DNA of 64,000 nt from Tepidisphaeraceae bacterium (GTDB lineage: Bacteria > Planctomycetota > Phycisphaerae > Tepidisphaerales > Tepidisphaeraceae), in assembly GCA_035998445.1 (NCBI GenBank), contig DASYHQ010000005.1, positions 62,001-126,000 on the forward strand, read 5' to 3'. This document shows positions 1 through 64,000 of the stretch, piece by piece. Under the pieces are notes generated by a model. That model made no database searches and was not told the origin of the DNA. It saw only the letters and a program-made list of their open reading frames with translations. Numbering within the stretch: position 1 is the first letter of the stretch; the number at the start of each line of letters is the position of its first letter. Made by a program: the position numbers and the translations under genes.

Positions 1-282
1 TACTTCAGCCCGAACCGCCAAGCCTTCCTGAGCAGCCTGTCAGTCGCTGGCGTCGACGGCACGCTCGACAGCCGATTCCGCGGCAGCGACCTGCGCAACC
101 GCGTCTTCGCCAAGAGCGGCTTCGTGAACGGCGTCAGCACGCTCAGCGGCTACTTCATGGGCAAGGACGACCGCTGGTACGCGTTCTCGATCCTGATGAA
201 CGGCATCCCGAACAAGAGCAACTCGTCGATCAAGCCCCTGCAGGAACGCATCGTCAAAGCCGCCGACGACCTGACGCGGTGA
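1..282 (+). CDS. dacB: D-alanyl-D-alanine carboxypeptidase/endopeptidase (PBP4 family), 3' end only
   Basis: The window opens inside this gene; 93 codons and the TGA stop are present. The fragment carries the penicillin-binding KSG box (VFAKSGFVNGV, about residues 36-46 of the fragment), the KTG-equivalent third active-site motif of PBP4-type serine D-Ala-D-Ala carboxypeptidases, followed by the typical LSGYF strand and a short C-terminal helix. Family members act in the periplasm on peptidoglycan cross-links. The SxxK and SxN boxes would lie upstream, outside the window. Assignment to PBP4/DacB rather than another beta-lactamase-fold hydrolase rests on this short piece, so moderate confidence. 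Confidence 0.7.
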   Translation, partial: YFSPNRQAFLSSLSVAGVDGTLDSRFRGSDLRNRVFAKSGFVNGVSTLSGYFMGKDDRWYAFSILMNGIPNKSNSSIKPLQERIVKAADDLTR

Positions 283-301
283 GCGTGGCGTCCACACTTC
301 T

Positions 302-811
302 CTTCTGTAGGACAGGCATTCCTGCCTGTGTCTCTTCTGTCTGTTCTTCTCTTGGTGGGCCGGACATTCTTGTCTGCCCCGCGGCGGAGCCGCGATCAAA
401 CGCGGGGAGCCACGAAGGCGCGAAGGCACAAAGGTGGACACGAAGAACATCCGAAGAGCGTTGCGCCAGAGCGACCTTAATCGCGCAGCGCGAACGTAGA
501 GATGGATAGCGTGTTCTTTGACAACCAAATAGCCGACGCGCGTGCGATCAACACCCAGCATGTCGACCACCCGATGGTGCACAATGGTGCAAAATGGTGC
601 ACGAAATCGCGTTTCGCATTACCCAAACCGCCGCCACGGCCGCGGTTTGCAGAACCACCTTCGCGACTTCCTCGTGCCTTCGCGCCTTCGCGTCTCTTCA
701 ATTTAAGCGAAAGCGCAATCGAGACAGAGAGGAATGTCCGTCCCACCGAAGACTGAGGACAGAAGAGAGAATACGGGGGAGAGACAGGCAGGAATGCCTG
801 TCCTACAGAAG
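302..811. repeat. Repeat island A: large interrupted inverted repeat with a conserved 150-nt core
   Basis: Non-coding region between dacB and rnc. The outer arms are inverted copies of each other: CTGTAGGACAGGCATTCCTG-type sequence at about 302-335 and its complement at about 781-811. Between them are further GGACATTCTTGTCTGCC and CGAAGGCGCGAAGGC motifs, and a core at 483-632. The core aligns without gaps to 32696-32845 in repeat island B. It contains a boxA-like GTGTTCTTTGACAA (511-524) and three tandem AATGGTGCAC-like decamers (about 573-603). ORFs in it are GC-driven and not protein-like. It may be a mobile palindromic element or a non-coding RNA locus. Confidence 0.75.
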
Positions 812-827
812 CACGCAGGGCACCTAG

Positions 828-1565
828 TTACTTCTCCGGCTCGGCCACGATCTCGTCTAGCGCGCGGTCAACTTCCTTTGGCTCTAGCACGCCGAGCTCT
901 TCCAAGGCCAGCAGGGCAGCCTTCTGCTCGGCCATCTTCTTGTTGGGGCCCCAGGCGGAGGTGAACCGGCGGGTGTCGATGACGACGCCGACTTCGAAGC
1001 ACTTGCTGTGGTCGGGGCCCTTCTCGTCCAGCAACTCGTACATCGGCGAGCCGCCTAGCATTTTCTGGGCGTGCTGCTGAAGCAGGGCCTTGTAGTTCTG
1101 CTGGTGGCTGTTGGAGGCGATCTCCTCCATCTTGGCGGTCATCGTGCGCAGGACGTAGGCCTTCACGACCTCGAACCCACCATCGAGGTACACCGCCGCC
1201 ACGATCGACTCGTACACCGCCGCCGCCAGTGAACTGGGCATGGCCTCGCGGCTGCTGATGCCCTTGCCGATGATCAGCAGATCGGTCAGGCCCGTCTCAT
1301 TGCTGACCTCGGCACAGGTCCGCCGGCTGACGACGGCGCTCTTCACCTTGGTCAGCTCGCCTTCGAGGTACTCGGGAAAGCGCAGGTAGAGCGCCTCGCA
1401 GATGATGAGGTCGAGCACCGCATCGCCGAGGAACTCCATCCGCTCGTTGCTGTTCAGGCGGTTGTCGGCGATGGACGCGTGGGTCAGGGCCTCCTTCAGC
1501 ATATTGGGATTTTTGAAGGTATAGCCGAGGACCTGCTCAGCCTTTTCGCGGGTTTCGTTGGTCAC
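828..1565 (-). CDS. rnc: Ribonuclease III
   Basis: 245-residue endoribonuclease that cleaves double-stranded RNA in rRNA and mRNA processing. The N-terminal nuclease domain has the signature NERMEFLGD (residues 40-48), giving metal ligands E41 and D48, and E119 in the second conserved helix. A double-stranded-RNA-binding domain spans about 158-228 (NYKALLQQ to KAALLALEEL). Length is normal for the family. The start is GTG with only a weak GAGAG upstream. Oddity: the second conserved Asp (E. coli D114) aligns with A116 in SLAAAVYES; the DNA reads unambiguously Ala. It is a monocistronic gene beside repeat island A. Confidence 0.95.
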   Translation of the reverse strand: MTNETREKAEQVLGYTFKNPNMLKEALTHASIADNRLNSNERMEFLGDAVLDLIICEALYLRFPEYLEGELTKVKSAVVSRRTCAEVSNETGLTDLLIIGKGISSREAMPSSLAAAVYESIVAAVYLDGGFEVVKAYVLRTMTAKMEEIASNSHQQNYKALLQQHAQKMLGGSPMYELLDEKGPDHSKCFEVGVVIDTRRFTSAWGPNKKMAEQKAALLALEELGVLEPKEVDRALDEIVAEPEK

Positions 1566-1821
1566 GTACTACTCTCTGAAGGTAAACCGGGGTGCAACTA
1601 TTGAAGAAACCTATTACCTGCCCGAAAAACTGTCAATAAAAAAGGGGTTTTGACGCGACGGGCACCCGTTGGGCTCGTGACGAATCTGCGCGGGAACGTC
1701 GCGCGCTGCTGACGACGCGTGCCGCTAAAGCGGCAAGCCCTGGAGCGCGGGTTGCGATGGGCTGGGGGCGTTCGTACCATCCAGCCCGCACGCATGGTTT
1801 CGTAAGAATCGAGTTTGCCTG

Positions 1822-3801
1822 ATGCACCTTTCGACTTATCCCGCCTTGTCACTGCTCGTCGGCTCGCTCGTCATTCATGGCGCAACCGCTCCGCTGATGG
1901 CCGAGAGCGCCTTCGATCCCGCGCAGCACATGCGCGTCGACGAGGTGCGCCCTGGCATGAAAGGCTACGGCCTGAGCGTGTTCAGCGGGCACAAGATCGA
2001 GCGGTTCGAGCTGAACGTCATCGCGGTGCAGAAGAACTTCAACCCGAAGGAGGACGTGATCCTCATCCGCTGTCTCGGCGAGCGCCTGGAGCACAGCGGC
2101 GTCGTCGCGGGCATGAGCGGGTCGCCGATCTTCCTGACCGACGAGAACGGCGTCGACCGCATGGTCGGCGCGCTCGCCTACGGCTGGCAGCTCTCCAAAG
2201 ACCCGATCGCCGGCGTGCAGCCGATCGAGTACATGCTGGAACTGCCCACGCAGCCAACCACGGCGCCGGCGGCGTCGCGAGCGAAGACCGCGAGCGGCCC
2301 GCTGCGGTGGTCGGTCGATGAAGTCATCATGCTGCCCGGCATGCAGCGGGCGCCGGTCGGCTATCCACTGCAATCGTGGAACGATTTCCGTCCCAACACC
2401 AGATTGCTGCCCGCTGTGGGCCAGTCGCGAATGGCGCCGATGGCGACGCCGCTGATGGTCGGTGGCGCTTCGGCCGGGCTGCTCGACCAGGTCGCGCCCC
2501 TGCTAAGCGCCTACGGCCTGGTGCCGTTGCAGGCCGGTGGCGCGGGCACCGCGGCGACCGCACCCGCGGACGGCGCCGCCGTCAAGATCGAACGCGGCAG
2601 CTCGCTCGCGGTGCCGCTGGCGGTAGGCGACATCGACCTCACCGCGCTCGGCACCTGCACCGAAGTCCTCGGCGAACGCGTCTACGGCTTTGGTCACCCG
2701 TTCAACAACGAAGGGCAGGTCGCCCTGCCCATGGCCAGCGGTTACGTGACGACGATCATCCCGTCGCTCGCGACCAGCTTTAAACTTGGCGGCATGACCG
2801 CGGTGGTCGGCACGCTGTCGGCCGACCAGTCGGTGGGCATTGCCGGTCAGTTGGGACCAGCCCCGAAGATGATTCCGGTCGACGTGCAGGTGAAGTACGC
2901 CGACGGCTCGACCGACCGCGCGTTCCACTTCGACATCGCCGCCCACCCACGGTTCACGCCGATCCTGGGCACGATCGTGGTGTCGTCGTCGCTCAGCGGG
3001 CAGAAGCTGCTGCCGCAGTATCACACGCTGGAGATGGACTTCGACGTTCAGTTCGAGAACGGCCAGACGGTGCACGTGGCCAACACCGCCGTCAACAGCA
3101 CGCCCGCCGACCTGTTCTTCGAGCTGGGCACGCCAATGATCGCCGCCAGCGAGAACCCGTTTCAGCGCGTGCTGGTGAGCAAGATCACCGGCACGCTGAC
3201 GGTAACGCCCGAGGCGCGCGACGCGCAGCTGCTGAACGTGAACGTGCCGCGCACGAAATACCTGCCCGGCGAAACGATCAAGGCGTACGTCACCTACCGC
3301 CCGTTCCGCGGGGCCGAGTCGATCATGCCGATCGAGATGCCGATTCCCGCCGACCTGCCGGATGGCGAATACTCGCTGACCGTGTCGGACTGGCAGACTT
3401 ACCTGGACGAGGAGCGCACGAACGAACCGTTCCGCTTCACGACGGAGAACGTCGATCAGGTCTTCACGGTGTTGAAGGAGTTGGCCGACGTTCGCCGGAA
3501 TGCGCTCTACGTGCGCCTTCAGCGACAGGCCGACGGTGTGGCGGTCGGCCGGACGGCGATGCCGAACTTGCCGTCGTCGCGCCGCCAGGTCTTCATGGAT
3601 GCCGGCCGCAGCAACACGACGGCGTTCGTCAGCTCCAGCGTGAAGGTGGTGCCGGCCGACTACGTCTTCAGCGGCCAAGCGCAGTTCACCATCGAGGTCG
3701 ACCGCGACGCCCGATCCGACCGCGCGACAAAACCGGCCAGCGACAAAGGCAAATCACCGGCCAAGGCGAGCACGATGCCGTCGGCGGGATTAGAAGGATG
3801 A
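1822..3801 (+). CDS. SpoIVB-type (S55) serine peptidase-like secreted protein
   Basis: 659 residues. A hydrophobic N-terminus (about 1-27) looks like a signal peptide. The next 120 residues hold the S55 hallmark GMSGSP (residues 97-102, presumed nucleophile S101) and the conserved lead-in VRPGMKGYG. A second family motif, GFGHPFNNEG, lies near residue 290. The remaining half is beta-rich and without a recognised catalytic motif, ending in a charged Lys/Asp tail. In Bacillus, SpoIVB is a sporulation signalling protease; planctomycetes have long paralogues of unknown substrate. No operon partner is visible. Catalysis is inferred from motifs only. Confidence 0.75.
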   Translation: MHLSTYPALSLLVGSLVIHGATAPLMAESAFDPAQHMRVDEVRPGMKGYGLSVFSGHKIERFELNVIAVQKNFNPKEDVILIRCLGERLEHSGVVAGMSGSPIFLTDENGVDRMVGALAYGWQLSKDPIAGVQPIEYMLELPTQPTTAPAASRAKTASGPLRWSVDEVIMLPGMQRAPVGYPLQSWNDFRPNTRLLPAVGQSRMAPMATPLMVGGASAGLLDQVAPLLSAYGLVPLQAGGAGTAATAPADGAAVKIERGSSLAVPLAVGDIDLTALGTCTEVLGERVYGFGHPFNNEGQVALPMASGYVTTIIPSLATSFKLGGMTAVVGTLSADQSVGIAGQLGPAPKMIPVDVQVKYADGSTDRAFHFDIAAHPRFTPILGTIVVSSSLSGQKLLPQYHTLEMDFDVQFENGQTVHVANTAVNSTPADLFFELGTPMIAASENPFQRVLVSKITGTLTVTPEARDAQLLNVNVPRTKYLPGETIKAYVTYRPFRGAESIMPIEMPIPADLPDGEYSLTVSDWQTYLDEERTNEPFRFTTENVDQVFTVLKELADVRRNALYVRLQRQADGVAVGRTAMPNLPSSRRQVFMDAGRSNTTAFVSSSVKVVPADYVFSGQAQFTIEVDRDARSDRATKPASDKGKSPAKASTMPSAGLEG

Positions 3802-4020
3802 ACCGCGGGGACGCGGAGACAGAAGAGTAGGAGAAGAGCGAGGGAAGAAGATTAGGGCGCGAAGAGCGACTTCATACTGAGGTACGCCGAAGGATCTCTT
3901 TGCGGCGTAATACGGTGGAGATCCTTCGGGGTACCTCAGGATGACGATTCTCCGTTACATGAGTATGTTTCAAACCATTCTTCTCCCTCTATCTCCGCGC
4001 CCTCCGCGTCTCCGCGGTTA
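3801..4020. repeat. Nested inverted repeat (outer CCGCGG-type arms, inner CTGAGG hairpin)
   Basis: Outer arms: AACCGCGGGGACGCGGAG at about 3801-3818 and its complement CTCCGCGTCTCCGCGGTTA ending at 4020. Inside sits a second inverted repeat, ACTGAGGTACGCCGAAGGATC (about 3875) against GATCCTTCGGGGTACCTCAG (about 3920-3940). The same two-layer structure recurs at 15340-15606, and the outer arms alone at 26523-26827. It overlaps the stop codon of the S55 gene and ends 37 nt before the next start codon, so transcripts here would fold strongly. Confidence 0.85.
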
Positions 4021-4056
4021 ACCTATTCTGAGTTCACGACGAAACCCGAGGTCTTA

Positions 4057-6321
4057 ATGCTCCGTCATGCCAGCCTGATCCTCCTGTCCATCGCCACGCT
4101 CGCCAATGGCGCCGGGCCAAAACGATGGACGCAAACCAGCGAGGCCGATTTCCGCAGCGGCACGTTCGACAATGTCGTCGCGACCAATCTCGGCGACCTG
4201 AAGCTCTCGCGCGCGACGAAGACGTTGCTGGAGCAGGACCCGCGCGTCAGCACGGTCTACGCGCTGGCGCAGCTGCCCGACGGCACGATCTACGCCGGCA
4301 CCGGGCCGCAAGGAGTGCTGCTGCGCATCAGTGAAGACAAGGTCGACACCGCCGCGACGATCGAGGGCAGCATTGGCATCTTCTCGCTGGCGGTGGATGG
4401 TGAAGGTCGGCTGCTGCTGGGCACCGGTGGTGAAGCCGGGAAGGTGTTGCGCATCAACAAGGCGGGTGAAGCGCCGATCGAGGTGTTCGCGTCGCCATTG
4501 GTGAAGTACGTGTGGGCGATACAGGTCGGCGCCGACGGCACGATCTACGCTGCCACGGGGCCAAACGGGCAGCTGATCGCGATCGCGCCGGATGGCACGT
4601 CGCGCGTGCTGTTCGACAGCATCGAGAGCAACCTGCTCAGCCTCGCATACGACGGCAAGCAGACCCTGTTCGCCGGCAGCGATCCGAACGGCGTCGTGTA
4701 CCGCATCGACGCGGCCAGCGGGAAGGCGTTCGTGCTGTACGACGCCAACGAGACCGAGATCAGCGCCTTGGCGCTCGACGCCGCCGGCACCCTGTACGCC
4801 GGCACGGCCCAGCCGGTTGAAGGCGCGACCGATTCAGAAGCGATCGCCGAGCAGACCGGCCGCCCCGAGGAAACGACGAGCGGCCCACCGATCGTCGCCG
4901 CCCCTGCCGGTGATCCGGCCCCGCCCGATCCCAATCCCGGCCGCCCGGAACCGGAACCGCGTCAGGACGCGCCCGACGATGCCCCCGCGGCCCCCGAAAA
5001 AGCCGAGGGCGAGGCCGACAAGGCCGCCGACGCGGACGTGGAGACCGACGCGATGAGCGAGATCGTCGGCAACACCGAACCGGCGGCCGAAGGGAACGCG
5101 ATCTACCGCATCGATTCATCCGGCTTTGTCACGGAAATCTTCCGCCGATCGGCGATGGTCATGTCGCTGCTGGAAGACGACGGCACGCTGCTCGTCGGCA
5201 CGGGGAGCGAGGGGTTCGTCTACCAGATTCGCCCGACGGCCGAAGAAAGCGTGGTGATCGCCAAGCTGGATCCAAAGCAGGTGATGGCAATGTTGCGCGC
5301 CAAAGACGGCCGCGTCTTCCTGGGCCTGGCCAACGCCGGTGGCATCGCCGCGATGAGCCCCGGCTTCGCCAACAGCGGCACGTACACCAGCGAGGTGTTC
5401 GACGCGTCACAGGTGAGCCAGTTCGGCGCCATCCAGATGCACGGCAACGTGCCGGCGAACGCGAAGGTGACCCTTGCGACGCGATCCGGCAATCTTCAGG
5501 ACGCCAACAGCCCGCACGGTTGGTCCGATTGGTCGGCCGAGCAACCTGCCAACGCGTTCGTGAACGCTGCCACCCCGCCGGGCCGATTCTTGCAGTACCG
5601 CCTGACCTTCACCAGCACCGACGGCCAATCGACGCCGGCGGTCACCGATGTACAGGCGACGTACCAGGTGCCCAACCTGCCGCCGGCGATCAAGTCGATC
5701 ACGGTTGAAACCGCCGTCGAGGAAGAAGCCGCCACCGACGACACGAAGGCCGAGCCCGCTCCGACGCGCATGCGAACGGTGGCGTGGGAAGCGACCGACG
5801 CTAACGACGACGCGATCGCCTACACCCTGGCCTACCGAACCACCGGCACCGAGCCATGGATCGTGCTGAAAGAGGACCTGAAGGAAGCCACCTTTCAATG
5901 GGACACGAAGCGTGTGGCCGACGGACGCTATGAACTCCGGGTGACCGCGACCGACGCCACCGCCAACCCCGCGGGCACCGGCAGACAGTCATCGCGGGTG
6001 AGCGACCCCGTGCTGGTCGACAACACCGCCCCCCTATTCGACGCCGCAAACGCAGCCATGGACGGGCAAAGCGTGAAGGTCGACCTGAAGGTGACGGACA
6101 AGACCGGCACGATCGCATCAATCGAATATGCGGTCGATTCGTCGCAGGACTGGCAAGCGGTGGCCGCTTCGGATAGTATCTACGATTCGCCTTCAGAGGC
6201 CGCGACGTTTTCCGTCGCGTCGCTGTCGGCGGGCCCCCACCAGATCGCGGTGCGGGCAACCGACAGTAACGGCAATCAGGGCATCGCCCACCTCCAGGTG
6301 ACGATCCCCGAAAAACAGTGA
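4057..6321 (+). CDS. Secreted beta-propeller protein with C-terminal fibronectin/Ig-like domains
   Basis: 754 residues. An N-terminal hydrophobic segment (1-19) resembles a signal peptide. Residues about 40-260 and 345-440 hold repeated blades with the motif DGTIYAGTG or variants (GRLLLGTGG, TLFAGSDPNG, TLLVGTGSEG), a beta-propeller pattern. A Pro/Glu/Ala-rich acidic linker (about 265-340) interrupts the propeller. The C-terminal third has two or three beta-sandwich modules with RVTATDATAN and VRATDSNGNQG motifs. No catalytic residues are recognisable. A GAGG sequence 5 nt before the ATG supports the start. Probably an extracytoplasmic binding or scaffold protein; function unknown. Confidence 0.7.
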   Translation: MLRHASLILLSIATLANGAGPKRWTQTSEADFRSGTFDNVVATNLGDLKLSRATKTLLEQDPRVSTVYALAQLPDGTIYAGTGPQGVLLRISEDKVDTAATIEGSIGIFSLAVDGEGRLLLGTGGEAGKVLRINKAGEAPIEVFASPLVKYVWAIQVGADGTIYAATGPNGQLIAIAPDGTSRVLFDSIESNLLSLAYDGKQTLFAGSDPNGVVYRIDAASGKAFVLYDANETEISALALDAAGTLYAGTAQPVEGATDSEAIAEQTGRPEETTSGPPIVAAPAGDPAPPDPNPGRPEPEPRQDAPDDAPAAPEKAEGEADKAADADVETDAMSEIVGNTEPAAEGNAIYRIDSSGFVTEIFRRSAMVMSLLEDDGTLLVGTGSEGFVYQIRPTAEESVVIAKLDPKQVMAMLRAKDGRVFLGLANAGGIAAMSPGFANSGTYTSEVFDASQVSQFGAIQMHGNVPANAKVTLATRSGNLQDANSPHGWSDWSAEQPANAFVNAATPPGRFLQYRLTFTSTDGQSTPAVTDVQATYQVPNLPPAIKSITVETAVEEEAATDDTKAEPAPTRMRTVAWEATDANDDAIAYTLAYRTTGTEPWIVLKEDLKEATFQWDTKRVADGRYELRVTATDATANPAGTGRQSSRVSDPVLVDNTAPLFDAANAAMDGQSVKVDLKVTDKTGTIASIEYAVDSSQDWQAVAASDSIYDSPSEAATFSVASLSAGPHQIAVRATDSNGNQGIAHLQVTIPEKQ

Positions 6322-6363
6322 GCAGCGGCCGTCGAAGAAGGCGGCGCAAGTGAAGGATCAGCC

Positions 6364-6498
6364 ATGCATTACCCGCACCGAATCAGCAAAGTGAAGCGCG
6401 CCCGCAAGCTCGGTTTCCGCGCCCGCATGAAGACCGCCAAGGGCCGTCAGATGATCAACCGCAAGCGCCGCGTTGGTCGCGCCGTCCAGGTCGTCTAA
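6364..6498 (+). CDS. rpmH: 50S ribosomal protein bL34
   Basis: A 44-residue, strongly basic protein. It begins MHYPHRISKVKR, then the L34 core KLGFRARMKTAKGRQMINRK and RRVGR. The core motif GFRARM...GR...RKRR is diagnostic for bL34, a small protein of the large ribosomal subunit. A GAAGGA Shine-Dalgarno sequence precedes the ATG. The gene is short and easily missed. It is not next to rnpA or dnaA, its usual neighbours: upstream is a secreted propeller protein and downstream a STAS protein. Confidence 0.93.
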   Translation: MHYPHRISKVKRARKLGFRARMKTAKGRQMINRKRRVGRAVQVV

Positions 6499-6601
6499 CG
6501 CCGGCCCGTCGCGGGCGCGGTTCGACCACGCGAGCGTCGGAGGCTGGCCGCTGAAGCGGCCGGTCCGGGCGTGGCGTTATCCGCATCAAGAGTGCCGCAT
6601 C

Positions 6602-6955
6602 ATGTCCTCAGAGCCAGAAGACCTCGTGGTCCGACAGCACGAGGATATCACCGTCGTGCGCATTAAGCTCGAGAACCTTTCGGGCATTATGGAGATCGAC
6701 CGCATCTCCCGCGACCTCGTCCGCATGGTGGACGACGGCGGCGTCACAAAGCTCATCCTCGACTTGAAGTACACGCGGTTCTTCTCGTCGTCCGCCCTGG
6801 GCATGCTGATCCTGCTGGCCCAAAAGCTAAACGCCAAGGGCGGCAAGCTGGTCATCTCCCACCCGGAACACATCCTGCCGCTGCTGAAGGTCACGCGCAT
6901 GGGCAACCTGTTCCAGATCGCGGACGATCCGAAAGCGGCCAGCAAGCTATTTTAG
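6602..6955 (+). CDS. STAS-domain protein (anti-sigma-factor antagonist-like)
   Basis: 117 residues from the chosen ATG; the longer open frame from 6473 would overlap rpmH and adds a non-family N-terminus. The whole protein is one STAS domain: VVRIKLENLSG, a central LILDLKYTRFFSSSALG segment and a C-terminal GGKLVISHPEHILPLLKVTRMGNLF. Serines 62-64 lie at the position of the phosphorylated serine in SpoIIAA/RsbV. Such proteins bind anti-sigma or switch kinases in the cytoplasm. No cognate kinase gene is adjacent, so the partner is unknown. Confidence 0.85.
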   Translation: MSSEPEDLVVRQHEDITVVRIKLENLSGIMEIDRISRDLVRMVDDGGVTKLILDLKYTRFFSSSALGMLILLAQKLNAKGGKLVISHPEHILPLLKVTRMGNLFQIADDPKAASKLF

Positions 6956-6976
6956 AACGTGGATGCACGCCGCTTC

Positions 6977-7044
6977 GTTTAGCCGCGGGCTTGCCCGCGA
7001 TAGCTGGACAGCAAAATTCATCGCGGGCAAGCCCGCGGCTAAAC
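6977..7044. repeat. Perfect 24-bp inverted repeat (hairpin)
   Basis: GTTTAGCCGCGGGCTTGCCC... (6977-7000) and its exact complement (7021-7044) enclose a 20-nt loop. It lies between convergent genes, just after the STAS gene, so it could end transcripts from either side. There is no T-tract. The stem is far longer than a usual terminator and resembles the other dispersed palindromes in this window. Confidence 0.85.
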
Positions 7045-7069
7045 GCGCGATGGTTGACGCGCGGGCGCT

Positions 7070-7444
7070 CTAGTGACCCCCACCATGCCCCGCATCGTGG
7101 TGCACCTCGGTCGCGGGCACAATCGTCGCCTGTTCCAGTTCGGCCTTCAGCCGTTCGACGTCGCTGCCCGTCCCCAGGTGGGCCAGAAGTTCACCGCGAC
7201 CGGTCTCAAACATCCGCCGGGATACCATCGGATGCTTGTCGAACGCGTCGGTGATGGACCAGGAGCGCGTGTCGACGTAGGTGTCGTGGAAGTTCAGTCG
7301 TTCCTTCGTGATGAGCGTCACCTTCATCGGCGATCCCTCAGCCTCCGGCGACCGCACCACGTGCACCGCGGCGGCGGCGAGGGCCCAGCCGGCCAGCCAG
7401 GTGACGAACACGAAGAACTTGAACAGCTTGCGTACGGTCTTCAT
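7070..7444 (-). CDS. Small membrane-anchored or secreted protein, unknown function
   Basis: 124 residues. A basic N-terminus and hydrophobic segment (about 8-28) predict a membrane anchor or uncleaved signal. The remainder is soluble and charged, ending in a histidine-rich tail (HHDAGHGGGH) that might bind metal. Its ATG overlaps the stop codon of the upstream gene in an ATGA arrangement (7441-7444), so the two are probably translationally coupled. I do not recognise the family. Confidence 0.65.
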   Translation of the reverse strand: MKTVRKLFKFFVFVTWLAGWALAAAAVHVVRSPEAEGSPMKVTLITKERLNFHDTYVDTRSWSITDAFDKHPMVSRRMFETGRGELLAHLGTGSDVERLKAELEQATIVPATEVHHDAGHGGGH

Positions 7445-8205
7445 CGTTTCACATCACGGTTGGCGTCGTCGGCGGAGGGCTCGGACAACTCATCCTCAAG
7501 GTCGATCGTGCCCAGATCGAGGTTTTCGGTCGGGCCATCCTCGTCGGTGTCGCCGGTCAGGTCGACCTGAAGGTCAGAGTGCTCGTTGAGGTCGAGCGCG
7601 TCCGTGTCATCGACGGTGTGGGCGGCCTGCTCGGTCGGCTCGGGCGGCACAGTTGGTTCGGACAGCTCCGCCTCGATGTCGAACTCGGTTTCATCGGCGG
7701 GCAGTGCGATGTCGTCGATCACGGGCTCGTCGGCAGTGACTGCGCTCGCCGCAGCGCCGGCGGCGCCAGTCGCGGCGACGGGGCCGGCGGTGCTCGTCAG
7801 GCCCGTCGGCATCTCCGGCACCACGCGCATCGCCGGTTTCACGCGTCGGTTCGCCCCACCGGCCGGTAGGACGCTGTTGTAGAACCCGACCGCGAACAAT
7901 CCCTGCTGCTGCTGATAGGGGAAGTTGATCAACTCGCAAAACTCGGCGATCAGCTTCTGCGCCGCAGGGTCCGTACGCTCGGCCGCCTGGACTGCCATGT
8001 GGTGCTTCTTGTCGCGGAAGCGGATCATCTGCACGTACCGCCCGGACGGTTCACCCGCGCCCCAATTCGACCCCGCCTGCTCGAACACCTCAAAGTCCTC
8101 GCACCCGAACCGTGCCAACGTCTGGCGGAAACGGCTCAGCAGGCGCGCGTGTTCCGAGCGCTTGTCTTTGGGCACAACGTAGCTGTTGGTCTGAAGGAGC
8201 ATCAT
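7441..8205 (-). CDS. Hypothetical protein with acidic low-complexity C-terminus
   Basis: 254 residues. The first ~120 form a compact alpha/beta region (LLQTNSYVVPKDKRSEHARL, FRDKKHHMAVQAAERTDP) suggestive of a dimeric alpha-beta barrel/NIPSNAP-like fold, but this is only a resemblance. The second half is an Ala/Pro/Glu/Asp-rich acidic tail, probably disordered. First gene of a coupled pair with the small membrane protein; the ATGA overlap suggests they act together. The promoter probably lies in the AT-richer region after 8206. Confidence 0.6.
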   Translation of the reverse strand: MMLLQTNSYVVPKDKRSEHARLLSRFRQTLARFGCEDFEVFEQAGSNWGAGEPSGRYVQMIRFRDKKHHMAVQAAERTDPAAQKLIAEFCELINFPYQQQQGLFAVGFYNSVLPAGGANRRVKPAMRVVPEMPTGLTSTAGPVAATGAAGAAASAVTADEPVIDDIALPADETEFDIEAELSEPTVPPEPTEQAAHTVDDTDALDLNEHSDLQVDLTGDTDEDGPTENLDLGTIDLEDELSEPSADDANRDVKR

Positions 8206-8534
8206 GATGGTCCGGCCAGCGAGCCGGAGCGTGTATTCTGCCAGACCGATTTAACGTCCGCAATCGCTAACCATCTATTTTAGGCGACCTTCCGAACTTC
8301 GGCACGCCCGATAATTCCACCCGTGCGCGCGCACCTAACCAACCGCGCAACGTACTAAACATGCCCCTGTCACCCATGCCCTAAAGCCCGCTATCAAAAA
8401 ATACTTAGATTTGTTTGACAACTTCTGAACGCCACGCTTTAATACCTTACTAATACCTAACAGCGGTGACGCATTGTAGCCGGGTCGATGCGTTTGCCAG
8501 ACAAACTAAGCCGGCAGATCAACGGAGTGATGTC
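8206..8534. promoter_or_regulatory. Divergent intergenic region
   Basis: 329 nt between the hypothetical pair (minus) and the Sak4-like gene (plus). It is clearly AT-richer than its surroundings (for example 8390-8460). The recognisable element is a sigma-70-like promoter at 8415-8443, listed separately. No hairpin or RNA gene seen. Confidence 0.6.
8415..8443 (+). promoter_or_regulatory. Sigma-70-type promoter for the Sak4-like/ssb region
   Basis: TTGACA (8415-8420), a 17-nt spacer, then TTTAAT (8438-8443). The -35 hexamer is a perfect match, the -10 is close to consensus and the spacing is optimal. It lies about 90 nt before the ATG at 8535. Confidence 0.7.
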
Positions 8535-9392
8535 ATGCTTCGAGCCCGTAAACCAGAGGCGGTCGCCAAGCGACTCAAGCTGTTCATGTACGGTCCGGCC
8601 GGTGTCGGTAAGACGACGGCTGCGATCCAGTTCCCCAACTCGTACATCATCGACTGCGAGCGCGGCACCGAGAACTACGACAAGCTGATCACCGCCAGTG
8701 GGTCGGCCGTCTTCCAGACGACCGACATGCTGGAGGTCATCTCCGAAGTGAAGTCGCTGCTGACGGAAAAGCACGACTACCGCACGCTCGTGATCGACCC
8801 GATCACCACCGTCTACAACGACCTGTTGGAAAAGTGCGAGGCCAAGGTCGGCAGCGACTTCGGTCGCCATTACGGTGAGGCCAACAAGCTGATGAAGCGG
8901 CTGGCGAACCTGGTGATGGCTCTGGACATGAACGTCGTCGTCACCGCGCACGCTAAGAAGGAGTACGGCGACAACCTGCGCGTGCTCGGTCATACGTTCG
9001 ACGGTTGGCGCCAACTGGACTACTGGTTCGACCTCGTCGTCGAACTGGGCAAGAAGGGTCGCGGCAAGGAGACCAAGCGCGTCGCGAAGGTCGCCAAAAC
9101 GCGGATCGAGTCGTTCCCGGACGAGGACGTGTTCGAGTGGAACTACGACGCGATCAAGAAGCGCTACGACATCTCGATGCTCGAGAAGCCGGCCGAGGCG
9201 CTGCAACTGGCCGCGCCCGAGGACGTGCGCGAGATCAAGGAACTGCTGAACGTCGTGCGCCTGCCTGAGGGCACGACCGACAAGTGGCTGGCCAAGGCCG
9301 GCGTCGACGTGTGGGAAGACATGCCCGCAGAGACGCTCGCCAAGTGCATCGAGTACGTCAAGAACCGCCTGCCCAACCACGCGGCAGCGTAA
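8535..9392 (+). CDS. RecA-fold phage-type ATPase (Sak4-like / AAA_24)
   Basis: 285 residues from the ATG preceded by GGAG; a longer frame from 8466 lacks a good start signal. Walker A is GPAGVGKTT (residues 20-28). A Walker B-like strand follows at YRTLVIDPITTVYNDL (about 75-90), then NVVVTAHAKKEYGDN, the sensor-like segment of the AAA_24/'phage nucleotide-binding' family that includes Sak4 single-strand annealing recombinases. The C-terminal ~70 residues are helical. It is followed 169 nt downstream by ssb, a pairing typical of phage recombination modules. No other phage genes are present, so this is a chromosomal domesticated copy or a core planctomycete gene. Confidence 0.75.
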   Translation: MLRARKPEAVAKRLKLFMYGPAGVGKTTAAIQFPNSYIIDCERGTENYDKLITASGSAVFQTTDMLEVISEVKSLLTEKHDYRTLVIDPITTVYNDLLEKCEAKVGSDFGRHYGEANKLMKRLANLVMALDMNVVVTAHAKKEYGDNLRVLGHTFDGWRQLDYWFDLVVELGKKGRGKETKRVAKVAKTRIESFPDEDVFEWNYDAIKKRYDISMLEKPAEALQLAAPEDVREIKELLNVVRLPEGTTDKWLAKAGVDVWEDMPAETLAKCIEYVKNRLPNHAAA

Positions 9393-9403
9393 GTAATGTA
9401 ACA

Positions 9404-9445
9404 GCCTGCGTGGCGGACTCGCTTAAGCGATTTCGCCACGCAGGC
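9404..9445 (+). terminator. Stem-loop after the Sak4-like gene
   Basis: GCCTGCGTGGCG / CGCCACGCAGGC form a 12-bp GC-rich stem with an 18-nt loop, 11 nt after the stop codon. There is no U-tract, so it may be an attenuator or mRNA-stabilising hairpin rather than a full terminator. Confidence 0.5.
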
Positions 9446-9561
9446 CACTGAACCAATCAAATTCAATCTGGACGCGTCTCCTATTCCTCAATGCCGACGG
9501 TCTTCAACGTGATCTCCGTCGTGCCAACACTACCCGATAACGCGTCTACAGGAGGTGTATC

Positions 9562-10101
9562 ATGGCAGGTTTCAATCGAGTGACGTTGATCGGCAACCTC
9601 ACGCGTGACCCGCAGTCCAAGGCGCTCCCCAGCGGCATCACGCTGTGCGAGTTCGGCTTGGCGATCAACCGGAAATTCAAGTCGGCGGTGGGTGAGGAAA
9701 AGGACGACGTCTGCTACGTCGATTGCTCCGCGTTCGGCAAGCAGGCCGACGTGCTGCAGGAGTATTGCCGCAAGGGCAAGCAGTTGTTTATCGAAGGGCG
9801 GTTGAAGTACGACACCTGGGATGACAAGTCGGGCGGCAAGCGCAGCAAGCTGACCGTCGTCGTCGAGAACTTCCAGTTCCTCGGCGGCCGAGATGATGCG
9901 TCGCACGGCGCCGATCACGACGCCGGCGGCTCCATCGACCGCTCCACCGACCAAACCCGCGGCCCGGGTGAGCGACGTCAGTGGAAGCCGACCCAAAACC
10001 GCCTCTTCGGCCCCGGCACCCGCGAACGCAAACGCGGCCAGAACGCCGAGTCACCCGTCTCCAACGATGAGCAGTTCGCCGAGTCGGACATCCCGTTCTA
10101 A
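9562..10101 (+). CDS. ssb: Single-stranded DNA-binding protein
   Basis: 179 residues. The N-terminal OB fold starts FNRVTLIGNLTRDP and continues through FGLAINRKF, CYVDCSAFGKQADVL and KGKQLFIEGRLKYDTW, all SSB landmarks. From about residue 112 a Gly/Asp/Arg-rich linker leads to the acidic tip AESDIPF, the conserved partner-docking sequence. SSB coats single-stranded DNA in replication, repair and recombination. An AGGAGG ribosome-binding site lies 8 nt before the ATG. It sits behind the Sak4-like gene, consistent with a strand-annealing partnership. Confidence 0.95.
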   Translation: MAGFNRVTLIGNLTRDPQSKALPSGITLCEFGLAINRKFKSAVGEEKDDVCYVDCSAFGKQADVLQEYCRKGKQLFIEGRLKYDTWDDKSGGKRSKLTVVVENFQFLGGRDDASHGADHDAGGSIDRSTDQTRGPGERRQWKPTQNRLFGPGTRERKRGQNAESPVSNDEQFAESDIPF

Positions 10102-10135
10102 CAGGTGATCCGCATCATCGCTAACGTTCCCTCGG

Positions 10136-10167
10136 GGACGCCCGCCATCAGGCGGGCGTCCTCTTTG
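10136..10167 (+). terminator. Rho-independent terminator after ssb
   Basis: GGACGCCCGCC-ATCA-GGCGGGCGTCC (10136-10161), an 11-bp stem with a 4-nt loop, followed by a short T-rich run TCTTT. It lies 35 nt after the ssb stop codon. The right half overlaps the last codons of the convergent lysR gene. Confidence 0.8.
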
Positions 10168-11140
10168 CATTTCGCGCCCGCCCTGCTCGCGATGCCTTGG
10201 AGCGCTTGTTCGATCCCGCGGTCGTCACTGGCGCGAGCCGCTTCTGAACCGCCCTCCACTCATTATCAAGAATGCAGACGAAAGCCCGAATGGGCTTCGT
10301 CTCGAACGCGTCTGCGCGGCGCACCTCGTACATGGGGCGGGCGGCTGCGAAGCCGGACAGTTCGACCACGCGAAGTTCCCGCGCCCGTACCTCAAGGTCC
10401 ACGCTCATGCGACCCATGATCGTGACCCCCATACCGGCGGCCACCGCACGCTTGATCGCAGCGCTGCTCTCCAGCGCAAGCGTCGGCTCGACGTGCACGC
10501 CGTGCTCCTGAAGTTGTCTGTGGATATGCCCCACGCTGCCCCGCTCGCCGCGACGCACGATCAACCCTTGTCGGCAGAACTCGACCACGCCAACCGACTT
10601 TCGGCTGCCGGCCGATGCGCGCAAATGGGTGACGCCGACGAGTCGATCGCTACCGAACGACGCCAGTTGCAACATCGGGTCCGTCGTGGTGGCGTCCGTG
10701 AAGCCGACGTCGAGGTCGGACGACTTCAACCGATCGAACAATCCCTGTGCCCGTTCCACCTCGAAAGTCACCCGAATCTGTGCAAACCGCCTGCGGAAAC
10801 GCAACAGCACCGCTGGCACCAGAGTGGTGGCCATGGTTGGGGTGGCGCCGATGCGAAGCGTTCCGCGGTTGAGGCTATCGATGTCGGTGACGCATTCCTC
10901 CGCCTCGCGAACGAGGTCGAAGATCTTTGTCGTCCGCTCGAACAGCACGCGCCCTGATCGCGTGAGTTCTACGCCGCGCGGGCGACGTTCGAACAGGCGG
11001 ATGCGCAGCCCCCGCTCGAGCCTTCCAATCGACCGCGTGACCGCTGGCTGGGTGACGTACAGTCGCTCGGCGGCTCGGGTCAGGCTCCCCGTTTCAGCAA
11101 CTGCGTGAAAGGACTCCAGTAGACTGAGCTGCAGTGACAT
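10148..11140 (-). CDS. LysR-family transcriptional regulator
   Basis: 330 residues. The N-terminal winged helix-turn-helix (about 3-62) reads LLESFHAVAETGSLTRAAER with TQPAVTRSIGRLE, the LysR consensus. The effector-binding domain follows from about 92 (GTLRIGATPTMATTLVP). The last ~25 residues form a basic tail (SNKRSKASRAGRARNAKR) unusual for the family. It is divergent from a ferredoxin gene 90 nt away, and a palindrome overlaps its start codon, so it probably controls that ferredoxin and itself. The effector is unknown. Confidence 0.9.
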   Translation of the reverse strand: MSLQLSLLESFHAVAETGSLTRAAERLYVTQPAVTRSIGRLERGLRIRLFERRPRGVELTRSGRVLFERTTKIFDLVREAEECVTDIDSLNRGTLRIGATPTMATTLVPAVLLRFRRRFAQIRVTFEVERAQGLFDRLKSSDLDVGFTDATTTDPMLQLASFGSDRLVGVTHLRASAGSRKSVGVVEFCRQGLIVRRGERGSVGHIHRQLQEHGVHVEPTLALESSAAIKRAVAAGMGVTIMGRMSVDLEVRARELRVVELSGFAAARPMYEVRRADAFETKPIRAFVCILDNEWRAVQKRLAPVTTAGSNKRSKASRAGRARNAKRTPA

Positions 11141-11153
11141 AACAAAAAGTTAT
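11139..11153. promoter_or_regulatory. Candidate LysR operator
   Basis: ATAACAAAAAGTTAT is an inverted repeat with 5-bp arms that fits the T-N11-A LysR box. It lies at the lysR start codon in the lysR-ferredoxin intergenic region, the expected autoregulatory position. Confidence 0.45.
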
Positions 11154-11229
11154 CACAAGTGCTCGAAGTATGCATTGGTAGACGTCGGCTCGACTTGCGA
11201 CAACGGCAGAACCAAACAAGGAGTCAGGA

Positions 11230-11490
11230 ATGGCCTACGTGATTGCCCTGCCGTGCATAGGAGTGAAGGATACCGCCTGCGTTGCGGTCTGCCCGGTCGA
11301 CGTGATTCATCCGCGACGGGACAAGCAGGCATTCCGCGAGGTGGAGCAGCTATTCATCGACCCGGGTCCCTGCATCCACTGCGGTATGTGCGTCGACGAA
11401 TGCCCGGTCAACGCGATCTTCGCGGACTCGGATGTACCCGCTGAGTGGTCCGAATTCATCGATCGGAACGCGGCATACTTCAGAACCTGA
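11230..11490 (+). CDS. 7Fe ferredoxin (3Fe-4S / 4Fe-4S)
   Basis: 86 residues. The first cluster motif is C9-x7-C17-x3-C21-P, typical of the 3Fe-4S site of seven-iron ferredoxins. The second is CIHCGMCVDECP (C48, C51, C54, C58), partly 4Fe-4S and partly shared. It is a small cytoplasmic electron carrier. AAGGAG lies 6 nt before the ATG. The divergent LysR gene suggests conditional expression. No reductase or oxidoreductase partner is adjacent. Confidence 0.92.
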   Translation: MAYVIALPCIGVKDTACVAVCPVDVIHPRRDKQAFREVEQLFIDPGPCIHCGMCVDECPVNAIFADSDVPAEWSEFIDRNAAYFRT

Positions 11491-11513
11491 GCGATTCCCC
11501 GGATGAAATGACC

Positions 11514-11556
11514 GCCTGCGGTTGCGCGGCCAGTCGCTGCCCGCGCAACCGCAGGC
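11514..11556. terminator. Stem-loop between ferredoxin and carA
   Basis: GCCTGCGGTTGCGCG / CGCGCAACCGCAGGC form a 15-bp stem about 24 nt after the ferredoxin stop codon and 11 nt beyond the convergent carA stop. Probably a bidirectional transcription end; no clear U-tract. Confidence 0.6.
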
Positions 11557-11566
11557 GAATCTGAAA

Positions 11567-12742
11567 TCAGCCCCGCAGCGCCTGCAGTTCCGCCAACCGT
11601 TTGCCGGTCGGCGCCTTTTTCGTCTTCATCATTTCAACAAAGGCGTCGAACAGGTACGACGCATCGTGCGGCCCCGGGCTGGCTTCGGGGTGGTATTGGA
11701 CGCTGAAGACGGGCAGGTCCTTGTGGCGGAAGCCTTCAACGGTACCGTCGTTCAGGTTCATGTGGGTGACGACGCCGCCGTTCTTTTCGAGTGAGGCTTG
11801 GTCGACGGCGAAGCCGTGGTTTTGGCTGGTGATTTCGACGCGGCCGGTGTCGAGGTTCTTTACCGGTTGGTTGCCACCGCGGTGGCCGAACTTCAACTTG
11901 TAGGTCTCGGCGCCAATCGCCCGGCCGAGCAGTTGGTGGCCCAGGCAGATGCCGAACGTGGGGACCGATTCCTTGATCACGCCCTTCAACGGGTTGACCG
12001 CATAATCGAGCACGGCCGGGTCGCCTGGGCCGTTGCTGACGAAGACGCCGTCCGGGTTGTGCTTCATCACGTCGGCGGCCGACGTTTCGGGCGGCAGCAC
12101 GGTCACCTTGATGCCGCGCTCGCTGAAGTGGCGAAGGATGTTGCTCTTGGCGCCGCAGTCGAGCGCCACCACGTGCAGGCCGTCGCCTCGCTCGACCTTG
12201 CCCTGCGACCAGACGCCCTGGTCCTCGTCCCAGTCGTACGCCTTCTCGGGCTTCACGGCCTGCACCCAGTCGGCGCCGGCCATCTTGGCAGCGCTGCGGG
12301 CCTTGGCGACAAGCTCGGCGTCATCCAGGATCGTCGTCGACAGGATGCCACGCATCGCCCCATTCACGCGCAACCGCCGGGTGAGGGCGCGGGTGTCGAT
12401 GCCCTGAATGCCGATGATGTTGTTTTCCTTCAGGTACTCGTCGAGCGACAAGCTCGCGCGGTAGTTTGAATAAACCGGCGCCAGTTCCTTGACGATAAAC
12501 CCCGCGACGTGCGGCCGTTTGCTTTCGACGTCCTCGCGGTTGATGCCGTAGTTGCCGATGAGCGGGTAGGTCATCGTGACGATCTGCCCCTTGTAGGACG
12601 GGTCGGTCAGGATCTCCTGATAGCCGGTCATGGACGTGTTGAAGACGACCTCACCCTCGGTCGTGCCGTCGGCGCCGAACGCCCGGCCGGTGAATACGGT
12701 GCCATCTTCCAAGGCCAACTTCGCGATGCGGTCGGTGGTCAT
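11567..12742 (-). CDS. carA: Carbamoyl-phosphate synthase small subunit
   Basis: 391 residues from the ATG of MTTDRIAKLALEDGTVFTG; a longer frame to 12787 adds residues not seen in the family. The N-terminal CarA domain (GEVVFNTSMTGYQEILTDPS) is followed by a class-I glutamine amidotransferase with the nucleophile in FGICLGHQLLG and the His/Glu pair in QYHPEASPGPHD. The enzyme supplies ammonia from glutamine for carbamoyl phosphate used in pyrimidine and arginine synthesis. carB is not in the window, and the upstream neighbour is priA. Confidence 0.95.
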   Translation of the reverse strand: MTTDRIAKLALEDGTVFTGRAFGADGTTEGEVVFNTSMTGYQEILTDPSYKGQIVTMTYPLIGNYGINREDVESKRPHVAGFIVKELAPVYSNYRASLSLDEYLKENNIIGIQGIDTRALTRRLRVNGAMRGILSTTILDDAELVAKARSAAKMAGADWVQAVKPEKAYDWDEDQGVWSQGKVERGDGLHVVALDCGAKSNILRHFSERGIKVTVLPPETSAADVMKHNPDGVFVSNGPGDPAVLDYAVNPLKGVIKESVPTFGICLGHQLLGRAIGAETYKLKFGHRGGNQPVKNLDTGRVEITSQNHGFAVDQASLEKNGGVVTHMNLNDGTVEGFRHKDLPVFSVQYHPEASPGPHDASYLFDAFVEMMKTKKAPTGKRLAELQALRG

Positions 12743-12814
12743 AGGTGGGATTATAGCGCGCATCGGACGCCGTTGAAATGACCGCAACGTGCCGCGGCGG
12801 GCGGATGGCGGCGT

Positions 12815-15301
12815 CTATAGCAGCGAAACGGGATCGACATCCACCGCGACCCGTTCGGCCTTGGCAAACTGGCCCTTCGTCCGCAGTTCCGCGAGCACCC
12901 TCTGCAGGCTGTCGGCCCGCGGGCTGGAGAGGACGATCTGGTTGCGAAAGTAGCCGGCGATCCGCCCGATGGCGCAGGGCATGGGGCCCTTCACCGTCAC
13001 CGCATTTCCCATGGCGGCCACGGCGGCGTTCAGCTCGGCGGCGATAGCCTCGCACAAATCGGCAAGGCGGGTGGAATCCTGATCGCGAATAACGATGCGC
13101 ACCATCCGGGAAAACGGTGGCAGACCCACTTCTCGCCGGCTCGACAACTCCGTCTTGGCGAACGCGACGTAGTTCTGCGCCATCGCGGCGTTGATCGTCG
13201 GGTCTTCCGGCATGAACGTCTGCAACACCACGCGCCCGGGCTTATCCCCCCGTCCGGCCCGGCCGGCGACCTGCGTGATCAGCTGAAACGTGCGCTCGGC
13301 GGCGCGGAAGTCGGGCAGCGACAGCGCCGTATCACCATTGATCACGCCGACGAGCGTGACGTTCGGATAATCCAATCCCTTGGCGATCATCTGCGTGCCC
13401 AGTAGCACCTGCACCTCGCCCCGGGCGAAGCGCGACAGCAGGGCCTCGTAGTCCTTCAGGCCGTGCATGGAATCGGAATCGACGCGCGCGAAGTTCAGCT
13501 CGGGGAACTTGCGCGCGATCTCCTCTTCCACGCGCTGGGTGCCCAAGCCGAACAGCGTCAGCTTCTTGCCGCAAACCGGGCAGACCACCGGCAGCGGGTT
13601 GACCGCCAGGCAGTAGTGGCAATGCAGTTGCCCCGTGTGCACTGCGGCCTCGGCGCGCGAGGTGTTGGCGTGCGCGCCGGCGCTGCGGTGGTACGTCATC
13701 GTCGAGTCGCAGTACTTGCACTGGATGGGGTTCGTGCAGGACGAGCAGTAGACGAAGTTCGAATACCCCCTGCGGTTCAGCAGCAGAATCGCCTGCTGGC
13801 CAGCAGCGACCGTGGTGCGCAGCAGGTGTTCCATGCGCGCACCGATGAGGTGAACGCCCCGCCGCATGCGGGCCTCCTGCTTCATGTCGATGATCTCGAC
13901 GTGCGGTAGGGCCAAGCCGCGCACGCGGTTGGCGAGCGTAAGCAGGTGATAGGGCTTGTCGCCCGCTGGCTTGTGTGCCACCGGCAGCTTGCTGCCCGTG
14001 TCTTCTTCTTTGCTGTCGGTTGCGGAAGAAATCGAAGACACGGGCGGGCGAGCCGCCGGTGGCACACCGAGTTTCGTTGAATCGGCGGCGGCCAGCACGC
14101 GCTGGTATGTCTCCAGCGACGGCGTCGCGCTGCCGAGAATCACCGGCACGCCTTCCAACTGCCCGCGCTTCGTCGCGACGTCGCGGCCGTGGTAGCGCGG
14201 GGCCTGGTCCTGCTTGTACGACGGCTCGTGTTCCTCGTCGACCACGATGATGCCCAGGTTCGGTGTGGGCGCGAAGACGGCCGACCGCGCCCCCACCACC
14301 ACGCTGGCGCGACCAGTGGCGATCTGCTGCCAGAACCGGTGCCGCTGCGACTGCGACAGCCCGCTGTGCAGCACCGCGACGGCAGGAAAACGTGCGGTAA
14401 ATCGGCGGACGGTTTGCGGTGTGAGCGCGATCTCCGGCACCAGCACGATCGCCTGCTTCCCTTGCCGCACCGCGGCGTCGATGCAACGCAGGTAGACCTC
14501 GGTCTTGCCGCTGCCCGTTACGCCCATCAACAGGTTTACCGAGAACCCGCCGTTCGTTACGCGGGGCAGCATTTCGTCCAGCACGCGCTGCTGCTGCTCG
14601 TTCGGCGATACGATTCCTGCATCGCCGGACACCACCGATGCCTCGACCGCAAACCCTGGCAGATCGACCTCAGACGTGATCGTGATCAGCCCCATCTTGC
14701 TCAGCTTGCGCACGGTGGCGACCGTGGTTCCGGCCTCGGATGCAAGCTGTACGATCTCGATCGCCTGTCCCGGTTCCACCTGCAGCAGCCGTGCGAGCAC
14801 TGCCCGGCGCTTCTTCATCTTCAGCGTTTCCAGCGTCTGCTGCAGTTGATCGCGCTCGACCGCCGGCCGAACCATCTGGCGATAGCCAAGCCCGATGCGC
14901 TTCTTCACCGCGGCCGGGATGACGCTTTCGAGCACGGTGCCGAGCGGGGTGATGTAGTAACGGCTCATCCAGCGCGCCAGCCGCATGAGCGGCGGCGCGA
15001 CCAGCACGCGGTCGTCCTCGATCGCCAGCATCGGCTTCACGCGCGGGTAATCGGTCGTCGCCGAGATCCCGATCACGTACCCCGCCGTCGGTCGGTTCTT
15101 CCGCCCCAGCGGCACCTTCACGCGCTGCCCGACCTTCAAATCGGGCACCAGTTGCGGCGGTATGCCGTAGTCGAGCATCCGATCGATGCCCCGCTCCAGC
15201 GCCACGCTCGCGTACGGCCCCGGATGCGTCGGTGTCCGGTCGACGACCTTCTTCTTCGGCTCGGCCGGCACTTCGAGGTTGGGGAACAACGACTGCATCA
15301 T
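12815..15301 (-). CDS. priA: Primosomal replication-restart helicase PriA
   Basis: 828 residues from the tandem ATGATG at 15296-15301. The open frame extends to 15571, but that extension translates the palindromic repeat upstream and is rejected. Landmarks: N-terminal DNA-binding region (YASVALERGIDRMLDYGIP), Walker A GVTGSGKTEVYL (about 259-270), DEEH box (about 354), paired zinc-binding cysteines (about 517-580, YCSSCTNPIQCKYC, CHYC, CPVCGKK), then GTQMIAKGLDYPNV and the AGRAGRG helicase motif. PriA reloads DnaB at stalled forks. About 30 residues (413-443) are encoded by an inverted-repeat element inserted in frame. Confidence 0.93.
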   Translation of the reverse strand: MMQSLFPNLEVPAEPKKKVVDRTPTHPGPYASVALERGIDRMLDYGIPPQLVPDLKVGQRVKVPLGRKNRPTAGYVIGISATTDYPRVKPMLAIEDDRVLVAPPLMRLARWMSRYYITPLGTVLESVIPAAVKKRIGLGYRQMVRPAVERDQLQQTLETLKMKKRRAVLARLLQVEPGQAIEIVQLASEAGTTVATVRKLSKMGLITITSEVDLPGFAVEASVVSGDAGIVSPNEQQQRVLDEMLPRVTNGGFSVNLLMGVTGSGKTEVYLRCIDAAVRQGKQAIVLVPEIALTPQTVRRFTARFPAVAVLHSGLSQSQRHRFWQQIATGRASVVVGARSAVFAPTPNLGIIVVDEEHEPSYKQDQAPRYHGRDVATKRGQLEGVPVILGSATPSLETYQRVLAAADSTKLGVPPAARPPVSSISSATDSKEEDTGSKLPVAHKPAGDKPYHLLTLANRVRGLALPHVEIIDMKQEARMRRGVHLIGARMEHLLRTTVAAGQQAILLLNRRGYSNFVYCSSCTNPIQCKYCDSTMTYHRSAGAHANTSRAEAAVHTGQLHCHYCLAVNPLPVVCPVCGKKLTLFGLGTQRVEEEIARKFPELNFARVDSDSMHGLKDYEALLSRFARGEVQVLLGTQMIAKGLDYPNVTLVGVINGDTALSLPDFRAAERTFQLITQVAGRAGRGDKPGRVVLQTFMPEDPTINAAMAQNYVAFAKTELSSRREVGLPPFSRMVRIVIRDQDSTRLADLCEAIAAELNAAVAAMGNAVTVKGPMPCAIGRIAGYFRNQIVLSSPRADSLQRVLAELRTKGQFAKAERVAVDVDPVSLL
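13975..14065. repeat. Palindromic element inserted in frame inside priA
   Basis: The left arm GTGCCACCGGCAGCTTGCTG... (13975-14005) and right arm (14034-14065, ending GAGCCGCCGGTGGCAC) are imperfect inverted copies around a 28-nt loop. The same arm sequences occur at 33590-33667 between genes. Here the element keeps the priA reading frame and encodes a Pro/Ser/Glu/Lys-rich stretch (VPPAARPPVSSISS then EEDTGSKLPV) between conserved helicase segments. Confidence 0.8.
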
Positions 15302-15339
15302 TAACGACTTCGGCACGATGACGGAGGAAAGACGAATGC

Positions 15340-15606
15340 GAACCGCGGAGGCGCGGAGAAAGAGGGAGAGGATGGAGAGCGATCCGTTGCTATTGCTCCG
15401 TTCCTGCTCGCTCCGTTTACTCATCCATTTCGAAACACCGCCACCACTCGTCATCCTGAGGTACTCCGAAGGATCTCTTTCTTCCCGACCTAAATACGGG
15501 GGAGATCCTTCGGAGTACCTCAGGATGACGAAACTTCGAGTAGAAGGCACATCCGCTTCTCCCTCTGTCACCCTCCATCTCCGCGTCCTCCGCGTCTCCG
15601 CGGTTC
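15340..15606. repeat. Nested inverted repeat between priA and the next gene
   Basis: Outer arms GAACCGCGGAGGCGCGGAG (15340-) and CTCCGCGTCTCCGCGGTTC (to 15606) enclose the inner palindrome CGTCATCCTGAGGTACTCCG... (15449) / ...GAGTACCTCAGGATGACG (15530). The layout matches 3801-4020. The rest of 15302-15742 shows no gene; an AT-rich stretch around 15690-15730 is the likely promoter area for the membrane protein at 15743. Confidence 0.85.
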
Positions 15607-15742
15607 AGTTTTCCCTCCGGACGCCACCGACGTTTAGATTGCCCGACCGGTATGGTATCGTCTTACGAGGCCAATCGACTCGATCGATTGATCACCGTTT
15701 CATGTTAGCATTTAGTTCGGATATCGAGCAAGGTAATTCCGC

Positions 15743-16600
15743 ATGCTGTTAGTCGCCCTTCGGACACGGTTTATGATCGCGCTGGCGGCCGGTTTCTGCG
15801 CGGCGATCTGCCTGTTGGCTTCGCGCGCGTTTGGCGTGCCGCCGGTGGAAGGTTTGGACATCAGCCTGCTGAACGGCGGGCAACCGATCTTGTCGATCCT
15901 TGTGATCGCCGTGACGTTCATCGGTGGCGCGACGCTGGTGTCGCTGGCCGTCGGTCGCTGGAGCCACGAGGCGGGCCTGTTCGCCGCCGCCGTCGGGCTG
16001 GCGGTGTTCGCGGTGCGCGGCGGGTCGATCAGCACGACGCTGCGGTACTCGTCAGGCGCAGGCGTGTACATGCTGCTGGCGATCGAACTCGTGCTGATGT
16101 ACGCGATGGTCGTCGCTGCGATCTGGCTCAGCCATCGATGGAGCAAAGCGGCGCCGCTCGCGCAGACCGAGGCGAACGATGAACAGCCCAGCCGAACGCA
16201 TCACCTGTTCGCCGTCGGTGTGCAGGCGGTGACGATGGCGATCATCATGCTGGCTGTGGGGCAGAGCGAGTCGAAGAAGCAGGCGATGGCGACGGTCATG
16301 CTGGCGGCTTACGCAGGCTCCATCGCGGCCCACTACACCTTCCCGATTCTGCGTGGCCACTGGCTCGCCTTCGGGCCGTTGCTCGTTGGTATCGTTGGAT
16401 ACTTTCTCGAAGGTTCAAAGCCGACGCTGTTGCCCATCGGGCTGGTGGATCAACCGATGGCGATCGCGCTGCCGATCGAACTGGTGTCCGCCGGCATCAT
16501 CGGTGGCATCCTCGGTCACTGGATGAGCCAGAAATGGGCCGACGAAGCCGCGGGTCAGACGCTGCCACCACTACCGGCGAAGATCACTACCGCACCCTGA
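15743..16600 (+). CDS. Polytopic membrane protein, unknown family
   Basis: 285 residues with seven or eight hydrophobic segments (for example 10-28, 50-68, 79-92, 105-130, 150-170, 181-200, 205-222, 240-265). A short hydrophilic loop ([13 protein letters not shown]) lies near the middle. There are no transporter or enzyme signatures I recognise. The gene lies 44 nt before trpB in the same direction and may be cotranscribed with it, though a functional link to tryptophan synthesis is not implied. Confidence 0.7.
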
Positions 16601-16644
16601 TTCGCCTGTTTGCCGCGGGGCAACCTCAACCCTACGATAATGCT

Positions 16645-17868
16645 ATGAGCACCGCTGTTGCCCCGTCGTTGTCCGCACTGCCCGATGCCAGTGGTCACTT
16701 TGGCGACTACGGCGGCACGTATGTGCCGGAAACGCTCGTCATGGCACTGCAGGAACTGGAAGCCGAGTACAACCGTGCGCTGCAGGACCCGACGTTCCAC
16801 CGCGATCTGTCGCACTACCTGAACGAGTTCGTCGGCCGGCCCAGCCGGCTGTACTTCGCCAAGCGGCTCACCGAAAAACTCGGTGGCGCCAAGATCTACC
16901 TGAAACGCGAAGACCTGAACCACACCGGCGCCCACAAGATCAACAACACGATCGGCCAAGGCCTGCTCTGCCTGCGCATGGGCAAGAAGCGCGTGATCGC
17001 TGAGACCGGCGCCGGCCAGCACGGTGTAGCCACCGCGACGGCGGCGGCGCTGTTCGGGCTGTCGTGCGACATCTACATGGGCGCTGAAGACATCCGCCGG
17101 CAGAACCTCAACGTCTTCCGAATGAAGCTGATGGGCGCCAACGTCGTTGAGGTGAACAGCGGCAGCCGCACGCTGAAGGACGCCTGCAATGAAGCGATGC
17201 GCGACTGGATGGGCAGCGTGACCGGCACGCACTACATTCTCGGCAGCGTCGCGGGCCCGCACCCGTTCCCGAAGATCGTACGCGATTTTCAAGCCGTCAT
17301 CGGTAAGGAGACGCGCGAGCAGATCCTGCAGATCGAAGGCCGCCTGCCCGATGCGATCGTGGCGTGCGTGGGCGGTGGCAGCAACGCCGCCGGCATCTTC
17401 CATCCGTTCGCCGACGACAAATCGGTGAAGCTAATCGGCGTTGAAGCTGGTGGCCTCGGCTGCGCCACCGGCCAGCATGCCGCCACGCTAACCAGTGGGT
17501 CGCCCGGTGTGCTGCACGGCACGCTCAGCTACGTCCTGCAAGACGAGGACGGCCAGACCGCCGACGTCCACAGCTGCAGCGCCGGCTTGGACTACCCCGG
17601 CGTCGGCCCCGAACACGCCTACTGGAAAGACAGCGGCCGGGCGACGTACGTCTGCGAGACCGACAACGATGCGCTCGACGGCTTCCAGTTGCTAGCCCGC
17701 ACGGAAGGCATTCTGGCTGCGCTGGAAACCAGCCACGCCATCTCCCACGCCGCGAAGATCGCGCCGACGATGGGGAAGGATGAGATTCTGGTGATCAACC
17801 TGTCGGGTCGTGGGGATAAGGACTGCCAGGAAATCGCCCGCCTGCTGGCGGCGCGCGAAGCAAAGTAG
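16645..17868 (+). CDS. trpB: Tryptophan synthase beta chain
   Basis: 407 residues from the ATG of MSTAVAPSL; the frame is open from 16534 but that start lies inside the preceding gene. The PLP lysine is K98 in [10 protein letters not shown]. Other signatures are [10 protein letters not shown], the glycine-rich phosphate loop [10 protein letters not shown], and the C-terminal LSGRGDKD. TrpB condenses indole with serine to tryptophan in the alpha2-beta2 complex. trpA follows, but 322 nt away and separated by a strong hairpin, so the usual tight trpBA coupling is lost. Confidence 0.97.
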
Positions 17869-18190
17869 ACTTCCGGTCCCTCTCCCGCTAGCGCCGGGAG
17901 AGGCTGGGTGAGGGTGCTTTCGAACGACGGTGTCCCCGCCATGATGGGTGAGCATCTTCTTATTGCGCCCCATGTCATCCCGATGGGAGCCGAAGGCGAC
18001 CTGAGGGATCTCGAGCGACGGACGAGTCTCGGCCGTGGGAGATCCCTCAGGTCGGCAAGCCTCCCATCGGGATGACAATCGTCGGGGCCTCACGAGTTTC
18101 TCCTCGCGCGTTGGAGCCTTCCCGAATTCCCAAACAATCCTCACCCGCTGGCGGCGTCTTTCGCGTGCCATTATCATCGCCCGCCTGATC
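17869..18190. other. trpB-trpA intergenic region holding repeat elements
   Basis: 322 nt without a gene. Just after the trpB stop is CCCTCTCCCGCTAGCGCCGG..., a short imperfect hairpin of the CTCTCCCGGCG type also seen near 31265-31310. The long palindrome at 17973-18077 is listed separately. No promoter or leader peptide recognised. Confidence 0.6.
17973..18077. repeat. Long palindrome (GTCATCCCGATGGGAG family) between trpB and trpA
   Basis: TGTCATCCCGATGGGAGCCG... (17973-) pairs with ...AAGCCTCCCATCGGGATGACA (to 18077). Inner arms GACCTGAGGGATCTC / GAGATCCCTCAGGTC are also complementary. The same design occurs at 38221-38323 and 42839-42943. It would fold into a stem of roughly 40 bp in the trpBA transcript. 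Confidence 0.85.
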
Positions 18191-18994
18191 ATGAAAACTG
18201 TCTCCCCTCGCATCGCTGAGACCTTCGCCACCCTGCGTAAGCAGAACCGCATCGCCCTCATGCCGTTCGTCCCGGCGGGTTACCCTGACCTCGAAACCAC
18301 CGCGGCCGTGCTGCCCGCACTGGAAGCAGGCGGGGCGAATTTGATCGAGGTCGGCTTCCCGTTCTCCGATCCCATCGCCGACGGCCCCACCATTCAGGCG
18401 GCGTTCACGGCGGCGCTGCGGAACAAGCTGAAGGTCGCCGACGTGCTGCGCACCATCGCGGGCGTGCGGGACCAGGTGACCGTGCCGATCATCGCGATGA
18501 TCAGCTACAGCATCGTCTTCAAGTACGGCTTGGACCGCTTCCTCACCGACGCCAAGTCCGCGGGGTTTGACGGTCTGATCGTGCCTGACCTGCCACCGCC
18601 TGAAGCCCAACGCATCTGCGACAAGATCTGGGCGGCCGGGTTGGACACTGTTCTCCTCGTCGCCCCCACCTCCGACCCCGCCCGGCGGCAGCAAATTGCT
18701 GACTTGTCGAGCGGGTTCGTCTACTATCTGTCCGTGTCCGGCATCACCGGTGAAAGGGCCACGCTACCCCCAGAATTAGCTGCGGGAGTGGCTGAAATGC
18801 GGAAAATTAGCCCCAATCCGGTGTGCGTTGGATTTGGGATCTCTAACTCAAGCCACGTCAAGCAATTACACGCCGTGGCGGATGGCGCAATCGTGGGCAG
18901 CGCGTTAGTCAAAAAGATGACCGAACGGCTATCGGACGGACCGGCCGCAATTGCTGAGGCCGCAAGGGGTTACTGCAGGCAGCTTTTGGCGTAG
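18191..18994 (+). CDS. trpA: Tryptophan synthase alpha chain
   Basis: 267 residues from the ATG of MKTVSPRIAE; the open frame begins at 18035 but covers repeat DNA. The catalytic pair is E53 (LIEVGFPFSDP) and D64 (IADGP). LIVPDLPPPEA, YYLSVSGITGER and CVGFGIS are conserved substrate-loop and phosphate-site motifs. It cleaves indole-3-glycerol phosphate and channels indole to TrpB. The distal third has lower GC than the first two thirds. Confidence 0.97.
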   Translation: MKTVSPRIAETFATLRKQNRIALMPFVPAGYPDLETTAAVLPALEAGGANLIEVGFPFSDPIADGPTIQAAFTAALRNKLKVADVLRTIAGVRDQVTVPIIAMISYSIVFKYGLDRFLTDAKSAGFDGLIVPDLPPPEAQRICDKIWAAGLDTVLLVAPTSDPARRQQIADLSSGFVYYLSVSGITGERATLPPELAAGVAEMRKISPNPVCVGFGISNSSHVKQLHAVADGAIVGSALVKKMTERLSDGPAAIAEAARGYCRQLLA

Positions 18995-19081
18995 AGCGGC
19001 AGCGCCAGGTTAGTCGTGCCAAACATAGTTAGAAAAATCGCTTCCCCTGCTAACCGGAACCTGCAGTAGGGTGTCTAGCTT

Positions 19082-19768
19082 ATGGAACAGGTAGCCAAGC
19101 ATTTTGTGCCGGCCGAAGAGAATATGCCGGCGGTCGTGGGCCGCATTGGTCCCGACGATCCGCGTCCGACGCAGGTCGATCGCAGCAGTGAAGGTCCGAC
19201 CGACGCCGCGCTCGTCGCCCGCGTTCTGAGCGGTGATCGCCCGGCGTTCGACGTGTTGATCGCTCGGTATCAACGGCAAGCCGTCGCGGTGTCGTATCGG
19301 TTGCTGGGTAATGGCCAGGACGCCTTGGACGTAACGCAGGACGCGTTCTTCAAGGCGTTCAACAGCCTGCCGACGCTGCAGAACCCGCAGGCGTTCGGTG
19401 GCTGGCTGATGCGGATCGTGTCGAACCTGTCGCTGAACTATCGTCGGGGTCGAAAGACGCGCACGAAGGCGCAATTGCCCTTGGACGACATGCTGACCGG
19501 TGAGGGCGCGACCGAGAGCACCAGCGACTGGGCCGCCAACACCGCCGACCCCGCCCGCACGCTTGCCAGCCGGGAAATGGGCGCGAAGTTGAACGAAGCG
19601 ATGGCGGCGTTGCCGGAGAAACAGCGGGCGGCGCTCGTGATGTTCACGATCGAGCAGATGCCGCAGAAGGACGTCGCCGAGGCGCTCAAGTGCAGCGTGG
19701 AAGCGGTGAAGTGGCACGTGTTCCAGGGTCGTAAGAAACTGAAGGAACTGCTCAAGGATCACCTTTGA
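19082..19768 (+). CDS. ECF-type RNA polymerase sigma factor
   Basis: 228 residues. A ~40-residue N-terminal extension precedes sigma region 2 (about 44-115: FDVLIARYQRQAVAVSYRLL, DALDVTQDAFFKAFNSL, FGGWLMRIVSNLSLNYRR). Region 4 spans about 166-220 (MAALPEKQRAALVMFTIEQM, DVAEALKCSVEAVKWHVFQG). The linker between them is Thr/Ala-rich. It directs RNA polymerase to a specific regulon. The next gene, 27 nt downstream, encodes a membrane protein with anti-sigma features, and the two are almost certainly an operon. Confidence 0.93.
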   Translation: MEQVAKHFVPAEENMPAVVGRIGPDDPRPTQVDRSSEGPTDAALVARVLSGDRPAFDVLIARYQRQAVAVSYRLLGNGQDALDVTQDAFFKAFNSLPTLQNPQAFGGWLMRIVSNLSLNYRRGRKTRTKAQLPLDDMLTGEGATESTSDWAANTADPARTLASREMGAKLNEAMAALPEKQRAALVMFTIEQMPQKDVAEALKCSVEAVKWHVFQGRKKLKELLKDHL

Positions 19769-19795
19769 TGCAGCGCCGAACGGAGAAGTGACGCA

Positions 19796-20437
19796 GTGGC
19801 CATCAGCAGCGATCTGGAAATCCTCATCAGCCGCTACGCCGAGGGCGACGATACGCTTACCCCCGCCGAGCGGCAGCGTGTCGAGCAGGCGCTGGACACC
19901 GACGCCGAAGCCAACGAACTGCTGGCCGGTGAACATCGCCTGACGGACCTGCTGCGCGCCGCACCGCTGCCCGACGTCAATTACGAACTGCTGGCCGCCC
20001 GCATCAGCGCAAATATCCCGCAGGCCGCGGTCCAGACCGAATCGCGGCCGGTGACGGCGTCGCGGTCGTTCTGGTCGGGCTCGAAGCTGGCGTTGGCGGC
20101 GTCGGTGTTGATCGCTGCGGGCGTCGCGATCCCGATGTTGAACAATGACGTTGAACGGGGCAACAACGCGCCGGTTCCGATCTCAACCGGTGGCGCTGAA
20201 TCGAGTATGACCGCCGTCGCCCCGGTGACGATCCGAGCCGTCAACGGTGGCACGACGAGCGTCGCCGTTACGCCCGCGGACGCGCCAAACGTCGTCATCG
20301 GTCCTTCCCCCGCGGTCGCCGGTCGACCCGCGAGCGATCGCTACACCGAGGCCCCCGCAGGCAATCGCCCGGCAAAGGTCGTCATCAGCGGTGAGAATTC
20401 CCAGCCCACCAACGACAACCCCTTGGCCCCCCGGTAG
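19796..20437 (+). CDS. Putative anti-sigma factor (single-pass membrane protein)
   Basis: 213 residues with a GTG start preceded by GGAGAAG. The cytoplasmic N-terminus (1-90) is acidic and helical (ISRYAEGDDTLTPAERQRVE), as in zinc-less anti-sigma domains; there is no HxxxCxxC zinc motif. One transmembrane segment (about 97-115, KLALAASVLIAAGVAIPML) precedes a disordered Thr/Ala/Pro-rich exported tail. Position directly behind an ECF sigma gene is the main argument for the function. Confidence 0.7.
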   Translation: MAISSDLEILISRYAEGDDTLTPAERQRVEQALDTDAEANELLAGEHRLTDLLRAAPLPDVNYELLAARISANIPQAAVQTESRPVTASRSFWSGSKLALAASVLIAAGVAIPMLNNDVERGNNAPVPISTGGAESSMTAVAPVTIRAVNGGTTSVAVTPADAPNVVIGPSPAVAGRPASDRYTEAPAGNRPAKVVISGENSQPTNDNPLAPR

Positions 20438-20839
20438 CCCGGCGGACTCGCGCTCGTCTGTAGGACAGGCATTTCTGCCTGGCTCTCCCGCCGTATCCCT
20501 GGCCTCGGCTCCTCTGCTGGTACGAACTCTTCACGAATGTTTCTCCCGCCTTGTCTTCGGCCCCATGGCTTCTGGGTAAGGCAACGCGAAGAAGTGGAAT
20601 TGAACCACAGAGAACACAGAGGACACCGAGAAGAGACAAAGAGAGTTTGGAGATAGGATCTGGCGTGGACACTTGGAACGCTCGTTGGGAACCCGCCATT
20701 CGCCGCTGGAGGAAGCTATAACGCTTAAACCGCTCCCACGCCGCAATCCATAACCTTCGCGTCGGTTCTCTGTCTTCCCTCTGTGCTCTCTGTGTCCTCT
20801 GTGGTTCAATGTCTTGACCAACTTCCAACAAGGCTCCAC
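20438..20839. repeat. Intergenic repeats including an AACCACAGAG inverted repeat
   Basis: 402 nt. At 20457-20490 is one copy of the TGTAGGACAGGCATTTCTGCC repeat. Arms ATTGAACCACAGAGAACACA (20599-) and ...TGTCCTCTGTGGTTCAAT (to 20810) form a long inverted repeat around about 150 nt of unique sequence. The only other content is the Shine-Dalgarno region of the next gene. Confidence 0.75.
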
Positions 20840-21949
20840 ATGCTCCGCCATCTGATGCTCGTCATGTTCCTGCTCACCACCTCGATCGCTCAAGCCCAGA
20901 ACAGCCCGACGAGCGCTTTGATCAACGAGGCGCTCGACCAACCCGTGAACCTGCAGTTGAATACGACGTTGCCGCAGGCGCTGAACGCAATCACCGACCA
21001 AACCGGCGTGCGCATCGAGGTCGAGCGGGCCGTGTGGGAACTGCTGCCGTGGGGCCAGCAGACGAACGTGTCGGCCAACATCAACAACATCACCCTACGG
21101 GCGGGCTTGGACAGCATCTGCCAGAAGCTCGGCTTGACGGCCGTGCTGACCGAGCGAACCGTCGAGTTGCGCCCCCTGCCGGCACTGGCGCGATTGGGCC
21201 GCCGGGCGACGCAGCAGGAATTGCAGATCCTCGACCTGCTCGCCCGTACGCCACTGCCCGAGATCGCCGGCGAGCCACGCGTCCGCAGCCTGCTGGCAGC
21301 GATCGACGAGCGGTTGGAATCGACGCGCAGCGGCTTCGCCACCGAGAACCGCGTTGGCATGGAATTGAACGACCGCCCGCTGTCGTTGCGCCGGGGGCTG
21401 TCGCTCTACGACGCGCTGGAGGCGATGAACGCCCAGACCGAGGCCACCTGGCACCCGGCCGGAAAGACGGTGGTCGTCCTGACCAAGGAAGATCAGATCC
21501 GCACGCAGCTCAGCAAGCGCGTCACCCGCAACTACGCCGACGTGCCGATCGGCCAAACGCTGACTGAGCTATCGCAATTGGCCGGCGTTGACTTTACGGT
21601 CGAACCGGGCGCGTTCCAGCGCATCGCGCCGGAATTTCGCACGGTGAAGTTGCTGCTGGACAACGCCAGCATCGAACAAGCCTTGGAACACATCAGTGGG
21701 TTCACCGGCTTGGGCTACGTCATCAACGCACGCGGCGTCTACCTCTGGGCCGCCGCCACCGGCACGCCCACCACGACGGGCCGCGATCCGGTCATCGCGC
21801 TGATCGAGGTCACCCCCGGTGTGCAGGTGCTGGTGCCGCAGTCGCAGGTACCGCCTGAGGCCCGCGAGCGCCTGCGCACACTGACACTGCAGAAGATCGA
21901 GGAACTCTCGCGCGAGCCCGCAACCACTCGTCCGACGACGGCGCCGTAG
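20840..21949 (+). CDS. Secreted STN/secretin-N-like domain protein
   Basis: 369 residues. The signal peptide is MLRHLMLVMFLLTTSIAQAQ (1-20, cleavage after AQA likely); an in-frame upstream start at 20783 would spoil it. Two similar modules resemble STN/secretin N domains: LPQALNAITDQTGVRIEVE (about 45-110) and IGQTLTELSQLAGVDFTVE (about 250-305) with LLLDNASIEQALEHI. Such domains occur in secretins and TonB receptors, but no pore or barrel follows. It is third in line after the sigma/anti-sigma pair, so it may be an envelope component or input of that circuit. Confidence 0.6.
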   Translation: MLRHLMLVMFLLTTSIAQAQNSPTSALINEALDQPVNLQLNTTLPQALNAITDQTGVRIEVERAVWELLPWGQQTNVSANINNITLRAGLDSICQKLGLTAVLTERTVELRPLPALARLGRRATQQELQILDLLARTPLPEIAGEPRVRSLLAAIDERLESTRSGFATENRVGMELNDRPLSLRRGLSLYDALEAMNAQTEATWHPAGKTVVVLTKEDQIRTQLSKRVTRNYADVPIGQTLTELSQLAGVDFTVEPGAFQRIAPEFRTVKLLLDNASIEQALEHISGFTGLGYVINARGVYLWAAATGTPTTTGRDPVIALIEVTPGVQVLVPQSQVPPEARERLRTLTLQKIEELSREPATTRPTTAP

Positions 21950-21973
21950 AAGACGCATCATCCTCCCAGTAAG

Positions 21974-22122
21974 CCTCTTCTGTAGGACAGGCATTTCTGC
22001 CTGTCTCTGCCCCGTATCCGCTCTGTAGACTTTCTCCCTTCTGTGGCGCAGTTGAAAACCAAATACAGACGTGGGAAGATCGGGGGAACAGACAGGTAGG
22101 AATGTCTGTCGTACAGAAGGTC
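21974..22122. repeat. GACAGGCATTCCTGCCTGTC-type inverted pair
   Basis: CTGTAGGACAGGCATTTCTG at about 21981 faces ACAGACAGGTAGGAATGTCT at about 22088, with CCCCGTATCC and ATCGGGGG motifs inside. It is a shortened version of the arms of repeat islands A and B, between convergent genes. Confidence 0.75.
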
Positions 22123-22156
22123 CGACAAGCGGTTAAGGCCTGAACGCGTTCGACGC

Positions 22157-22984
22157 CTAATTCTTCTTGCCCAGCCGTGCCACCAACCGCCAGACGAAGT
22201 GCGGCGAGAGCGCGCGCGTCTGCGTCTTGTTGAACGCATCCACAATCTCATCGAACCGCGAGCTGTACGGCAACCGGTCGCGCCGGCCTAAGTCATCACC
22301 AAGCATCTGACGCAGCCGCTTCTGATCTTCCGGCGAGATGTCAGGCGGAATAGACTTCGACTCACCCAGCTTCGGCAGCTTGCCGGCCTTTCGCTGGTTC
22401 AGCAGGTGCCGCCAGGTTTCGGCACGCGTCGGCTTCGGATCGGCATAGCTGGCGACGTACCCGCGGTACAGCTTCTCGAACTGCGGCGTGTAGGGCAGAT
22501 CGTCGGCGGTCCGGCCAATCTCCGTGTATAGCGTCACCAGCGTCTCTCGCTTCGGCGCCTGCGTCGCCTCCACGCCGCCGAACAGCCCACCACCGGCGGC
22601 CTTGGCATCTTCGATCGGCGCCGACGCGCCGGCCACCGGGCTATCGGCGGTGCGGTCGAGCAACAGCAGCACCGTGCCAAACGGGTCCTTCGCGGTCGCG
22701 CGATAGCCGCGCGACACCTGCACAGGCGGGCTGCTGAACGTCAGCTTCAGCTTCGCCCGATCTCGGTACATCGCCCGCACGTCGTCCACGCGGAAGTAGA
22801 TCGCCTCGCCCGGCAGATCCGGGTCGGCGTGCAGCACCAGTTCGGCCGAGTCGTCACCCAGCGAAAAACTCGCGATCGACCTTTCCTGCTTCGCCAGTTT
22901 CATGCCCAAAACGTCACGGTAATACCGCACCGCCGACTCTAGGCCGGGCACGCGAAGGAGGATGCGGTCGACACGTTGAAGCAT
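22157..22984 (-). CDS. VOC (glyoxalase/bleomycin-resistance fold) protein with extra C-terminal domain
   Basis: 275 residues. The N-terminal ~118 form one VOC module: MLQRVDRILLRVPGLESAVR, YYRDVLGMKLA, LVLHADPDLPGEAIYFRVDD, TAKDPFGTVLLLLD. Only one of the usual metal-ligand positions is clearly present, so catalysis is uncertain. The C-terminal ~150 residues are helical and Lys/Arg-rich (KLYRGYVASYADPKPTRAETW) and unfamiliar; two short segments there, around DDLPYTPQFEKL and DRLPYSSRFDEI, look like an internal repeat. It ends the cysD-cysNC-flippase gene string. Confidence 0.7.
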   Translation of the reverse strand: MLQRVDRILLRVPGLESAVRYYRDVLGMKLAKQERSIASFSLGDDSAELVLHADPDLPGEAIYFRVDDVRAMYRDRAKLKLTFSSPPVQVSRGYRATAKDPFGTVLLLLDRTADSPVAGASAPIEDAKAAGGGLFGGVEATQAPKRETLVTLYTEIGRTADDLPYTPQFEKLYRGYVASYADPKPTRAETWRHLLNQRKAGKLPKLGESKSIPPDISPEDQKRLRQMLGDDLGRRDRLPYSSRFDEIVDAFNKTQTRALSPHFVWRLVARLGKKN

Positions 22985-23072
22985 GGGAGGCGGAAGTGCT
23001 GAATGGCGAACGGTGATTACTGAATACGGCTTACGTTTAAGTCTTCAATCGCAAATCGGCAATCGCAAATCC

Positions 23073-24509
23073 TCATGCCTTCGCGACGCCTACTGGCTCG
23101 TCGCCGCTCAGTTCCGAGGCTTCAGTGACGGTCGGGGCTCGATATCCGCCGCGCAGGACGAACACGCCTGCCAGCAGGTTCCAGAAGACCTGCACGAAGC
23201 GTAGCGACATCGTCAGGATCAATGCGTCGGCAACGGTCGCCGATTGGCCGCGCATCAGCAGGTAGGCGAAGAACTCCATCACGCCCGCGCCCTGCGGCGA
23301 CACCGGCAGCGCGCCCGCCAGCGTGACGACCGGCACCACCACCCAATAGTACCCCGGCTTGATCGGAAGGCCGAACGCCTCGCCCGCGGCCATGGCGGAG
23401 ATGACGGTAATCGCATGCACCGGCAGGCTCATCGCCAGCACGCCCACCAGCAGGCCCGGCCGGCGGCCATACAACTGCACAACCTCGCGCACGCCCGCCA
23501 AATGCCGCTGCATCGGCAAGTGCCGCACGAGGTAGCTCAACCCCAACGCGCGGCGCAACAGCGGCACGTAGTACACGGCCAGCCCGAGGATGACCACCGT
23601 GATGATCGCCGCCGACCCGCCAGCCACCTGCAGGCACTTGCGCGTCACCGGATCGTTCCAGTCGCCGGACGACAGCGCCTTGACGCCCGCCACCGTGCCG
23701 CCCATCAGCACCAGCGCCAGCAAACCGACCACGCGATCCACCACCACCGACAGCACCGCCCGCGTGCGATGCACCGTGTGCTTTGCAGCGTAGTAGGCCT
23801 TCAACAGGTCGCCACCGGTCGAGCCGGGCATAAACGTGTTGTAGAACGCCCCGACCATGTTGATCTGGAACGCACGGGCCGCGCCGATCGGAATCTCAAG
23901 CGCGCCCAGCAACAGCTTCCAGCGAAACGATGTGATGAGGTAGTTCAGCGGGAAGATCGCGATCGCCAGCCACAGGATCGAGTGGTCGGCGTGCTTCACG
24001 ACGTTGATCAGCCCCACGTCGATGAGCGGATACGAGAGCAGATCGTGACTGTAGCTGCCCACGACGCGCGACGGGCTGACCGTCCACACCTCCCCTTCCA
24101 CCTTGCCGAGGAAGCGCGTCAACAGCGATCGCGGTTCGCTCACCAGAAGTGGCCATTTCGAAACGGCGACCGACCGGTCGGCCGGCACCTTCAGGCCCAG
24201 CACGTCGACCGTTCGTCGGCCGGCGCTATCGGTGATGATCTCTAAGCGATCGTACTGGCTGCGAGCAACCAGCTGGTCGCGTGGCACGACCGCAGGCATT
24301 CCGGCCGGCGCGTCGTCGGCCAACTTAAAAGTCTGGTCGTGCTCTGTGGCCGGTTCAAGCAGGTGCACCGCCACCGGGCGACCGGTCTGCGGGTCTTGAA
24401 CGCGCACCTGGTCGTACAGCGAGATGTTCCGAACGACGAACCACACGCCCAGGACGGCCACGCCCCACCGCAGAACGAACTTCAGCCACTTTTTGACCGC
24501 TGGTTGCAT
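23073..24509 (-). CDS. Flippase-like membrane protein (UPF0104 / lysylphosphatidylglycerol synthase TM family)
   Basis: 478 residues starting at MQPAVKKWLKF; the frame is open to 24611 but that would overlap cysNC. One N-terminal membrane segment (about 8-24), a ~150-residue extracytoplasmic loop, then seven or more membrane helices. Family markers are FRWKLLLGALEIPIG, NMVGAFYNTFMPGSTGGDLL and PQGAGVMEFFAYLLM. Relatives are lipid or isoprenoid-glycan flippases and the MprF membrane domain. It follows cysNC by 50 nt; the large N-terminal loop is unusual for the family. Confidence 0.8.
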   Translation of the reverse strand: MQPAVKKWLKFVLRWGVAVLGVWFVVRNISLYDQVRVQDPQTGRPVAVHLLEPATEHDQTFKLADDAPAGMPAVVPRDQLVARSQYDRLEIITDSAGRRTVDVLGLKVPADRSVAVSKWPLLVSEPRSLLTRFLGKVEGEVWTVSPSRVVGSYSHDLLSYPLIDVGLINVVKHADHSILWLAIAIFPLNYLITSFRWKLLLGALEIPIGAARAFQINMVGAFYNTFMPGSTGGDLLKAYYAAKHTVHRTRAVLSVVVDRVVGLLALVLMGGTVAGVKALSSGDWNDPVTRKCLQVAGGSAAIITVVILGLAVYYVPLLRRALGLSYLVRHLPMQRHLAGVREVVQLYGRRPGLLVGVLAMSLPVHAITVISAMAAGEAFGLPIKPGYYWVVVPVVTLAGALPVSPQGAGVMEFFAYLLMRGQSATVADALILTMSLRFVQVFWNLLAGVFVLRGGYRAPTVTEASELSGDEPVGVAKA

Positions 24510-24559
24510 GTTTCGGATCGGATTGTGCGAGGCCAGCCCACCGGACGCAAGGGTTGCCG

Positions 24560-26491
24560 CTAGCCGATAAACCCGCGCGCCTTCAGCAGGTCGAGGATCT
24601 TCGTAACGCATTCCTCAACCGGCATCTCGTGCGTTGGCAGCACCAGGTCGGCATCGGTGGGTGGCTCGTACGTCGCGCTGACGCCGGGGAACTGCGTGAG
24701 TTTGCCCTCGTCGGCCATCCTGTAGGCACCGCTGGTGTCGCGGGCCCGGCAAGCTTCCACGGGCGCTGACAGGTAGACCGAGATGAACCGATCCGGCCCG
24801 ACCACTTCCTTCGCCTTGGCACGCACGGCATCGTGCGGGGCCACGAAAGCTGCGATGCAGAGCAGGCCACTGTCGTTGAGGATCTTTGCGACCTCGGACG
24901 ACCGCCGAAGGTTCTCGGAACGATCGTCAGCCGTATGCCCGAGATCGCGGCTCAGCCCCTGTCGCATGTCCGGCCCGTACAACACGGTGACGAGGTGACC
25001 GGCATCGAACAGCGCCTTCTCCAGCGCGTAAGCCAGGCTGGCCTTGCCCGCAGATGGCAGGCCATAAATGAGGACGGTTGCGCCCTTCTGCTTCAGCCGC
25101 GATTCACGATCAGCGGTGCCGACCTGGCTAGAGCGCGTCTTCAATTGCCCGGCGACGGGCGTCTGGCCCCATAAGTCACCGCCGCGCGATTCGCTGCGCT
25201 CCAGGATCATGCCCGCGCCAACGGTGCCGTTGGTCAGGCGGTCGATGATGATAAAGCTGCCAGTGCCGGCGTTGATCTTGTACGCGTCGTACGCGATCGG
25301 CTGGCTAAGGCTCAGCAACACGTGCCCCACCTCGTTCATCGCCAGTTGCGTCGCCGGGCGGCGTTCAAGCGTGTTCACGTCGATCGCGGCCCGCATCTCG
25401 GCGATCTCGCCCGTCACCGTGCGCGTCGTCTGCTTAAAGTTGTACGTGCGACCCGGCACGAACGGCTTCTCGCTCATCCAGACCACCGTCGCCTCGATCT
25501 GTGCCGAAACGTGCGGCGGCGCAGTGGGATGCACCAACATGTCCCCCCGGCTGACGTCGATCTCATCTTCCAACGTAAGCGTGACCGACTGCGGGCTGAA
25601 CGCCTCTTCCAACTCCCCATCGTACGTGACGATCGACCTCACCTTGCTGCGCCTGCCCGACGGCAGCGCGACGACCTCGTCCCCCTTGCGCACGATGCCC
25701 GACGCCACCATGCCGCTGAACCCGCGGAAGTTCAGGTTCGGCCGCAACACGTGCTGCACCGGGAAGCGCATCTCAGCCAGGTTGCGGTCCGACGCGATGT
25801 GCACCGTCTCCAGGTGCTGCAACAGCGACGGCCCGTAGTACCAGGGCATGCGCTCGCTCTTCTCGACGACGTTGTCGCCCGCCAGCGCCGACATCGGGAT
25901 GAACCGCACGTCGGGGATGCCCAGCTTCACGACGAATCCGGTGTACTCCTCCATGATCTCGTCGAACCGCGATTGCGAGAACCCGACCAAATCCATCTTG
26001 TTGATCGCCACGATGACGTGCTTGATGCCCAGCAACGACACGATGAATGAGTGCCGCCGGGTCTGCGACTGCACGCCGTGCCGCGCGTCGATCAGGATGA
26101 TCGCCAAGTGACACGTGCTGGCCCCCGTCGCCATGTTGCGCGTGTACTGCTCGTGCCCCGGCGTGTCGGCGATAATGAACTTGCGCTTGTCGGTACTGAA
26201 GTACCGGTACGCCACGTCGATCGTGATCCCCTGCTCGCGCTCGGCCTTTAAGCCATCCGTCAGCAGCGCAAGGTCGACCTCGCCCGCGCCGGTGGTGCCA
26301 TGCTTGGCACTATCCCGTCGCACTGCCGCCAGTTGGTCGTCGTAAATGCCCTTCGTGTCGTGCAGCAACCGCCCGATGAGCGTGCTCTTGCCATCATCCA
26401 CGCTGCCGCACGTCAGAAAGCGCAGCAGTTCCTTCCGCTGATGGCGGGCGAGGTAGGTGTTGATGTCTTCGACGGCTTCAGTCTGAGTCAT
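24560..26491 (-). CDS. cysNC: Bifunctional sulfate adenylyltransferase subunit 1 / adenylylsulfate kinase
   Basis: 643 residues from [11 protein letters not shown]. The N-terminal GTPase has G1 [10 protein letters not shown]3 DTPGHEQ and G4 NKMD, followed by EF-Tu-like beta-barrels. With CysD it makes APS from sulfate and ATP. From about 470 an APS-kinase-like domain begins, but its P-loop is GLPSAGKAS (477-485; Ala at the usual Ser/Thr), the DGD motif reads YGP (505-507), and the phospho-serine position in FVAPHD is Ala. Kinase activity is therefore doubtful or altered. cysD lies upstream on the same strand, separated by a repeat-flanked small ORF. Confidence 0.93.
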
Positions 26492-26522
26492 AATTGCTCG
26501 CAATGCCCGAATTAATCAATCT

Positions 26523-26827
26523 AACCGCGGAGGCGCGGAGGACGTGGAGAGAGAGAAGAAAAATCACTGACATCATTCGCTATCCGGCGCTACCGAACGC
26601 CTGATGATTTCATCCTCTGCCATTTGCCTGAACAGCTTCCAACCACGGCGGGCCTTGTTGGGCAGCCCTTGCGTCTCTTCCTGAGCTCGACAACGCACAA
26701 CCTCGCGCTCCAACTCCTTCAGAGACATTCGTTGAAGCTCCGCGAGACGCTTGGCAGCTGCACGGTCGACGAAGGACATGATCGCTCTGCTCCCTCTGTC
26801 TCCGCGTCCTCCGCGTCTTTGCGGTGA
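26523..26827. repeat. Outer CCGCGG-type inverted arms enclosing a small ORF
   Basis: AACCGCGGAGGCGCGGAGGA (26523-) and TCCGCGTCCTCCGCGTCTTTGC-type sequence (about 26800-26827) are inverted copies of the arms seen at 3801-4020 and 15340-15606. Here the interior is not the CTGAGG hairpin but a 68-codon ORF. It lies between cysD and cysNC. Confidence 0.75.
26573..26779 (-). CDS. 68-residue helical protein, unknown
   Basis: Short, charged, predicted all-helical protein (AAAKRLAELQRMSLKELERE, ARRGWKLFRQMAEDEIIRR). It sits exactly between the inverted repeat arms at 26523-26827, so it may be cargo of the element rather than part of the cys operon. The arrangement of hydrophobic residues suits amphipathic helices and the sequence is less Arg/Pro-rich than chance ORFs here, which favours a real gene. 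No family recognised. Confidence 0.5.
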   Translation of the reverse strand: MSFVDRAAAKRLAELQRMSLKELEREVVRCRAQEETQGLPNKARRGWKLFRQMAEDEIIRRSVAPDSE

Positions 26828-26836
26828 AGCCTTCTA

Positions 26837-27745
26837 TTAAAAATACCCCTCGCGCTTCTTCTGCTCCATCGACCCCGCTTCATCGTGGTCGATCAGCCGC
26901 CCCTGCCGTTCGCTGCGGCGTTCCAGCAGCGTTTCCTGGATGATGTCCGCAACCGTCGTCGCCGTCGATTCGATAGCGCCAGTCAGCGGATAGTCCCCCA
27001 GCGTGCGGAAGCGCACCACCCGCATCACGGGTCGCTCGCCCGGCTCCAGCCGCATGCGGTCGTCATCCACCACGATCCACTGTCCGCCGCGGTCGACGCA
27101 GGGGCGTTCCTTCGCGAAGTACAACGGTGGCAGCGGGATCGATTCCGCGCGGATGTACTCCCACACGTCCAGCTCCGTCCAATTGCTCAGCGGAAAGACG
27201 CGGATGCTTTCACCCGCACCTAGCCGGCCGTTGTACAAATTCCACAACTCTGGCCGCTGGTTCTTCGGGTCCCACTGCATCGCCCGATCGCGGAACGAGT
27301 AGACGCGCTCCTTCGCCCGCGCCTTTTCCTCATCTCTTCTAGCCCCACCAAACGCCGCGTCGTGCTTGCCCTTCTTCAGGGCCTGCACGAGCGCCTGCGT
27401 CTGCATGTGCGCGCTATATTGCGGCGTGGCGTAGTCGAACGGGTTCACCCCCGTCGCCAGCGCTTCTTCGTTCGTGTAGACCGACAGCGGCAAATCGCAA
27501 TCGCGACAATACTGATCCCGAAACTCCAGCAGTTCCCGAAAGTCCCACGTCGTCGCGATGTGCAACAGCGGAAACGGCACGCGCCCGGGATAAAACGCCT
27601 TGCGCGCCAGATGCGTCAGACAGGCCGAGTCCTTCCCGCCCGAGTACAGCAACACCGGGTTCTGAAACTCCGCCGCCACCTCGCGAATGATGTGGATGCT
27701 CTCGGCCTCAAGCTGCTTCAGGTGCGTTAGCGTATAGCTGGTCAT
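26837..27745 (-). CDS. cysD: Sulfate adenylyltransferase subunit 2
   Basis: 302 residues from [20 protein letters not shown]. The PP-loop ATP pyrophosphatase motif SGGKDS (in [16 protein letters not shown]) and the substrate segment [15 protein letters not shown] are characteristic of CysD. The C-terminal [20 protein letters not shown] and final KREGYF match the family ending. It adenylates sulfate, driven by the GTPase CysN encoded downstream. It appears to head the cysD - small ORF - cysNC - flippase - VOC series. Confidence 0.96.
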
Positions 27746-28142
27746 CGCGTGCTCTGCCGTGCCCTTTCCCAAGTATGGGGGAAAAGGGGCAGATTATGGA
27801 ATAACGCGCGCGGTCGCAAGCGATTCGACCCCAAACCGCGCGGCGACCAAAGAAGCGTGTGAACGCCGAGACGCCGAGAACGCCAAGACCGGAGAGAAGA
27901 GGAAGATCAGGAATCTGCTTTGCCTGCGCGCCTCTTGCTTTGGCGTCCGCTGTGGCACCAACAATCCGGTCTGTGATTCAGGGCGATCTCCCCCCGCCTT
28001 CTCCACCTTATCAATCGAACGCGAAAGCGAGAAAGCGCGAAGAAAGCCGCGAAGGCGCTGCGAAGCCCCTTCCTCCACTTGGGATCGGGTTATTGGTCAT
28101 TTGCTTGGCATTGGGGCTTGGTCATTCGATCCCCTCTTCCCC
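27746..28142. other. Intergenic region upstream of cysD
   Basis: About 400 nt. It contains degenerate GAACGCCGAGACGCCGAGAAC-type and GCGAAGAAAGCCGCGAAGGC sequence, similar in character to the arms of other repeats but without a clear partner. No tRNA, riboswitch or promoter recognised. Confidence 0.5.
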
Positions 28143-28376
28143 TCAAGCCGCCGGCAAGATCGCCTGCTGCGCGTTGGATGCCACCATCACCCGCCCACCC
28201 GAGTTCTCTCCATCCCCAACAATCCCCCGCGTCACGTCGTACTTCGCCCGCCCGATCAACGGCGTCGTAATGATATGCTCCAACCACCGATCCCTCAGCT
28301 CCCGCGCCGCTGCCACCATCTGCGGGTCCGCCTTCGCCTTCACCCGCGGCTTCGCCTCGCGCGTGGGCTTTTCCAC
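28143..28376 (-). CDS. Small hypothetical protein (possibly a remnant)
   Basis: 77 residues, or 58 from an internal Met. MVAAARELRDRWLEHI and GRAKYDVTRGIVGDGENSGG look protein-like, and the composition is less Arg/Pro-biased than neighbouring chance ORFs. No domain is recognised. It could be a genuine small planctomycete protein or the eroded end of a larger gene. Confidence 0.35.
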   Translation of the reverse strand: MEKPTREAKPRVKAKADPQMVAAARELRDRWLEHIITTPLIGRAKYDVTRGIVGDGENSGGRVMVASNAQQAILPAA

Positions 28377-28394
28377 GCGTACCCTCGAAAGACA

Positions 28395-28434
28395 GCCGAC
28401 CTCGGGGGACGAGGGGGTCGTTCCCGAGGTCGGC
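28395..28434 (-). terminator. Stem-loop downstream of the DUF4394 gene
   Basis: GCCGACCTCGGG / CCCGAGGTCGGC form a 12-bp stem with a 16-nt loop about 35 nt past the stop codon of the minus-strand gene. T-tract absent. Confidence 0.55.
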
Positions 28435-28468
28435 GTGTTGGGCTGCGATTAGCAGAGGGGCGGGTGCG

Positions 28469-30313
28469 TTAGGCGTCGATGGGCGTGCTGGAGAAGCGGC
28501 CGTCGTCGCCGGAGCCGAGGACGATCGAGACGTCGCGCAGCGTGCGGTTCTGCAGGATGAGGCTGGCGGCGCCGCCGACGACGCCGTTGCTGCGGAGGGC
28601 GCCGGAGACGATGTCGATCTCGTACAACTGGGTGATCGGGCTGCCGCCGATCGTCAGCGCCGCGTAGCCGACGTTGAAGCCGTCGGCGCGGGTGAGGACG
28701 TCGAGGCCCGAGATCGCGCCGGCCTCCAGCGGGCCGTCGGACGTGCGGAGCTGGCCCTCGGTCGTCAGCGTGCCGGCGTTGGCCGGCACCTGTTCGACGA
28801 GCGTGTTGGCATCGGTGTCCAGGTCGTACAGCGCGGTGCCGGTCCTGGGGTCGGCGTCGTTGTTGATGTACGCGGCGGCGGTCACGCGCGGGTTGCGGCC
28901 GGCGGCGGAGTCGGTCGGGCCGTACACCAGTGGACCGTCGATGATCGTCAGACCGGTGTCGACGTTGATGCGGTAGTTCTCGTCGCGCCCGTTCACCAGG
29001 CGCAGGCGGTCGACGGTGGGATTGAAGTTCACGCCGCTCTCGGAGAAGCGAACGTTGAGATTCTCGCCATCGTCGCGCTGGCCGTTGGCGTTCGTGTCGG
29101 TGTACAGCGCGGCGACGACGGTCGCGGCGCCGGTGGACGCGTCGAGCGTGATGATGCGGCTCTCCGAGGTCACCCCGTAGAGCGTGCCGATGCGGTTGAC
29201 ACCGTCGGCGGCGTTGAGATCGCTGGGGCGGTAGTCGATGCCGACGACAAGCTCGCCGGCGCGCAGGCCGGTGATCGCGCTGTCGGAGAAGATGACGCTT
29301 GGATTGGCGGCGTCGAAGCGGATCAGGCGGTTGTCGGTCTGCAGGCCAACGGCGAGGGCGCTGGCGGCATCGCGCGGGCCATCAAGGTCGCCCGAGCCGG
29401 GCCGAATCGTCAAGGCGCGCAGCGAGCGGGGGTCGGCGGAACCGCCGATGATGCCGTTGCTGCGCATGGCGCCGTTGGTGAGGTCGACCTCGTAGAGGCT
29501 GCTGTTGGGGCTGCTGCCGATGGTGATCGAGGCGTAGCCGACGTTGAAGCCATCGGCAAGCGTGAGGACGTCGAAGCCCGACCGGAAGCCCGATTCGACG
29601 GGGCCGGCTGCGGTGCGCAGCGCGCCGACCGTCTTCAGCCGACCGGCGTTGGCGGGGTTCTGCTCGACGAGCGTGTTGGCGTCGGTGTCCAGGCCGTACA
29701 GCACCGTGCCGGTCGCGGGGTTGGCATCGCTGTTGATGTAGGCCGAGCCCGTCACGCGCGGATTGCGACCGGCGGCGACGTCCATGGGGTCGTACGCCAG
29801 CGTGCCATCGATGATCGTCAAACCGGTGTCGACGTTGATGCGGTAGTTCTCGTCGCGCCCGTTCACCAGGCGCAGGCGATCGACGGTGGGGTTGAAGTCC
29901 AGGCCGCTCTCGGAGAAGCGGATGTTGAGGTTCTCACCATCGTCGCGCTGGCCGTTGCCGTTGGTATCGGTGAACAGCGTGGAGACGACGGTGGCGGCGC
30001 CGGTGGACGGATTCAGCGTGACGACGCGACTCTGGGAGGTGACGCCGTAAATCTGGCCAACACGGTTGACGCCGTCGGACGGGTTTAGGTCGCTTGGCCG
30101 GTGGTCGATGCCGAGGAGCGACTCGCCGGCGCGCAGGCCGGTGATCGCACGGTCGGAGAGGATGACGCCGGGGTTGTCCACGTCGAACTGAATTACGCGG
30201 TCGTTCGTCTGCAGGCCGACGGCGGCGGCGCTGAGCAGTTGGCGTCCCTCGAGCGATTCAGCAACGACAGCGCTGCGGGCGCCGTTGCGTATTTTCGATG
30301 ACTTCCGGGCCAT
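28469..30313 (-). CDS. DUF4394 surface/secreted protein with internal duplication
   Basis: 614 residues. Near the N-terminus is ESLEGRQLLSA, the short motif common at the start of planctomycete surface proteins. Two DUF4394-like units follow (about 31-320 and 321-610). Each contains VGLQTNDRVIQFD, a GIDxRPSDLN step, GRDENYRINVDTGLTIIDG and GFNVGYA. The repeat period is 870 bp (290 codons), with near-identical DNA stretches in the two halves (28944- and 29814-), so the duplication is recent or homogenised. DUF4394 is probably a beta-propeller. A GGAGG site precedes the ATG. No PEP-CTERM sequence at the C-terminus. Confidence 0.85.
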   Translation of the reverse strand: MARKSSKIRNGARSAVVAESLEGRQLLSAAAVGLQTNDRVIQFDVDNPGVILSDRAITGLRAGESLLGIDHRPSDLNPSDGVNRVGQIYGVTSQSRVVTLNPSTGAATVVSTLFTDTNGNGQRDDGENLNIRFSESGLDFNPTVDRLRLVNGRDENYRINVDTGLTIIDGTLAYDPMDVAAGRNPRVTGSAYINSDANPATGTVLYGLDTDANTLVEQNPANAGRLKTVGALRTAAGPVESGFRSGFDVLTLADGFNVGYASITIGSSPNSSLYEVDLTNGAMRSNGIIGGSADPRSLRALTIRPGSGDLDGPRDAASALAVGLQTDNRLIRFDAANPSVIFSDSAITGLRAGELVVGIDYRPSDLNAADGVNRIGTLYGVTSESRIITLDASTGAATVVAALYTDTNANGQRDDGENLNVRFSESGVNFNPTVDRLRLVNGRDENYRINVDTGLTIIDGPLVYGPTDSAAGRNPRVTAAAYINNDADPRTGTALYDLDTDANTLVEQVPANAGTLTTEGQLRTSDGPLEAGAISGLDVLTRADGFNVGYAALTIGGSPITQLYEIDIVSGALRSNGVVGGAASLILQNRTLRDVSIVLGSGDDGRFSSTPIDA

Positions 30314-30548
30314 AACGTCCTCCTTCAGATTCAGCGGCTCGCGCCCTCAGGCAGAGTCCAACACAAACGCGTCGGACGATCGCTCTACCGTCGCGTAGCG
30401 ACGAACGCACCGTGGACCGTATACCCTACGCCTCGCTTTGTCGGATAGATGTGAAAACCGAAGGAAAAAGTGAGACGCACGATGTTAGTGCAATGGTCGC
30501 GGCCCGTGCGGGGCTTGTCGATCCGGTTGGCGGCGCTACACTTGGGGC

Positions 30549-31142
30549 ATGTTTACAGGCATTGTTGAGAAGACCGCACGCGTGATGGCGATGACGCCTG
30601 GGCCGAAGTTTGTACGGCTGGTGATTCCCGACGACTACCACGACGTCGCCCATGGCGAGAGCATCGCGGTCAACGGGGTCTGCCTGACCGTCGCCGAGCT
30701 GGCGAAGGGAGAGCTGCACTTCGACGTGATCGCCGAGACGCTGGACAAGACGAACCTGGGGTTGCTCAAGACGGGCGACAGCGTACATGTCGAGCGGTCG
30801 CTGCGCGTGGGGGATCGGATCAGCGGGCACTTCGTGCAGGGGCACGTCGACGGGCCGGCGAAGCTGGTGGAGATGACGGACGCGGCCGACGAGACGCGGC
30901 TTCGCTTGCAGGTGTCGCCGGCGCTGTCGCCGTTCATCGCGCCCAAGGGATCGGTGACGCTGGATGGCGTAAGCCTGACGGTGGCAGCGGTGGACGGGGA
31001 ACACTTCGAGGTGGCGCTGATCCCCACGACGGTGCAGATGACGAATTTGCTGCAGCACGATGTGGGTTGGCCGTTCAATTTCGAAGCGGATATTATTGGG
31101 AAGACGGTGGTGGCGTATTTGATGAGGACGGCGGGTCGTTAA
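30549..31142 (+). CDS. ribE: Riboflavin synthase alpha chain
   Basis: 197 residues made of two lumazine-binding domains. The first starts MFTGIVE with SIAVNGVCLTV; the second has GSVTLDGVSLTVAAV and IPTTVQMTNL. The family converts two 6,7-dimethyl-8-ribityllumazine molecules to riboflavin. Both conserved FxGxVxxxG-like and GVxLTV elements are intact. No FMN riboswitch is seen upstream and no other rib genes are adjacent. Confidence 0.96.
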   Translation: MFTGIVEKTARVMAMTPGPKFVRLVIPDDYHDVAHGESIAVNGVCLTVAELAKGELHFDVIAETLDKTNLGLLKTGDSVHVERSLRVGDRISGHFVQGHVDGPAKLVEMTDAADETRLRLQVSPALSPFIAPKGSVTLDGVSLTVAAVDGEHFEVALIPTTVQMTNLLQHDVGWPFNFEADIIGKTVVAYLMRTAGR

Positions 31143-31370
31143 TGACCAATGACCCAACCAGAATGAACAAACACCAATGACCAATGAAGCCGGCGCGAGG
31201 CCGTTTGGACATTGGTGATTGGAATTTGATTGGTCATTCGGATTTGGTCATTTGTCATTCGAAATCACCCTCACCTGGCCTCTCCCGGCGTATGCGGGCG
31301 AGGGACCGGAGTAGGAAAACGATCGTCCTGATTCATTCGGCAATCGACATTCGAAATTCGGCATTTCCCC
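31143..31370. other. ribE-pdxA intergenic region with repeat remnants
   Basis: 228 nt. TGACCAATGACCCAACC and TGACCAATGAAGCCGG (31143-31200) face ATTGGTCATTCGG and TTGGTCATTTGTCATTCG (31225-31262), an inverted arrangement. CACCTGGCCTCTCCCGGCG at 31272 resembles the short hairpin after trpB. No gene or promoter recognised. Confidence 0.55.
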
Positions 31371-32429
31371 ATGAGTTCCTACCGTCCCACCATCGCGATC
31401 ACCATGGGAGAGCCGGCGGGCATTGGGCCTGAGGTGGTGGTGAAGGCGCTGGCCGACCCGGTGCTGCGGCACCGCGCGCGGTACATCATCTACGGGATGA
31501 ATGAACTGCTGAGCTACGCGGCCGACCTGGCAGAATTCGACGTCTTCTGGTGGCGCGACCAGTTCAACGGGCGGCTGCGCAGTTATCCGCACGATGTCGT
31601 CGTAGTCGATTACGACATGTACAGCCTGCTTGGCAGCGCCGTGCGCAGCCCCAGCAAGATGGGCGGCGAGGCGAGCATGCGCTTCTGCGTCGACGCGATC
31701 GAGGCGGCCCAGAAGAAGCTGGTGGACGCCGTGGTGACGGCCCCCATTGCCAAGGAAAGCTGGAAGCTGGCGGGGTACGGCTTCCCTGGCCATACGGAAC
31801 TGTTTGCGACGAAGACGAACGCCCGCCACTACGCGATGATGTTCGCGGGCGGGCCGCTGAAGGTGATTCTGGCGACGGTGCACATCCCGCTCAACAGCCT
31901 GTGGGGCCGGCTGAACATTGGCGCGGTCTTCCACCCGATCGAATTGGTGCACAAGACGCTGATCGAGTGGTTCGACATCGAAAAGCCCCGCATCGCGGTG
32001 GCGGGCGTGAACCCGCACGCGAGCGAAAACGGGCAGTTTGGGGACGAGGAGGAACGCATCATCTCCCCCGCCATCGCCATGGCCCGCGAGCAGGGAATTG
32101 ACGCGACGGGCCCCTATTCGCCCGACACGGTCTTCTTAGCGGCGCGTGATGGAAAGTTCGATGCGGTCGTGGCGATGTACCACGACCAGGGATTGATCCC
32201 CGTGAAGCTGTTAGCGTTCGACCAGGCGGTGAACCTGACGGTGGGCCTGCCAATCATCCGCACCAGCCCCGATCACGGCACCGCCTTCGACATCGTCGGC
32301 CGCAACCGCGCCAACCCCGGCAGCATGCGGGCCGCGATTGAACTGGCGATCGATTTGTCGATCAAACGCCACAACCGCGACGCATTGCAGCGCGAGCACG
32401 AACGGCAGCATCCAAGAGAAGAATCGTAA
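31371..32429 (+). CDS. pdxA: 4-hydroxythreonine-4-phosphate dehydrogenase
   Basis: 352 residues. ITMGEPAGIGPEVV is the N-terminal PdxA signature; FPGHTELFA, AGVNPHASENGQFG and AMYHDQGLIPVK carry the zinc-ligand histidines, and RTSPDHGTAFDI is the conserved C-terminal segment. The enzyme oxidises 4-phosphohydroxy-L-threonine in the DXP-dependent route to pyridoxal phosphate. It stands alone, followed by repeat island B. Confidence 0.96.
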   Translation: MSSYRPTIAITMGEPAGIGPEVVVKALADPVLRHRARYIIYGMNELLSYAADLAEFDVFWWRDQFNGRLRSYPHDVVVVDYDMYSLLGSAVRSPSKMGGEASMRFCVDAIEAAQKKLVDAVVTAPIAKESWKLAGYGFPGHTELFATKTNARHYAMMFAGGPLKVILATVHIPLNSLWGRLNIGAVFHPIELVHKTLIEWFDIEKPRIAVAGVNPHASENGQFGDEEERIISPAIAMAREQGIDATGPYSPDTVFLAARDGKFDAVVAMYHDQGLIPVKLLAFDQAVNLTVGLPIIRTSPDHGTAFDIVGRNRANPGSMRAAIELAIDLSIKRHNRDALQREHERQHPREES

Positions 32430-32440
32430 ACCGGCCCCCT

Positions 32441-33076
32441 CTTCTGTAGGACAGGCATTCCTGCCTGTCTCTCCCTGTGGGACGGACATTCTTGTCTGTC
32501 TCTCCCCCCGTATTCTCGCTTCTGTGGCACAGGCATTCCTGCCTGTGTCTCTTCTGTCTTTTGTCTTTCGTATTTTGTCTTTCAGTGTGGGGCGGACATT
32601 CTTGTCTGCCACGCGGCGCTCGCCGCGATTGCGAAGCGGCAGAGACGCGAAGGCGCGAAGGACACGAAGGACGTTGCGCCGGATCCACCTCAACTGCGCA
32701 GCGCGTCCGTAGAGATGGATAGCGTGCTCTTTGACAATCGAATAGCCGACGTGCGTGACATCTGGGATCCCCATTCCCATCACCCGATGGCGCAATATGG
32801 TGCACAATGGTGCACGGATTCGTGTTTTGCCTTACCCAAACCGCCGTCCAGATACGGGTTCGCGTTACGTTCTCCGTCTCCTTCGCGTCCGCCTTCGCGA
32901 CTTCGCGTCTCTTTTGGATTTGTGGAAGCGCAACGCATGCAAAGCAAAGAGAGACAGGAAAGAACGTCCGTCCCATCAGAAGATCAAAAGAAAGAAGAGA
33001 CACAGGCAAGAATGCCTGTGCCACAGAAGAGAGAATACGGGGGGAGAGACAGGCAGGAATGCCTGTCCTACAGAAG
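32441..33076. repeat. Repeat island B: large interrupted inverted repeat with conserved 150-nt core
   Basis: Arms CTTCTGTAGGACAGGCATTC... (32441-) and ...ATGCCTGTCCTACAGAAG (to 33076) are inverted copies, with a second inner pair CTGTGGCACAGGCATTCCTG (about 32522) / CAGGCAAGAATGCCTGTGCC (about 33003). The core 32696-32845 aligns gaplessly with 483-632 of island A. It has a boxA-like GTGCTCTTTGACAA (32724-32737) and AATGGTGCAC-like tandem decamers. Chance ORFs run across it but none looks protein-like. Confidence 0.8.
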
Positions 33077-33093
33077 AGGGGCGACGGCTCGGG

Positions 33094-33492
33094 TTAAGCC
33101 TGCGTCTCGACCGGGAAGCCCGCCTGCCGCGCCTTGCGGGCGGCAATGAACGATCGCACGCACAGCACGATGTAGACGAGCAGGACGACCGCCATGATCG
33201 CCTGTGCCCGAACGGCACCCGGGCGGGCGGGCTCGGTGCCGCCCATCCAGGCGAACGCCTTGAATAAGCCCGGGGCGGCCCCCAGGAAGCCGAGCAGCGC
33301 AATCGTGACGGCGGCGTGCATCACGTGCTTGTTCAGCTGGGGTTTGGCAGCGGCGATGGCACCAAGGATCAGCAGGATGACGCCGACGACGGATGGAATG
33401 AACGCCGTCAGGCTTTTGACGTCGCTTAAGGCGTAGCCGCCAGCGCCGAGCAGGATTAGTAGAACGCCGAACGCGATCGTGATTTTCGCCAT
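33094..33492 (-). CDS. Small four-helix membrane protein, unknown
   Basis: 132 residues with about four transmembrane segments (5-20, 30-48, 58-78, 97-115) joined by short loops. It starts MAKITIAFGVLLILLGAGGY. A short cytoplasmic basic tail follows. No family signature. It stands alone between repeat island B and the HDOD gene. Confidence 0.7.
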   Translation of the reverse strand: MAKITIAFGVLLILLGAGGYALSDVKSLTAFIPSVVGVILLILGAIAAAKPQLNKHVMHAAVTIALLGFLGAAPGLFKAFAWMGGTEPARPGAVRAQAIMAVVLLVYIVLCVRSFIAARKARQAGFPVETQA

Positions 33493-33589
33493 AATTGTTC
33501 TCCGTCAGTTGAAGGCGGAGACAGTCTAGGCGCGGCGGTGACCGGGCACAACCGGCTGAAGGACTGGAAGCGGGTTGTTATTGGAGGGG

Positions 33590-33667
33590 TGCCACCGGCG
33601 GATTGCCCGCCCGTGCCTTTGATCTATCGAGAGGAAAATACGGGCGGGCAAGCCGACGGTGGCGCAC
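33590..33667. repeat. Palindromic element of the priA-insertion family
   Basis: GTGCCACCGGCGGATTGCCC... (33590-) pairs with ...GGCAAGCCGACGGTGGCGCAC (to 33667), around a short TTGATCTATCGAGAGG loop region. Its arms match those of the element inside priA at 13975-14065. Here it lies just downstream of the HDOD gene. Confidence 0.8.
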
Positions 33668-33684
33668 AGGTTTCGACGGGGAAA

Positions 33685-34830
33685 TCAGCCGGCCTTGCGA
33701 TACCGCGCGTTGCGTTGCTGGGCCATCGGCTCGCGCATCAGCTGCACGGAGCGCTCGATGATGGCCTGCGTGTCGCGGTCCAGCAGTCGTTCCAAATCGG
33801 GTGAAAGTCCCAGTTCGGTCAGGACGGCTGAGGGGACGATGTCGATCTCCATGTCGGCGCAGTAGACGTGGCTGTACTTCACGAGCTGGTTGGCCACGTG
33901 CACGATGCTGACCGCGCGGAACATCTCCGACGGCATCGCCAGCACCGCGCTGTCGCCGGCGGGCATGTGGTGCAGGCGGATGGCCTCGACGAGGTCGCCG
34001 GGCAGTTCCCACTTGGCGGCGAGGAAGCCACCGATGAACGCATGATCGGCGCCGAAGAGCCGGCGTTCGCGCGCCAGGAAGCTTTCGTCGCCGTCGTGCT
34101 TGTCCCAGATCTGGCCGACGATCTGCGGGAACGTGCTGTTGATCGCGAGCTTGCCGATGTCGTGCAGCAGCCCGATCGTGCCCGCCAGCCACGGGTCGAC
34201 ACCGCCCACGCGCTTGGCGAGGTGTTCGGACGTCTGCGCGACGGCCATGGAGTGGAGCCAGAGTTTTTCCGGGTGATAGCCCTTCGTGCGCTTCGCATCG
34301 GCGGATGCAATGCCCATCATCGGCCCAAGCTTCAGCCGGACGACCAGGGCCTTCACGGTGGAGAAGCCCAGGTAAGCAACGGCCTCTTCGAGCGACAGGA
34401 TCTCCCGCCGAAGCCCGAACGCGGCCGAGTTGACCATGCGGAGGATGCTGGCGACCAAAATCGGTTCGGTGCCAACGATGCTCGCCACGCTGCGGGCGGT
34501 CGAGCCCATGCTGTTCAGCTCGCGCAGGATGTTGTGGACGGCACGTGGTAACGGCGGGATCTTTTCGAGGCCCGACACCACCTCGTCCAGCAACTGCGAC
34601 TTCTGAAGTTCGTTGACGTCGGCGGGACGGATCTTGGCGCCTTCGGGCGGGGCCGCAAAGAGCGCGGGTGTGACGGCCGGACTGGTCAGGTCTGTTCCGA
34701 CGCGTTCGTCCCACTGCGCGTCCACCTGCGCGAAGGAGTCGTCGGCCGCCTTGCGATTGCTGCGCCAGATGACCGCAACGGTGCCGCTGAGCAGAAGGGT
34801 GGCTGCGATAAGTACGATCCAAGCCGCCAT
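33685..34830 (-). CDS. Membrane-anchored HDOD-domain signalling protein
   Basis: 381 residues from MAAWIVLIAATLLLSG; the frame is open to 34989 but the longer start removes the N-terminal membrane anchor. After one transmembrane helix (3-22) and a linker comes an HDOD domain (about 85-300): LPPLPRAVHNILRELN, ILRMVNSAAFGLRREILSLE, LLHDIGKLAINSTFP. HDOD proteins are regulatory relatives of HD phosphohydrolases in bacterial signalling; whether this copy hydrolyses anything is unknown. Output and partners are not visible here. Confidence 0.85.
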   Translation of the reverse strand: MAAWIVLIAATLLLSGTVAVIWRSNRKAADDSFAQVDAQWDERVGTDLTSPAVTPALFAAPPEGAKIRPADVNELQKSQLLDEVVSGLEKIPPLPRAVHNILRELNSMGSTARSVASIVGTEPILVASILRMVNSAAFGLRREILSLEEAVAYLGFSTVKALVVRLKLGPMMGIASADAKRTKGYHPEKLWLHSMAVAQTSEHLAKRVGGVDPWLAGTIGLLHDIGKLAINSTFPQIVGQIWDKHDGDESFLARERRLFGADHAFIGGFLAAKWELPGDLVEAIRLHHMPAGDSAVLAMPSEMFRAVSIVHVANQLVKYSHVYCADMEIDIVPSAVLTELGLSPDLERLLDRDTQAIIERSVQLMREPMAQQRNARYRKAG

Positions 34831-35007
34831 GCGCGTCTCTCCGTCTCGGCCCGCGGAAATAGGGAAAGGGCTACCGGTTGTTATCGGATGGAGCGGCGCA
34901 AAAAGTTCAGTCTGGGTAAGTTGGGGGATGAGAAAGACCACGCGACCCGCCACTGGCGAGACGGTTTGCCTGCCGTAGGGGCGACGCAAATGTCGCCTAT
35001 ACGTGAC

Positions 35008-35769
35008 CTACCCCTGCCGGCGGCCGTGCAGGTCGTTGGGACCACCGCCCGCGCGGGCGAGCGACGCCCAGTCCGTCAGCTCGACGGCCGCCACGATGTC
35101 GGATGGCAACGATGGGTCGATCGTCGCGTCAGGCACCACCGCCAGCAGCGGGGCTTTCGTCCAGCGCTCGATCTGGCGCAGGTTGGTCTCCTCGGCCACG
35201 CCCGCGCGGTCTACTGGGTAGCGATTGATGACCACCCCCGCCACCGGCACTCCGGCGCTGCGCAGGGCGACCACGGTGAGAACGCTGTGGTTGATCGTGC
35301 CCAGCCCCGGCCGGGCGACGACGACCGCGGGGGCGTTCAGCCAGCGGGCGGCGTCGAGCATGAGGTGCTGCCCATCGATCGGCACCATAATGCCACCGGC
35401 CCCTTCGACGATCAGGATGTCGCAGTCGCGCGACATCAGGTCGATCGACCGCTGGACCGCGTCCCAATCCACCGGCTCGCCCGCCCGCTCGGCCGCCACG
35501 TTCGGTGACAACGGCTCGGCGTAACGGTTGGGACAGATCACCTCCAACGGATAGGCCACGTCGCCACAGTGGGCGAGGAACTCCGCATCCTCCGACACCA
35601 GGCCCTCGCGCCGCTGTACGCAGCCACTGGCGACGGGCTTGAGCGCCCCCACCCGCGCGCCTCGCCGCCGAAACCAGTCGGCGATCGCACCGGCGACTAC
35701 CGTCTTGCCGACGTCCGTATCAGTGCCGGTGATGAAGAGCGTGGGGATGGTGGGTGGCCGGATCATCAT
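35008..35769 (-). CDS. bioD: Dethiobiotin synthetase
   Basis: 253 residues. P-loop GTDTDVGKT (about 15-23) in LFITGTDTDVGKTVVAGAIA, then LKPVASGC, the Mg-binding IVEGAGGIMVPID, and VVVARPGLGTINHSVLTV. It closes the ureido ring of dethiobiotin using ATP and CO2. bioA lies upstream on the same strand, 179 nt away and separated by a palindromic element, so the pair is probably a disrupted bioAD operon. Confidence 0.95.
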   Translation of the reverse strand: MMIRPPTIPTLFITGTDTDVGKTVVAGAIADWFRRRGARVGALKPVASGCVQRREGLVSEDAEFLAHCGDVAYPLEVICPNRYAEPLSPNVAAERAGEPVDWDAVQRSIDLMSRDCDILIVEGAGGIMVPIDGQHLMLDAARWLNAPAVVVARPGLGTINHSVLTVVALRSAGVPVAGVVINRYPVDRAGVAEETNLRQIERWTKAPLLAVVPDATIDPSLPSDIVAAVELTDWASLARAGGGPNDLHGRRQG

Positions 35770-35793
35770 TATTCGCGAGATTCTACGCCTTCA

Positions 35794-35932
35794 CCGTGGC
35801 ATGGGCGTCTCGCCCATGCTTGTTGTAAGGCCGAGCGATCTCGTTTGTGGGTAAATGCACGGTCAGCGCCGCACAGCACTAAAAAATACTCTGTTCCACT
35901 CCGTACGCATGGGCGAGACGCCCATGCCACGG
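35794..35932. repeat. GCATGGGCGTCTCGCCCATGC-family inverted repeat between bioA and bioD
   Basis: CCGTGGCATGGGCGTCTCGC... (35794-) and ...GCGAGACGCCCATGCCACGG (to 35932) flank about 85 nt. Each arm is itself a small palindrome (GCATGGGCG / CGCCCATGC). A second copy lies at 42656-42791. Confidence 0.85.
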
Positions 35933-35948
35933 CCGGAGCGGGCGGCCG

Positions 35949-37352
35949 CTAGAGACTAGAAACCTCTGTCGCGATCGCATCAATGATTCGTTCTAAGTCC
36001 CCCACGGGCATCGCCAGTGGTGGCATCATCACGAGCGTGTCGGCAAGCGGCCGAATGATGATCCCGTGCTTGCGGATGGCTTGGCAGACCGCCGCCCCGA
36101 CGCGCCGCTTGCTGTCGAAGGGTTGCTTCGTCTCGCGGTCGGCAACGAGTTCGATGCCGACCATCAGCCCCTTCTGCCGAAGGTCACCCACGTGCTTCAG
36201 CGGGCGAACCTGTTGATCCAACGCGCCCGCGAGCCACGCGGCCTTCTGCCGTACGCTCGCCAGCAAATCGTTTTTCTCGAAAAGGTCGAGTGACGCCAAC
36301 GCCGCGGCGCAGGCGAGCGGGTTGCCGGTGTACGTGTGACCGTGGAAGAACGTGCGCCCGTCCCACGGTTCACCGAGGAACGCGTCGAAGATCCGCTGGG
36401 TCGCGAACGTTGCCGCCAGTGGCAGGTAGCCGCCGGTGATTCCCTTGGCGACGCACATTAAATCGGGTGACACGCCTTCATGTTCACACGCGAACATGCG
36501 GCCGGTGCGCCCGAATCCCACTGCCACCTCGTCGGCCACCAGCAGCACGTCGTACCTGTCGCACAGCTCTCGCACGCCGCGCAGGAAGCCGGGCGGATGG
36601 ACGATCATTCCCGCGGCGCCCTGCACAATCGGTTCAATGCAGACCGCGGCCAGCCGTTGGTGGTTCTGCTCGAGGATGCGCTTCAGACACGCCAGGCACT
36701 GCGTCTTCACGTCCGAACTTGGCGAACAACCTACGCGGTCGCACGTGTCGTTGTTACAGCCGCACGTGGCGGCAAAACGGTACTCGAAGGGTGTCGGCGC
36801 GTAATGCACCTTAAACAGCATCGGAAAGTACGGCCGATGAAACGCCGTCGTCCGGCCGATGCTCATGGCCCCCACCGTATCGCCGTGATACGCCTCGGTG
36901 AACCCGACAAACTCGCACTTCTCCGGCCGACCGACGTTGTACCAGTACTGGGCCGCCAGCTTGAACGCGACCTCCGTCGCGGTCGCGCCCGCGTCGCTGT
37001 AGAACACCTTCGTCAACCCCCGCGGCACGATCTTCATTAACCGCTCGGCCAACAAAATCGCCGGCTCGCTGGCCAGCCCGAGCATGGTCGTGTGCGCCAC
37101 CTTGTCCAGCTGCGCCCGCACCGCGGCGTCGATCTCCGGCACTCGGTGGCCGTGTACGTTGCACCACAAGCTACTGACACCGTCGAGATAGCGGTTGCCG
37201 TCCGAATCGATCAGGTGCATGCCCTCGGCTTCGGTGATGACGAGCGGTTGGTCCTCCATCCACAGCTTCATATGCGTGAACGGGTGCCAGATGTGCCTGC
37301 GGTCCAGGTCGCGCAGCGCTTCGGTTGAAAGATCGGAAGACGTCGTTGTCAT
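35949..37352 (-). CDS. bioA: Adenosylmethionine-8-amino-7-oxononanoate aminotransferase
   Basis: 467 residues. N-terminal RRHIWHPFTHMKLW, substrate segment SSLWCNVHGH, FTEAYHGDTVGAMSIG, VADEVAVGFGRTG, and the PLP lysine K303 in VAKGITGGYLPL all fit BioA. It transfers the amino group of SAM to KAPA in biotin synthesis. Between about 197 and 222 is a Cys-rich insertion (C197, C199, C204, C209, C219, C222) that could bind a metal, not typical of the E. coli enzyme. Confidence 0.95.
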   Translation of the reverse strand: MTTTSSDLSTEALRDLDRRHIWHPFTHMKLWMEDQPLVITEAEGMHLIDSDGNRYLDGVSSLWCNVHGHRVPEIDAAVRAQLDKVAHTTMLGLASEPAILLAERLMKIVPRGLTKVFYSDAGATATEVAFKLAAQYWYNVGRPEKCEFVGFTEAYHGDTVGAMSIGRTTAFHRPYFPMLFKVHYAPTPFEYRFAATCGCNNDTCDRVGCSPSSDVKTQCLACLKRILEQNHQRLAAVCIEPIVQGAAGMIVHPPGFLRGVRELCDRYDVLLVADEVAVGFGRTGRMFACEHEGVSPDLMCVAKGITGGYLPLAATFATQRIFDAFLGEPWDGRTFFHGHTYTGNPLACAAALASLDLFEKNDLLASVRQKAAWLAGALDQQVRPLKHVGDLRQKGLMVGIELVADRETKQPFDSKRRVGAAVCQAIRKHGIIIRPLADTLVMMPPLAMPVGDLERIIDAIATEVSSL

Positions 37353-37524
37353 GGCGGCCCCACTGTATCGCTAAGCACCGCACGTGGCACGTGCCGCTGC
37401 CACACCGCCCCACGATCCGGATGACCGACCTGATCCATAGCCGTAGCAGCCTCAGGAAAAAGTGGAGGCTGTTGTTTGGCGGATAGACGCGCCGAGCGGC
37501 TTTCACCACGCTACAATGTGGGCG

Positions 37525-38190
37525 ATGAACCAGTTGGAAGAACTCAGTCCGTTAGAGCGAATGATTCGCCAGCAGCTCATGGATCGCGGCATCCGCGACC
37601 CGCGGGTGTTGGACGCAATGCGTGCCGTGCCGCGCGATCAGTTCATGCCGCGTGAGCTGCGCGAGAAGGCTTACGCCGACGGCGCCGCGCCGATCGGTCA
37701 CGGCCAGACGATCAGCCAGCCGTACATCGTCGCGCTCATGTCGCAGCGGTTGGACGTGCAGGCGAACCACCGCGTGCTTGAGATCGGTACCGGCACCGGT
37801 TACCAGACGGCAGTGCTGGCGCAGCTGGCGAAAGAGGTCTACACGATCGAGCGCATCAAGCCGTTGCTCGACGAGGCATTCGAACGGCTGCTGTCGCGCG
37901 GCTACAAGAACGTCCACTTCCGCCACGCCGACGGCACGCTCGGCTGGCCGGGCATCGGCACGTTCGACCGCATCCTGATCACCGCCGGCGCGCCCACGTT
38001 GCCCGAGAAGATGCTGCGCGACCAGCTCGCCGATGGTGGCCTCGCATTGCTGCCCATCGGCCCGATGGAAAGCCAGATGCTGACCGAGGTCCAACGCTAC
38101 GGCGACCGCTTGGAAACCGTCGACGTCTGCCCGGTTAGGTTTGTCAAACTGATCGGCACCGAAGGCTGGAGCGAAACAGAAGGTGGGTGA
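37525..38190 (+). CDS. pcm: Protein-L-isoaspartate O-methyltransferase
   Basis: 221 residues from the ATG of MNQLEELSPLERMIRQQL (an alternative ATG lies 9 nt upstream). Signature elements: VPRDQFMP, GHGQTISQPYIVALM, SAM-binding VLEIGTGTGYQTAVLAQLA, and HADGTLGWPGIGTFDRILITAGAP. It repairs isoaspartyl residues in damaged proteins by SAM-dependent methylation. Monocistronic; a long palindrome separates it from recG. Confidence 0.95.
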   Translation: MNQLEELSPLERMIRQQLMDRGIRDPRVLDAMRAVPRDQFMPRELREKAYADGAAPIGHGQTISQPYIVALMSQRLDVQANHRVLEIGTGTGYQTAVLAQLAKEVYTIERIKPLLDEAFERLLSRGYKNVHFRHADGTLGWPGIGTFDRILITAGAPTLPEKMLRDQLADGGLALLPIGPMESQMLTEVQRYGDRLETVDVCPVRFVKLIGTEGWSETEGG

Positions 38191-38220
38191 GCACAAGCGC
38201 CGCCTGCCTCCCCCCAAATT

Positions 38221-38323
38221 GTCATCGCAAAGGGAGCCTAAGGCGACCTGAGGGATCTCGATCGACCGGACGGCGCTTGCCTTGGGAGATCCCTGAGGTC
38301 GACAAGCCTCCCGTCGGGATGAC
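38221..38323. repeat. GTCATC...GATGAC long palindrome between pcm and recG
   Basis: GTCATCGCAAAGGGAGCC... faces ...AAGCCTCCCGTCGGGATGAC, with inner arms GACCTGAGGGATCTC / GAGATCCCTGAGGTC. Same family as 17973-18077 and 42839-42943. Confidence 0.85.
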
Positions 38324-38382
38324 ACTCCGAGTGAGCTTGCAGTTTGCTCTGGAGCATCCGCTTCGGCCATCATACTGTCGGA

Positions 38383-40443
38383 ATGTCTGCCGCCCCCATC
38401 ACCACCCTTGAAGGTATCGGCCCCAACCGCGCCAAGGCGTTCGCGGAACTGGGCGTGAACACGCTCGATGAGTTGCTGAACTACTTCCCGCGCGACTACC
38501 GCTCCGAGTCCGCCGAGCGGCGGATCGCGGATTTGATCGAGGACGAAACCCAACCCGCGCGCGGGGAAGTGGTAGCGGTCGATTATCTCGCCGGGGGTCG
38601 CCGCCCGCGGTTCGAAGCGACGCTGGACGACGGCAGTGGCAAGATGGGGATGGTCTTCTTCAACGGCGCCTACTTGCGAAACAAGATCCGCCCGGGCATG
38701 CACCTGCGCGTGAAGGGGCGGGTCAAGTTCTTCCGCAACCTGCCGCAGATGAGCAACCCCACGTGGGAGCCCATCGCCACCGATGCTGCGACCATCGAAG
38801 AGGCGGCGTTCATTGCCGTCTACCCCGCCAGCAGCAAGCTGACCAGCGACGCGATCGCACGCACCGTCGCGGCCAACATCGATCGGCTCACGCACGACGT
38901 GAACGAGTGGTTTGCGCCGGACCTGCTGCGCAAGCGCAACCTCATCGGCCGGCGCGAGGCGTACCGCCTCATTCACACGCCGACCAACGAACGCGAGGCC
39001 AAGGCCGCCCGGCGGCGCCTGATGTACGACGAGCTGATGCTGATGCAGCTTGGCCTGGGCCTGGGCAAGCGCCTTCGGGATGGCAGACTGACCGCGCCGG
39101 TCATGCGGCTCGACAAGCTGCTCGACGAGCGCATCCGCGGTCGCTTCGGATTCGATCTCACAAACGCCCAGCAGAACGCCGTCTGGGAGATCATGAAGGA
39201 CCTGCAAAGCGGCCGGCCGATGAACCGCTTGTTGCAGGGTGACGTGGGCAGCGGCAAGACGGTCGTGGCGCTCTACGCGATGCTCGTCGGCGTCGCCAAC
39301 AAGCTGCAGTCGGCCATTCTGGCGCCCACGGAAGTGCTGGCGGAACAGCACTTCCTCACGCTGCGCCGGGCGATGACGGGGTCGACCGTGAACGTCGGCC
39401 TCTACACGTCGCGCACGAAGCGCAACAGCAAATCGCAGATGCTGCGCGATTTGGCCGACGGCAAGGTTCACCTGGCGGTCGGCACGCAGGCGTTGATTCA
39501 AGAGGACATCCGGTTTGCCAATCTGGGCCTTGTCGTGGTGGATGAACAACACCGCCTCGGCGTGCGCCAACGGGCGGTGCTGAAAGACAAAGGGCTGTCG
39601 CCGCACTACCTGGTGATGACCGCCACGCCCATTCCGCGCACGCTGGCGCTGTCGTACTTCGCCGACTTCGACGTCAGCGTGATCGACGAGCTGCCCCCCG
39701 GCCGTGTACCGATCAAGACGCGCTGGGTGACGCCGAAGCAATCGCACGTGGCGTACGATCTGATTCAGCGCGAGGTGGCCGCCGGTCGGCAGGCCTACAT
39801 CGTGCTGCCGCAGATCGAGGACAGCGGCGCTGACGAGGCGAAGTCCGTCATCAAGGAATTCCAACGGCTCTCCACCGGCCCGCTGGCGGGCCTACGACTG
39901 GCGCAATTGCACGGCCAGATGAACGCCGACGAGAAGCACACCGTCATGAGCGCCTTCCGCGACGGCACGATCGACGTGCTGGTGGCGACCACGGTGATCG
40001 AGGTCGGCGTGGACGTGCCCAACGCCACCGTCATGCTCATCGACAACACCGAGCGCTTCGGCCTGTCGCAGTTGCATCAGCTGCGCGGCCGGGTCGGGCG
40101 CGGCACGCACGCGTCTTTCTGCGTGTTGCTGTCGGAGGCGTCCAGCGAGTCGGCGAAGGAGCGCATCACGGCCATGTGCGACACGTCCGACGGCTTCGAG
40201 ATCGCCGAGCGCGACTTGCACCTGCGCGGCCCGGGCGAATTCTTCGGCACGCGGCAGCACGGTTTGCCCGAGTTCAAACTGGCCGACATCACCAGCGAGT
40301 TGGAACTGCTGCACGTGGCCAAGGACGATGCCCTGGAATTGCTCGCGGATGACCCGAAGCTCTCCACCCGTCCGCACGCCGCGCTGCGCGATGCGCTGGC
40401 CGTGCAGTTCGGCGAGACGCTGCGCCTAGCGCAGGTTGGCTAG
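38383..40443 (+). CDS. recG: ATP-dependent DNA helicase RecG
   Basis: 686 residues from the ATG of MSAAPITTLEGIGPNRAKAF (frame open from 38344). An OB-fold wedge domain occupies the N-terminal third. Helicase motifs: LLQGDVGSGKTVVA (about 284-297), VVVDEQHRLGV (about 384-394), TATPIPRTLAL, and ATTVIEVGVDVPNA with QLRGRVGRG. The RecG C-terminal hook DLHLRGPGEFFGTRQHGLP is present. RecG remodels stalled forks and Holliday junctions. Confidence 0.97.
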   Translation: MSAAPITTLEGIGPNRAKAFAELGVNTLDELLNYFPRDYRSESAERRIADLIEDETQPARGEVVAVDYLAGGRRPRFEATLDDGSGKMGMVFFNGAYLRNKIRPGMHLRVKGRVKFFRNLPQMSNPTWEPIATDAATIEEAAFIAVYPASSKLTSDAIARTVAANIDRLTHDVNEWFAPDLLRKRNLIGRREAYRLIHTPTNEREAKAARRRLMYDELMLMQLGLGLGKRLRDGRLTAPVMRLDKLLDERIRGRFGFDLTNAQQNAVWEIMKDLQSGRPMNRLLQGDVGSGKTVVALYAMLVGVANKLQSAILAPTEVLAEQHFLTLRRAMTGSTVNVGLYTSRTKRNSKSQMLRDLADGKVHLAVGTQALIQEDIRFANLGLVVVDEQHRLGVRQRAVLKDKGLSPHYLVMTATPIPRTLALSYFADFDVSVIDELPPGRVPIKTRWVTPKQSHVAYDLIQREVAAGRQAYIVLPQIEDSGADEAKSVIKEFQRLSTGPLAGLRLAQLHGQMNADEKHTVMSAFRDGTIDVLVATTVIEVGVDVPNATVMLIDNTERFGLSQLHQLRGRVGRGTHASFCVLLSEASSESAKERITAMCDTSDGFEIAERDLHLRGPGEFFGTRQHGLPEFKLADITSELELLHVAKDDALELLADDPKLSTRPHAALRDALAVQFGETLRLAQVG

Positions 40444-40509
40444 TCGCCATTGCTTTCAAATCCTGGCGCGTCTATCCGCCCTGCCGTGCCGTCCCTATAA
40501 TCGCGCGTT

Positions 40510-41454
40510 ATGGAAACGCAGACGCTTCGCCTCGGCCACAGCCCCGATCCCGACGACGCCTTCATGTTCTACGGCTTAGCCAAGGACCTGCTGCCCTCCG
40601 GCAAGTGGCGCTTCGAGCATGTGCTGCAGGACATCCAGACGCTGAACCAACGCGCCATGCAGGGCGAGCTGGAGATCACCGCCATCAGCATCCATGCCTA
40701 CCCGTACGTGGCCCACAAGTACGCCCTGACCAGTTGCGGCAGCAGCATGGGCGACAAGTACGGCCCGATGATCGTCACGCGCCAGCCGATGGGCATCGAC
40801 GATTTGCGCGGCAAGACGATCGCGATTCCCGGTGAAATGACGACCGCCTTCCTCACGCTACAGTTGCTGCTCGGCAAGGGATCGAAAGGCAAATTGGACG
40901 ACGCCGGCGCCGCCGCCGGAATGGCCGCCGCGCCCGCGGATCTGCCCAACCGCGCCCACAACCCCGAAGCGTCGCCCGCGTTCTACTACGAGGTCGTCCA
41001 CTTCGACCAGATCCCCGCCTACGTGCGCGACGGCAAGGCCGACGCCGGCCTGCTCATCCACGAGGGCCAGCTGACGTTCGCCAACGAGGGCCTGCACCTC
41101 GTGGTCGACCTTGGCTCCTGGTGGCACGACAAGACCGGCCTCCCCCTGCCCCTCGGCGGCAACTGCATCCGCCGCGATCTGGGCCAGGAGGCCATGCAGG
41201 AGGTGACGAACATCCTGAAAAAAAGCATCCAGTACAGCCTCGACCACCGCGCCGAGGCGGTCGAGTACGCCCTGCAGTTCGGGCGCGACTTAAACCGCGA
41301 GTTGGCCGACAAGTTCGTCGGCATGTACGTCAACGATTGGACGCTAGACTACGGTCCGCGCGGCCGCGCGGCGATCACGCGCTTGCTGAGTGAAGGGGCC
41401 AAGGCGGGCATCGTGCCGGACGTCGGCGAGATCGACTACGTGATGGCCCGATGA
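40510..41454 (+). CDS. mqnD: 1,4-dihydroxy-6-naphthoate synthase (futalosine pathway)
   Basis: 314 residues. LGHSPDPDDAFMFYGLA is the N-terminal MqnD signature, followed by GELEITAISIHAYPYVAHKY and the ADAGLLIHEGQLTF substrate segment of this periplasmic-binding-protein-like enzyme. A low-complexity Ala-rich insertion (about 137-160) is not typical. It converts cyclic dehypoxanthine futalosine to dihydroxynaphthoate, indicating menaquinone synthesis by the futalosine route. Other mqn genes are not in the window. Its last 19 nt overlap the convergent DUF1440-like gene. Confidence 0.93.
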   Translation: METQTLRLGHSPDPDDAFMFYGLAKDLLPSGKWRFEHVLQDIQTLNQRAMQGELEITAISIHAYPYVAHKYALTSCGSSMGDKYGPMIVTRQPMGIDDLRGKTIAIPGEMTTAFLTLQLLLGKGSKGKLDDAGAAAGMAAAPADLPNRAHNPEASPAFYYEVVHFDQIPAYVRDGKADAGLLIHEGQLTFANEGLHLVVDLGSWWHDKTGLPLPLGGNCIRRDLGQEAMQEVTNILKKSIQYSLDHRAEAVEYALQFGRDLNRELADKFVGMYVNDWTLDYGPRGRAAITRLLSEGAKAGIVPDVGEIDYVMAR

Positions 41455-42083
41455 CGCGCGGTGCGACTCGCACGGTTGGTGGGTGACACCGCCATCACGC
41501 GCATAGCTGTGTGCAAGCCTGCGCCGAACGCCAAATGCGCCGCCAACACATAAGCGTGCCGTCTTAACGGTGTCCGCTGCGGGGGATCGCCGAAGCCGAT
41601 CAGCGGCATGGCGATCTCATCGCCCATCAACCAGACGGCGGTGCCGAAGAGCGTGCCGTGGCCGGACTGTACGAGCGGTCGCATGCGGGTCGTCGACAGC
41701 GCGCCGTAGACCATCCCGGCCGCGGCGCCGAAGGCGAAGTGGAACACGGTGCCCAAGGGGCGGCGCGTGTGGGTTGGCAACCGAGAACCCGTGACGATTT
41801 GCCCCAATTTGTCGGCGGCCCGCTCGCTTTCGGCGCGTTCGTGATGATGCGAGCGCGGTTCCCCCTGTGGCCACTGCCCTTTGCCCACGCCCGCGTTGGC
41901 CAACCGCCTGCGGGCCTCGTGTTTATCGGCCGGCTTCTGCGCCATCGCCAACGCCGCCCGCGACCAGCTGGCCATGAACGCCACCATCACCGCAGTGCCC
42001 ACTAATCCACCGACCGCGCCCGTGAAGGCCGCCCGGGATGTGCTCGTTTCACCGATGGTAATTCGCTGGATTCGCATCAACAT
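41436..42083 (-). CDS. DUF1440-like membrane protein
   Basis: 215 residues. Hydrophobic helices at about 20-45, 105-125, 140-155 and 180-198. AFTGAVGGLVGTAVMVAFM and FHFAFGAAAGMVYGAL match the pattern of DUF1440 inner-membrane proteins; a His-rich loop (SHHHERAESERA) lies between. The 3' end overlaps mqnD by 19 nt. The region upstream of its start (from 42084) leads into the 42-bp repeat array, which would lie in or before its 5' untranslated region. Confidence 0.65.
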   Translation of the reverse strand: MLMRIQRITIGETSTSRAAFTGAVGGLVGTAVMVAFMASWSRAALAMAQKPADKHEARRRLANAGVGKGQWPQGEPRSHHHERAESERAADKLGQIVTGSRLPTHTRRPLGTVFHFAFGAAAGMVYGALSTTRMRPLVQSGHGTLFGTAVWLMGDEIAMPLIGFGDPPQRTPLRRHAYVLAAHLAFGAGLHTAMRVMAVSPTNRASRTARHRAIT

Positions 42084-42251
42084 CCAATATTACCGGCCCC
42101 CAGTGCGGTCGTCGGCTGTGAAAATCGTCCGCACGGCGGCAATCGTGCCGAGCGCGACCACTGGGATCGACCTTATCGCCGATAAGTTCCGCTTTACCGC
42201 CCTGTCCGTCCACTTCACGTCTCCTAAACAGTTGGTTTCGCCCGCGCCGCC

Positions 42252-42487
42252 GTGTCGGGCCGACATGTACCGACACGACACGGGACCGGAAACGTGTCGA
42301 TACGACTCTCCCCGACACGCCGGAGAAAGAAATTCGTGTCGATACGCCGTTCCCCGACACGTCAACAAAGAGAAAGAGTGTCGGTACGCCGCTCCCCGAC
42401 ACGACGGCGCCGTGAAAGAGTGTCGGTACGCCGCTCCCCGACACGTCAGCGCGGAGAAAGCGTGTCGATACGCCGCTCCCCGACACG
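42252..42487. repeat. Regular array: six 26-nt palindromic repeats with 16-nt spacers
   Basis: Repeats start at 42252, 42294, 42336, 42378, 42420 and 42462, each exactly 42 nt apart. The consensus begins GTGTCGGTACGCCGCTCCCC and ends GACACG. The ends GTGTCGG and CCGACAC are complementary, giving a 6-7-bp stem with an 11-nt loop. The first copy is divergent, and units 3 and 4 are identical. The 16-nt spacers differ but several end in GAGAAAGA-like sequence, so they look like eroded repeat rather than captured DNA. The period is a multiple of three, so long frames cross it; from an ATG at 42265 one reads five C-R-Y-x-x-P-R-H units with six-residue linkers. Confidence 0.9.
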
Positions 42488-42655
42488 TTTTCTTCGAGAT
42501 CGTGTTGAATATTATCGGCGGCGACTGAACGTCTTGCTCGCCCGATCGCTTCGTACGGCAGGATTAGCACACGCACGGCGGCGCCGTCCAGATGTTCGTC
42601 CTTGGAACCGTGCTACCTCAGAGGGTGTTCATTAATACGGTCGCGTTCGCCTTCA
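42488..42655. other. Intergenic DNA after the array
   Basis: No gene, hairpin or promoter that I can support. Part of the 1.2-kb non-coding stretch 42084-43298, which otherwise holds the array and three palindromic elements. Confidence 0.5.
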
Positions 42656-42791
42656 CCGTGGCCTGGGCGTCTCGCTTATGCGTGTGTCAGGTCAGCTGAT
42701 CTGGTTGGTTTTCGAGGCGCGATCGGCGCAACAAGCCCAAACAATCGCTTTCGTTCCAATCCGGCGGCATGGGCGAGACGCCCATGCCACG
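42656..42791. repeat. GCATGGGCGTCTCGCCCATGC-family inverted repeat, second copy
   Basis: CCGTGGCCTGGGCGTCTCGC... (42656-) faces ...GGCGAGACGCCCATGCCACG (to 42791). Compared with 35794-35932 the left arm has mutations (CTTATG for CCCATG) and the interior is weakly similar. Confidence 0.8.
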
Positions 42792-42838
42792 TCCGCAGCG
42801 CACCCATCGGACTTAATAAACACGTTCTCAGGCAGCGA

Positions 42839-42943
42839 GTCATCCCGAGGGGAGCGGTATCCGCTTGAAGGACCTCAAATGACCGACGACGGTCCTCGAC
42901 CGTAACGATCCCTCGGGTCGCTGCCGCTCCCGCTCGGGATGAC
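42839..42943. repeat. GTCATCCCGAG...CTCGGGATGAC long palindrome
   Basis: GTCATCCCGAGGGGAGCGG... pairs with ...CCGCTCCCGCTCGGGATGAC. It has the same plan as the palindromes at 17973 and 38221, with different inner sequence (GGACCTCAAATGACCG / GGTCCTCGACCG). Confidence 0.8.
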
Positions 42944-43025
42944 ACAGTTGCGCCGAGACGCGACACCTGAAGTTGAACCGCCCTAACGAAAACTTCCATC
43001 TCGAGCGGAACGCGCGTCTCCGTAG

Positions 43026-43089
43026 CGTGGCACGGGTTTTCAACCCGTGTTTCCTTCTTGGGGAACACGGGTTGAAAACCCGTGCCACG
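43026..43089. repeat. Perfect 26-bp inverted repeat (GGCACGGGTTTTCAACCCGTG)
   Basis: CGTGGCACGGGTTTTCAACC... (43026-43051) and its exact complement (43064-43089) enclose a 12-nt loop. Each arm contains a nested palindrome, CACGGGTT / AACCCGTG. No T-tract; it resembles the other dispersed palindromes rather than a terminator. Confidence 0.85.
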
Positions 43090-43256
43090 AAATGCCACCG
43101 CTACGATGTTTTGCAATCCGCTCGAAGCGGAGACAACGCCGATGACGCCGAGACGGCGAAGTCAGGAACGAAGCAACGGGATAGCGGACGGTGGGCGTTT
43201 CGTTTCCTGGCGCTTTTGGCGATTCCGTTTGCTCGTCGGACGTTCGTAACACGTTT

Positions 43257-43301
43257 TAGGTTCGGTCTGAGAAAGTTCTTCGTGTTCTCAGACAGAACCT
43301 A
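43257..43301 (-). terminator. Stem-loop at the 3' end of gpsA
   Basis: TAGGTTCGGTCTGAGAA / TTCTCAGACAGAACCTA form a 17-bp stem with one mismatch that begins in the gpsA stop codon. No T-run follows on the minus strand, so an mRNA 3'-end protecting hairpin is as likely as a terminator. Confidence 0.5.
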
Positions 43302-44321
43302 GTGAACCACGCGTTCGCCCTTCGGATCGCGGGTCATCAGTTCGGTGAGCGCAGCGATCACGTCCTTGTCTTCGAACAGCACCGAGTAAAGCGTTTCGGT
43401 GATCGGCATCTCCACGTTGTACTGCCGCGCGAGCATGCGGACCGACTTGGTCGTGGGCACGCCCTCGGCGACGCTGTCCATCTTCGCCAGCACGTCGGCG
43501 AGCTTGCGGCCCTTGCCGATCTGTTCGCCCACGGTGCGGTTGCGGCCCTCGGGGCTTACGCAGGTGGTGATGAGGTCGCCCAGGCCGGCCAGGCCGCCGA
43601 AGGTTTCCTCGCGGGCGCCCATGGCCACGCCGAGGCGGGTGATTTCAACCAAGCCGCGCGTCACCAGCGCGGCCTTGGCGTTGTTGCCCGCTGCCAGGCC
43701 GTCCAGAATGCCCGCGGCGATCGCGATCACGTTCTTCGTCGCGCCGGCCAATTCCACGCCGACCACGTCGCTGTTGGTGTAGACGCGGAACCACTGCGTC
43801 GCGAAGGCATTCTGCACGCGCTGCGCGACGCCGAGATCGTCGCACGCCGCCACCGCGGTGGCCGGCAGGTACTTGGCGATCTCACCGGCGATGTTCGGGC
43901 CCGACAGCGCGACCAGCGAACGCTTCGCGGGCGTAGCCGATTCACCCAATGCGTCGGCGATGATCTGCGTGGGGCGCAGCAGCGTTTCGTTCTCGATGCC
44001 CTTGGCGACGCTGACGACGGGCATGCCCGCCGGCACGTGTGGCCGCAGGCGGCGCCAGACGCCCCCCATGTACTGCGTGGGGATGGCCGACAGGATCATG
44101 GTGGCGCCGTTGAACGCGTCGGCATCGTTGGCGGTCAACCGCACGTTCGCCGGCACGCTCACGCCCGGCAACAGCCGGCGGTTCTCGCGGTCCTGCATGA
44201 GGCGCTCGATCGATTCCTCGAACGCCCCCCACATCGTCACCGAGTGCCCGCCCTGCGTAAGCAGGATCGAGCAAACCGTCGCCATCGCGCCATCGCCGAG
44301 AATCGTTACGTGTTCCGCCAT
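43299..44321 (-). CDS. gpsA: Glycerol-3-phosphate dehydrogenase [NAD(P)+]
   Basis: 340 residues from MAEHVTILGDGAMATVCS; the frame is open to 44360. The N-terminal Rossmann motif is GDGAMA, and conserved GpsA segments follow: SVAKGIE, LSGPNIAGEIAK, GVELAGATKNVIAIAAGI, GLGDLITTC and the basic GRNRTVGEQIGKG. It reduces dihydroxyacetone phosphate to glycerol-3-phosphate for phospholipid synthesis. The upstream neighbour is a divergent oxidoreductase gene. Confidence 0.95.
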   Translation of the reverse strand: MAEHVTILGDGAMATVCSILLTQGGHSVTMWGAFEESIERLMQDRENRRLLPGVSVPANVRLTANDADAFNGATMILSAIPTQYMGGVWRRLRPHVPAGMPVVSVAKGIENETLLRPTQIIADALGESATPAKRSLVALSGPNIAGEIAKYLPATAVAACDDLGVAQRVQNAFATQWFRVYTNSDVVGVELAGATKNVIAIAAGILDGLAAGNNAKAALVTRGLVEITRLGVAMGAREETFGGLAGLGDLITTCVSPEGRNRTVGEQIGKGRKLADVLAKMDSVAEGVPTTKSVRMLARQYNVEMPITETLYSVLFEDKDVIAALTELMTRDPKGERVVH

Positions 44322-44415
44322 CGTGGTGCGAGTTTTACAGGAGCGGCGCGCTTCTGTCACATCGGTGAGTCCCGTCGTCGTCGCGTAACGGTGGCGGATC
44401 GATTACGTTACCCCC

Positions 44416-45468
44416 GTGAGCAACGAACGCATCAACGTCGTCGTCGTCGGTTACGGATTTGCCGGCCGATCGTTTCACACGTACCTCGTCGGCCTCGAAC
44501 CGCGGTTGCGCCTGCATGGCGTCTGCGCGCGCGATGCTGAGAAACGCGCTAAAGCGGCCACCGAGCGAGGTTGCAAGACCTACGAGACCGTTGAGGCGGT
44601 GCTGGCAGACCCGCAGGTCGATCTGGTGGTATTAGCGACGCCGCACGACACGCACGCGCCGCTGGCGATCGCGGCGCTACAGGCGGGCAAGCATGTGGTG
44701 ACGGACAAGGTGATGTGCCTGAACAGCGTCGAGTGCAACGCGATGATTAGCGCTGCCGACCAGGCGGGGAAGCTGCTAACCGTGTTTCACAACCGGCGGT
44801 GGGATGGCGATTTCCTGACCGTGCAGAAACTGATGGCCGATGGGCAGATGGGCGACGTTCGCTGGATCGAAATGTCGTGGCAACGTTACGGGGTTTGGGG
44901 TGGCTGGCGGGCGACGCTGGAGAAAGGGGGTGGCCGTACGTACGACCTGGGCGCACACATGCTCGATCAGGCGCTGCTGCTGTTCCCTGAGGAAGTCGAA
45001 TCGGTCTACACGCGCATGCATCGCGACTGGCCCAGCGCACCCACTGAGAGCCACGCCACGATCACCCTCGTTTTCGCGGGCGGGCGCACGATCGTGATCG
45101 ACGTCGGCAGCATGACCCGCTGGGCCAAGCCGCGATTCCACCTGGTGGGGCCTGACGCGACCTTCATAAAGTACGGTGAGGACCCGCAGGAACCGGCCAT
45201 GGTCGCCGGCGACATCGACACGGCCCGCGAGCCGGAGGCGAACTTCGGCAAGCTGTATACGGGCCAGACCAAGACCGGCCACGGCGCCACGCCCGTTCCC
45301 ACGCTGCCCGGTCGATGGCGCAGCTTCTACGAGAACGTCGCCGACGCGCTGGTAGACAACGGCCAACTGACCGTCACGCTGCCGCAGATGCGCCGCCTGA
45401 TGAACGTAGTCGATGCGGTGTTCGAATCGGCGAGGACCGGCGCGGCGGTGCAGTTGAAGCAGAAATAG
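44416..45468 (+). CDS. GFO/IDH/MocA-family oxidoreductase
   Basis: 350 residues with a GTG start. The Rossmann fold opens VVVVGYGFAGRSFH, followed by VVLATPHDTHAPLAIAALQAGKHVVTDK, the family's EKP-type site (here TDKVMCLNS). The C-terminal half has GGGRTYDLGAHMLDQALLL, the conserved dimerisation sheet with a catalytic His. Members are NAD(P)-dependent sugar or inositol dehydrogenases; the substrate is not predictable here. It is divergent from gpsA. Confidence 0.88.
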   Translation: MSNERINVVVVGYGFAGRSFHTYLVGLEPRLRLHGVCARDAEKRAKAATERGCKTYETVEAVLADPQVDLVVLATPHDTHAPLAIAALQAGKHVVTDKVMCLNSVECNAMISAADQAGKLLTVFHNRRWDGDFLTVQKLMADGQMGDVRWIEMSWQRYGVWGGWRATLEKGGGRTYDLGAHMLDQALLLFPEEVESVYTRMHRDWPSAPTESHATITLVFAGGRTIVIDVGSMTRWAKPRFHLVGPDATFIKYGEDPQEPAMVAGDIDTAREPEANFGKLYTGQTKTGHGATPVPTLPGRWRSFYENVADALVDNGQLTVTLPQMRRLMNVVDAVFESARTGAAVQLKQK

Positions 45469-45565
45469 GACGCTTCGGCCACGAATAGGCACAAACATTC
45501 ACGAATGAGAGACAAAGCGACCGGCCTTTTCTTCTATTCGTGACCCTTCGTGGGCGATCCCTATT

Positions 45566-46597
45566 CTACTTTTTCGCTTCTTCCCCAAACGCCTTGGCGA
45601 TCTGATCGCTGTACTTCTTGGCCAGATCGAGGTTTTCCTGCGGGATGCCCTGCTTCATCTGATCCAGGATTTCCTTGTTCATCGCCTCCATCGGCGCCAG
45701 GTCGGCCAGGGACTGCTCGTGGCGGGCGATCTCGGCCTTGGTGCTTTCGATATCGCGCTCGTGGCGTTCCTTCAGCGCCGCCTGCTCGTCTTCATCTAAA
45801 ACCAGCGTAGGATCGGCGACCTGCTTCCCAAGCTTCTCGGCCTTCGTGCGAGCCGTGGCGGCGGCCTGCTTGGCCTCGGCCTCACGGTCGCGTGATTCCT
45901 TCGCGCGCTCGCGGCTGGTTTCCATCTGCGCCTTCTGCTCGTCGATGTACGACGCGCGATCCTCGGCGGCCACGTCGGCCGGTGGGTTCTTCATTTGCCG
46001 CTCGTACGTCGCGGCCTCGGTGTCGTAATCCTTGGCTTCGGCGCTGGCGCGCTCGGCCTGCTCGTCGTACCCCTTCACTTCCTCCTGCGCGTTGTTCTGC
46101 TGGTTCTTCAGATCGTCGACCACGCTCTGCCGCTCATCGTCCGCCACGGCACGCCGGCCGGACTTCAGCGCGGCCTCCTGCTCCGCCAACTTCTGTTTCG
46201 CCGCAGCAATCCGGTCGGCGATCTGCTGCTTCTGCTTGTTCAGATCTTCCGAGGCCGACGTGAGCATGCCCTGCACGATCCAGCTTTGCGTCGCCTGCTC
46301 ATGCACCCACGTCCACTCATCCTCGGTCAGGTTGTGCTTGGCCAGGATTTCGTTCCACTTGTCGCCCGTCTGCGAAGCGATCGCCATCGCTCCGAGCCCG
46401 GAGGCGTTCTCCAGCCGCTTGCCCGCCGTGGTCCACAGTTCGCGCAGGTCCTGCATTGTGGCGACGTAGCTCTGCATCTGCTTTTCGCTCAGCTTCTTGT
46501 CGTCCGGTGGGCTCCACTGGGCAAGCGACACCGATGCCGACAGGAACAACGTCATTGCGACCGTTGCGCTCGCACGCTTCAACTTCGTCTTAAACAT
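45566..46597 (-). CDS. Secreted coiled-coil protein
   Basis: 343 residues. The signal peptide is MFKTKLKRASATVAMTLFLS... with probable cleavage after SLAQ (about 26). Residues 48-105 have a short helical bundle (MQSYVATMQDLRELWTTAG). From about 115 to 310 the sequence is continuous Glu/Lys/Ala/Gln heptads (LNKQKQQIADRIAAAKQKL, RDREAEAKQAAATARTKAEK), a long coiled coil. Probably a periplasmic structural protein; no enzyme motifs. Monocistronic. Confidence 0.75.
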   Translation of the reverse strand: MFKTKLKRASATVAMTLFLSASVSLAQWSPPDDKKLSEKQMQSYVATMQDLRELWTTAGKRLENASGLGAMAIASQTGDKWNEILAKHNLTEDEWTWVHEQATQSWIVQGMLTSASEDLNKQKQQIADRIAAAKQKLAEQEAALKSGRRAVADDERQSVVDDLKNQQNNAQEEVKGYDEQAERASAEAKDYDTEAATYERQMKNPPADVAAEDRASYIDEQKAQMETSRERAKESRDREAEAKQAAATARTKAEKLGKQVADPTLVLDEDEQAALKERHERDIESTKAEIARHEQSLADLAPMEAMNKEILDQMKQGIPQENLDLAKKYSDQIAKAFGEEAKK

Positions 46598-46787
46598 CTT
46601 GAATCCAACTCCTTAAACCGATTTGTTTCACCGCCGCGATCGGGGTGCGGTAATAAGATACCGAACCGGACTGAAGGTTAGCAAAATGCGTGAGTTTCAA
46701 AGTTGCAATGCCGTCCGGGTATAGCCGTGACCTTGCCTGTGTATCGCCCTGCGCCAATAATCTGTCTTGGCAAGGAAGGTTTTCGGT

Positions 46788-47336
46788 ATGTCGTGGATTG
46801 AAAACAGGTTCGAAGAAGGCGTGATCGTCACCAGCTTGGATTTCTTTATCAACTGGGGCCGCAAGAACTCGCTGTGGCCGATGACGTTCGGGTTGGCGTG
46901 CTGCGCGATTGAAATGATGGCGGTTGGGGCGTCGCGCTTCGACCTGGACCGTTTCGGCGCCGGGGCGTTCCGCGCCACGCCACGGCAGGCGGACCTGATG
47001 ATCGTCAGCGGCACGGTGAACTACAAGATGGCCAGCCGTGTGCAGCGGCTGTACAACCAGATGGCGGATCCCAAGTATGTCATCGCGATGGGCGCCTGCA
47101 CGGTGGGTGGTGGGCCGTACTTCAAGTATGGGTACAACGTGGTGAAAGGCGTGGACTTGGTGATCCCGGTGGACGTCTACGTGCCCGGATGCCCGCCGCG
47201 CCCCGAAGCGTTGATGGAGGGGATCATGCGGCTTCAGGATAAGATCGCGCGGAAGTCGATCGCGGCCCATCGCGCGCCGCAGGCCGCGCCGGAAGAACGG
47301 AACGTGCCGCAAATTCCGGCGCTTGTCAGCACGTAA
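46788..47336 (+). CDS. nuoB: NADH-quinone oxidoreductase subunit B
   Basis: 182 residues from the ATG preceded by AAGGAAGG at about 46773-46780; an earlier TTG (46767) overlaps that site and is rejected. The N2 cluster ligands are intact: C38-C39 in [10 protein letters not shown]104 in GACTVGG and C135 in PGCPPRPE. NuoB carries the terminal 4Fe-4S cluster next to quinone in complex I. The gene is isolated, with no nuoA, C or D neighbour, so it is either a dispersed complex I gene or a paralogue. Confidence 0.95.
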
Positions 47337-47418
47337 ACATTGCGATGCGGATGGCCGTTGTCGTGGCGGCAAATTGACACGCCTGCCGGTGCGCGTATGC
47401 GATCGGTCCGCAATTTCT

Positions 47419-48219
47419 CTATCGCCAATCGTGCGCGCAGTCGCTACAGGTCCACTGCCGCGTGAGGAACGGGATCGGGAAGCCCAGCAGCAAGATGGAT
47501 AGCGCGGCCGAGCGGCGCGTCATGAAACGCCGGCGCACGTTCGAAGAACCGCACGCGGGGCATTGCGGGACGTTGGGTGCGTAATCGAGCTGCCCGTCGC
47601 CAGCGGCGTCGTCGACTTCATCATCAACATCATCGCGTGCGATCAGCTTCGAGCGCGCGGGCGTCGTCCGTAGAAAGGCGATGGCCTGCTCCGCGTCGCG
47701 CGCGTCGACTACAAGGCTGAAACGCTCGAAGAAATCAGCCGCGTCGCCGACGGGTGCGTCGGCTCGCACGTGAACCTGGATGCCGCGTCCTTCCAATGCG
47801 GTCGCGGCGAGTTGTGCCTCGCCGCCATCCTGGAACATCGCGATGGGCGTCGGTTGCGGTTCAGAACTGTACGGCAGCACGTCGGCGCCCCCGGCCAGTG
47901 GGCCCGGCCGCTCGAGCGCCTGTCGCGCACGGTCCGAATCCGCGGCCGGCACCTGAACCTTGATGCCGCCGACCGCGTTGGCGTACAGCCACTGAGTCGC
48001 GACGAGGTTCTCGTCGAGCAGCAAGCAGTCGATCCCCTCCGATTCCAGTTTGATGCGGGCCATCTGCGCGTCGGTGGGTTCCCAGAACGTCGCGACCGTA
48101 ACCCAATCTCGGTCATCACCGAAATGGTCGTCCTCATCCTCCGTCGGTGGTTCGTCCGGCGGCGATGGCACCGAAGCACGCGCAGGACGGTCAACGGGAT
48201 CGGCGAAAGCCAGCGGCAT
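47419..48219 (-). CDS. DUF2007-type protein with C-terminal zinc ribbon
   Basis: 266 residues. VTVATFWEPTDAQMARIKLE and the following ~60 residues match the signal-transducing DUF2007 fold (LLDENLVATQWLYANAVGGI); a second copy appears at about 125-180 (PIAMFQDGGEAQLAATALEG). The C-terminus has a zinc ribbon, CPACGSSN and CSDCAHDW, around a hydrophobic segment that may be membrane-embedded. Function unknown; DUF2007 is PII-like. It follows the Wzc-like gene on the same strand after a terminator-like hairpin. Confidence 0.75.
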   Translation of the reverse strand: MPLAFADPVDRPARASVPSPPDEPPTEDEDDHFGDDRDWVTVATFWEPTDAQMARIKLESEGIDCLLLDENLVATQWLYANAVGGIKVQVPAADSDRARQALERPGPLAGGADVLPYSSEPQPTPIAMFQDGGEAQLAATALEGRGIQVHVRADAPVGDAADFFERFSLVVDARDAEQAIAFLRTTPARSKLIARDDVDDEVDDAAGDGQLDYAPNVPQCPACGSSNVRRRFMTRRSAALSILLLGFPIPFLTRQWTCSDCAHDWR

Positions 48220-48244
48220 CGCTAGATGCTACTGCCAAACGACA

Positions 48245-48279
48245 CAAGGCGGTACCTGCGAATGGCAGGCACCGCCTTG
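48245..48279 (-). terminator. Stem-loop after the exopolysaccharide operon
   Basis: CAAGGCGGTACCTGC-GAAT-GGCAGGCACCGCCTTG, a 15-bp stem with one mismatch and GAAT loop. It lies 41 nt downstream of the Wzc-like stop codon, before the DUF2007 gene. Confidence 0.65.
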
Positions 48280-48319
48280 GATCTCTGATCGAAACTGGCC
48301 GCGACCGGACGACGAGCGG

Positions 48320-50536
48320 TTACCGCTCGTCCTGGTAGGCGTAGTAGGTTTTGATGTTTCGGCCGTAGTACCCGCCGCCTTGAGCGCGAACGGCGTTCAG
48401 GATCACGCCCAAGTGCTCCGCCTTCAGTTGGCGAAGGGTATCGCGCATTCGCAACAGCAATCCGCGGCTGTTGCTACGGGCCCGTGCGACCGTAACGACA
48501 CCGTCGACACGCGGGGCGAGCGCGATCGCCTCCGACACGACCATGATCGACCCGCTGTCAAAGATCACGTGGTCGTACTCTTCGAGCGTGCGCTCGATGA
48601 AGTCGACGAGCAGCTGGCTTTCGAGCATTTCGGTCGCGTTGCCGGGCTTGCCGCCACTGGTCAGCACCGACAGGTTCGGCACCGCGGTCGGGCGCACGCA
48701 TTCGTCGAATGCGTTGATGTCCTGCAGAACGTCCGTGAAGCCACGAGCGTTGTCCACCTCGAAGATCTTGTGCAGTGACGGCCGGCGGAAGTCGGCGTCG
48801 ACGATCAGGATGCGCCGGCCGTTGAGCGCAAGACCCGCGGCCAGGTTGCACGCAACTACGGTCTTGCCGTCGTTGGGGCCAGGGCTCGTGATCAGCAGGC
48901 TCCGCGTTGTGTCGAGCGACGCCGCGTACTGCAGCCGCGTTCGCACCTGGCGCAACTGGTCGGCCATCATGCTGGTCGGGGCATCGAAGATGACCAGCGG
49001 CAGGCGCGAGCCGGCGGCCTGCGGGTCGTCGTCCTCGTGCGGGATCATGCCCAGGAAGTTCAGCTGACCAATGCGGTGGATGTCGCGCGGCGAGCGGACG
49101 GTGGTGTCCGACACCTCACGCAGGAACGCGATGCCCGCCGACAACAGCAGACCGATCGCCACCGCGGCGGCAAGCGTCAGCTTCAGCTTGGGGAACGACG
49201 GCAGGTCGGGCGTTTCCGGGGGCTGCGCCCACGTCACCTTGGCGGTGTCCTGCGGGTTGGCGGTGACGCTCATCAGTTCGAGCGTGTCGTCGACTTCCTT
49301 CTTCTGGTCGCGCAGGAACTTCTCCTCGTCCTGTGCGTTCAGGTAAACCGACAGCGAATTGTTCAACACGCCCAATTCCTGCTTCATCTTGTCGATCTCG
49401 TCCGACAGCGTCTTGGCCGACTGTTGATTGGCGGAAAGCTCAGACTGCAACTGTTCGAACGCGGCAACCATCGACTTGTTCAGCTTCTGAGACCGCAACA
49501 ATTCCAGCTTATCGCGCAGCGCCGTGATGCTGGCCTGCTGAGCGATCGTGCGGGGGTTGTTGGCCGTAGCGGGGTCGACCGGCTGCATCTCCGCCATGTT
49601 TAGCGAGCGCTCTAGATCCTGAAGAACGGGGTCGCGATCGATCTCCAGCTGGATCGACGCCGGCACTTCACCGCGGTCGTTCTGCTGCTTCATCGTGCCG
49701 AGCTTCGCCTGCAGCAGTTGGCCCTCCATGTTCAGCTCCAGCAGCTGCTGGACCCGGGCCGACATGTTCATTTCCTTCACGCTCAGACGACCGGGCGCGC
49801 CCATGCCCTCGATGTTCAGCTGAATCTGCTTCTCGCGCAGCTCGCGCGACAGTTCGTTCAGCCGGCGGTCGTACTGTGACTTGAGGCTGTTCAGCACGGC
49901 GCGGCGCTTGGACGTGTCGTCCTGCGACACACGCTGTTGGTTGCGCAGGTGCTGGTCGATCACGTCGCGCACGATGTCGGACGTGTCCTTCGGCTCCGAG
50001 TACGACATCGACACCGCGATCAACTTCGACTCGACGATCGGCGAGATCCGCAGCTCATCGGCGAGGTCGCTCTTGGCCCTCTGCACCTGGCCGTCGTACT
50101 GCGCGAACCACTTGGTCTTCTTGATCTGCGCTTCGGGGTTCTGGAAGACCTGGCTCAGCAGCGACTCGTGGCGCAACAGCTGAATCTGGCCCTTCTGCTC
50201 GTAGGCGATCGTGTTCAGGTCGATGTTCTGCGCCGTGCTTGTTAGCGGGTTGTTCAGCACCGCCGGCTGCACCTGAATGAGGCCGGTCGACGTGTACTTC
50301 TTGTGGTACGTGTCCAGGTAACGGTTGGCGAAGTAGCCTCCGATGACCGAGAGGACCATGATGGGGATCGTGATCCAAAGGTTGGCGCGGAAGATGCGCC
50401 AGAGGTCGGCCGGTGTAATCACCGGTGCGGGTGGCTGCATCATGGGGGGCATGCCACCGGGCGTGCCCGGCATCGTAATCGCGTTGGGGTTTGGGCGCGG
50501 CATGCGCGAGGGCGTGGTTTGCGGCAACGTCGTCAT
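48320..50536 (-). CDS. Polysaccharide co-polymerase / tyrosine autokinase (Wzc-like)
   Basis: 738 residues. After a Pro/Met-rich N-terminus comes a Wzz domain with membrane helices near 50-72 and 455-475, and a long periplasmic coiled coil between. The C-terminal BY-kinase has Walker A SPGPNDGKT (about 552), Walker A' IVDADFRRPSL and DHVIFDSGSI as Walker B. Five Tyr residues lie in the last 16 (GGYYGRNIKTYYAYQ), the autophosphorylation cluster. It controls polymer chain length in the inner membrane. It is the last gene of the Wza-exosortase-EpsI-TPR-Wzc series. Confidence 0.92.
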   Translation of the reverse strand: MTTLPQTTPSRMPRPNPNAITMPGTPGGMPPMMQPPAPVITPADLWRIFRANLWITIPIMVLSVIGGYFANRYLDTYHKKYTSTGLIQVQPAVLNNPLTSTAQNIDLNTIAYEQKGQIQLLRHESLLSQVFQNPEAQIKKTKWFAQYDGQVQRAKSDLADELRISPIVESKLIAVSMSYSEPKDTSDIVRDVIDQHLRNQQRVSQDDTSKRRAVLNSLKSQYDRRLNELSRELREKQIQLNIEGMGAPGRLSVKEMNMSARVQQLLELNMEGQLLQAKLGTMKQQNDRGEVPASIQLEIDRDPVLQDLERSLNMAEMQPVDPATANNPRTIAQQASITALRDKLELLRSQKLNKSMVAAFEQLQSELSANQQSAKTLSDEIDKMKQELGVLNNSLSVYLNAQDEEKFLRDQKKEVDDTLELMSVTANPQDTAKVTWAQPPETPDLPSFPKLKLTLAAAVAIGLLLSAGIAFLREVSDTTVRSPRDIHRIGQLNFLGMIPHEDDDPQAAGSRLPLVIFDAPTSMMADQLRQVRTRLQYAASLDTTRSLLITSPGPNDGKTVVACNLAAGLALNGRRILIVDADFRRPSLHKIFEVDNARGFTDVLQDINAFDECVRPTAVPNLSVLTSGGKPGNATEMLESQLLVDFIERTLEEYDHVIFDSGSIMVVSEAIALAPRVDGVVTVARARSNSRGLLLRMRDTLRQLKAEHLGVILNAVRAQGGGYYGRNIKTYYAYQDER

Positions 50537-50706
50537 TCGCTAGCTCCTGGCGGACGCCACGGTGGGCGTCCCGATTTCAATCTACTAATAGGAGTCGGCC
50601 GTTCGGCGCGAGCGCCCTTCCCTAAATCGTCGTACCATCCGTACGACCGGTTAAGCAAACGCGGCTTATCGGACGCAGTACCCGAAAGTTTATCAGGTTC
50701 GCCCGC

Positions 50707-53700
50707 TCAATTCGCCCCGGTGGCACCTACCGGGCCGTCTTTCGCACGCATCATTTCCTTGGCCCGGGCCAGCGAGCTCTCGATGCGAGCCTTCAGCGCC
50801 GGGTCGACCGATTGCTTCTTGCTTGCGGCGGCCTCGTAGGCCTCTATCGCCAGCGTCAACTGCCGTTCGGCCTCTTCGGGATACGGGGTGCCCATGCGCA
50901 GGTAGCCCTCACCCAGATGATAGTGCGCTTCCATGAACGGGGCACGGTTCACGACTTGCCGCAGCAGGTCGATCCCCTCGTCCACCTTACCCGACAACAC
51001 GAGGATCCAGCCCTGCGTATCGTAGACCATGGGGTCGAACCGCCCCGCCCGGCGCAGCTGTTCGTAAGCACGGCTGCTGTAACCGAGCGCTCGCTCGGGT
51101 TGCGGTGGCGTGACCGACTCGGCGAGCAGGCAGGCGATGTTGTTCAACGCCGCCATGTCATCCGGGGTCTTCTGAAGCAGCTTGTCGTAAGCCTCCTGTG
51201 CCTTGTTCGGCTCGGTCGGTTGGGCCGACAGGTAGAACGCGCCGGCGAAGCGCAGCAACTGGATCTGCTCTGGATTGGAGGCACCGTCATACTGCGCCAT
51301 TGCCGACTCGAGCGTCGTGCGGGCATTGGCGTAGTCCTTCTGGTTCAAATACAGCGACGCGGCCAACAGCTTCCAGCGCACGCCTTGATCCAGGCGCGGC
51401 TGCAGTTGCTCCATTGCCTCGATGACGCCGATCTGATCGGCCCAGGTGGTGATGACGGCGCTGGCGGCCTCGTCGCTCTTGGCGGCGTCGGCGGAACGCA
51501 GCGCGGCGGTGAGGTCGGCGACCGCGCCGGCGCGGTCGTTCAACGCCTTCTTCGCGATGGCCTTGTACTGGTGCGCCCACCACACGTCGGCGGTCGCCAG
51601 CACCTTGTCGGCCTCGGCAATCGCGGCCTTCTGGTTGCGACCGCGAATGAGCAGGTTGATGTAAGCGCTCGTCAGGTTCGCGTTGTTTGGCGCCGCGGCG
51701 AGCGCTGATTTCATCCGGCTGGCGGCCTTGTCGAAATCGCCTCGGGCGGCATAGGCGTTCGCCTCGGCGTTGAGCCACTCCGGATCGGCCTGCAACGGCG
51801 CCAGGGTGCTCGCCTCTCGCAGCAGCCCGTCGACCTCCTGTGTCATGTTGCTGCTGACGTACAGGTCCAGCAACCGAAGGCGCAGCGGCTTGTTCGATGG
51901 CGTCAGGTGCACGCCACCGCTCAACACGCGGATCGCCTGGCTCGAATCGTTACGCATGCGGTAAGCGTCCGCCAGCGCCACGCGAACGTCGACGTTCCGC
52001 GGGGCGGCATCGCTGACGGCAGACAGATCGTTGATCGCCGCATCTGGGTCGGGGCTGGGCTGCCGCATGCGAACGAGCCCGCGCACGTAGAGCGCCATCT
52101 GGTTCTTCGCGTCGCGCTTCAACACGGTCTCAACCTGCTTCAGCGCGTCGTCGTACCGCGATTGGTCCAGGTAGGTGCTGGCGAGCAGCGCCTGCATCTC
52201 GACGGAGTCCGGCTCAAGCGTGAGCGAGGCCTTCACGGCCTCCTCGGCCTCCTTGAACCGACCGGCGGCCGAGAGGATGTTGATGAGCTGACGGCGCACC
52301 TGTTCGTTCGGGTCGCTCGCCGGCAGCAGTTCGATCGCGCCGTTCACCTTGCCACGATTGGCCAGGAATGCCGCGGCCCGCTGCCGCACTTCGACGGCGT
52401 TGTTGCTGCGCTTCAGCGCGACGTTGTGCGCATCCTCGGCCTCGTCCAGCCGGTTGGTGCGCGCGTACAGCTCGGCCAGCATCAGCTGCGGGTCGGCCTT
52501 GTCCTTCCACTCTTCACGGGCGGCGAACGCGTTGAGCACCTTCTCGGCGGTAGCGACGTCGTTCATCGACATCGCCACGTCCGCCTTCAGCGCCACCAGC
52601 GACCGCTCGGCCGGCCACTTGGCGACTGCCTTGGTCAGTAGCTCGCTGGCCTTGGCCAGGTTGGCCTCGCTCTCCTTCTTCCCATCGACGCGCGACGCAT
52701 TGAACTGCGCCGCCCGCACGTACGCGCCGGCCAGCGACTGCCAGTTTGCCATCGTCTCCGGGTCGTCCTTCAGGATCTGCTCGCGCGCCGGCAGCACCGT
52801 CAATGGATTGCCGTAGTTCTGCTGATGCGCCAGCTCCGCCTCGCGAACGGCAGCATCATTGGGGAAAGTCCGGCGAGCCCGCGCAATGTAGCGCTCGGCT
52901 TCGTCGGGCTTGGAGACCTGGTAATAGCAGTCGATCAGGCCCTTGAACGCGTCCAGATTGTTGTTCTGTCGTTCTAGCGCGCGGGTGTATTTGTCGATCG
53001 CCTGCGCGTGCTTGCCGGCGGCCTGCTGCGCTTGGCCGTGGCAGATCCAGCTCTGCGCGAAGTTCGGCATCTTCGTCGTCAGTTCGAGCCCGATCGACTC
53101 GGCCTCGGCGACCTTGCCCTGCGCCATCGCCAGACGGAAGCGGTAGACGAGCCCGTCGGCCGAGTCGCGATTGGCCTTCACGAGCGTCGGCACTTCCTTG
53201 GCGGCCTCGTCGAACTTACGCTGCGAGAGCAGGATCTGGAACTTGATGTCGGCGACGTCGGGGCTGCCCGGCTTTGCCTGCTCGGCCTCAGCGAGGTGTT
53301 TGAGGGACTGGTCGAGGTTGCCCTGGCTGCGCTCCAGTTCAGCCAGCTGTAGCGCACGCGTGTAGGGGTCCGTGACCTGATTCGCCCGCTCGGTGGCGCG
53401 CTTGATCACCTCTTCGCGCGACTCGCCACTCAGGCGCAACTTCAGCATCTGCAGGACCTGGTTTTCAGGTTCCGTCGCCAAGCCAGCTTCAACCGCGGCG
53501 ATCGCCTTGTCCTTCTGATCGGTAGCGCCGTAGAGCTGCGCGAGGTTCACCGCGACGTCGACGTCGCCGGGGAAGGCCTTGGCGGCGGCTTCGAGCACGG
53601 TGATCGCCTGCGCGCGGTCGCCCAGCGCCAGCGCGGCCTGCGCCTTGGCGCGGTGGTCTTCGCGCGTCGTCTGCGGCATCTTCGCGAACAGCGCCAGCGC

Positions 53701-55341
53701 CTGGTCGCGCTTGCCCTGGAGCAGGTGGACCTGGAAGCGCATCCGGGCCAGTTCCGGCGCATCGGGCGCCATGCGCTCCAGCACGTCCAGCTGCGCGCTT
53801 GCCTCTTCGGCCTGTTGGTCGGCCAGATAGAGCTGGGCGAGTTGCAGGCGGGCAGGCCCGAAGTCCACGATCTGCAGGAACGTCGCCTTGGCCTCACCGG
53901 TCTGCTTCAGCGCGCTGTAGGCACGGCCGAGTTGGAAGAGCAGGTCGTAGTCCTTGTTGCCCGAGGCGGGATTCACGAGGCTCAGGGCCCGGTTCAGCGT
54001 AGCAACAGCTTCGACGTACTGCCCCTGCAGGACCTGGAACTTGCCCTTCGTGCGTAGCACGCGAAAGTCCTCACCGTTCTTCTCGGCGAGCGCGGCCAGG
54101 CTGGCGTCGATCTCGCTCTTCAGGCGGGCGCGCTCCTTGGCGTCGGTCGTCTCGCCGAACGCCATCACGCGCAGGTTCGCCGCGGTGAGGTCCATGTGAT
54201 TGCGTACCCCGCGCGCCGCCACGCGATCGAAGACCGAGGCGTTGGGGTCGGGTGGCAGCGGCGCGGTCAGCAGCTTGATCGCCTCCTCACGCTTTGCGGG
54301 GTCGGCACTAAGCAGTCCAACCAGTGCCAGTTTCGGTTCGTGCTCGTAAGGCACCTGTGCAATCAGCTCACGCAACACCTGTTCAGTGCCAGCCTTGTCA
54401 TTCTCACGCTGGAGCTGACCGGCCCAGGCCATCCGAGTTTCCGTGTAAAGCGGGTCGGTCGGCTTGAGGTCGTTCTGCGCTTCGGCCAGCAGCGTCTTGG
54501 TGAGCGCGCTGTACTTGGTCGACAGTTGCGGGTCAGCCTCGAGCTGGTCGATGACCGCGTAACCCTGCGCCGCGCGCAGCGCCATGGCCGCGTTGTCCTC
54601 CTGTCCCTTGATCGACTTGTCCAGGTACGTTGCCAGTGCGTCGAGCTCTTTGCGGGCCGCGGTGGAACGTTCCTCGTCGGAGCGGTTGACGCGCAGCGCA
54701 TCGCGGGCGCGTTGGCTATAGGCGGCCACCACCCATTGAACGGGATCGGCGTCGGTGGGGTTCTTCTCGGTGGTGGCGATCAGCGCGGCGATCGATACGT
54801 CGATATCGGTGCCGTCGATCGGTACGCCGCCCATCCACAAGCGGATCTCGCTCGATTCCTTCGCGACGATTGCGGCGTGATCGTTCGGCTCGATCGCGAG
54901 GATCTTCCGCGCCACGTCGGACGTCGCGCGAAGCGCACCAGGGTTCGCCTCGGTGGTGATCTCGGCCTTGTACGAATCCATCAGGCGGCGCAACGCGGGC
55001 AGGTATCGGGCGTCGATTTCCAGCGAGGCCTGATAATAGCCACGGCTCTTACCGATCAGCTCGCGCGGGTCGCTCTCCTTCGCTGCCAGCTGCTCGTGTA
55101 CCTCGCCCAGCAGCACCGGGATCTCAGGGTTCCGCTGCGACAGGTAATATGCCCGGCCCAGCGCGCGCGACGCCTCGTCCCAGTTCTGCTCGGCCATCAG
55201 GGTGCGGCCCTGCTGCGTGAACTTCTCGGGGTTGTTGCGCAGCTTCTTCACGACCATGGCGGTCGTGAACGCGCCCACGCTGCCCACCACGACGATGATG
55301 GTCAGGATGACAAGGAATCGGGTATTAACTCGGCGTGCCAT
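50707..55341 (-). CDS. Giant TPR protein of the exosortase/EPS locus
   Basis: 1544 residues. An N-terminal transmembrane helix (about 8-30, FLVILTIIVVVGSVGAFTTA) anchors the protein. Almost all the rest is tetratricopeptide repeats, for example LMAEQNWDEASRALGRAYYL and LASTYLDQSRYDDALKQVET, in several blocks separated by non-TPR helices. Long TPR proteins accompany exosortases in PEP-CTERM loci, where they are thought to scaffold secretion. The gap to EpsI is 24 nt, so it is in the same operon. Confidence 0.85.
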   Translation of the reverse strand: MARRVNTRFLVILTIIVVVGSVGAFTTAMVVKKLRNNPEKFTQQGRTLMAEQNWDEASRALGRAYYLSQRNPEIPVLLGEVHEQLAAKESDPRELIGKSRGYYQASLEIDARYLPALRRLMDSYKAEITTEANPGALRATSDVARKILAIEPNDHAAIVAKESSEIRLWMGGVPIDGTDIDVSIAALIATTEKNPTDADPVQWVVAAYSQRARDALRVNRSDEERSTAARKELDALATYLDKSIKGQEDNAAMALRAAQGYAVIDQLEADPQLSTKYSALTKTLLAEAQNDLKPTDPLYTETRMAWAGQLQRENDKAGTEQVLRELIAQVPYEHEPKLALVGLLSADPAKREEAIKLLTAPLPPDPNASVFDRVAARGVRNHMDLTAANLRVMAFGETTDAKERARLKSEIDASLAALAEKNGEDFRVLRTKGKFQVLQGQYVEAVATLNRALSLVNPASGNKDYDLLFQLGRAYSALKQTGEAKATFLQIVDFGPARLQLAQLYLADQQAEEASAQLDVLERMAPDAPELARMRFQVHLLQGKRDQALALFAKMPQTTREDHRAKAQAALALGDRAQAITVLEAAAKAFPGDVDVAVNLAQLYGATDQKDKAIAAVEAGLATEPENQVLQMLKLRLSGESREEVIKRATERANQVTDPYTRALQLAELERSQGNLDQSLKHLAEAEQAKPGSPDVADIKFQILLSQRKFDEAAKEVPTLVKANRDSADGLVYRFRLAMAQGKVAEAESIGLELTTKMPNFAQSWICHGQAQQAAGKHAQAIDKYTRALERQNNNLDAFKGLIDCYYQVSKPDEAERYIARARRTFPNDAAVREAELAHQQNYGNPLTVLPAREQILKDDPETMANWQSLAGAYVRAAQFNASRVDGKKESEANLAKASELLTKAVAKWPAERSLVALKADVAMSMNDVATAEKVLNAFAAREEWKDKADPQLMLAELYARTNRLDEAEDAHNVALKRSNNAVEVRQRAAAFLANRGKVNGAIELLPASDPNEQVRRQLINILSAAGRFKEAEEAVKASLTLEPDSVEMQALLASTYLDQSRYDDALKQVETVLKRDAKNQMALYVRGLVRMRQPSPDPDAAINDLSAVSDAAPRNVDVRVALADAYRMRNDSSQAIRVLSGGVHLTPSNKPLRLRLLDLYVSSNMTQEVDGLLREASTLAPLQADPEWLNAEANAYAARGDFDKAASRMKSALAAAPNNANLTSAYINLLIRGRNQKAAIAEADKVLATADVWWAHQYKAIAKKALNDRAGAVADLTAALRSADAAKSDEAASAVITTWADQIGVIEAMEQLQPRLDQGVRWKLLAASLYLNQKDYANARTTLESAMAQYDGASNPEQIQLLRFAGAFYLSAQPTEPNKAQEAYDKLLQKTPDDMAALNNIACLLAESVTPPQPERALGYSSRAYEQLRRAGRFDPMVYDTQGWILVLSGKVDEGIDLLRQVVNRAPFMEAHYHLGEGYLRMGTPYPEEAERQLTLAIEAYEAAASKKQSVDPALKARIESSLARAKEMMRAKDGPVGATGAN

Positions 55342-55365
55342 TTGGTCCTTGTGTCCTTGGTGTTA

Positions 55366-56301
55366 CTAGTTGCTGCTGGCCTGGGCATGCGCCACTTCGA
55401 CGTTCGCGCTAACGCCGTTGATCGCCGCGGTCTGCTGCTGCCCCTGCTTCATCAGCTCAGGGTAGTTCGGCAGGCGACGCTCGACCTCGGGAAGCGCGAC
55501 GGTCAGGAAGTCCTTCATGAGCTCGATCGACGCATCGCGGTCGTCCATCGTGGTCATCACTTCGACCTTCGCGAAGTAGGTCTCGCGCTGTGACAGGTTC
55601 TGCATGTGAAAGCGCACCCGCATCGGGTGGCTTTCGTAGTTCCCCTGTGTCTGGAAAAAATACGCGACATTACGGCGGAATAGGCGCTTGCCCGACTGAT
55701 CTTCGAAATCGATGAACCGCACGGGCAGCTTCGCGCCGTTCAGGTAAGGGCTGGGCACGTCCCACAGTTGATCGCTCGGATTGACCGGACGGTAGCCGTC
55801 AGCGACGTAGCAGACGTCGGGCACGTGCGGCACGGTGTCAACCAGACCGGTGTAGTAGGTGACGGCGATGTTGATCACCGCTTCGGGGCGCAGGCGCTGA
55901 AGCTGGTCCAGCAGGTACCGCCGCTGCATCGCCGACTTGTCCTGAAACGCTGCCAGTTCGGCTTCGGTCACCTTTCGAGTGTCGACATAGTCGCGGAAGA
56001 CGTATTGCTTGGTCCCAAGGTTCTCTTCGAGGTCATGCGGCAAGGGCGCATCCAGCGACACCATCTGCCAAGGCCCGATACGCGCGGCCAACCCGTCTTG
56101 CGGGTCATTCAAATCGGCCTTGAGCGGGATCGCGACCTTCTTGAAGTGCAGCTGAAACATCTGCGTCGCCGCGTTCAGCCCAATGGCGGCCACGCTCATC
56201 ACGACGACGGCGACGATGAAGTGCGCGCCCCACCGCTTGCCGCCCGGTTGCGTCGGTTCGGCTGACGGGGCGTCGTGGTCTAATTCGGTTGCTTTGTTCA
56301 T
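55366..56301 (-). CDS. Exosortase-associated EpsI-family protein
   Basis: 311 residues. One N-terminal membrane segment (about 28-48) and an exported domain with the family motifs VINIAVTYYTGLVDTVPHVP and DVCYVADGYRPV. EpsI (DUF3485) proteins are found beside or fused to exosortases in exopolysaccharide loci. Its ATG overlaps the exosortase stop as ATGA (56298-56301), implying coupled translation and probably a joint complex. The catalytic role is not known. Confidence 0.88.
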   Translation of the reverse strand: MNKATELDHDAPSAEPTQPGGKRWGAHFIVAVVVMSVAAIGLNAATQMFQLHFKKVAIPLKADLNDPQDGLAARIGPWQMVSLDAPLPHDLEENLGTKQYVFRDYVDTRKVTEAELAAFQDKSAMQRRYLLDQLQRLRPEAVINIAVTYYTGLVDTVPHVPDVCYVADGYRPVNPSDQLWDVPSPYLNGAKLPVRFIDFEDQSGKRLFRRNVAYFFQTQGNYESHPMRVRFHMQNLSQRETYFAKVEVMTTMDDRDASIELMKDFLTVALPEVERRLPNYPELMKQGQQQTAAINGVSANVEVAHAQASSN

Positions 56302-57251
56302 TTGCCCTCCGCCGCACTGGTAACGGTCTGCCGATCCTGCTGCGCCGGTCGCGCCACATTCGCCGCAGATGCGGTGCGGCCAATCGCCTGGGTGCGGGCG
56401 CTCACGACCTTCTTGCGGTTCGCATCTTTGTCCGCTTCTTCGATGAAGAGGTTATCCAGCAACCAGCCGACGCCCATGATGAGGAAGAACGCCGGGGCAA
56501 GCATCAGCATGCCGACAAACTGGTGGGCGAAGCCTTCGGACATCTCGCGGCTCCACAGATCCAGGAACCCCTGACCCGCGATGCGTACGACGTTGCAAAA
56601 TACCGCGATCGGCACCGCTGACAGTGTGATCACGATCTTCTGCCACAGCGGGCGTCCGGACAGGAACCCGACCGCAGCCGCGACCGAGACGAACGTCATG
56701 AGCGACCGAAGTCCCGCACACGCCTCGGCAACGTTCAACGTGCGAACGGGGTCACCTAGGCCAAACCCACCGATGAAGATCTTCGTCGCACCGTTGTCGT
56801 ACGCGTTCACCCCCGCCACCTGCAGCGTGAAGACCGCCACCCGCGCCGCGGCCAACTGGAGTGGCCAGGCGATATGGGCATACAGCAGGTTCGACCACGG
56901 GATCGCACACGCCAGGAACGCGATCGGGAACCACGCAATCTTCATCACGCCCCAACCGCAGATAAGCGCCACGACACCGAACAGCGTTACGACGATGCCG
57001 AAGTCGCTGATGAAGTCGTTCTTGGCGGGCCAGATGCCGTATTCCCAGATCGCCAGTCCCAGGAACAGAAACACGAGCCCGAACCACGACGGCTTCGACC
57101 GCGCGGTCAGCAACTGTGTCCGATTCGTGTAAAGGTAATATAAACCGATCAGCGGAACCGCGATCGCGTGTCCCCAGTTGGGCTCCCCAAAGAACGGATT
57201 GGTCTTTAGCCACAACCGGCGGAAGTTGGGCCAGAACGCCATCACGAACAA
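56298..57251 (-). CDS. xrt: Exosortase (transpeptidase of PEP-CTERM/EPS system)
   Basis: 317 residues if counted from the TTG at 57251, but the first helix and a plausible N-terminus lie further upstream. The frame stays open, and a CTG at 57368-57366 is preceded by GGAGGAGGG, giving a 356-residue protein that begins before LATSSSAEL and includes TFWIKTGIIAILFVM. The catalytic triad is C178 (ACAGLRS), R223 (NVVRI) and H243 (FAHQFVG). About eight membrane helices. Exosortases cleave and transfer PEP-CTERM proteins; planctomycete substrates are elsewhere. Confidence 0.9.
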   Translation of the reverse strand: MFVMAFWPNFRRLWLKTNPFFGEPNWGHAIAVPLIGLYYLYTNRTQLLTARSKPSWFGLVFLFLGLAIWEYGIWPAKNDFISDFGIVVTLFGVVALICGWGVMKIAWFPIAFLACAIPWSNLLYAHIAWPLQLAAARVAVFTLQVAGVNAYDNGATKIFIGGFGLGDPVRTLNVAEACAGLRSLMTFVSVAAAVGFLSGRPLWQKIVITLSAVPIAVFCNVVRIAGQGFLDLWSREMSEGFAHQFVGMLMLAPAFFLIMGVGWLLDNLFIEEADKDANRKKVVSARTQAIGRTASAANVARPAQQDRQTVTSAAEGK

Positions 57252-57593
57252 GATCGCGATAATCCCAGTCTTGATCCAGAACGTGGTGTTGAAGCCTTCC
57301 TGGCGCGGGACCGCGGCGTCGCGTCTTGGCGACAGTTCGGCCGACGATGATGTTGCAAGTCCGCTCAGAAGCCCTCCTCCAGTCCGAAACAGGTCTGCCC
57401 TCGCTAGACAGCCGCAGTGCCCGGTCCATCGACCCGGTTCTACCGCAAACAGCGTGAAGTGCGCGTGCCCTCAACGACAACAGGTGCAGCCTGACCCCGA
57501 TATAATCATGGGGAAAAGCAGCACCCGTTGCACTAAAAATTGTTACGTTCCGCCCGACCCAATGTTCGAGGGACGGCGCCGATCAGCCGTCGT

Positions 57594-59057
57594 TTAATTA
57601 TCCAACGTCTGACGTTCGTCGGCGTAGTTCCGGTCATAGAGGAAGCCAAACCCGTAAGTTACGCGGAACCCACCTCGGATCGCCGCAAGAAACGGGGCCA
57701 GAAAATTCGTACCGACCTGAACCACGTCGTTGGGCTTCAGGAAGATGTCCGGTTGAGCGCCTTCCCAGATCTTGGCCAAGTCCACACGGACGAAGATTTC
57801 CTTGTCTTTCCCGATCCGGCGGATCAGATCCGTCCGTTGGGGAATGGCCAATTGATCGAGCATGCCGGCCGACACGACCGCCTGCTTAAGGGTGATGTCG
57901 CGGCCGGTCAGGCTGTAGACACCAACCCGGTTCACGTGCCCACCCATGTAGTACTCGCCGACCACCGGCTGCGGGACGATGATCATGTCCTGCGGCTTAA
58001 TGACGATGTTGTACTTCAGCTCGCCGTTGCGCAGCTGCGGAATCGGGATCCGGATAACCCGAGTATCGGACACTCCGGGGGCCTCATTGAATTCAAAAGC
58101 CGGTTCCGTCGTGGCAGCGGCGACGGCAGGCTGGGTTGTTTCGGGAAGCTCAGGGGCGGCATCGATATCACCGCCGGGGATGAGGACCGGCTTACCGTCG
58201 ATCGTGATGTACCGGCCACCGGTTTCCGTTTCGGGCAGCGTCGCGGGTTGGTTGGAGACGCTCTCGTCGGTCGTCTGCAGGTAGACGGCCCGGAGCGCGA
58301 GCCGATCGGTGCCGGCGTCGACCTTCGGTTCCAGCGCGTCGGGCGCAGGACCGGTCGCCGGCGCGGGCTGCACGGTCGGTGGCGCCGTCTCGGCGGCGTC
58401 GACCGACTTCTGTCGAATGATGTACAGGTACTCAATGGTCGGCGCGGTCGTATCGCGGGCCAGCACCAGTGCGTCCAGCACGCGGAACTCGGACTGGATG
58501 ATCGCGTACTGCCCGGGCTGCTGCACTGCGCCCAAGATGCTGAACGCCCGGCCGCGTGCCTCGGCGACCGTGACGGACACTTGGGCGTTCGTGATCAGCG
58601 CCGCGGCGCGGTAGGCTTCGACCACGGCCGCTTCCAGCTCGGCCTCGGTCATGCCCAGCGCCCGGATCTGCCCGATGTACGGCAGGCTCGCGTTGCCGCT
58701 CTCGCTCACCCGCACCGAACGCACCGTATCCACACCGGCGGCCTGCAGGTCGGAGATCGAGATGTTCACCAGGTCGCCGCGGTCCAGGCGGTAGTCGACC
58801 CGATTGGCGATCAAGTCTTCTGGTGTCGGGTCGCCTGCGTTCAGGAACTCGTCGTTGGCCTCTTCCACGCCAGTGTCGAGCGAGGTGAGGATCGGCATCG
58901 TCAGGGGCGTGCGCTCCATCCGACCGAGCTCTGAAGGGTCGATGAACGACTTCACCTCGCAGCCCACGCCCATGGCGAGCAACGCCGCGGCGGCGGCGGA
59001 TTGCAGGGAATACTTCGCGACCAGTCCGTTGGATTTCGAAAGACGGGGCAGACGCAA
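57594..59057 (-). CDS. Polysaccharide export lipoprotein (Wza/SLBB family)
   Basis: 487 residues. The start is TTG with AAAGGAG 6 nt upstream. The signal peptide ends in a lipobox, LAMGVGCEV (Cys at about 33). A poly-export domain (about 88-165, YRLDRGDLVNISISDLQ, SLPYIGQIRALGMTEAELE) precedes two SLBB-like segments (GAVQQPGQYAIIQ and GGHVNRVGVYSLTG). Between them is an acidic Thr/Pro-rich insert. It forms the outer-membrane exit channel of the EPS system; first gene of the operon. Confidence 0.9.
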   Translation of the reverse strand: MRLPRLSKSNGLVAKYSLQSAAAAALLAMGVGCEVKSFIDPSELGRMERTPLTMPILTSLDTGVEEANDEFLNAGDPTPEDLIANRVDYRLDRGDLVNISISDLQAAGVDTVRSVRVSESGNASLPYIGQIRALGMTEAELEAAVVEAYRAAALITNAQVSVTVAEARGRAFSILGAVQQPGQYAIIQSEFRVLDALVLARDTTAPTIEYLYIIRQKSVDAAETAPPTVQPAPATGPAPDALEPKVDAGTDRLALRAVYLQTTDESVSNQPATLPETETGGRYITIDGKPVLIPGGDIDAAPELPETTQPAVAAATTEPAFEFNEAPGVSDTRVIRIPIPQLRNGELKYNIVIKPQDMIIVPQPVVGEYYMGGHVNRVGVYSLTGRDITLKQAVVSAGMLDQLAIPQRTDLIRRIGKDKEIFVRVDLAKIWEGAQPDIFLKPNDVVQVGTNFLAPFLAAIRGGFRVTYGFGFLYDRNYADERQTLDN

Positions 59058-59457
59058 GACGCGCTCCTTTCAACCGGCCGGGACATCCGAAGCCCCGGCC
59101 ACCCGAACCCCTCGCGCGACGTGCGCCGCCGGGTGATTCGTACTATCTGATTATCACACCTGGACCCATTCGCCCGCCGGCCGCGCCACACGCACCGCGA
59201 ACCACCCTTGGGAGGGGCCGCGGTACTTTACGATGCCAATCGGGTATTGCAACACGATGCCCGGACCCGAACGGGGGCCGATTACCGCGCGCCAAATGAC
59301 GTCCTTTCGGTTTATCGGCCCATTCGCCCGATATATCACAGACAAATTCCGACTATGCTCCCACCGTCCAGATTTGACAGGTTTTCGGACCTTGGAATGG
59401 ACCGTTGACGAGCCGTCAGGAAAGCGCAAGTCCCGTCGAAACTCGAGGAGCGAGCGT
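59058..59457. promoter_or_regulatory. Intergenic region upstream of the EPS operon
   Basis: About 400 nt between the Wza gene and the VOC gene, both on the minus strand. It presumably holds the EPS-operon promoter, but no hexamer pair is convincing. No hairpin, tRNA or ORF of note. Confidence 0.45.
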
Positions 59458-59853
59458 TCAGATCGGGTTCGGGTACCGACTTGCGAGGGGTTGGACCAGT
59501 TCCAGTTCGTTGCCGTCGGGGTCTTTGAAGAACGCCAACCGCACCGCCGGGTTGATTTCGGGGAAGAGCTTGGGCTCGATGTGGAACGCGATGCCCTTGC
59601 CGGTCAGCTCAGCGTAGGCTGCGTCGATGTCCGGAACTTCGAATGCGAAATGGACCCAACCCTGCCGGGCGCGGTCCATCGGCTCCAGACGTTCGATGAT
59701 CTCGATGGTCGTCGGGCCGGCATCGACGAAGATGATGTTGCGCCCCGAGAACGAGCCCACCTGCTTCAGGCCGAGCGTCTCGATGTAGAATTTGCAGGTC
59801 TGTTCGAAATTGGGCGTGCACAGCGCGACGTGATGCGTACCGGTGATCTTCAT
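59458..59853 (-). CDS. VOC-family protein (methylmalonyl-CoA epimerase/glyoxalase-like)
   Basis: 131 residues from MKITGTHHVALCTPNFEQT; an upstream in-frame start at 59901 lacks support. One complete VOC module: HHVALC (metal His), FYIETLGLKQVG, TTIEIIERLEP (Glu), WVHFAFEVPD (His) and PDGNELELVQP (Glu). All metal-ligand positions are present, so it is likely an active metalloenzyme such as a glyoxalase or epimerase. The substrate is not determinable. Monocistronic. Confidence 0.85.
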   Translation of the reverse strand: MKITGTHHVALCTPNFEQTCKFYIETLGLKQVGSFSGRNIIFVDAGPTTIEIIERLEPMDRARQGWVHFAFEVPDIDAAYAELTGKGIAFHIEPKLFPEINPAVRLAFFKDPDGNELELVQPLASRYPNPI

Positions 59854-60002
59854 TGTGATGCGTTGCTCCTTGTGTCCGAGATAGAATCCCCGCTCCGCCA
59901 CCTGAAATCAACCGCTGGAGTGTAAGGAGGCGCCCAGTAGTTGCCTATCTTGCTTCGCGGCTTCCTTCGCGCCATCGCGTCTTCGCGCTCTTCCCGAGTC
60001 CC

Positions 60003-60039
60003 AAAAACGAAAGTGGCCGACGCGGACAACGCGTCGGCC
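60003..60039 (-). terminator. Rho-independent terminator of the rpsL-rpsG operon
   Basis: GGCCGACGCG / CGCGTCGGCC (60015-60039) is a 10-bp stem with a 5-nt loop. Read on the minus strand it is followed by ACTTTCGTTTTT, a T-rich tract. It lies about 40 nt after the rpsG stop codon. Confidence 0.8.
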
Positions 60040-60076
60040 ATCTCGATTTTCGACTGAAGACGAACAGCGGATCAGA

Positions 60077-60553
60077 CTACCAGGCAAAGTGGGCGAACGC
60101 CTTGTTGGCGTCGGCCATGCGGTGGGTCTGCTCGCGGGTGTTGATGGCCTTGCCTTCCTTCTTGTAGGCGGCCATCAGCTCGTCGGCGAGGCGGTCGCTC
60201 ATCGGGCGGCCACCCTGGTCACGGCAGGCACCGATGATCCAGCGGAACGCCAGCGACTGCTGACGACGGCGGTTCACCTGCATGGGCACCTGGTAGTTGG
60301 CACCACCGACGCGCTTGCTGCGCACCTCGACGTAGGGCTTCACGTTGTTGATCGCGCCCTCGAAGATCTCGAGCGGCGGGACTTCCTTCATCTTCTTCGT
60401 CACCTGTTCCATCGCATCGTAGAAGATCTTCTGCGCGACGGTCTTCTTGCCGTCCCACATGATGCAGTTGATGAACTTGCTGACGAGCTTGCTGTTAAAG
60501 CGGGAATCCGGCTTCAGGATTTCCTCGCTCGCGGTGAACTTTTTATAGGCCAT
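60077..60553 (-). CDS. rpsG: 30S ribosomal protein uS7
   Basis: 158 residues. [40 protein letters not shown] and the C-terminal [16 protein letters not shown] are the S7 landmarks. S7 nucleates assembly of the 30S head and contacts the 3' domain of 16S rRNA. It follows rpsL, but a 42-residue membrane-protein ORF and a GATTTGCGAT repeat lie between. No fusA or tuf follows before the terminator, unlike the usual str operon. Confidence 0.97.
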
Positions 60554-60555
60554 TT

Positions 60556-60655
60556 TAGATCATTTGCGATTTGCGATTTGCGATATGCGATTGAAGAGCA
60601 GCGAACGTTCGTCTGCATTTCAATCGCAAATCGCAAATCGCAAATCGGCAATTCC
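60556..60655. repeat. GATTTGCGATTTGCGAT inverted repeat
   Basis: GATTTGCGATTTGCGATATG... (about 60567) is mirrored by ...AATCGCAAATCGCAAATCGC (about 60632) around about 40 nt. Related single-arm sequence occurs near 23049-23070. It lies between rpsG and the small membrane-protein gene. Confidence 0.75.
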
Positions 60656-60660
60656 TTAAA

Positions 60661-60789
60661 CTATCGTAACAACCACCAAATACCGACCGCCATCGCGCCG
60701 AGGATGAAGATCCCCATGAAGATGACGTTGCCGTAACCGGACTTTACCTCGTTCACATCCCCCGCCAAGAGGATGAACGTAGTAAGCAT
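60661..60789 (-). CDS. 42-residue single-pass membrane protein between rpsL and rpsG
   Basis: Begins [20 protein letters not shown] and ends [12 protein letters not shown]. It has an N-terminal hydrophobic patch, a charged DVNEVKSG stretch and a long hydrophobic helix (about 21-41). AAGGGG lies 7 nt before the ATG. It sits in the same direction between rpsL and rpsG and could be translated from that transcript. No family recognised, although SecE-sized membrane peptides in ribosomal clusters are known elsewhere. Confidence 0.6.
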
Positions 60790-60801
60790 CTTTCGTACCC
60801 C

Positions 60802-61173
<372 letters not shown>

Positions 61174-61394
61174 TTCGTTCCTTCAACTCGGTCTTGCCAT
61201 GCATAGCAAGGGTCCGGAAAATCGAGTCGAACAGTATATAGGCGCATCACCTGCATCGCAAGGGGTGTGCTTTGCAGAATCGAGTGACACCAGATCAGGG
61301 GCATCCCCTCCTTCACGGGCCAGCCACTGAAGCGGCTAGCATTTTCGCTGCTCACGTCATTTTAAGCTCCTTATCCGACGGCGGCCCGACCCAG
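61174..61394. promoter_or_regulatory. Region upstream of rpsL
   Basis: 221 nt between rpsL and the Amt-like gene, both on the minus strand. It should contain the str-operon promoter (reading toward 61173) and the end of the Amt-like transcript. No convincing hexamer pair or T-tract hairpin was found. Confidence 0.4.
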
Positions 61395-62570
61395 TCACGC
61401 TTCCCGCATATGAAAACTTCGGATCGTGTTCTGCTGAAAATCCGGGTACGCCGCCACATCGAGTTCCGCCAGATCGAGGCCGTCGAACTCGTCCGCCTCG
61501 CGTACCCGCAAGCGCGTTAATCGCTTCAGCAGCGTGAAGACCACCCAACCCACCGCCGCTGCCCAGATTGCGATCACGATGATCGCGAGCCCGGCTAGCC
61601 CGACCATCTTCAGCCGCGCGACCGCGTCGCTTGGGTAGAACAGCCCGGTGGCAATCATGCCAATAATGCCACCGACACCGAAGATCGTCACCCCGGCCGG
61701 CGGGTCATCCAGGCGATATTGCGTATCGATCGTCACGGCGCAGTGCGGGACCACCAGTCCCGCGATCAGCCCCACCAGCACGTGGTGGAAGCCGGGCGCG
61801 GTGCCCAGCACCGTCACCGCCACCGCGGCCCCTAGCACGCCGGTGAGCACGAGGCCGATGTCCGGCCGACCGAACTTTACCTGCGTCGCGACCGTCGCCG
61901 CCACCCCACCGGCCGCGACCGCGAACAGTCCCAGGTCAGGCCGCATCGTCCGCACGCTGTAGAACGCCACCAATCCGATCAAAGCCAACACACTACCCAC
62001 GACGGCCAGCGGCAGGTTGTGGCCAGGGATCAAACTCGTCGAACCGTCGCGATGGTATTTATTCAACCGCGGCCCGATCGCCCAAATCCCCATCGCGGTA
62101 AACGCCGCGCCGGCGATGGGGAACGGATCGACGCCCACCAAGCCAAGGTTGGCTAGCCAGCCGTTGGTCATCCATCGCAACGGCAACGGGACCACGACCG
62201 CCCCCAGCGCCACCGCCGCCCACATGCTCGGCCAGAACCCGCAGCGCTCGCTCAGGCCACCGGCCAAGAATCCACTTGCCAGGACGACGCTCGCGAGCGC
62301 CACCGCCTGCGGCGCGCCGCCAAACATCGCGTGAACGTTGAAGCCGACGTAGTCGTTTGGTCCGATCGCAATCGCAGCGCCCACGAGCCAGAACGCCAGA
62401 CCGGCGAAGCACAGGTCCAGCAGCGCACGCCCCGCGGTGGCGGCGGCATGCTTTGAGCGCGTTAAGCCGACGGTGTAGGCCAGCAGCCCGAGCCGCGCCA
62501 GCAGCGCCATCACCAGCAGTAACGCTGACACGATCGTGCCTATGTTGATTGCGTCTTTATCCACGGCCAC
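61395..62570 (-). CDS. Amt/Rh-fold membrane protein lacking ammonium-conduction residues
   Basis: 391 residues, GTG start. The topology and several motifs match ammonium transporters: LAGGLSER, IPGHNLPLAVVG, RLDDPPAG, GVGGIIGMIATGLF and the C-terminal tail LRVREADEFDGLDLAEL...YPDF that binds GlnK in true Amts. By motif alignment to E. coli AmtB, F107 is S94, W148 is N136, the twin histidines H168 and H318 are A156 and F297, and S219 is R207; D160 is kept. It probably does not conduct ammonium and may be a sensor or scaffold. Confidence 0.8.
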   Translation of the reverse strand: MAVDKDAINIGTIVSALLLVMALLARLGLLAYTVGLTRSKHAAATAGRALLDLCFAGLAFWLVGAAIAIGPNDYVGFNVHAMFGGAPQAVALASVVLASGFLAGGLSERCGFWPSMWAAVALGAVVVPLPLRWMTNGWLANLGLVGVDPFPIAGAAFTAMGIWAIGPRLNKYHRDGSTSLIPGHNLPLAVVGSVLALIGLVAFYSVRTMRPDLGLFAVAAGGVAATVATQVKFGRPDIGLVLTGVLGAAVAVTVLGTAPGFHHVLVGLIAGLVVPHCAVTIDTQYRLDDPPAGVTIFGVGGIIGMIATGLFYPSDAVARLKMVGLAGLAIIVIAIWAAAVGWVVFTLLKRLTRLRVREADEFDGLDLAELDVAAYPDFQQNTIRSFHMREA

Positions 62571-62629
62571 CTTTCTACCGCGCAGCCCGGTCGGTCGCGA
62601 GATGCGGGACTTTGCTTATACTTCGTAGC

Positions 62630-63442
62630 ATGATCCGCCGCGATGAAACCGACGGTTACCTGCTGATCACACAGAACGACCACGCGAAGCTCTCCGGGCA
62701 ACTGGCGGCGTGCGTCGGCAACGAACGGTTCGGCGCCTTGATCGACAACGCCGCTGCGGTGCGCGGCATTACGCTTCACGACTGCGGCTGGCCGGTTCAC
62801 GATGAAGCCCCGACGATCAACCCGAAGGGGCAACCGACCGACGTATTCGAGTCGCCGCACGACGTCGCGCTGCGCGTCTGGACGGAAAGCGCAGCCCGCG
62901 CGACCGCCGAAGGTCCGTATCCCGGCCTGCTGGTCAGCCTGCACGTGCTGCATCTGTCGCTACTGGCCGACGCGCGGAAGCAGGACGTTCACGAGCGGTT
63001 CGCGGTGAACAAGTTCCAGCACGCCGAGGTCGAACGGCAGGAGACGCTCCGCCAATCGCTCGGCCTGCGCATCGACCGGCCCCTAATGCACGGCCTGGCC
63101 GACCCGCACGCCGATCCGTTGGAGGATGCGCTGCGATATCACTTCCGCTGGCTGCAGACGCTCGACCAGATCAGCCTGGCCCTCTGCTGCACCGCCCCAC
63201 CCATCTCGCGCACGACCGAGTTACATCCACACGCGGGTGACGATGCGGTCAAGCTATCGCTTGAATGCACTGGCGAGCGTGCGCTGCGCATCGATCCGTG
63301 GCCGTTCGACAGGCCGTCGATCGACTTGCAGATCACCGGCCGGCTCGTTCCGCGCGTGCATTACGACGATGCCGCGCAACTGCGGACGGCATACGCGACG
63401 GCGGCAGAACGGTCGCTGCACATGCGGCTGCACGGTGGGTAG
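62630..63442 (+). CDS. DUF3891-family protein
   Basis: 270 residues from the ATG of MIRRDETDGYLLITQNDHAK; the frame is open from 62549 but the longer start overlaps the divergent Amt-like gene. ITLHDCGWPVHDEAPTIN holds an HDxxW-like metal-binding pattern, and GLLVSLHVLHLSLLADARK and DQISLALCC fit the DUF3891 consensus. The fold is HD-like helical, but function is not established. It is divergent from the Amt-like gene, 59 nt away. Confidence 0.75.
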   Translation: MIRRDETDGYLLITQNDHAKLSGQLAACVGNERFGALIDNAAAVRGITLHDCGWPVHDEAPTINPKGQPTDVFESPHDVALRVWTESAARATAEGPYPGLLVSLHVLHLSLLADARKQDVHERFAVNKFQHAEVERQETLRQSLGLRIDRPLMHGLADPHADPLEDALRYHFRWLQTLDQISLALCCTAPPISRTTELHPHAGDDAVKLSLECTGERALRIDPWPFDRPSIDLQITGRLVPRVHYDDAAQLRTAYATAAERSLHMRLHGG

Positions 63443-63451
63443 AATCGCCAC

Positions 63452-64000
63452 ATGGTCATCCGCCCCGCCACTGCCGCCGACGTCAACTTCGTCAACGACA
63501 TCGACGCCACGCTGGAGGCCGCGCATTACCTGCACGTCGACCGGGCGGGTGAAGGCCTCGGTCGCAGCTGGCGATTGGAACCGCGCCCGCTGCGCGAGCG
63601 GGCGATTCGATCATATCCACTGAGCGAGGACGCCGCGTTCACGCTGAAGCAAGTCGCCAGTGGCGCCGACGACGGCCTGGCGCTGGTGGCCGAGCACAAC
63701 GAGCAGCTGGTCGCGCTAATGCTGGCCCAGCCGGATGTCGCCCGTCAGACGCTGCGCCTGATCGACCTGCGCGTCGACTACGACTTCCGCCGACAGGGCC
63801 TCGCGACGGCGATGTTGTTCTCGGCCATCAGCCACGCACGGGAAACGCAATTGCGTGCCGTGGCGACCGAGACGCTGACCGACAACCAGCCGGCCGCCGC
63901 GATGCTGGTCAAGAGCGGTTTCGAACTGGCGGGCATCGACGACCACCGCAACTCGAACCACGACTTAGTCAAGGAAACCGTGACGCTGTTCTGGTACGCC
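63452..64000 (+). CDS. GNAT-family N-acetyltransferase, 5' part
   Basis: 183 codons, open to the window edge. MVIRPATAADVNFVNDIDA is a typical GNAT start; LRVDYDFRRQGLATAMLFSA carries the acetyl-CoA-binding R/QxxGxA motif, and ETLTDNQPAAAMLVKSGFEL is the usual motif B. The acceptor is unknown. It starts 9 nt after the DUF3891 stop codon and is likely cotranscribed. Confidence 0.85.
   Translation, partial: MVIRPATAADVNFVNDIDATLEAAHYLHVDRAGEGLGRSWRLEPRPLRERAIRSYPLSEDAAFTLKQVASGADDGLALVAEHNEQLVALMLAQPDVARQTLRLIDLRVDYDFRRQGLATAMLFSAISHARETQLRAVATETLTDNQPAAAMLVKSGFELAGIDDHRNSNHDLVKETVTLFWYA

Follow-up and report, generated by a model that had tools for sequence, protein, structure and literature searches.

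A palindromic 42-bp tandem array in a Tepidisphaeraceae genome and its likeness to helical-period arrays upstream of one gene family

Plasmid iterons, the binding sites of a Rep protein, are direct repeats that adjoin the gene of that protein and recur about every two helical turns. In F-plasmid parS (sopC), twelve tandem 43-bp units with inverted repeats are bound by protein dimers (PMC6238139). In the RAYT/REP/REPIN systems, one gene goes with one private repeat, copies of which lie elsewhere in the genome (PMC3733652). Satellites and minisatellites with tandem unit lengths of 10–200 nt, some of them intergenic, have been surveyed in prokaryotes, and in the portion of that survey drawn on here the planctomycete R. 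baltica appears by count only (PMC6749651).

The window analyzed here (64,000 nucleotides of a Tepidisphaeraceae bacterium, contig DASYHQ010000005.1) holds an array that is very probably a stray member of a class of tandem arrays linked to genes for one ~230-aa protein family. This class resembles iterons in its repeat spacing and in its position by the gene of a (here putative) binding protein, but the family lacks a Rep domain, there is no sign of an origin, and about 25 paralogues carry private repeats, with stray copies. The likeness to sopC lies in tandem inverted-repeat units of nearly the same length (42 bp in the window, with arms of 6–7 bp), whereas the present arrays are chromosomal, many and private within a genome, linked to an unrelated family without ParA/ParB, and of periods 20–22 or 40–44 bp. 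By logic the RAYT systems are closest, although our arrays are tandem on a helical grid, restricted to few loci and untagged, and the protein is not an HUH transposase. The surveyed satellites share the tandem organization, the range of unit lengths and the partly intergenic placement, but neither a link of non-coding satellites to a gene family nor a 21-bp quantization is reported in that portion of the survey (PMC6749651). Among open-licence papers we found no description of such a gene–array pair, and the class is apparently undescribed.

The array in the window and its sister locus

The array and its surroundings comprise the following features.

42252–42276, no strand: dyad unit 1, GTGTCG(N13)CGACAC, perfect arms, diverged loop
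42294–42318, no strand: dyad unit 2
42336–42360, no strand: dyad unit 3
42378–42402, no strand: dyad unit 4
42420–42444, no strand: dyad unit 5
42462–42486, no strand: dyad unit 6
42252–42486, minus strand: whole array, oriented as the sister array C28:1326-1434 is towards its downstream gene
42090–42218, minus strand: 42-codon ORF, GTG start at 42218, stop at 42090, Shine-Dalgarno AGGAGA just upstream
41436–42083, minus strand: gene for a DUF1440 protein (PF07274, E 2.4e-9), downstream of the array
43299–44360, minus strand: gpsA, NAD-dependent glycerol-3-phosphate dehydrogenase (PF07479, E 1.3e-55), flanking gene outside the array

The strict 42-bp periodicity of six units that an earlier note had read from the sequence is confirmed, and the array is real and far beyond chance. 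All six starts fall exactly on the grid, the TRF score is 237, and at lag 42 the sequence from 42251 is identical at 145 of 193 positions, compared with 84 of 193 in the best shuffle (30 dinucleotide-preserving shuffles, six lags, whole window). The array is one of palindromes, as had been proposed, but the lengths given then (26 nt with 16-nt spacers) need correction: the strictly conserved dyad is 25 nt (GTGTCG-N13-CGACAC) and the spacers are 17 nt, and a flanking C/G pair in units 1, 2, 3 and 6 extends the dyad there to 27 nt. The loop, described as conserved, is so in units 2–6 but not in unit 1, where it is 38% identical to the others despite perfect arms; reading unit 1 as an inverted unit is unconvincing (18 versus 16 of 25 matches). 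Likewise, the spacer end thought to be common to all is a purine-rich, GAGAAAGA-like sequence present in spacers 2–5, and the mean pairwise identity of spacers within the array is 0.48. Successive GTGTCG half-sites alternate in direction and are spaced 19 and 23 bp apart in turn, the mean of which is two helical turns.

The DUF1440-like gene that the earlier note had placed at 42083 is supported by its Pfam match, but it is not the nearest reading frame: the 42-codon ORF, which has a good ribosome-binding site and no Pfam match, intervenes 33 nt from the array and could be the first gene of a two-gene operon with it. Beyond the array, towards gpsA, REP-like inverted repeats (e.g., CGTGGCACGGGTTTTCAACCCGTG) occupy 42657–42791 and 43025–43089. 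Across the array Rfam had no match, even with E relaxed to 1, and its hits at 43014–43102 are spurious microRNA matches to a REP-like hairpin. At 60562–60647, two heptamer runs, ATTTGCG and AATCGCA, mutually inverted, are separated by ~30 nt; the genome has further arrays of heptamers.

Searching the whole genome by pattern revealed a second array of the same dyad, C28:1326-1434, with three units on an identical 42-bp grid. It has the opposite contig orientation, and its spacers and flanks are unrelated to those of the window array. When the two loci are compared, identity is 100% in the arms, 62% in the loop and 35% in the spacer (column permutation p ~1e-5), and none of the nine units has an imperfect arm. 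What is conserved in the array is thus the dyad rather than the spacer; the earlier observation that the palindrome is better conserved than the spacer stands against an independent locus (1.00/0.62/0.35). Run over the 5.84-Mb genome, a covariance model of the dyad scored no sequence above noise other than these nine units at the two loci, and the exact-arm dyad does not recur outside the array loci in 1.28 Mb of the same genome. The gene behind the sister array, C28:1639-2404, is a member of the ~230-aa family that reads in two frames with its usual Ala-Ala end intact; the split, at L009:2033-2141, is a frameshift or an assembly error. At 0.4 kb from the sister array lies a gene for a Y1/RAYT-like transposase (PF01797, L009:225-935), followed at L009:940-1140 by GTAG-type hairpins (GTAGGGTGGGAT...ATCCCACCCTAC).

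Outside this genome the window repeat was not found. The genus is represented by one genome, and comparison was with 25 other genomes of the same family, from which the repeat is absent, weak model hits there being without arrays. There is no real match in 391 other genomes of the phylum, where two hits with three mismatches look like chance, and blastn of the array against plasmids and phages gave nothing. Letting the spacing vary, we searched 84,980 species plus viral contigs for the dyad pair and obtained six hits. Each proved unrelated when inspected: those in Olsenella are inverted hairpins, and those in Streptomyces, Cytobacillus and an actinomycete are repeats of other kinds. Several genomes of the family do have arrays of like kind but with other sequences, upstream of the ~230-aa gene family.

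Helical-period arrays and the ~230-aa gene family

Scanning 0.89 Mb for periodic palindromes and tandem repeats revealed further arrays of other sequences, with periods of 20, 21, 40 or 42 bp. Among non-coding tandem arrays of at least 80 bp in 1.28 Mb, 22 of 24 have a period of 20–22 bp or a multiple (periods of 20, 22, 40, 41 and 44 bp are among those found), and the other two, of 57 and 171 bp, are two-copy duplications. Within predicted genes the periods of arrays are mixed, the coding/non-coding split resting on a simple hexamer model of gene prediction. Repeated 9-mers in non-coding DNA peak at lags of 20/21, 42, 63, 84 and 105. Because periods such as 20, 22 and 44 occur and the arrays are intergenic, codon phase is excluded as a general cause; two turns of B-DNA would be a natural common factor. 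With its 42-bp period and intergenic position, the window array has the period and the non-coding placement of this class. Helical arrays number 18 per Mb in its own genome and 17 per Mb in G403, both of which have the gene family. Two genomes without the family had none in samples of 400 and 200 kb; G307, with seven family genes, also had none in a 400-kb sample.

The genes adjoining several of the arrays encode one family of ~230-aa proteins. A profile built from five array-adjacent members and used to search the genome gave 25 members, and relatives are found across the phylum. By a loose listing, 24 of the 25 have an array of 20–22 bp (or double that) upstream. Under a strict criterion (a helical-period array within 1 kb of the gene, upstream versus downstream), an array lies upstream of 48/77 family genes and downstream of 2/79. 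The own genome contributes 22/25 versus 2/25; as five members had served to recognize the family, the unbiased upstream count is 17/20. Members elsewhere were not chosen by their arrays, and there the ratios are 15/26 versus 0/27 in other genera of the family and 11/26 versus 0/27 in other families and classes of the phylum. The baseline for all genes of the genome sample is 34/977 (upstream) and 15/977 (downstream). Arrays of other periods were not found upstream of any member under the strict criterion, and about half of the relatives' genes have no array at the threshold used.

Gene-linked arrays have a median length of 191 bp and lie a median of 255 bp before the gene. Their sequences turn over rapidly. 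Among 57 of them there is one clearly similar pair, whose proteins are 86% identical, and protein pairs at or below 67% identity have unrelated repeats. Hence, the repeat sequence is private to each gene, while period, position and, roughly, length are kept. Three of the four period-20 members form one clade (support 100/99), and from these four arrays the period would seem to go with the protein. Dyads are enriched in gene-linked units relative to shuffled ones (10/40 at p < 0.05; Fisher combined p 9e-5), although only about a quarter of the arrays are clearly dyadic. The best dyads of the class mostly have 0–2 nt between the arms, and conservation is on average slightly higher in the arms than outside them (12/17, p 0.03).

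The proteins match nothing above noise in Pfam, NCBIfam, PHROG, PADLOC or PDB, and no recognizable DNA-binding domain and no ParB domain was found in them. They are basic (median pI 9.2), show no obvious signal peptide on inspection, and are predicted from sequence pattern to have a helix-rich N-terminal half and a fibronectin-III-like C-terminal half. C-terminal Ala-Ala is present in 60 of 72 full-length members (loci L168–L249), the rest of the tail being variable. We take this ending to be akin to ssrA-type ClpXP degrons, and by that analogy it is a possible sign of fast turnover. No copies of the family were found on plasmids or in viral contigs. Two local peculiarities concern individual genes: L183 (C5:135765-136289) ends in a 30-bp coding tandem repeat (PVHRSPSLTR) without Ala-Ala, and family genes L171, L176 and L182 are among several that are followed by a recurring 9-bp repeat related to CGCCAAGA.

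Seven arrays without a detected neighboring member each match essentially one gene-linked array; the gene-linked arrays of the genome show no matches among themselves.

Stray arrays with a gene-linked match: C18:80911, 132240, 318184, 318588 and 650343; C51:62594; the window array

The window array is called stray because neither a family member nor a remnant occurs in the window (chance-level matches only), and its gene-linked match is the array upstream of the member C28:1639-2404. The array C51:62594 adjoins a marginal family member. Two stray arrays (C18:318184-318756, comprising L083:18184-18313 and L083:18588-18756) share one convergent intergenic region less than 300 bp apart, and are of different array families, with periods of 20 and 21. 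Stray arrays point to a co-oriented downstream gene in about half of the cases; as oriented promoter elements they can be rejected (three consistent, three not). They may serve as targets in trans, or may be left over from genes that moved or were lost.

Readings of the array

Linkage, period, dyads and basic charge all fit a row of binding sites, which is the simplest reading. We give roughly even odds (about 0.5) that the window array is a stray iteron- or operator-like tandem array, with sites phased on the helix, for a cognate protein. Sites every 20–22 bp (two helical turns) or every 40–44 bp would all lie on one face of the helix, where a cognate protein acting as a dimer or oligomer could bind its own array cooperatively and, most simply, control its own gene. 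Such binding is a putative mechanism, about as probable as its opposite. For the window array the cognate pair would be the array C28:1326-1434 and the gene C28:1639-2404. Since that gene is frameshifted in the assembly, the window array may control the small-ORF/DUF1440 operon, for whose control region it has the expected orientation, or may be losing function. Of the readings offered by the earlier note, selection on the palindrome as an operator or iteron array is the best supported, through unequal decay and the gene-linked two-turn class. Several observations fit less easily: the family has no recognizable DNA-binding domain, most gene-linked arrays are not clearly dyadic, about half of the relatives' genes have no array at the threshold used, G307 has family genes but no helical array in its sample, stray arrays face a downstream gene in only about half of the cases, the window has no family member, and the link of period to clade comes from four arrays. 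In addition, unrelated repeats between paralogues as close as 67% identity imply fast turnover for a protein–DNA pair, which is unusual for a regulator. Fast replacement could reflect recognition that diversifies rapidly, or else a protein that takes part in making its array.

A neutral minisatellite would arise by slippage, with the 21-bp quantum a property of the lineage's copying machinery and the gene family merely located there. The free and quickly replaced repeat sequences agree with this, as do the relatives without the window array, the difference in copy number (six in the window, three at C28) and the existence of two-copy duplications of 41, 42 and 63 bp. It would not, however, lead one to expect perfect arms in nine units at two loci with spacers near chance; this unequal decay of arms, loop and spacer argues against neutrality. 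Nor does it account for the placement of arrays before, and not behind, the genes of one family across the phylum, with no other period there. We regard the neutral account as rather unlikely.

The array could also be transcribed as a chain of RNA hairpins, a structured leader or small RNA before the small-ORF/DUF1440 operon. It is co-oriented with that operon and ends 33 nt before the ribosome-binding site and start codon, its folding energy is better than that of shuffles (z -3.7 on the minus strand, -4.9 on the plus), and where stem position 7 varies between A and G, a G-U pair is retained on the minus strand. On the other side, the arms are invariant, so that no compensatory change supports pairing; the predicted structure does not consist of successive unit hairpins; no sigma-70-like promoter was found; and a helical period is not expected of RNA. 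In the class as a whole, 0–2 nt between the arms of the best dyads are too few for RNA loops, and hairpins at the window array would not explain the other arrays. The earlier suggestion of a structured leader for the DUF1440 gene in particular is not borne out: the array does lie upstream in the same orientation, but related arrays precede a different family, and stray arrays show no consistent direction relative to a gene. We consider an RNA function unlikely.

Centromere-like (parS/sopC) or nucleoid-organizing sites spread over the chromosome would account for the many arrays per genome, and F-plasmid parS is the nearest known architecture. No ParA/ParB-type gene, however, is among the neighbors examined (DUF1440, gpsA, a menaquinone biosynthesis gene), the linked family lacks a ParB domain, and the repeats differ between arrays while parS is one sequence, making this very unlikely. 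That the array is a product of REP/RAYT-type transposition, with the Y1 transposase encoded next to the sister array (at 0.4 kb) as its enzyme, is highly improbable: the transposase gene has GTAG-type hairpins of its own on its flanks, the dyad has no consistent GTAG/CGTC tag and sits at two loci only on a fixed grid, and, as the main blow, no single-unit copies occur elsewhere in the genome. A CRISPR or CRISPR-like adaptive array, which the regular palindromic repeats with variable spacers might suggest, has a negligible chance, as the earlier note had also judged: the spacers are 17 nt and related rather than ~25–45 nt and unrelated, the arms are shorter than CRISPR repeats, and Cas1 (PF01867) has no match in this 95.5% complete genome, against 9 of 14 control genomes that matched.

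Implications of the gene–array pairs

We propose, tentatively and at somewhat less than even odds, a widespread and apparently undescribed two-part system in which most genes of an uncharacterized protein family are paired with private, fast-evolving arrays of free sequence but fixed two-turn period and upstream position, the protein reading or building its array. If this is true, stray copies of an array, such as the one in the window, would provide each protein with a small, private set of addresses in the genome. If the protein builds its array, it would represent a new way of making repeats. If it reads the array, some 25 independent and naturally diversified protein–DNA pairs of one family would be present in one genome, and the replacement of repeats between close paralogues on a retained 21-bp grid would make a rich case of recognition co-evolution. 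Such pairs would be a possible source of orthogonal regulators, and reading of the array would provide a first clue to the function of a family found widely in the phylum and matched by no curated model.
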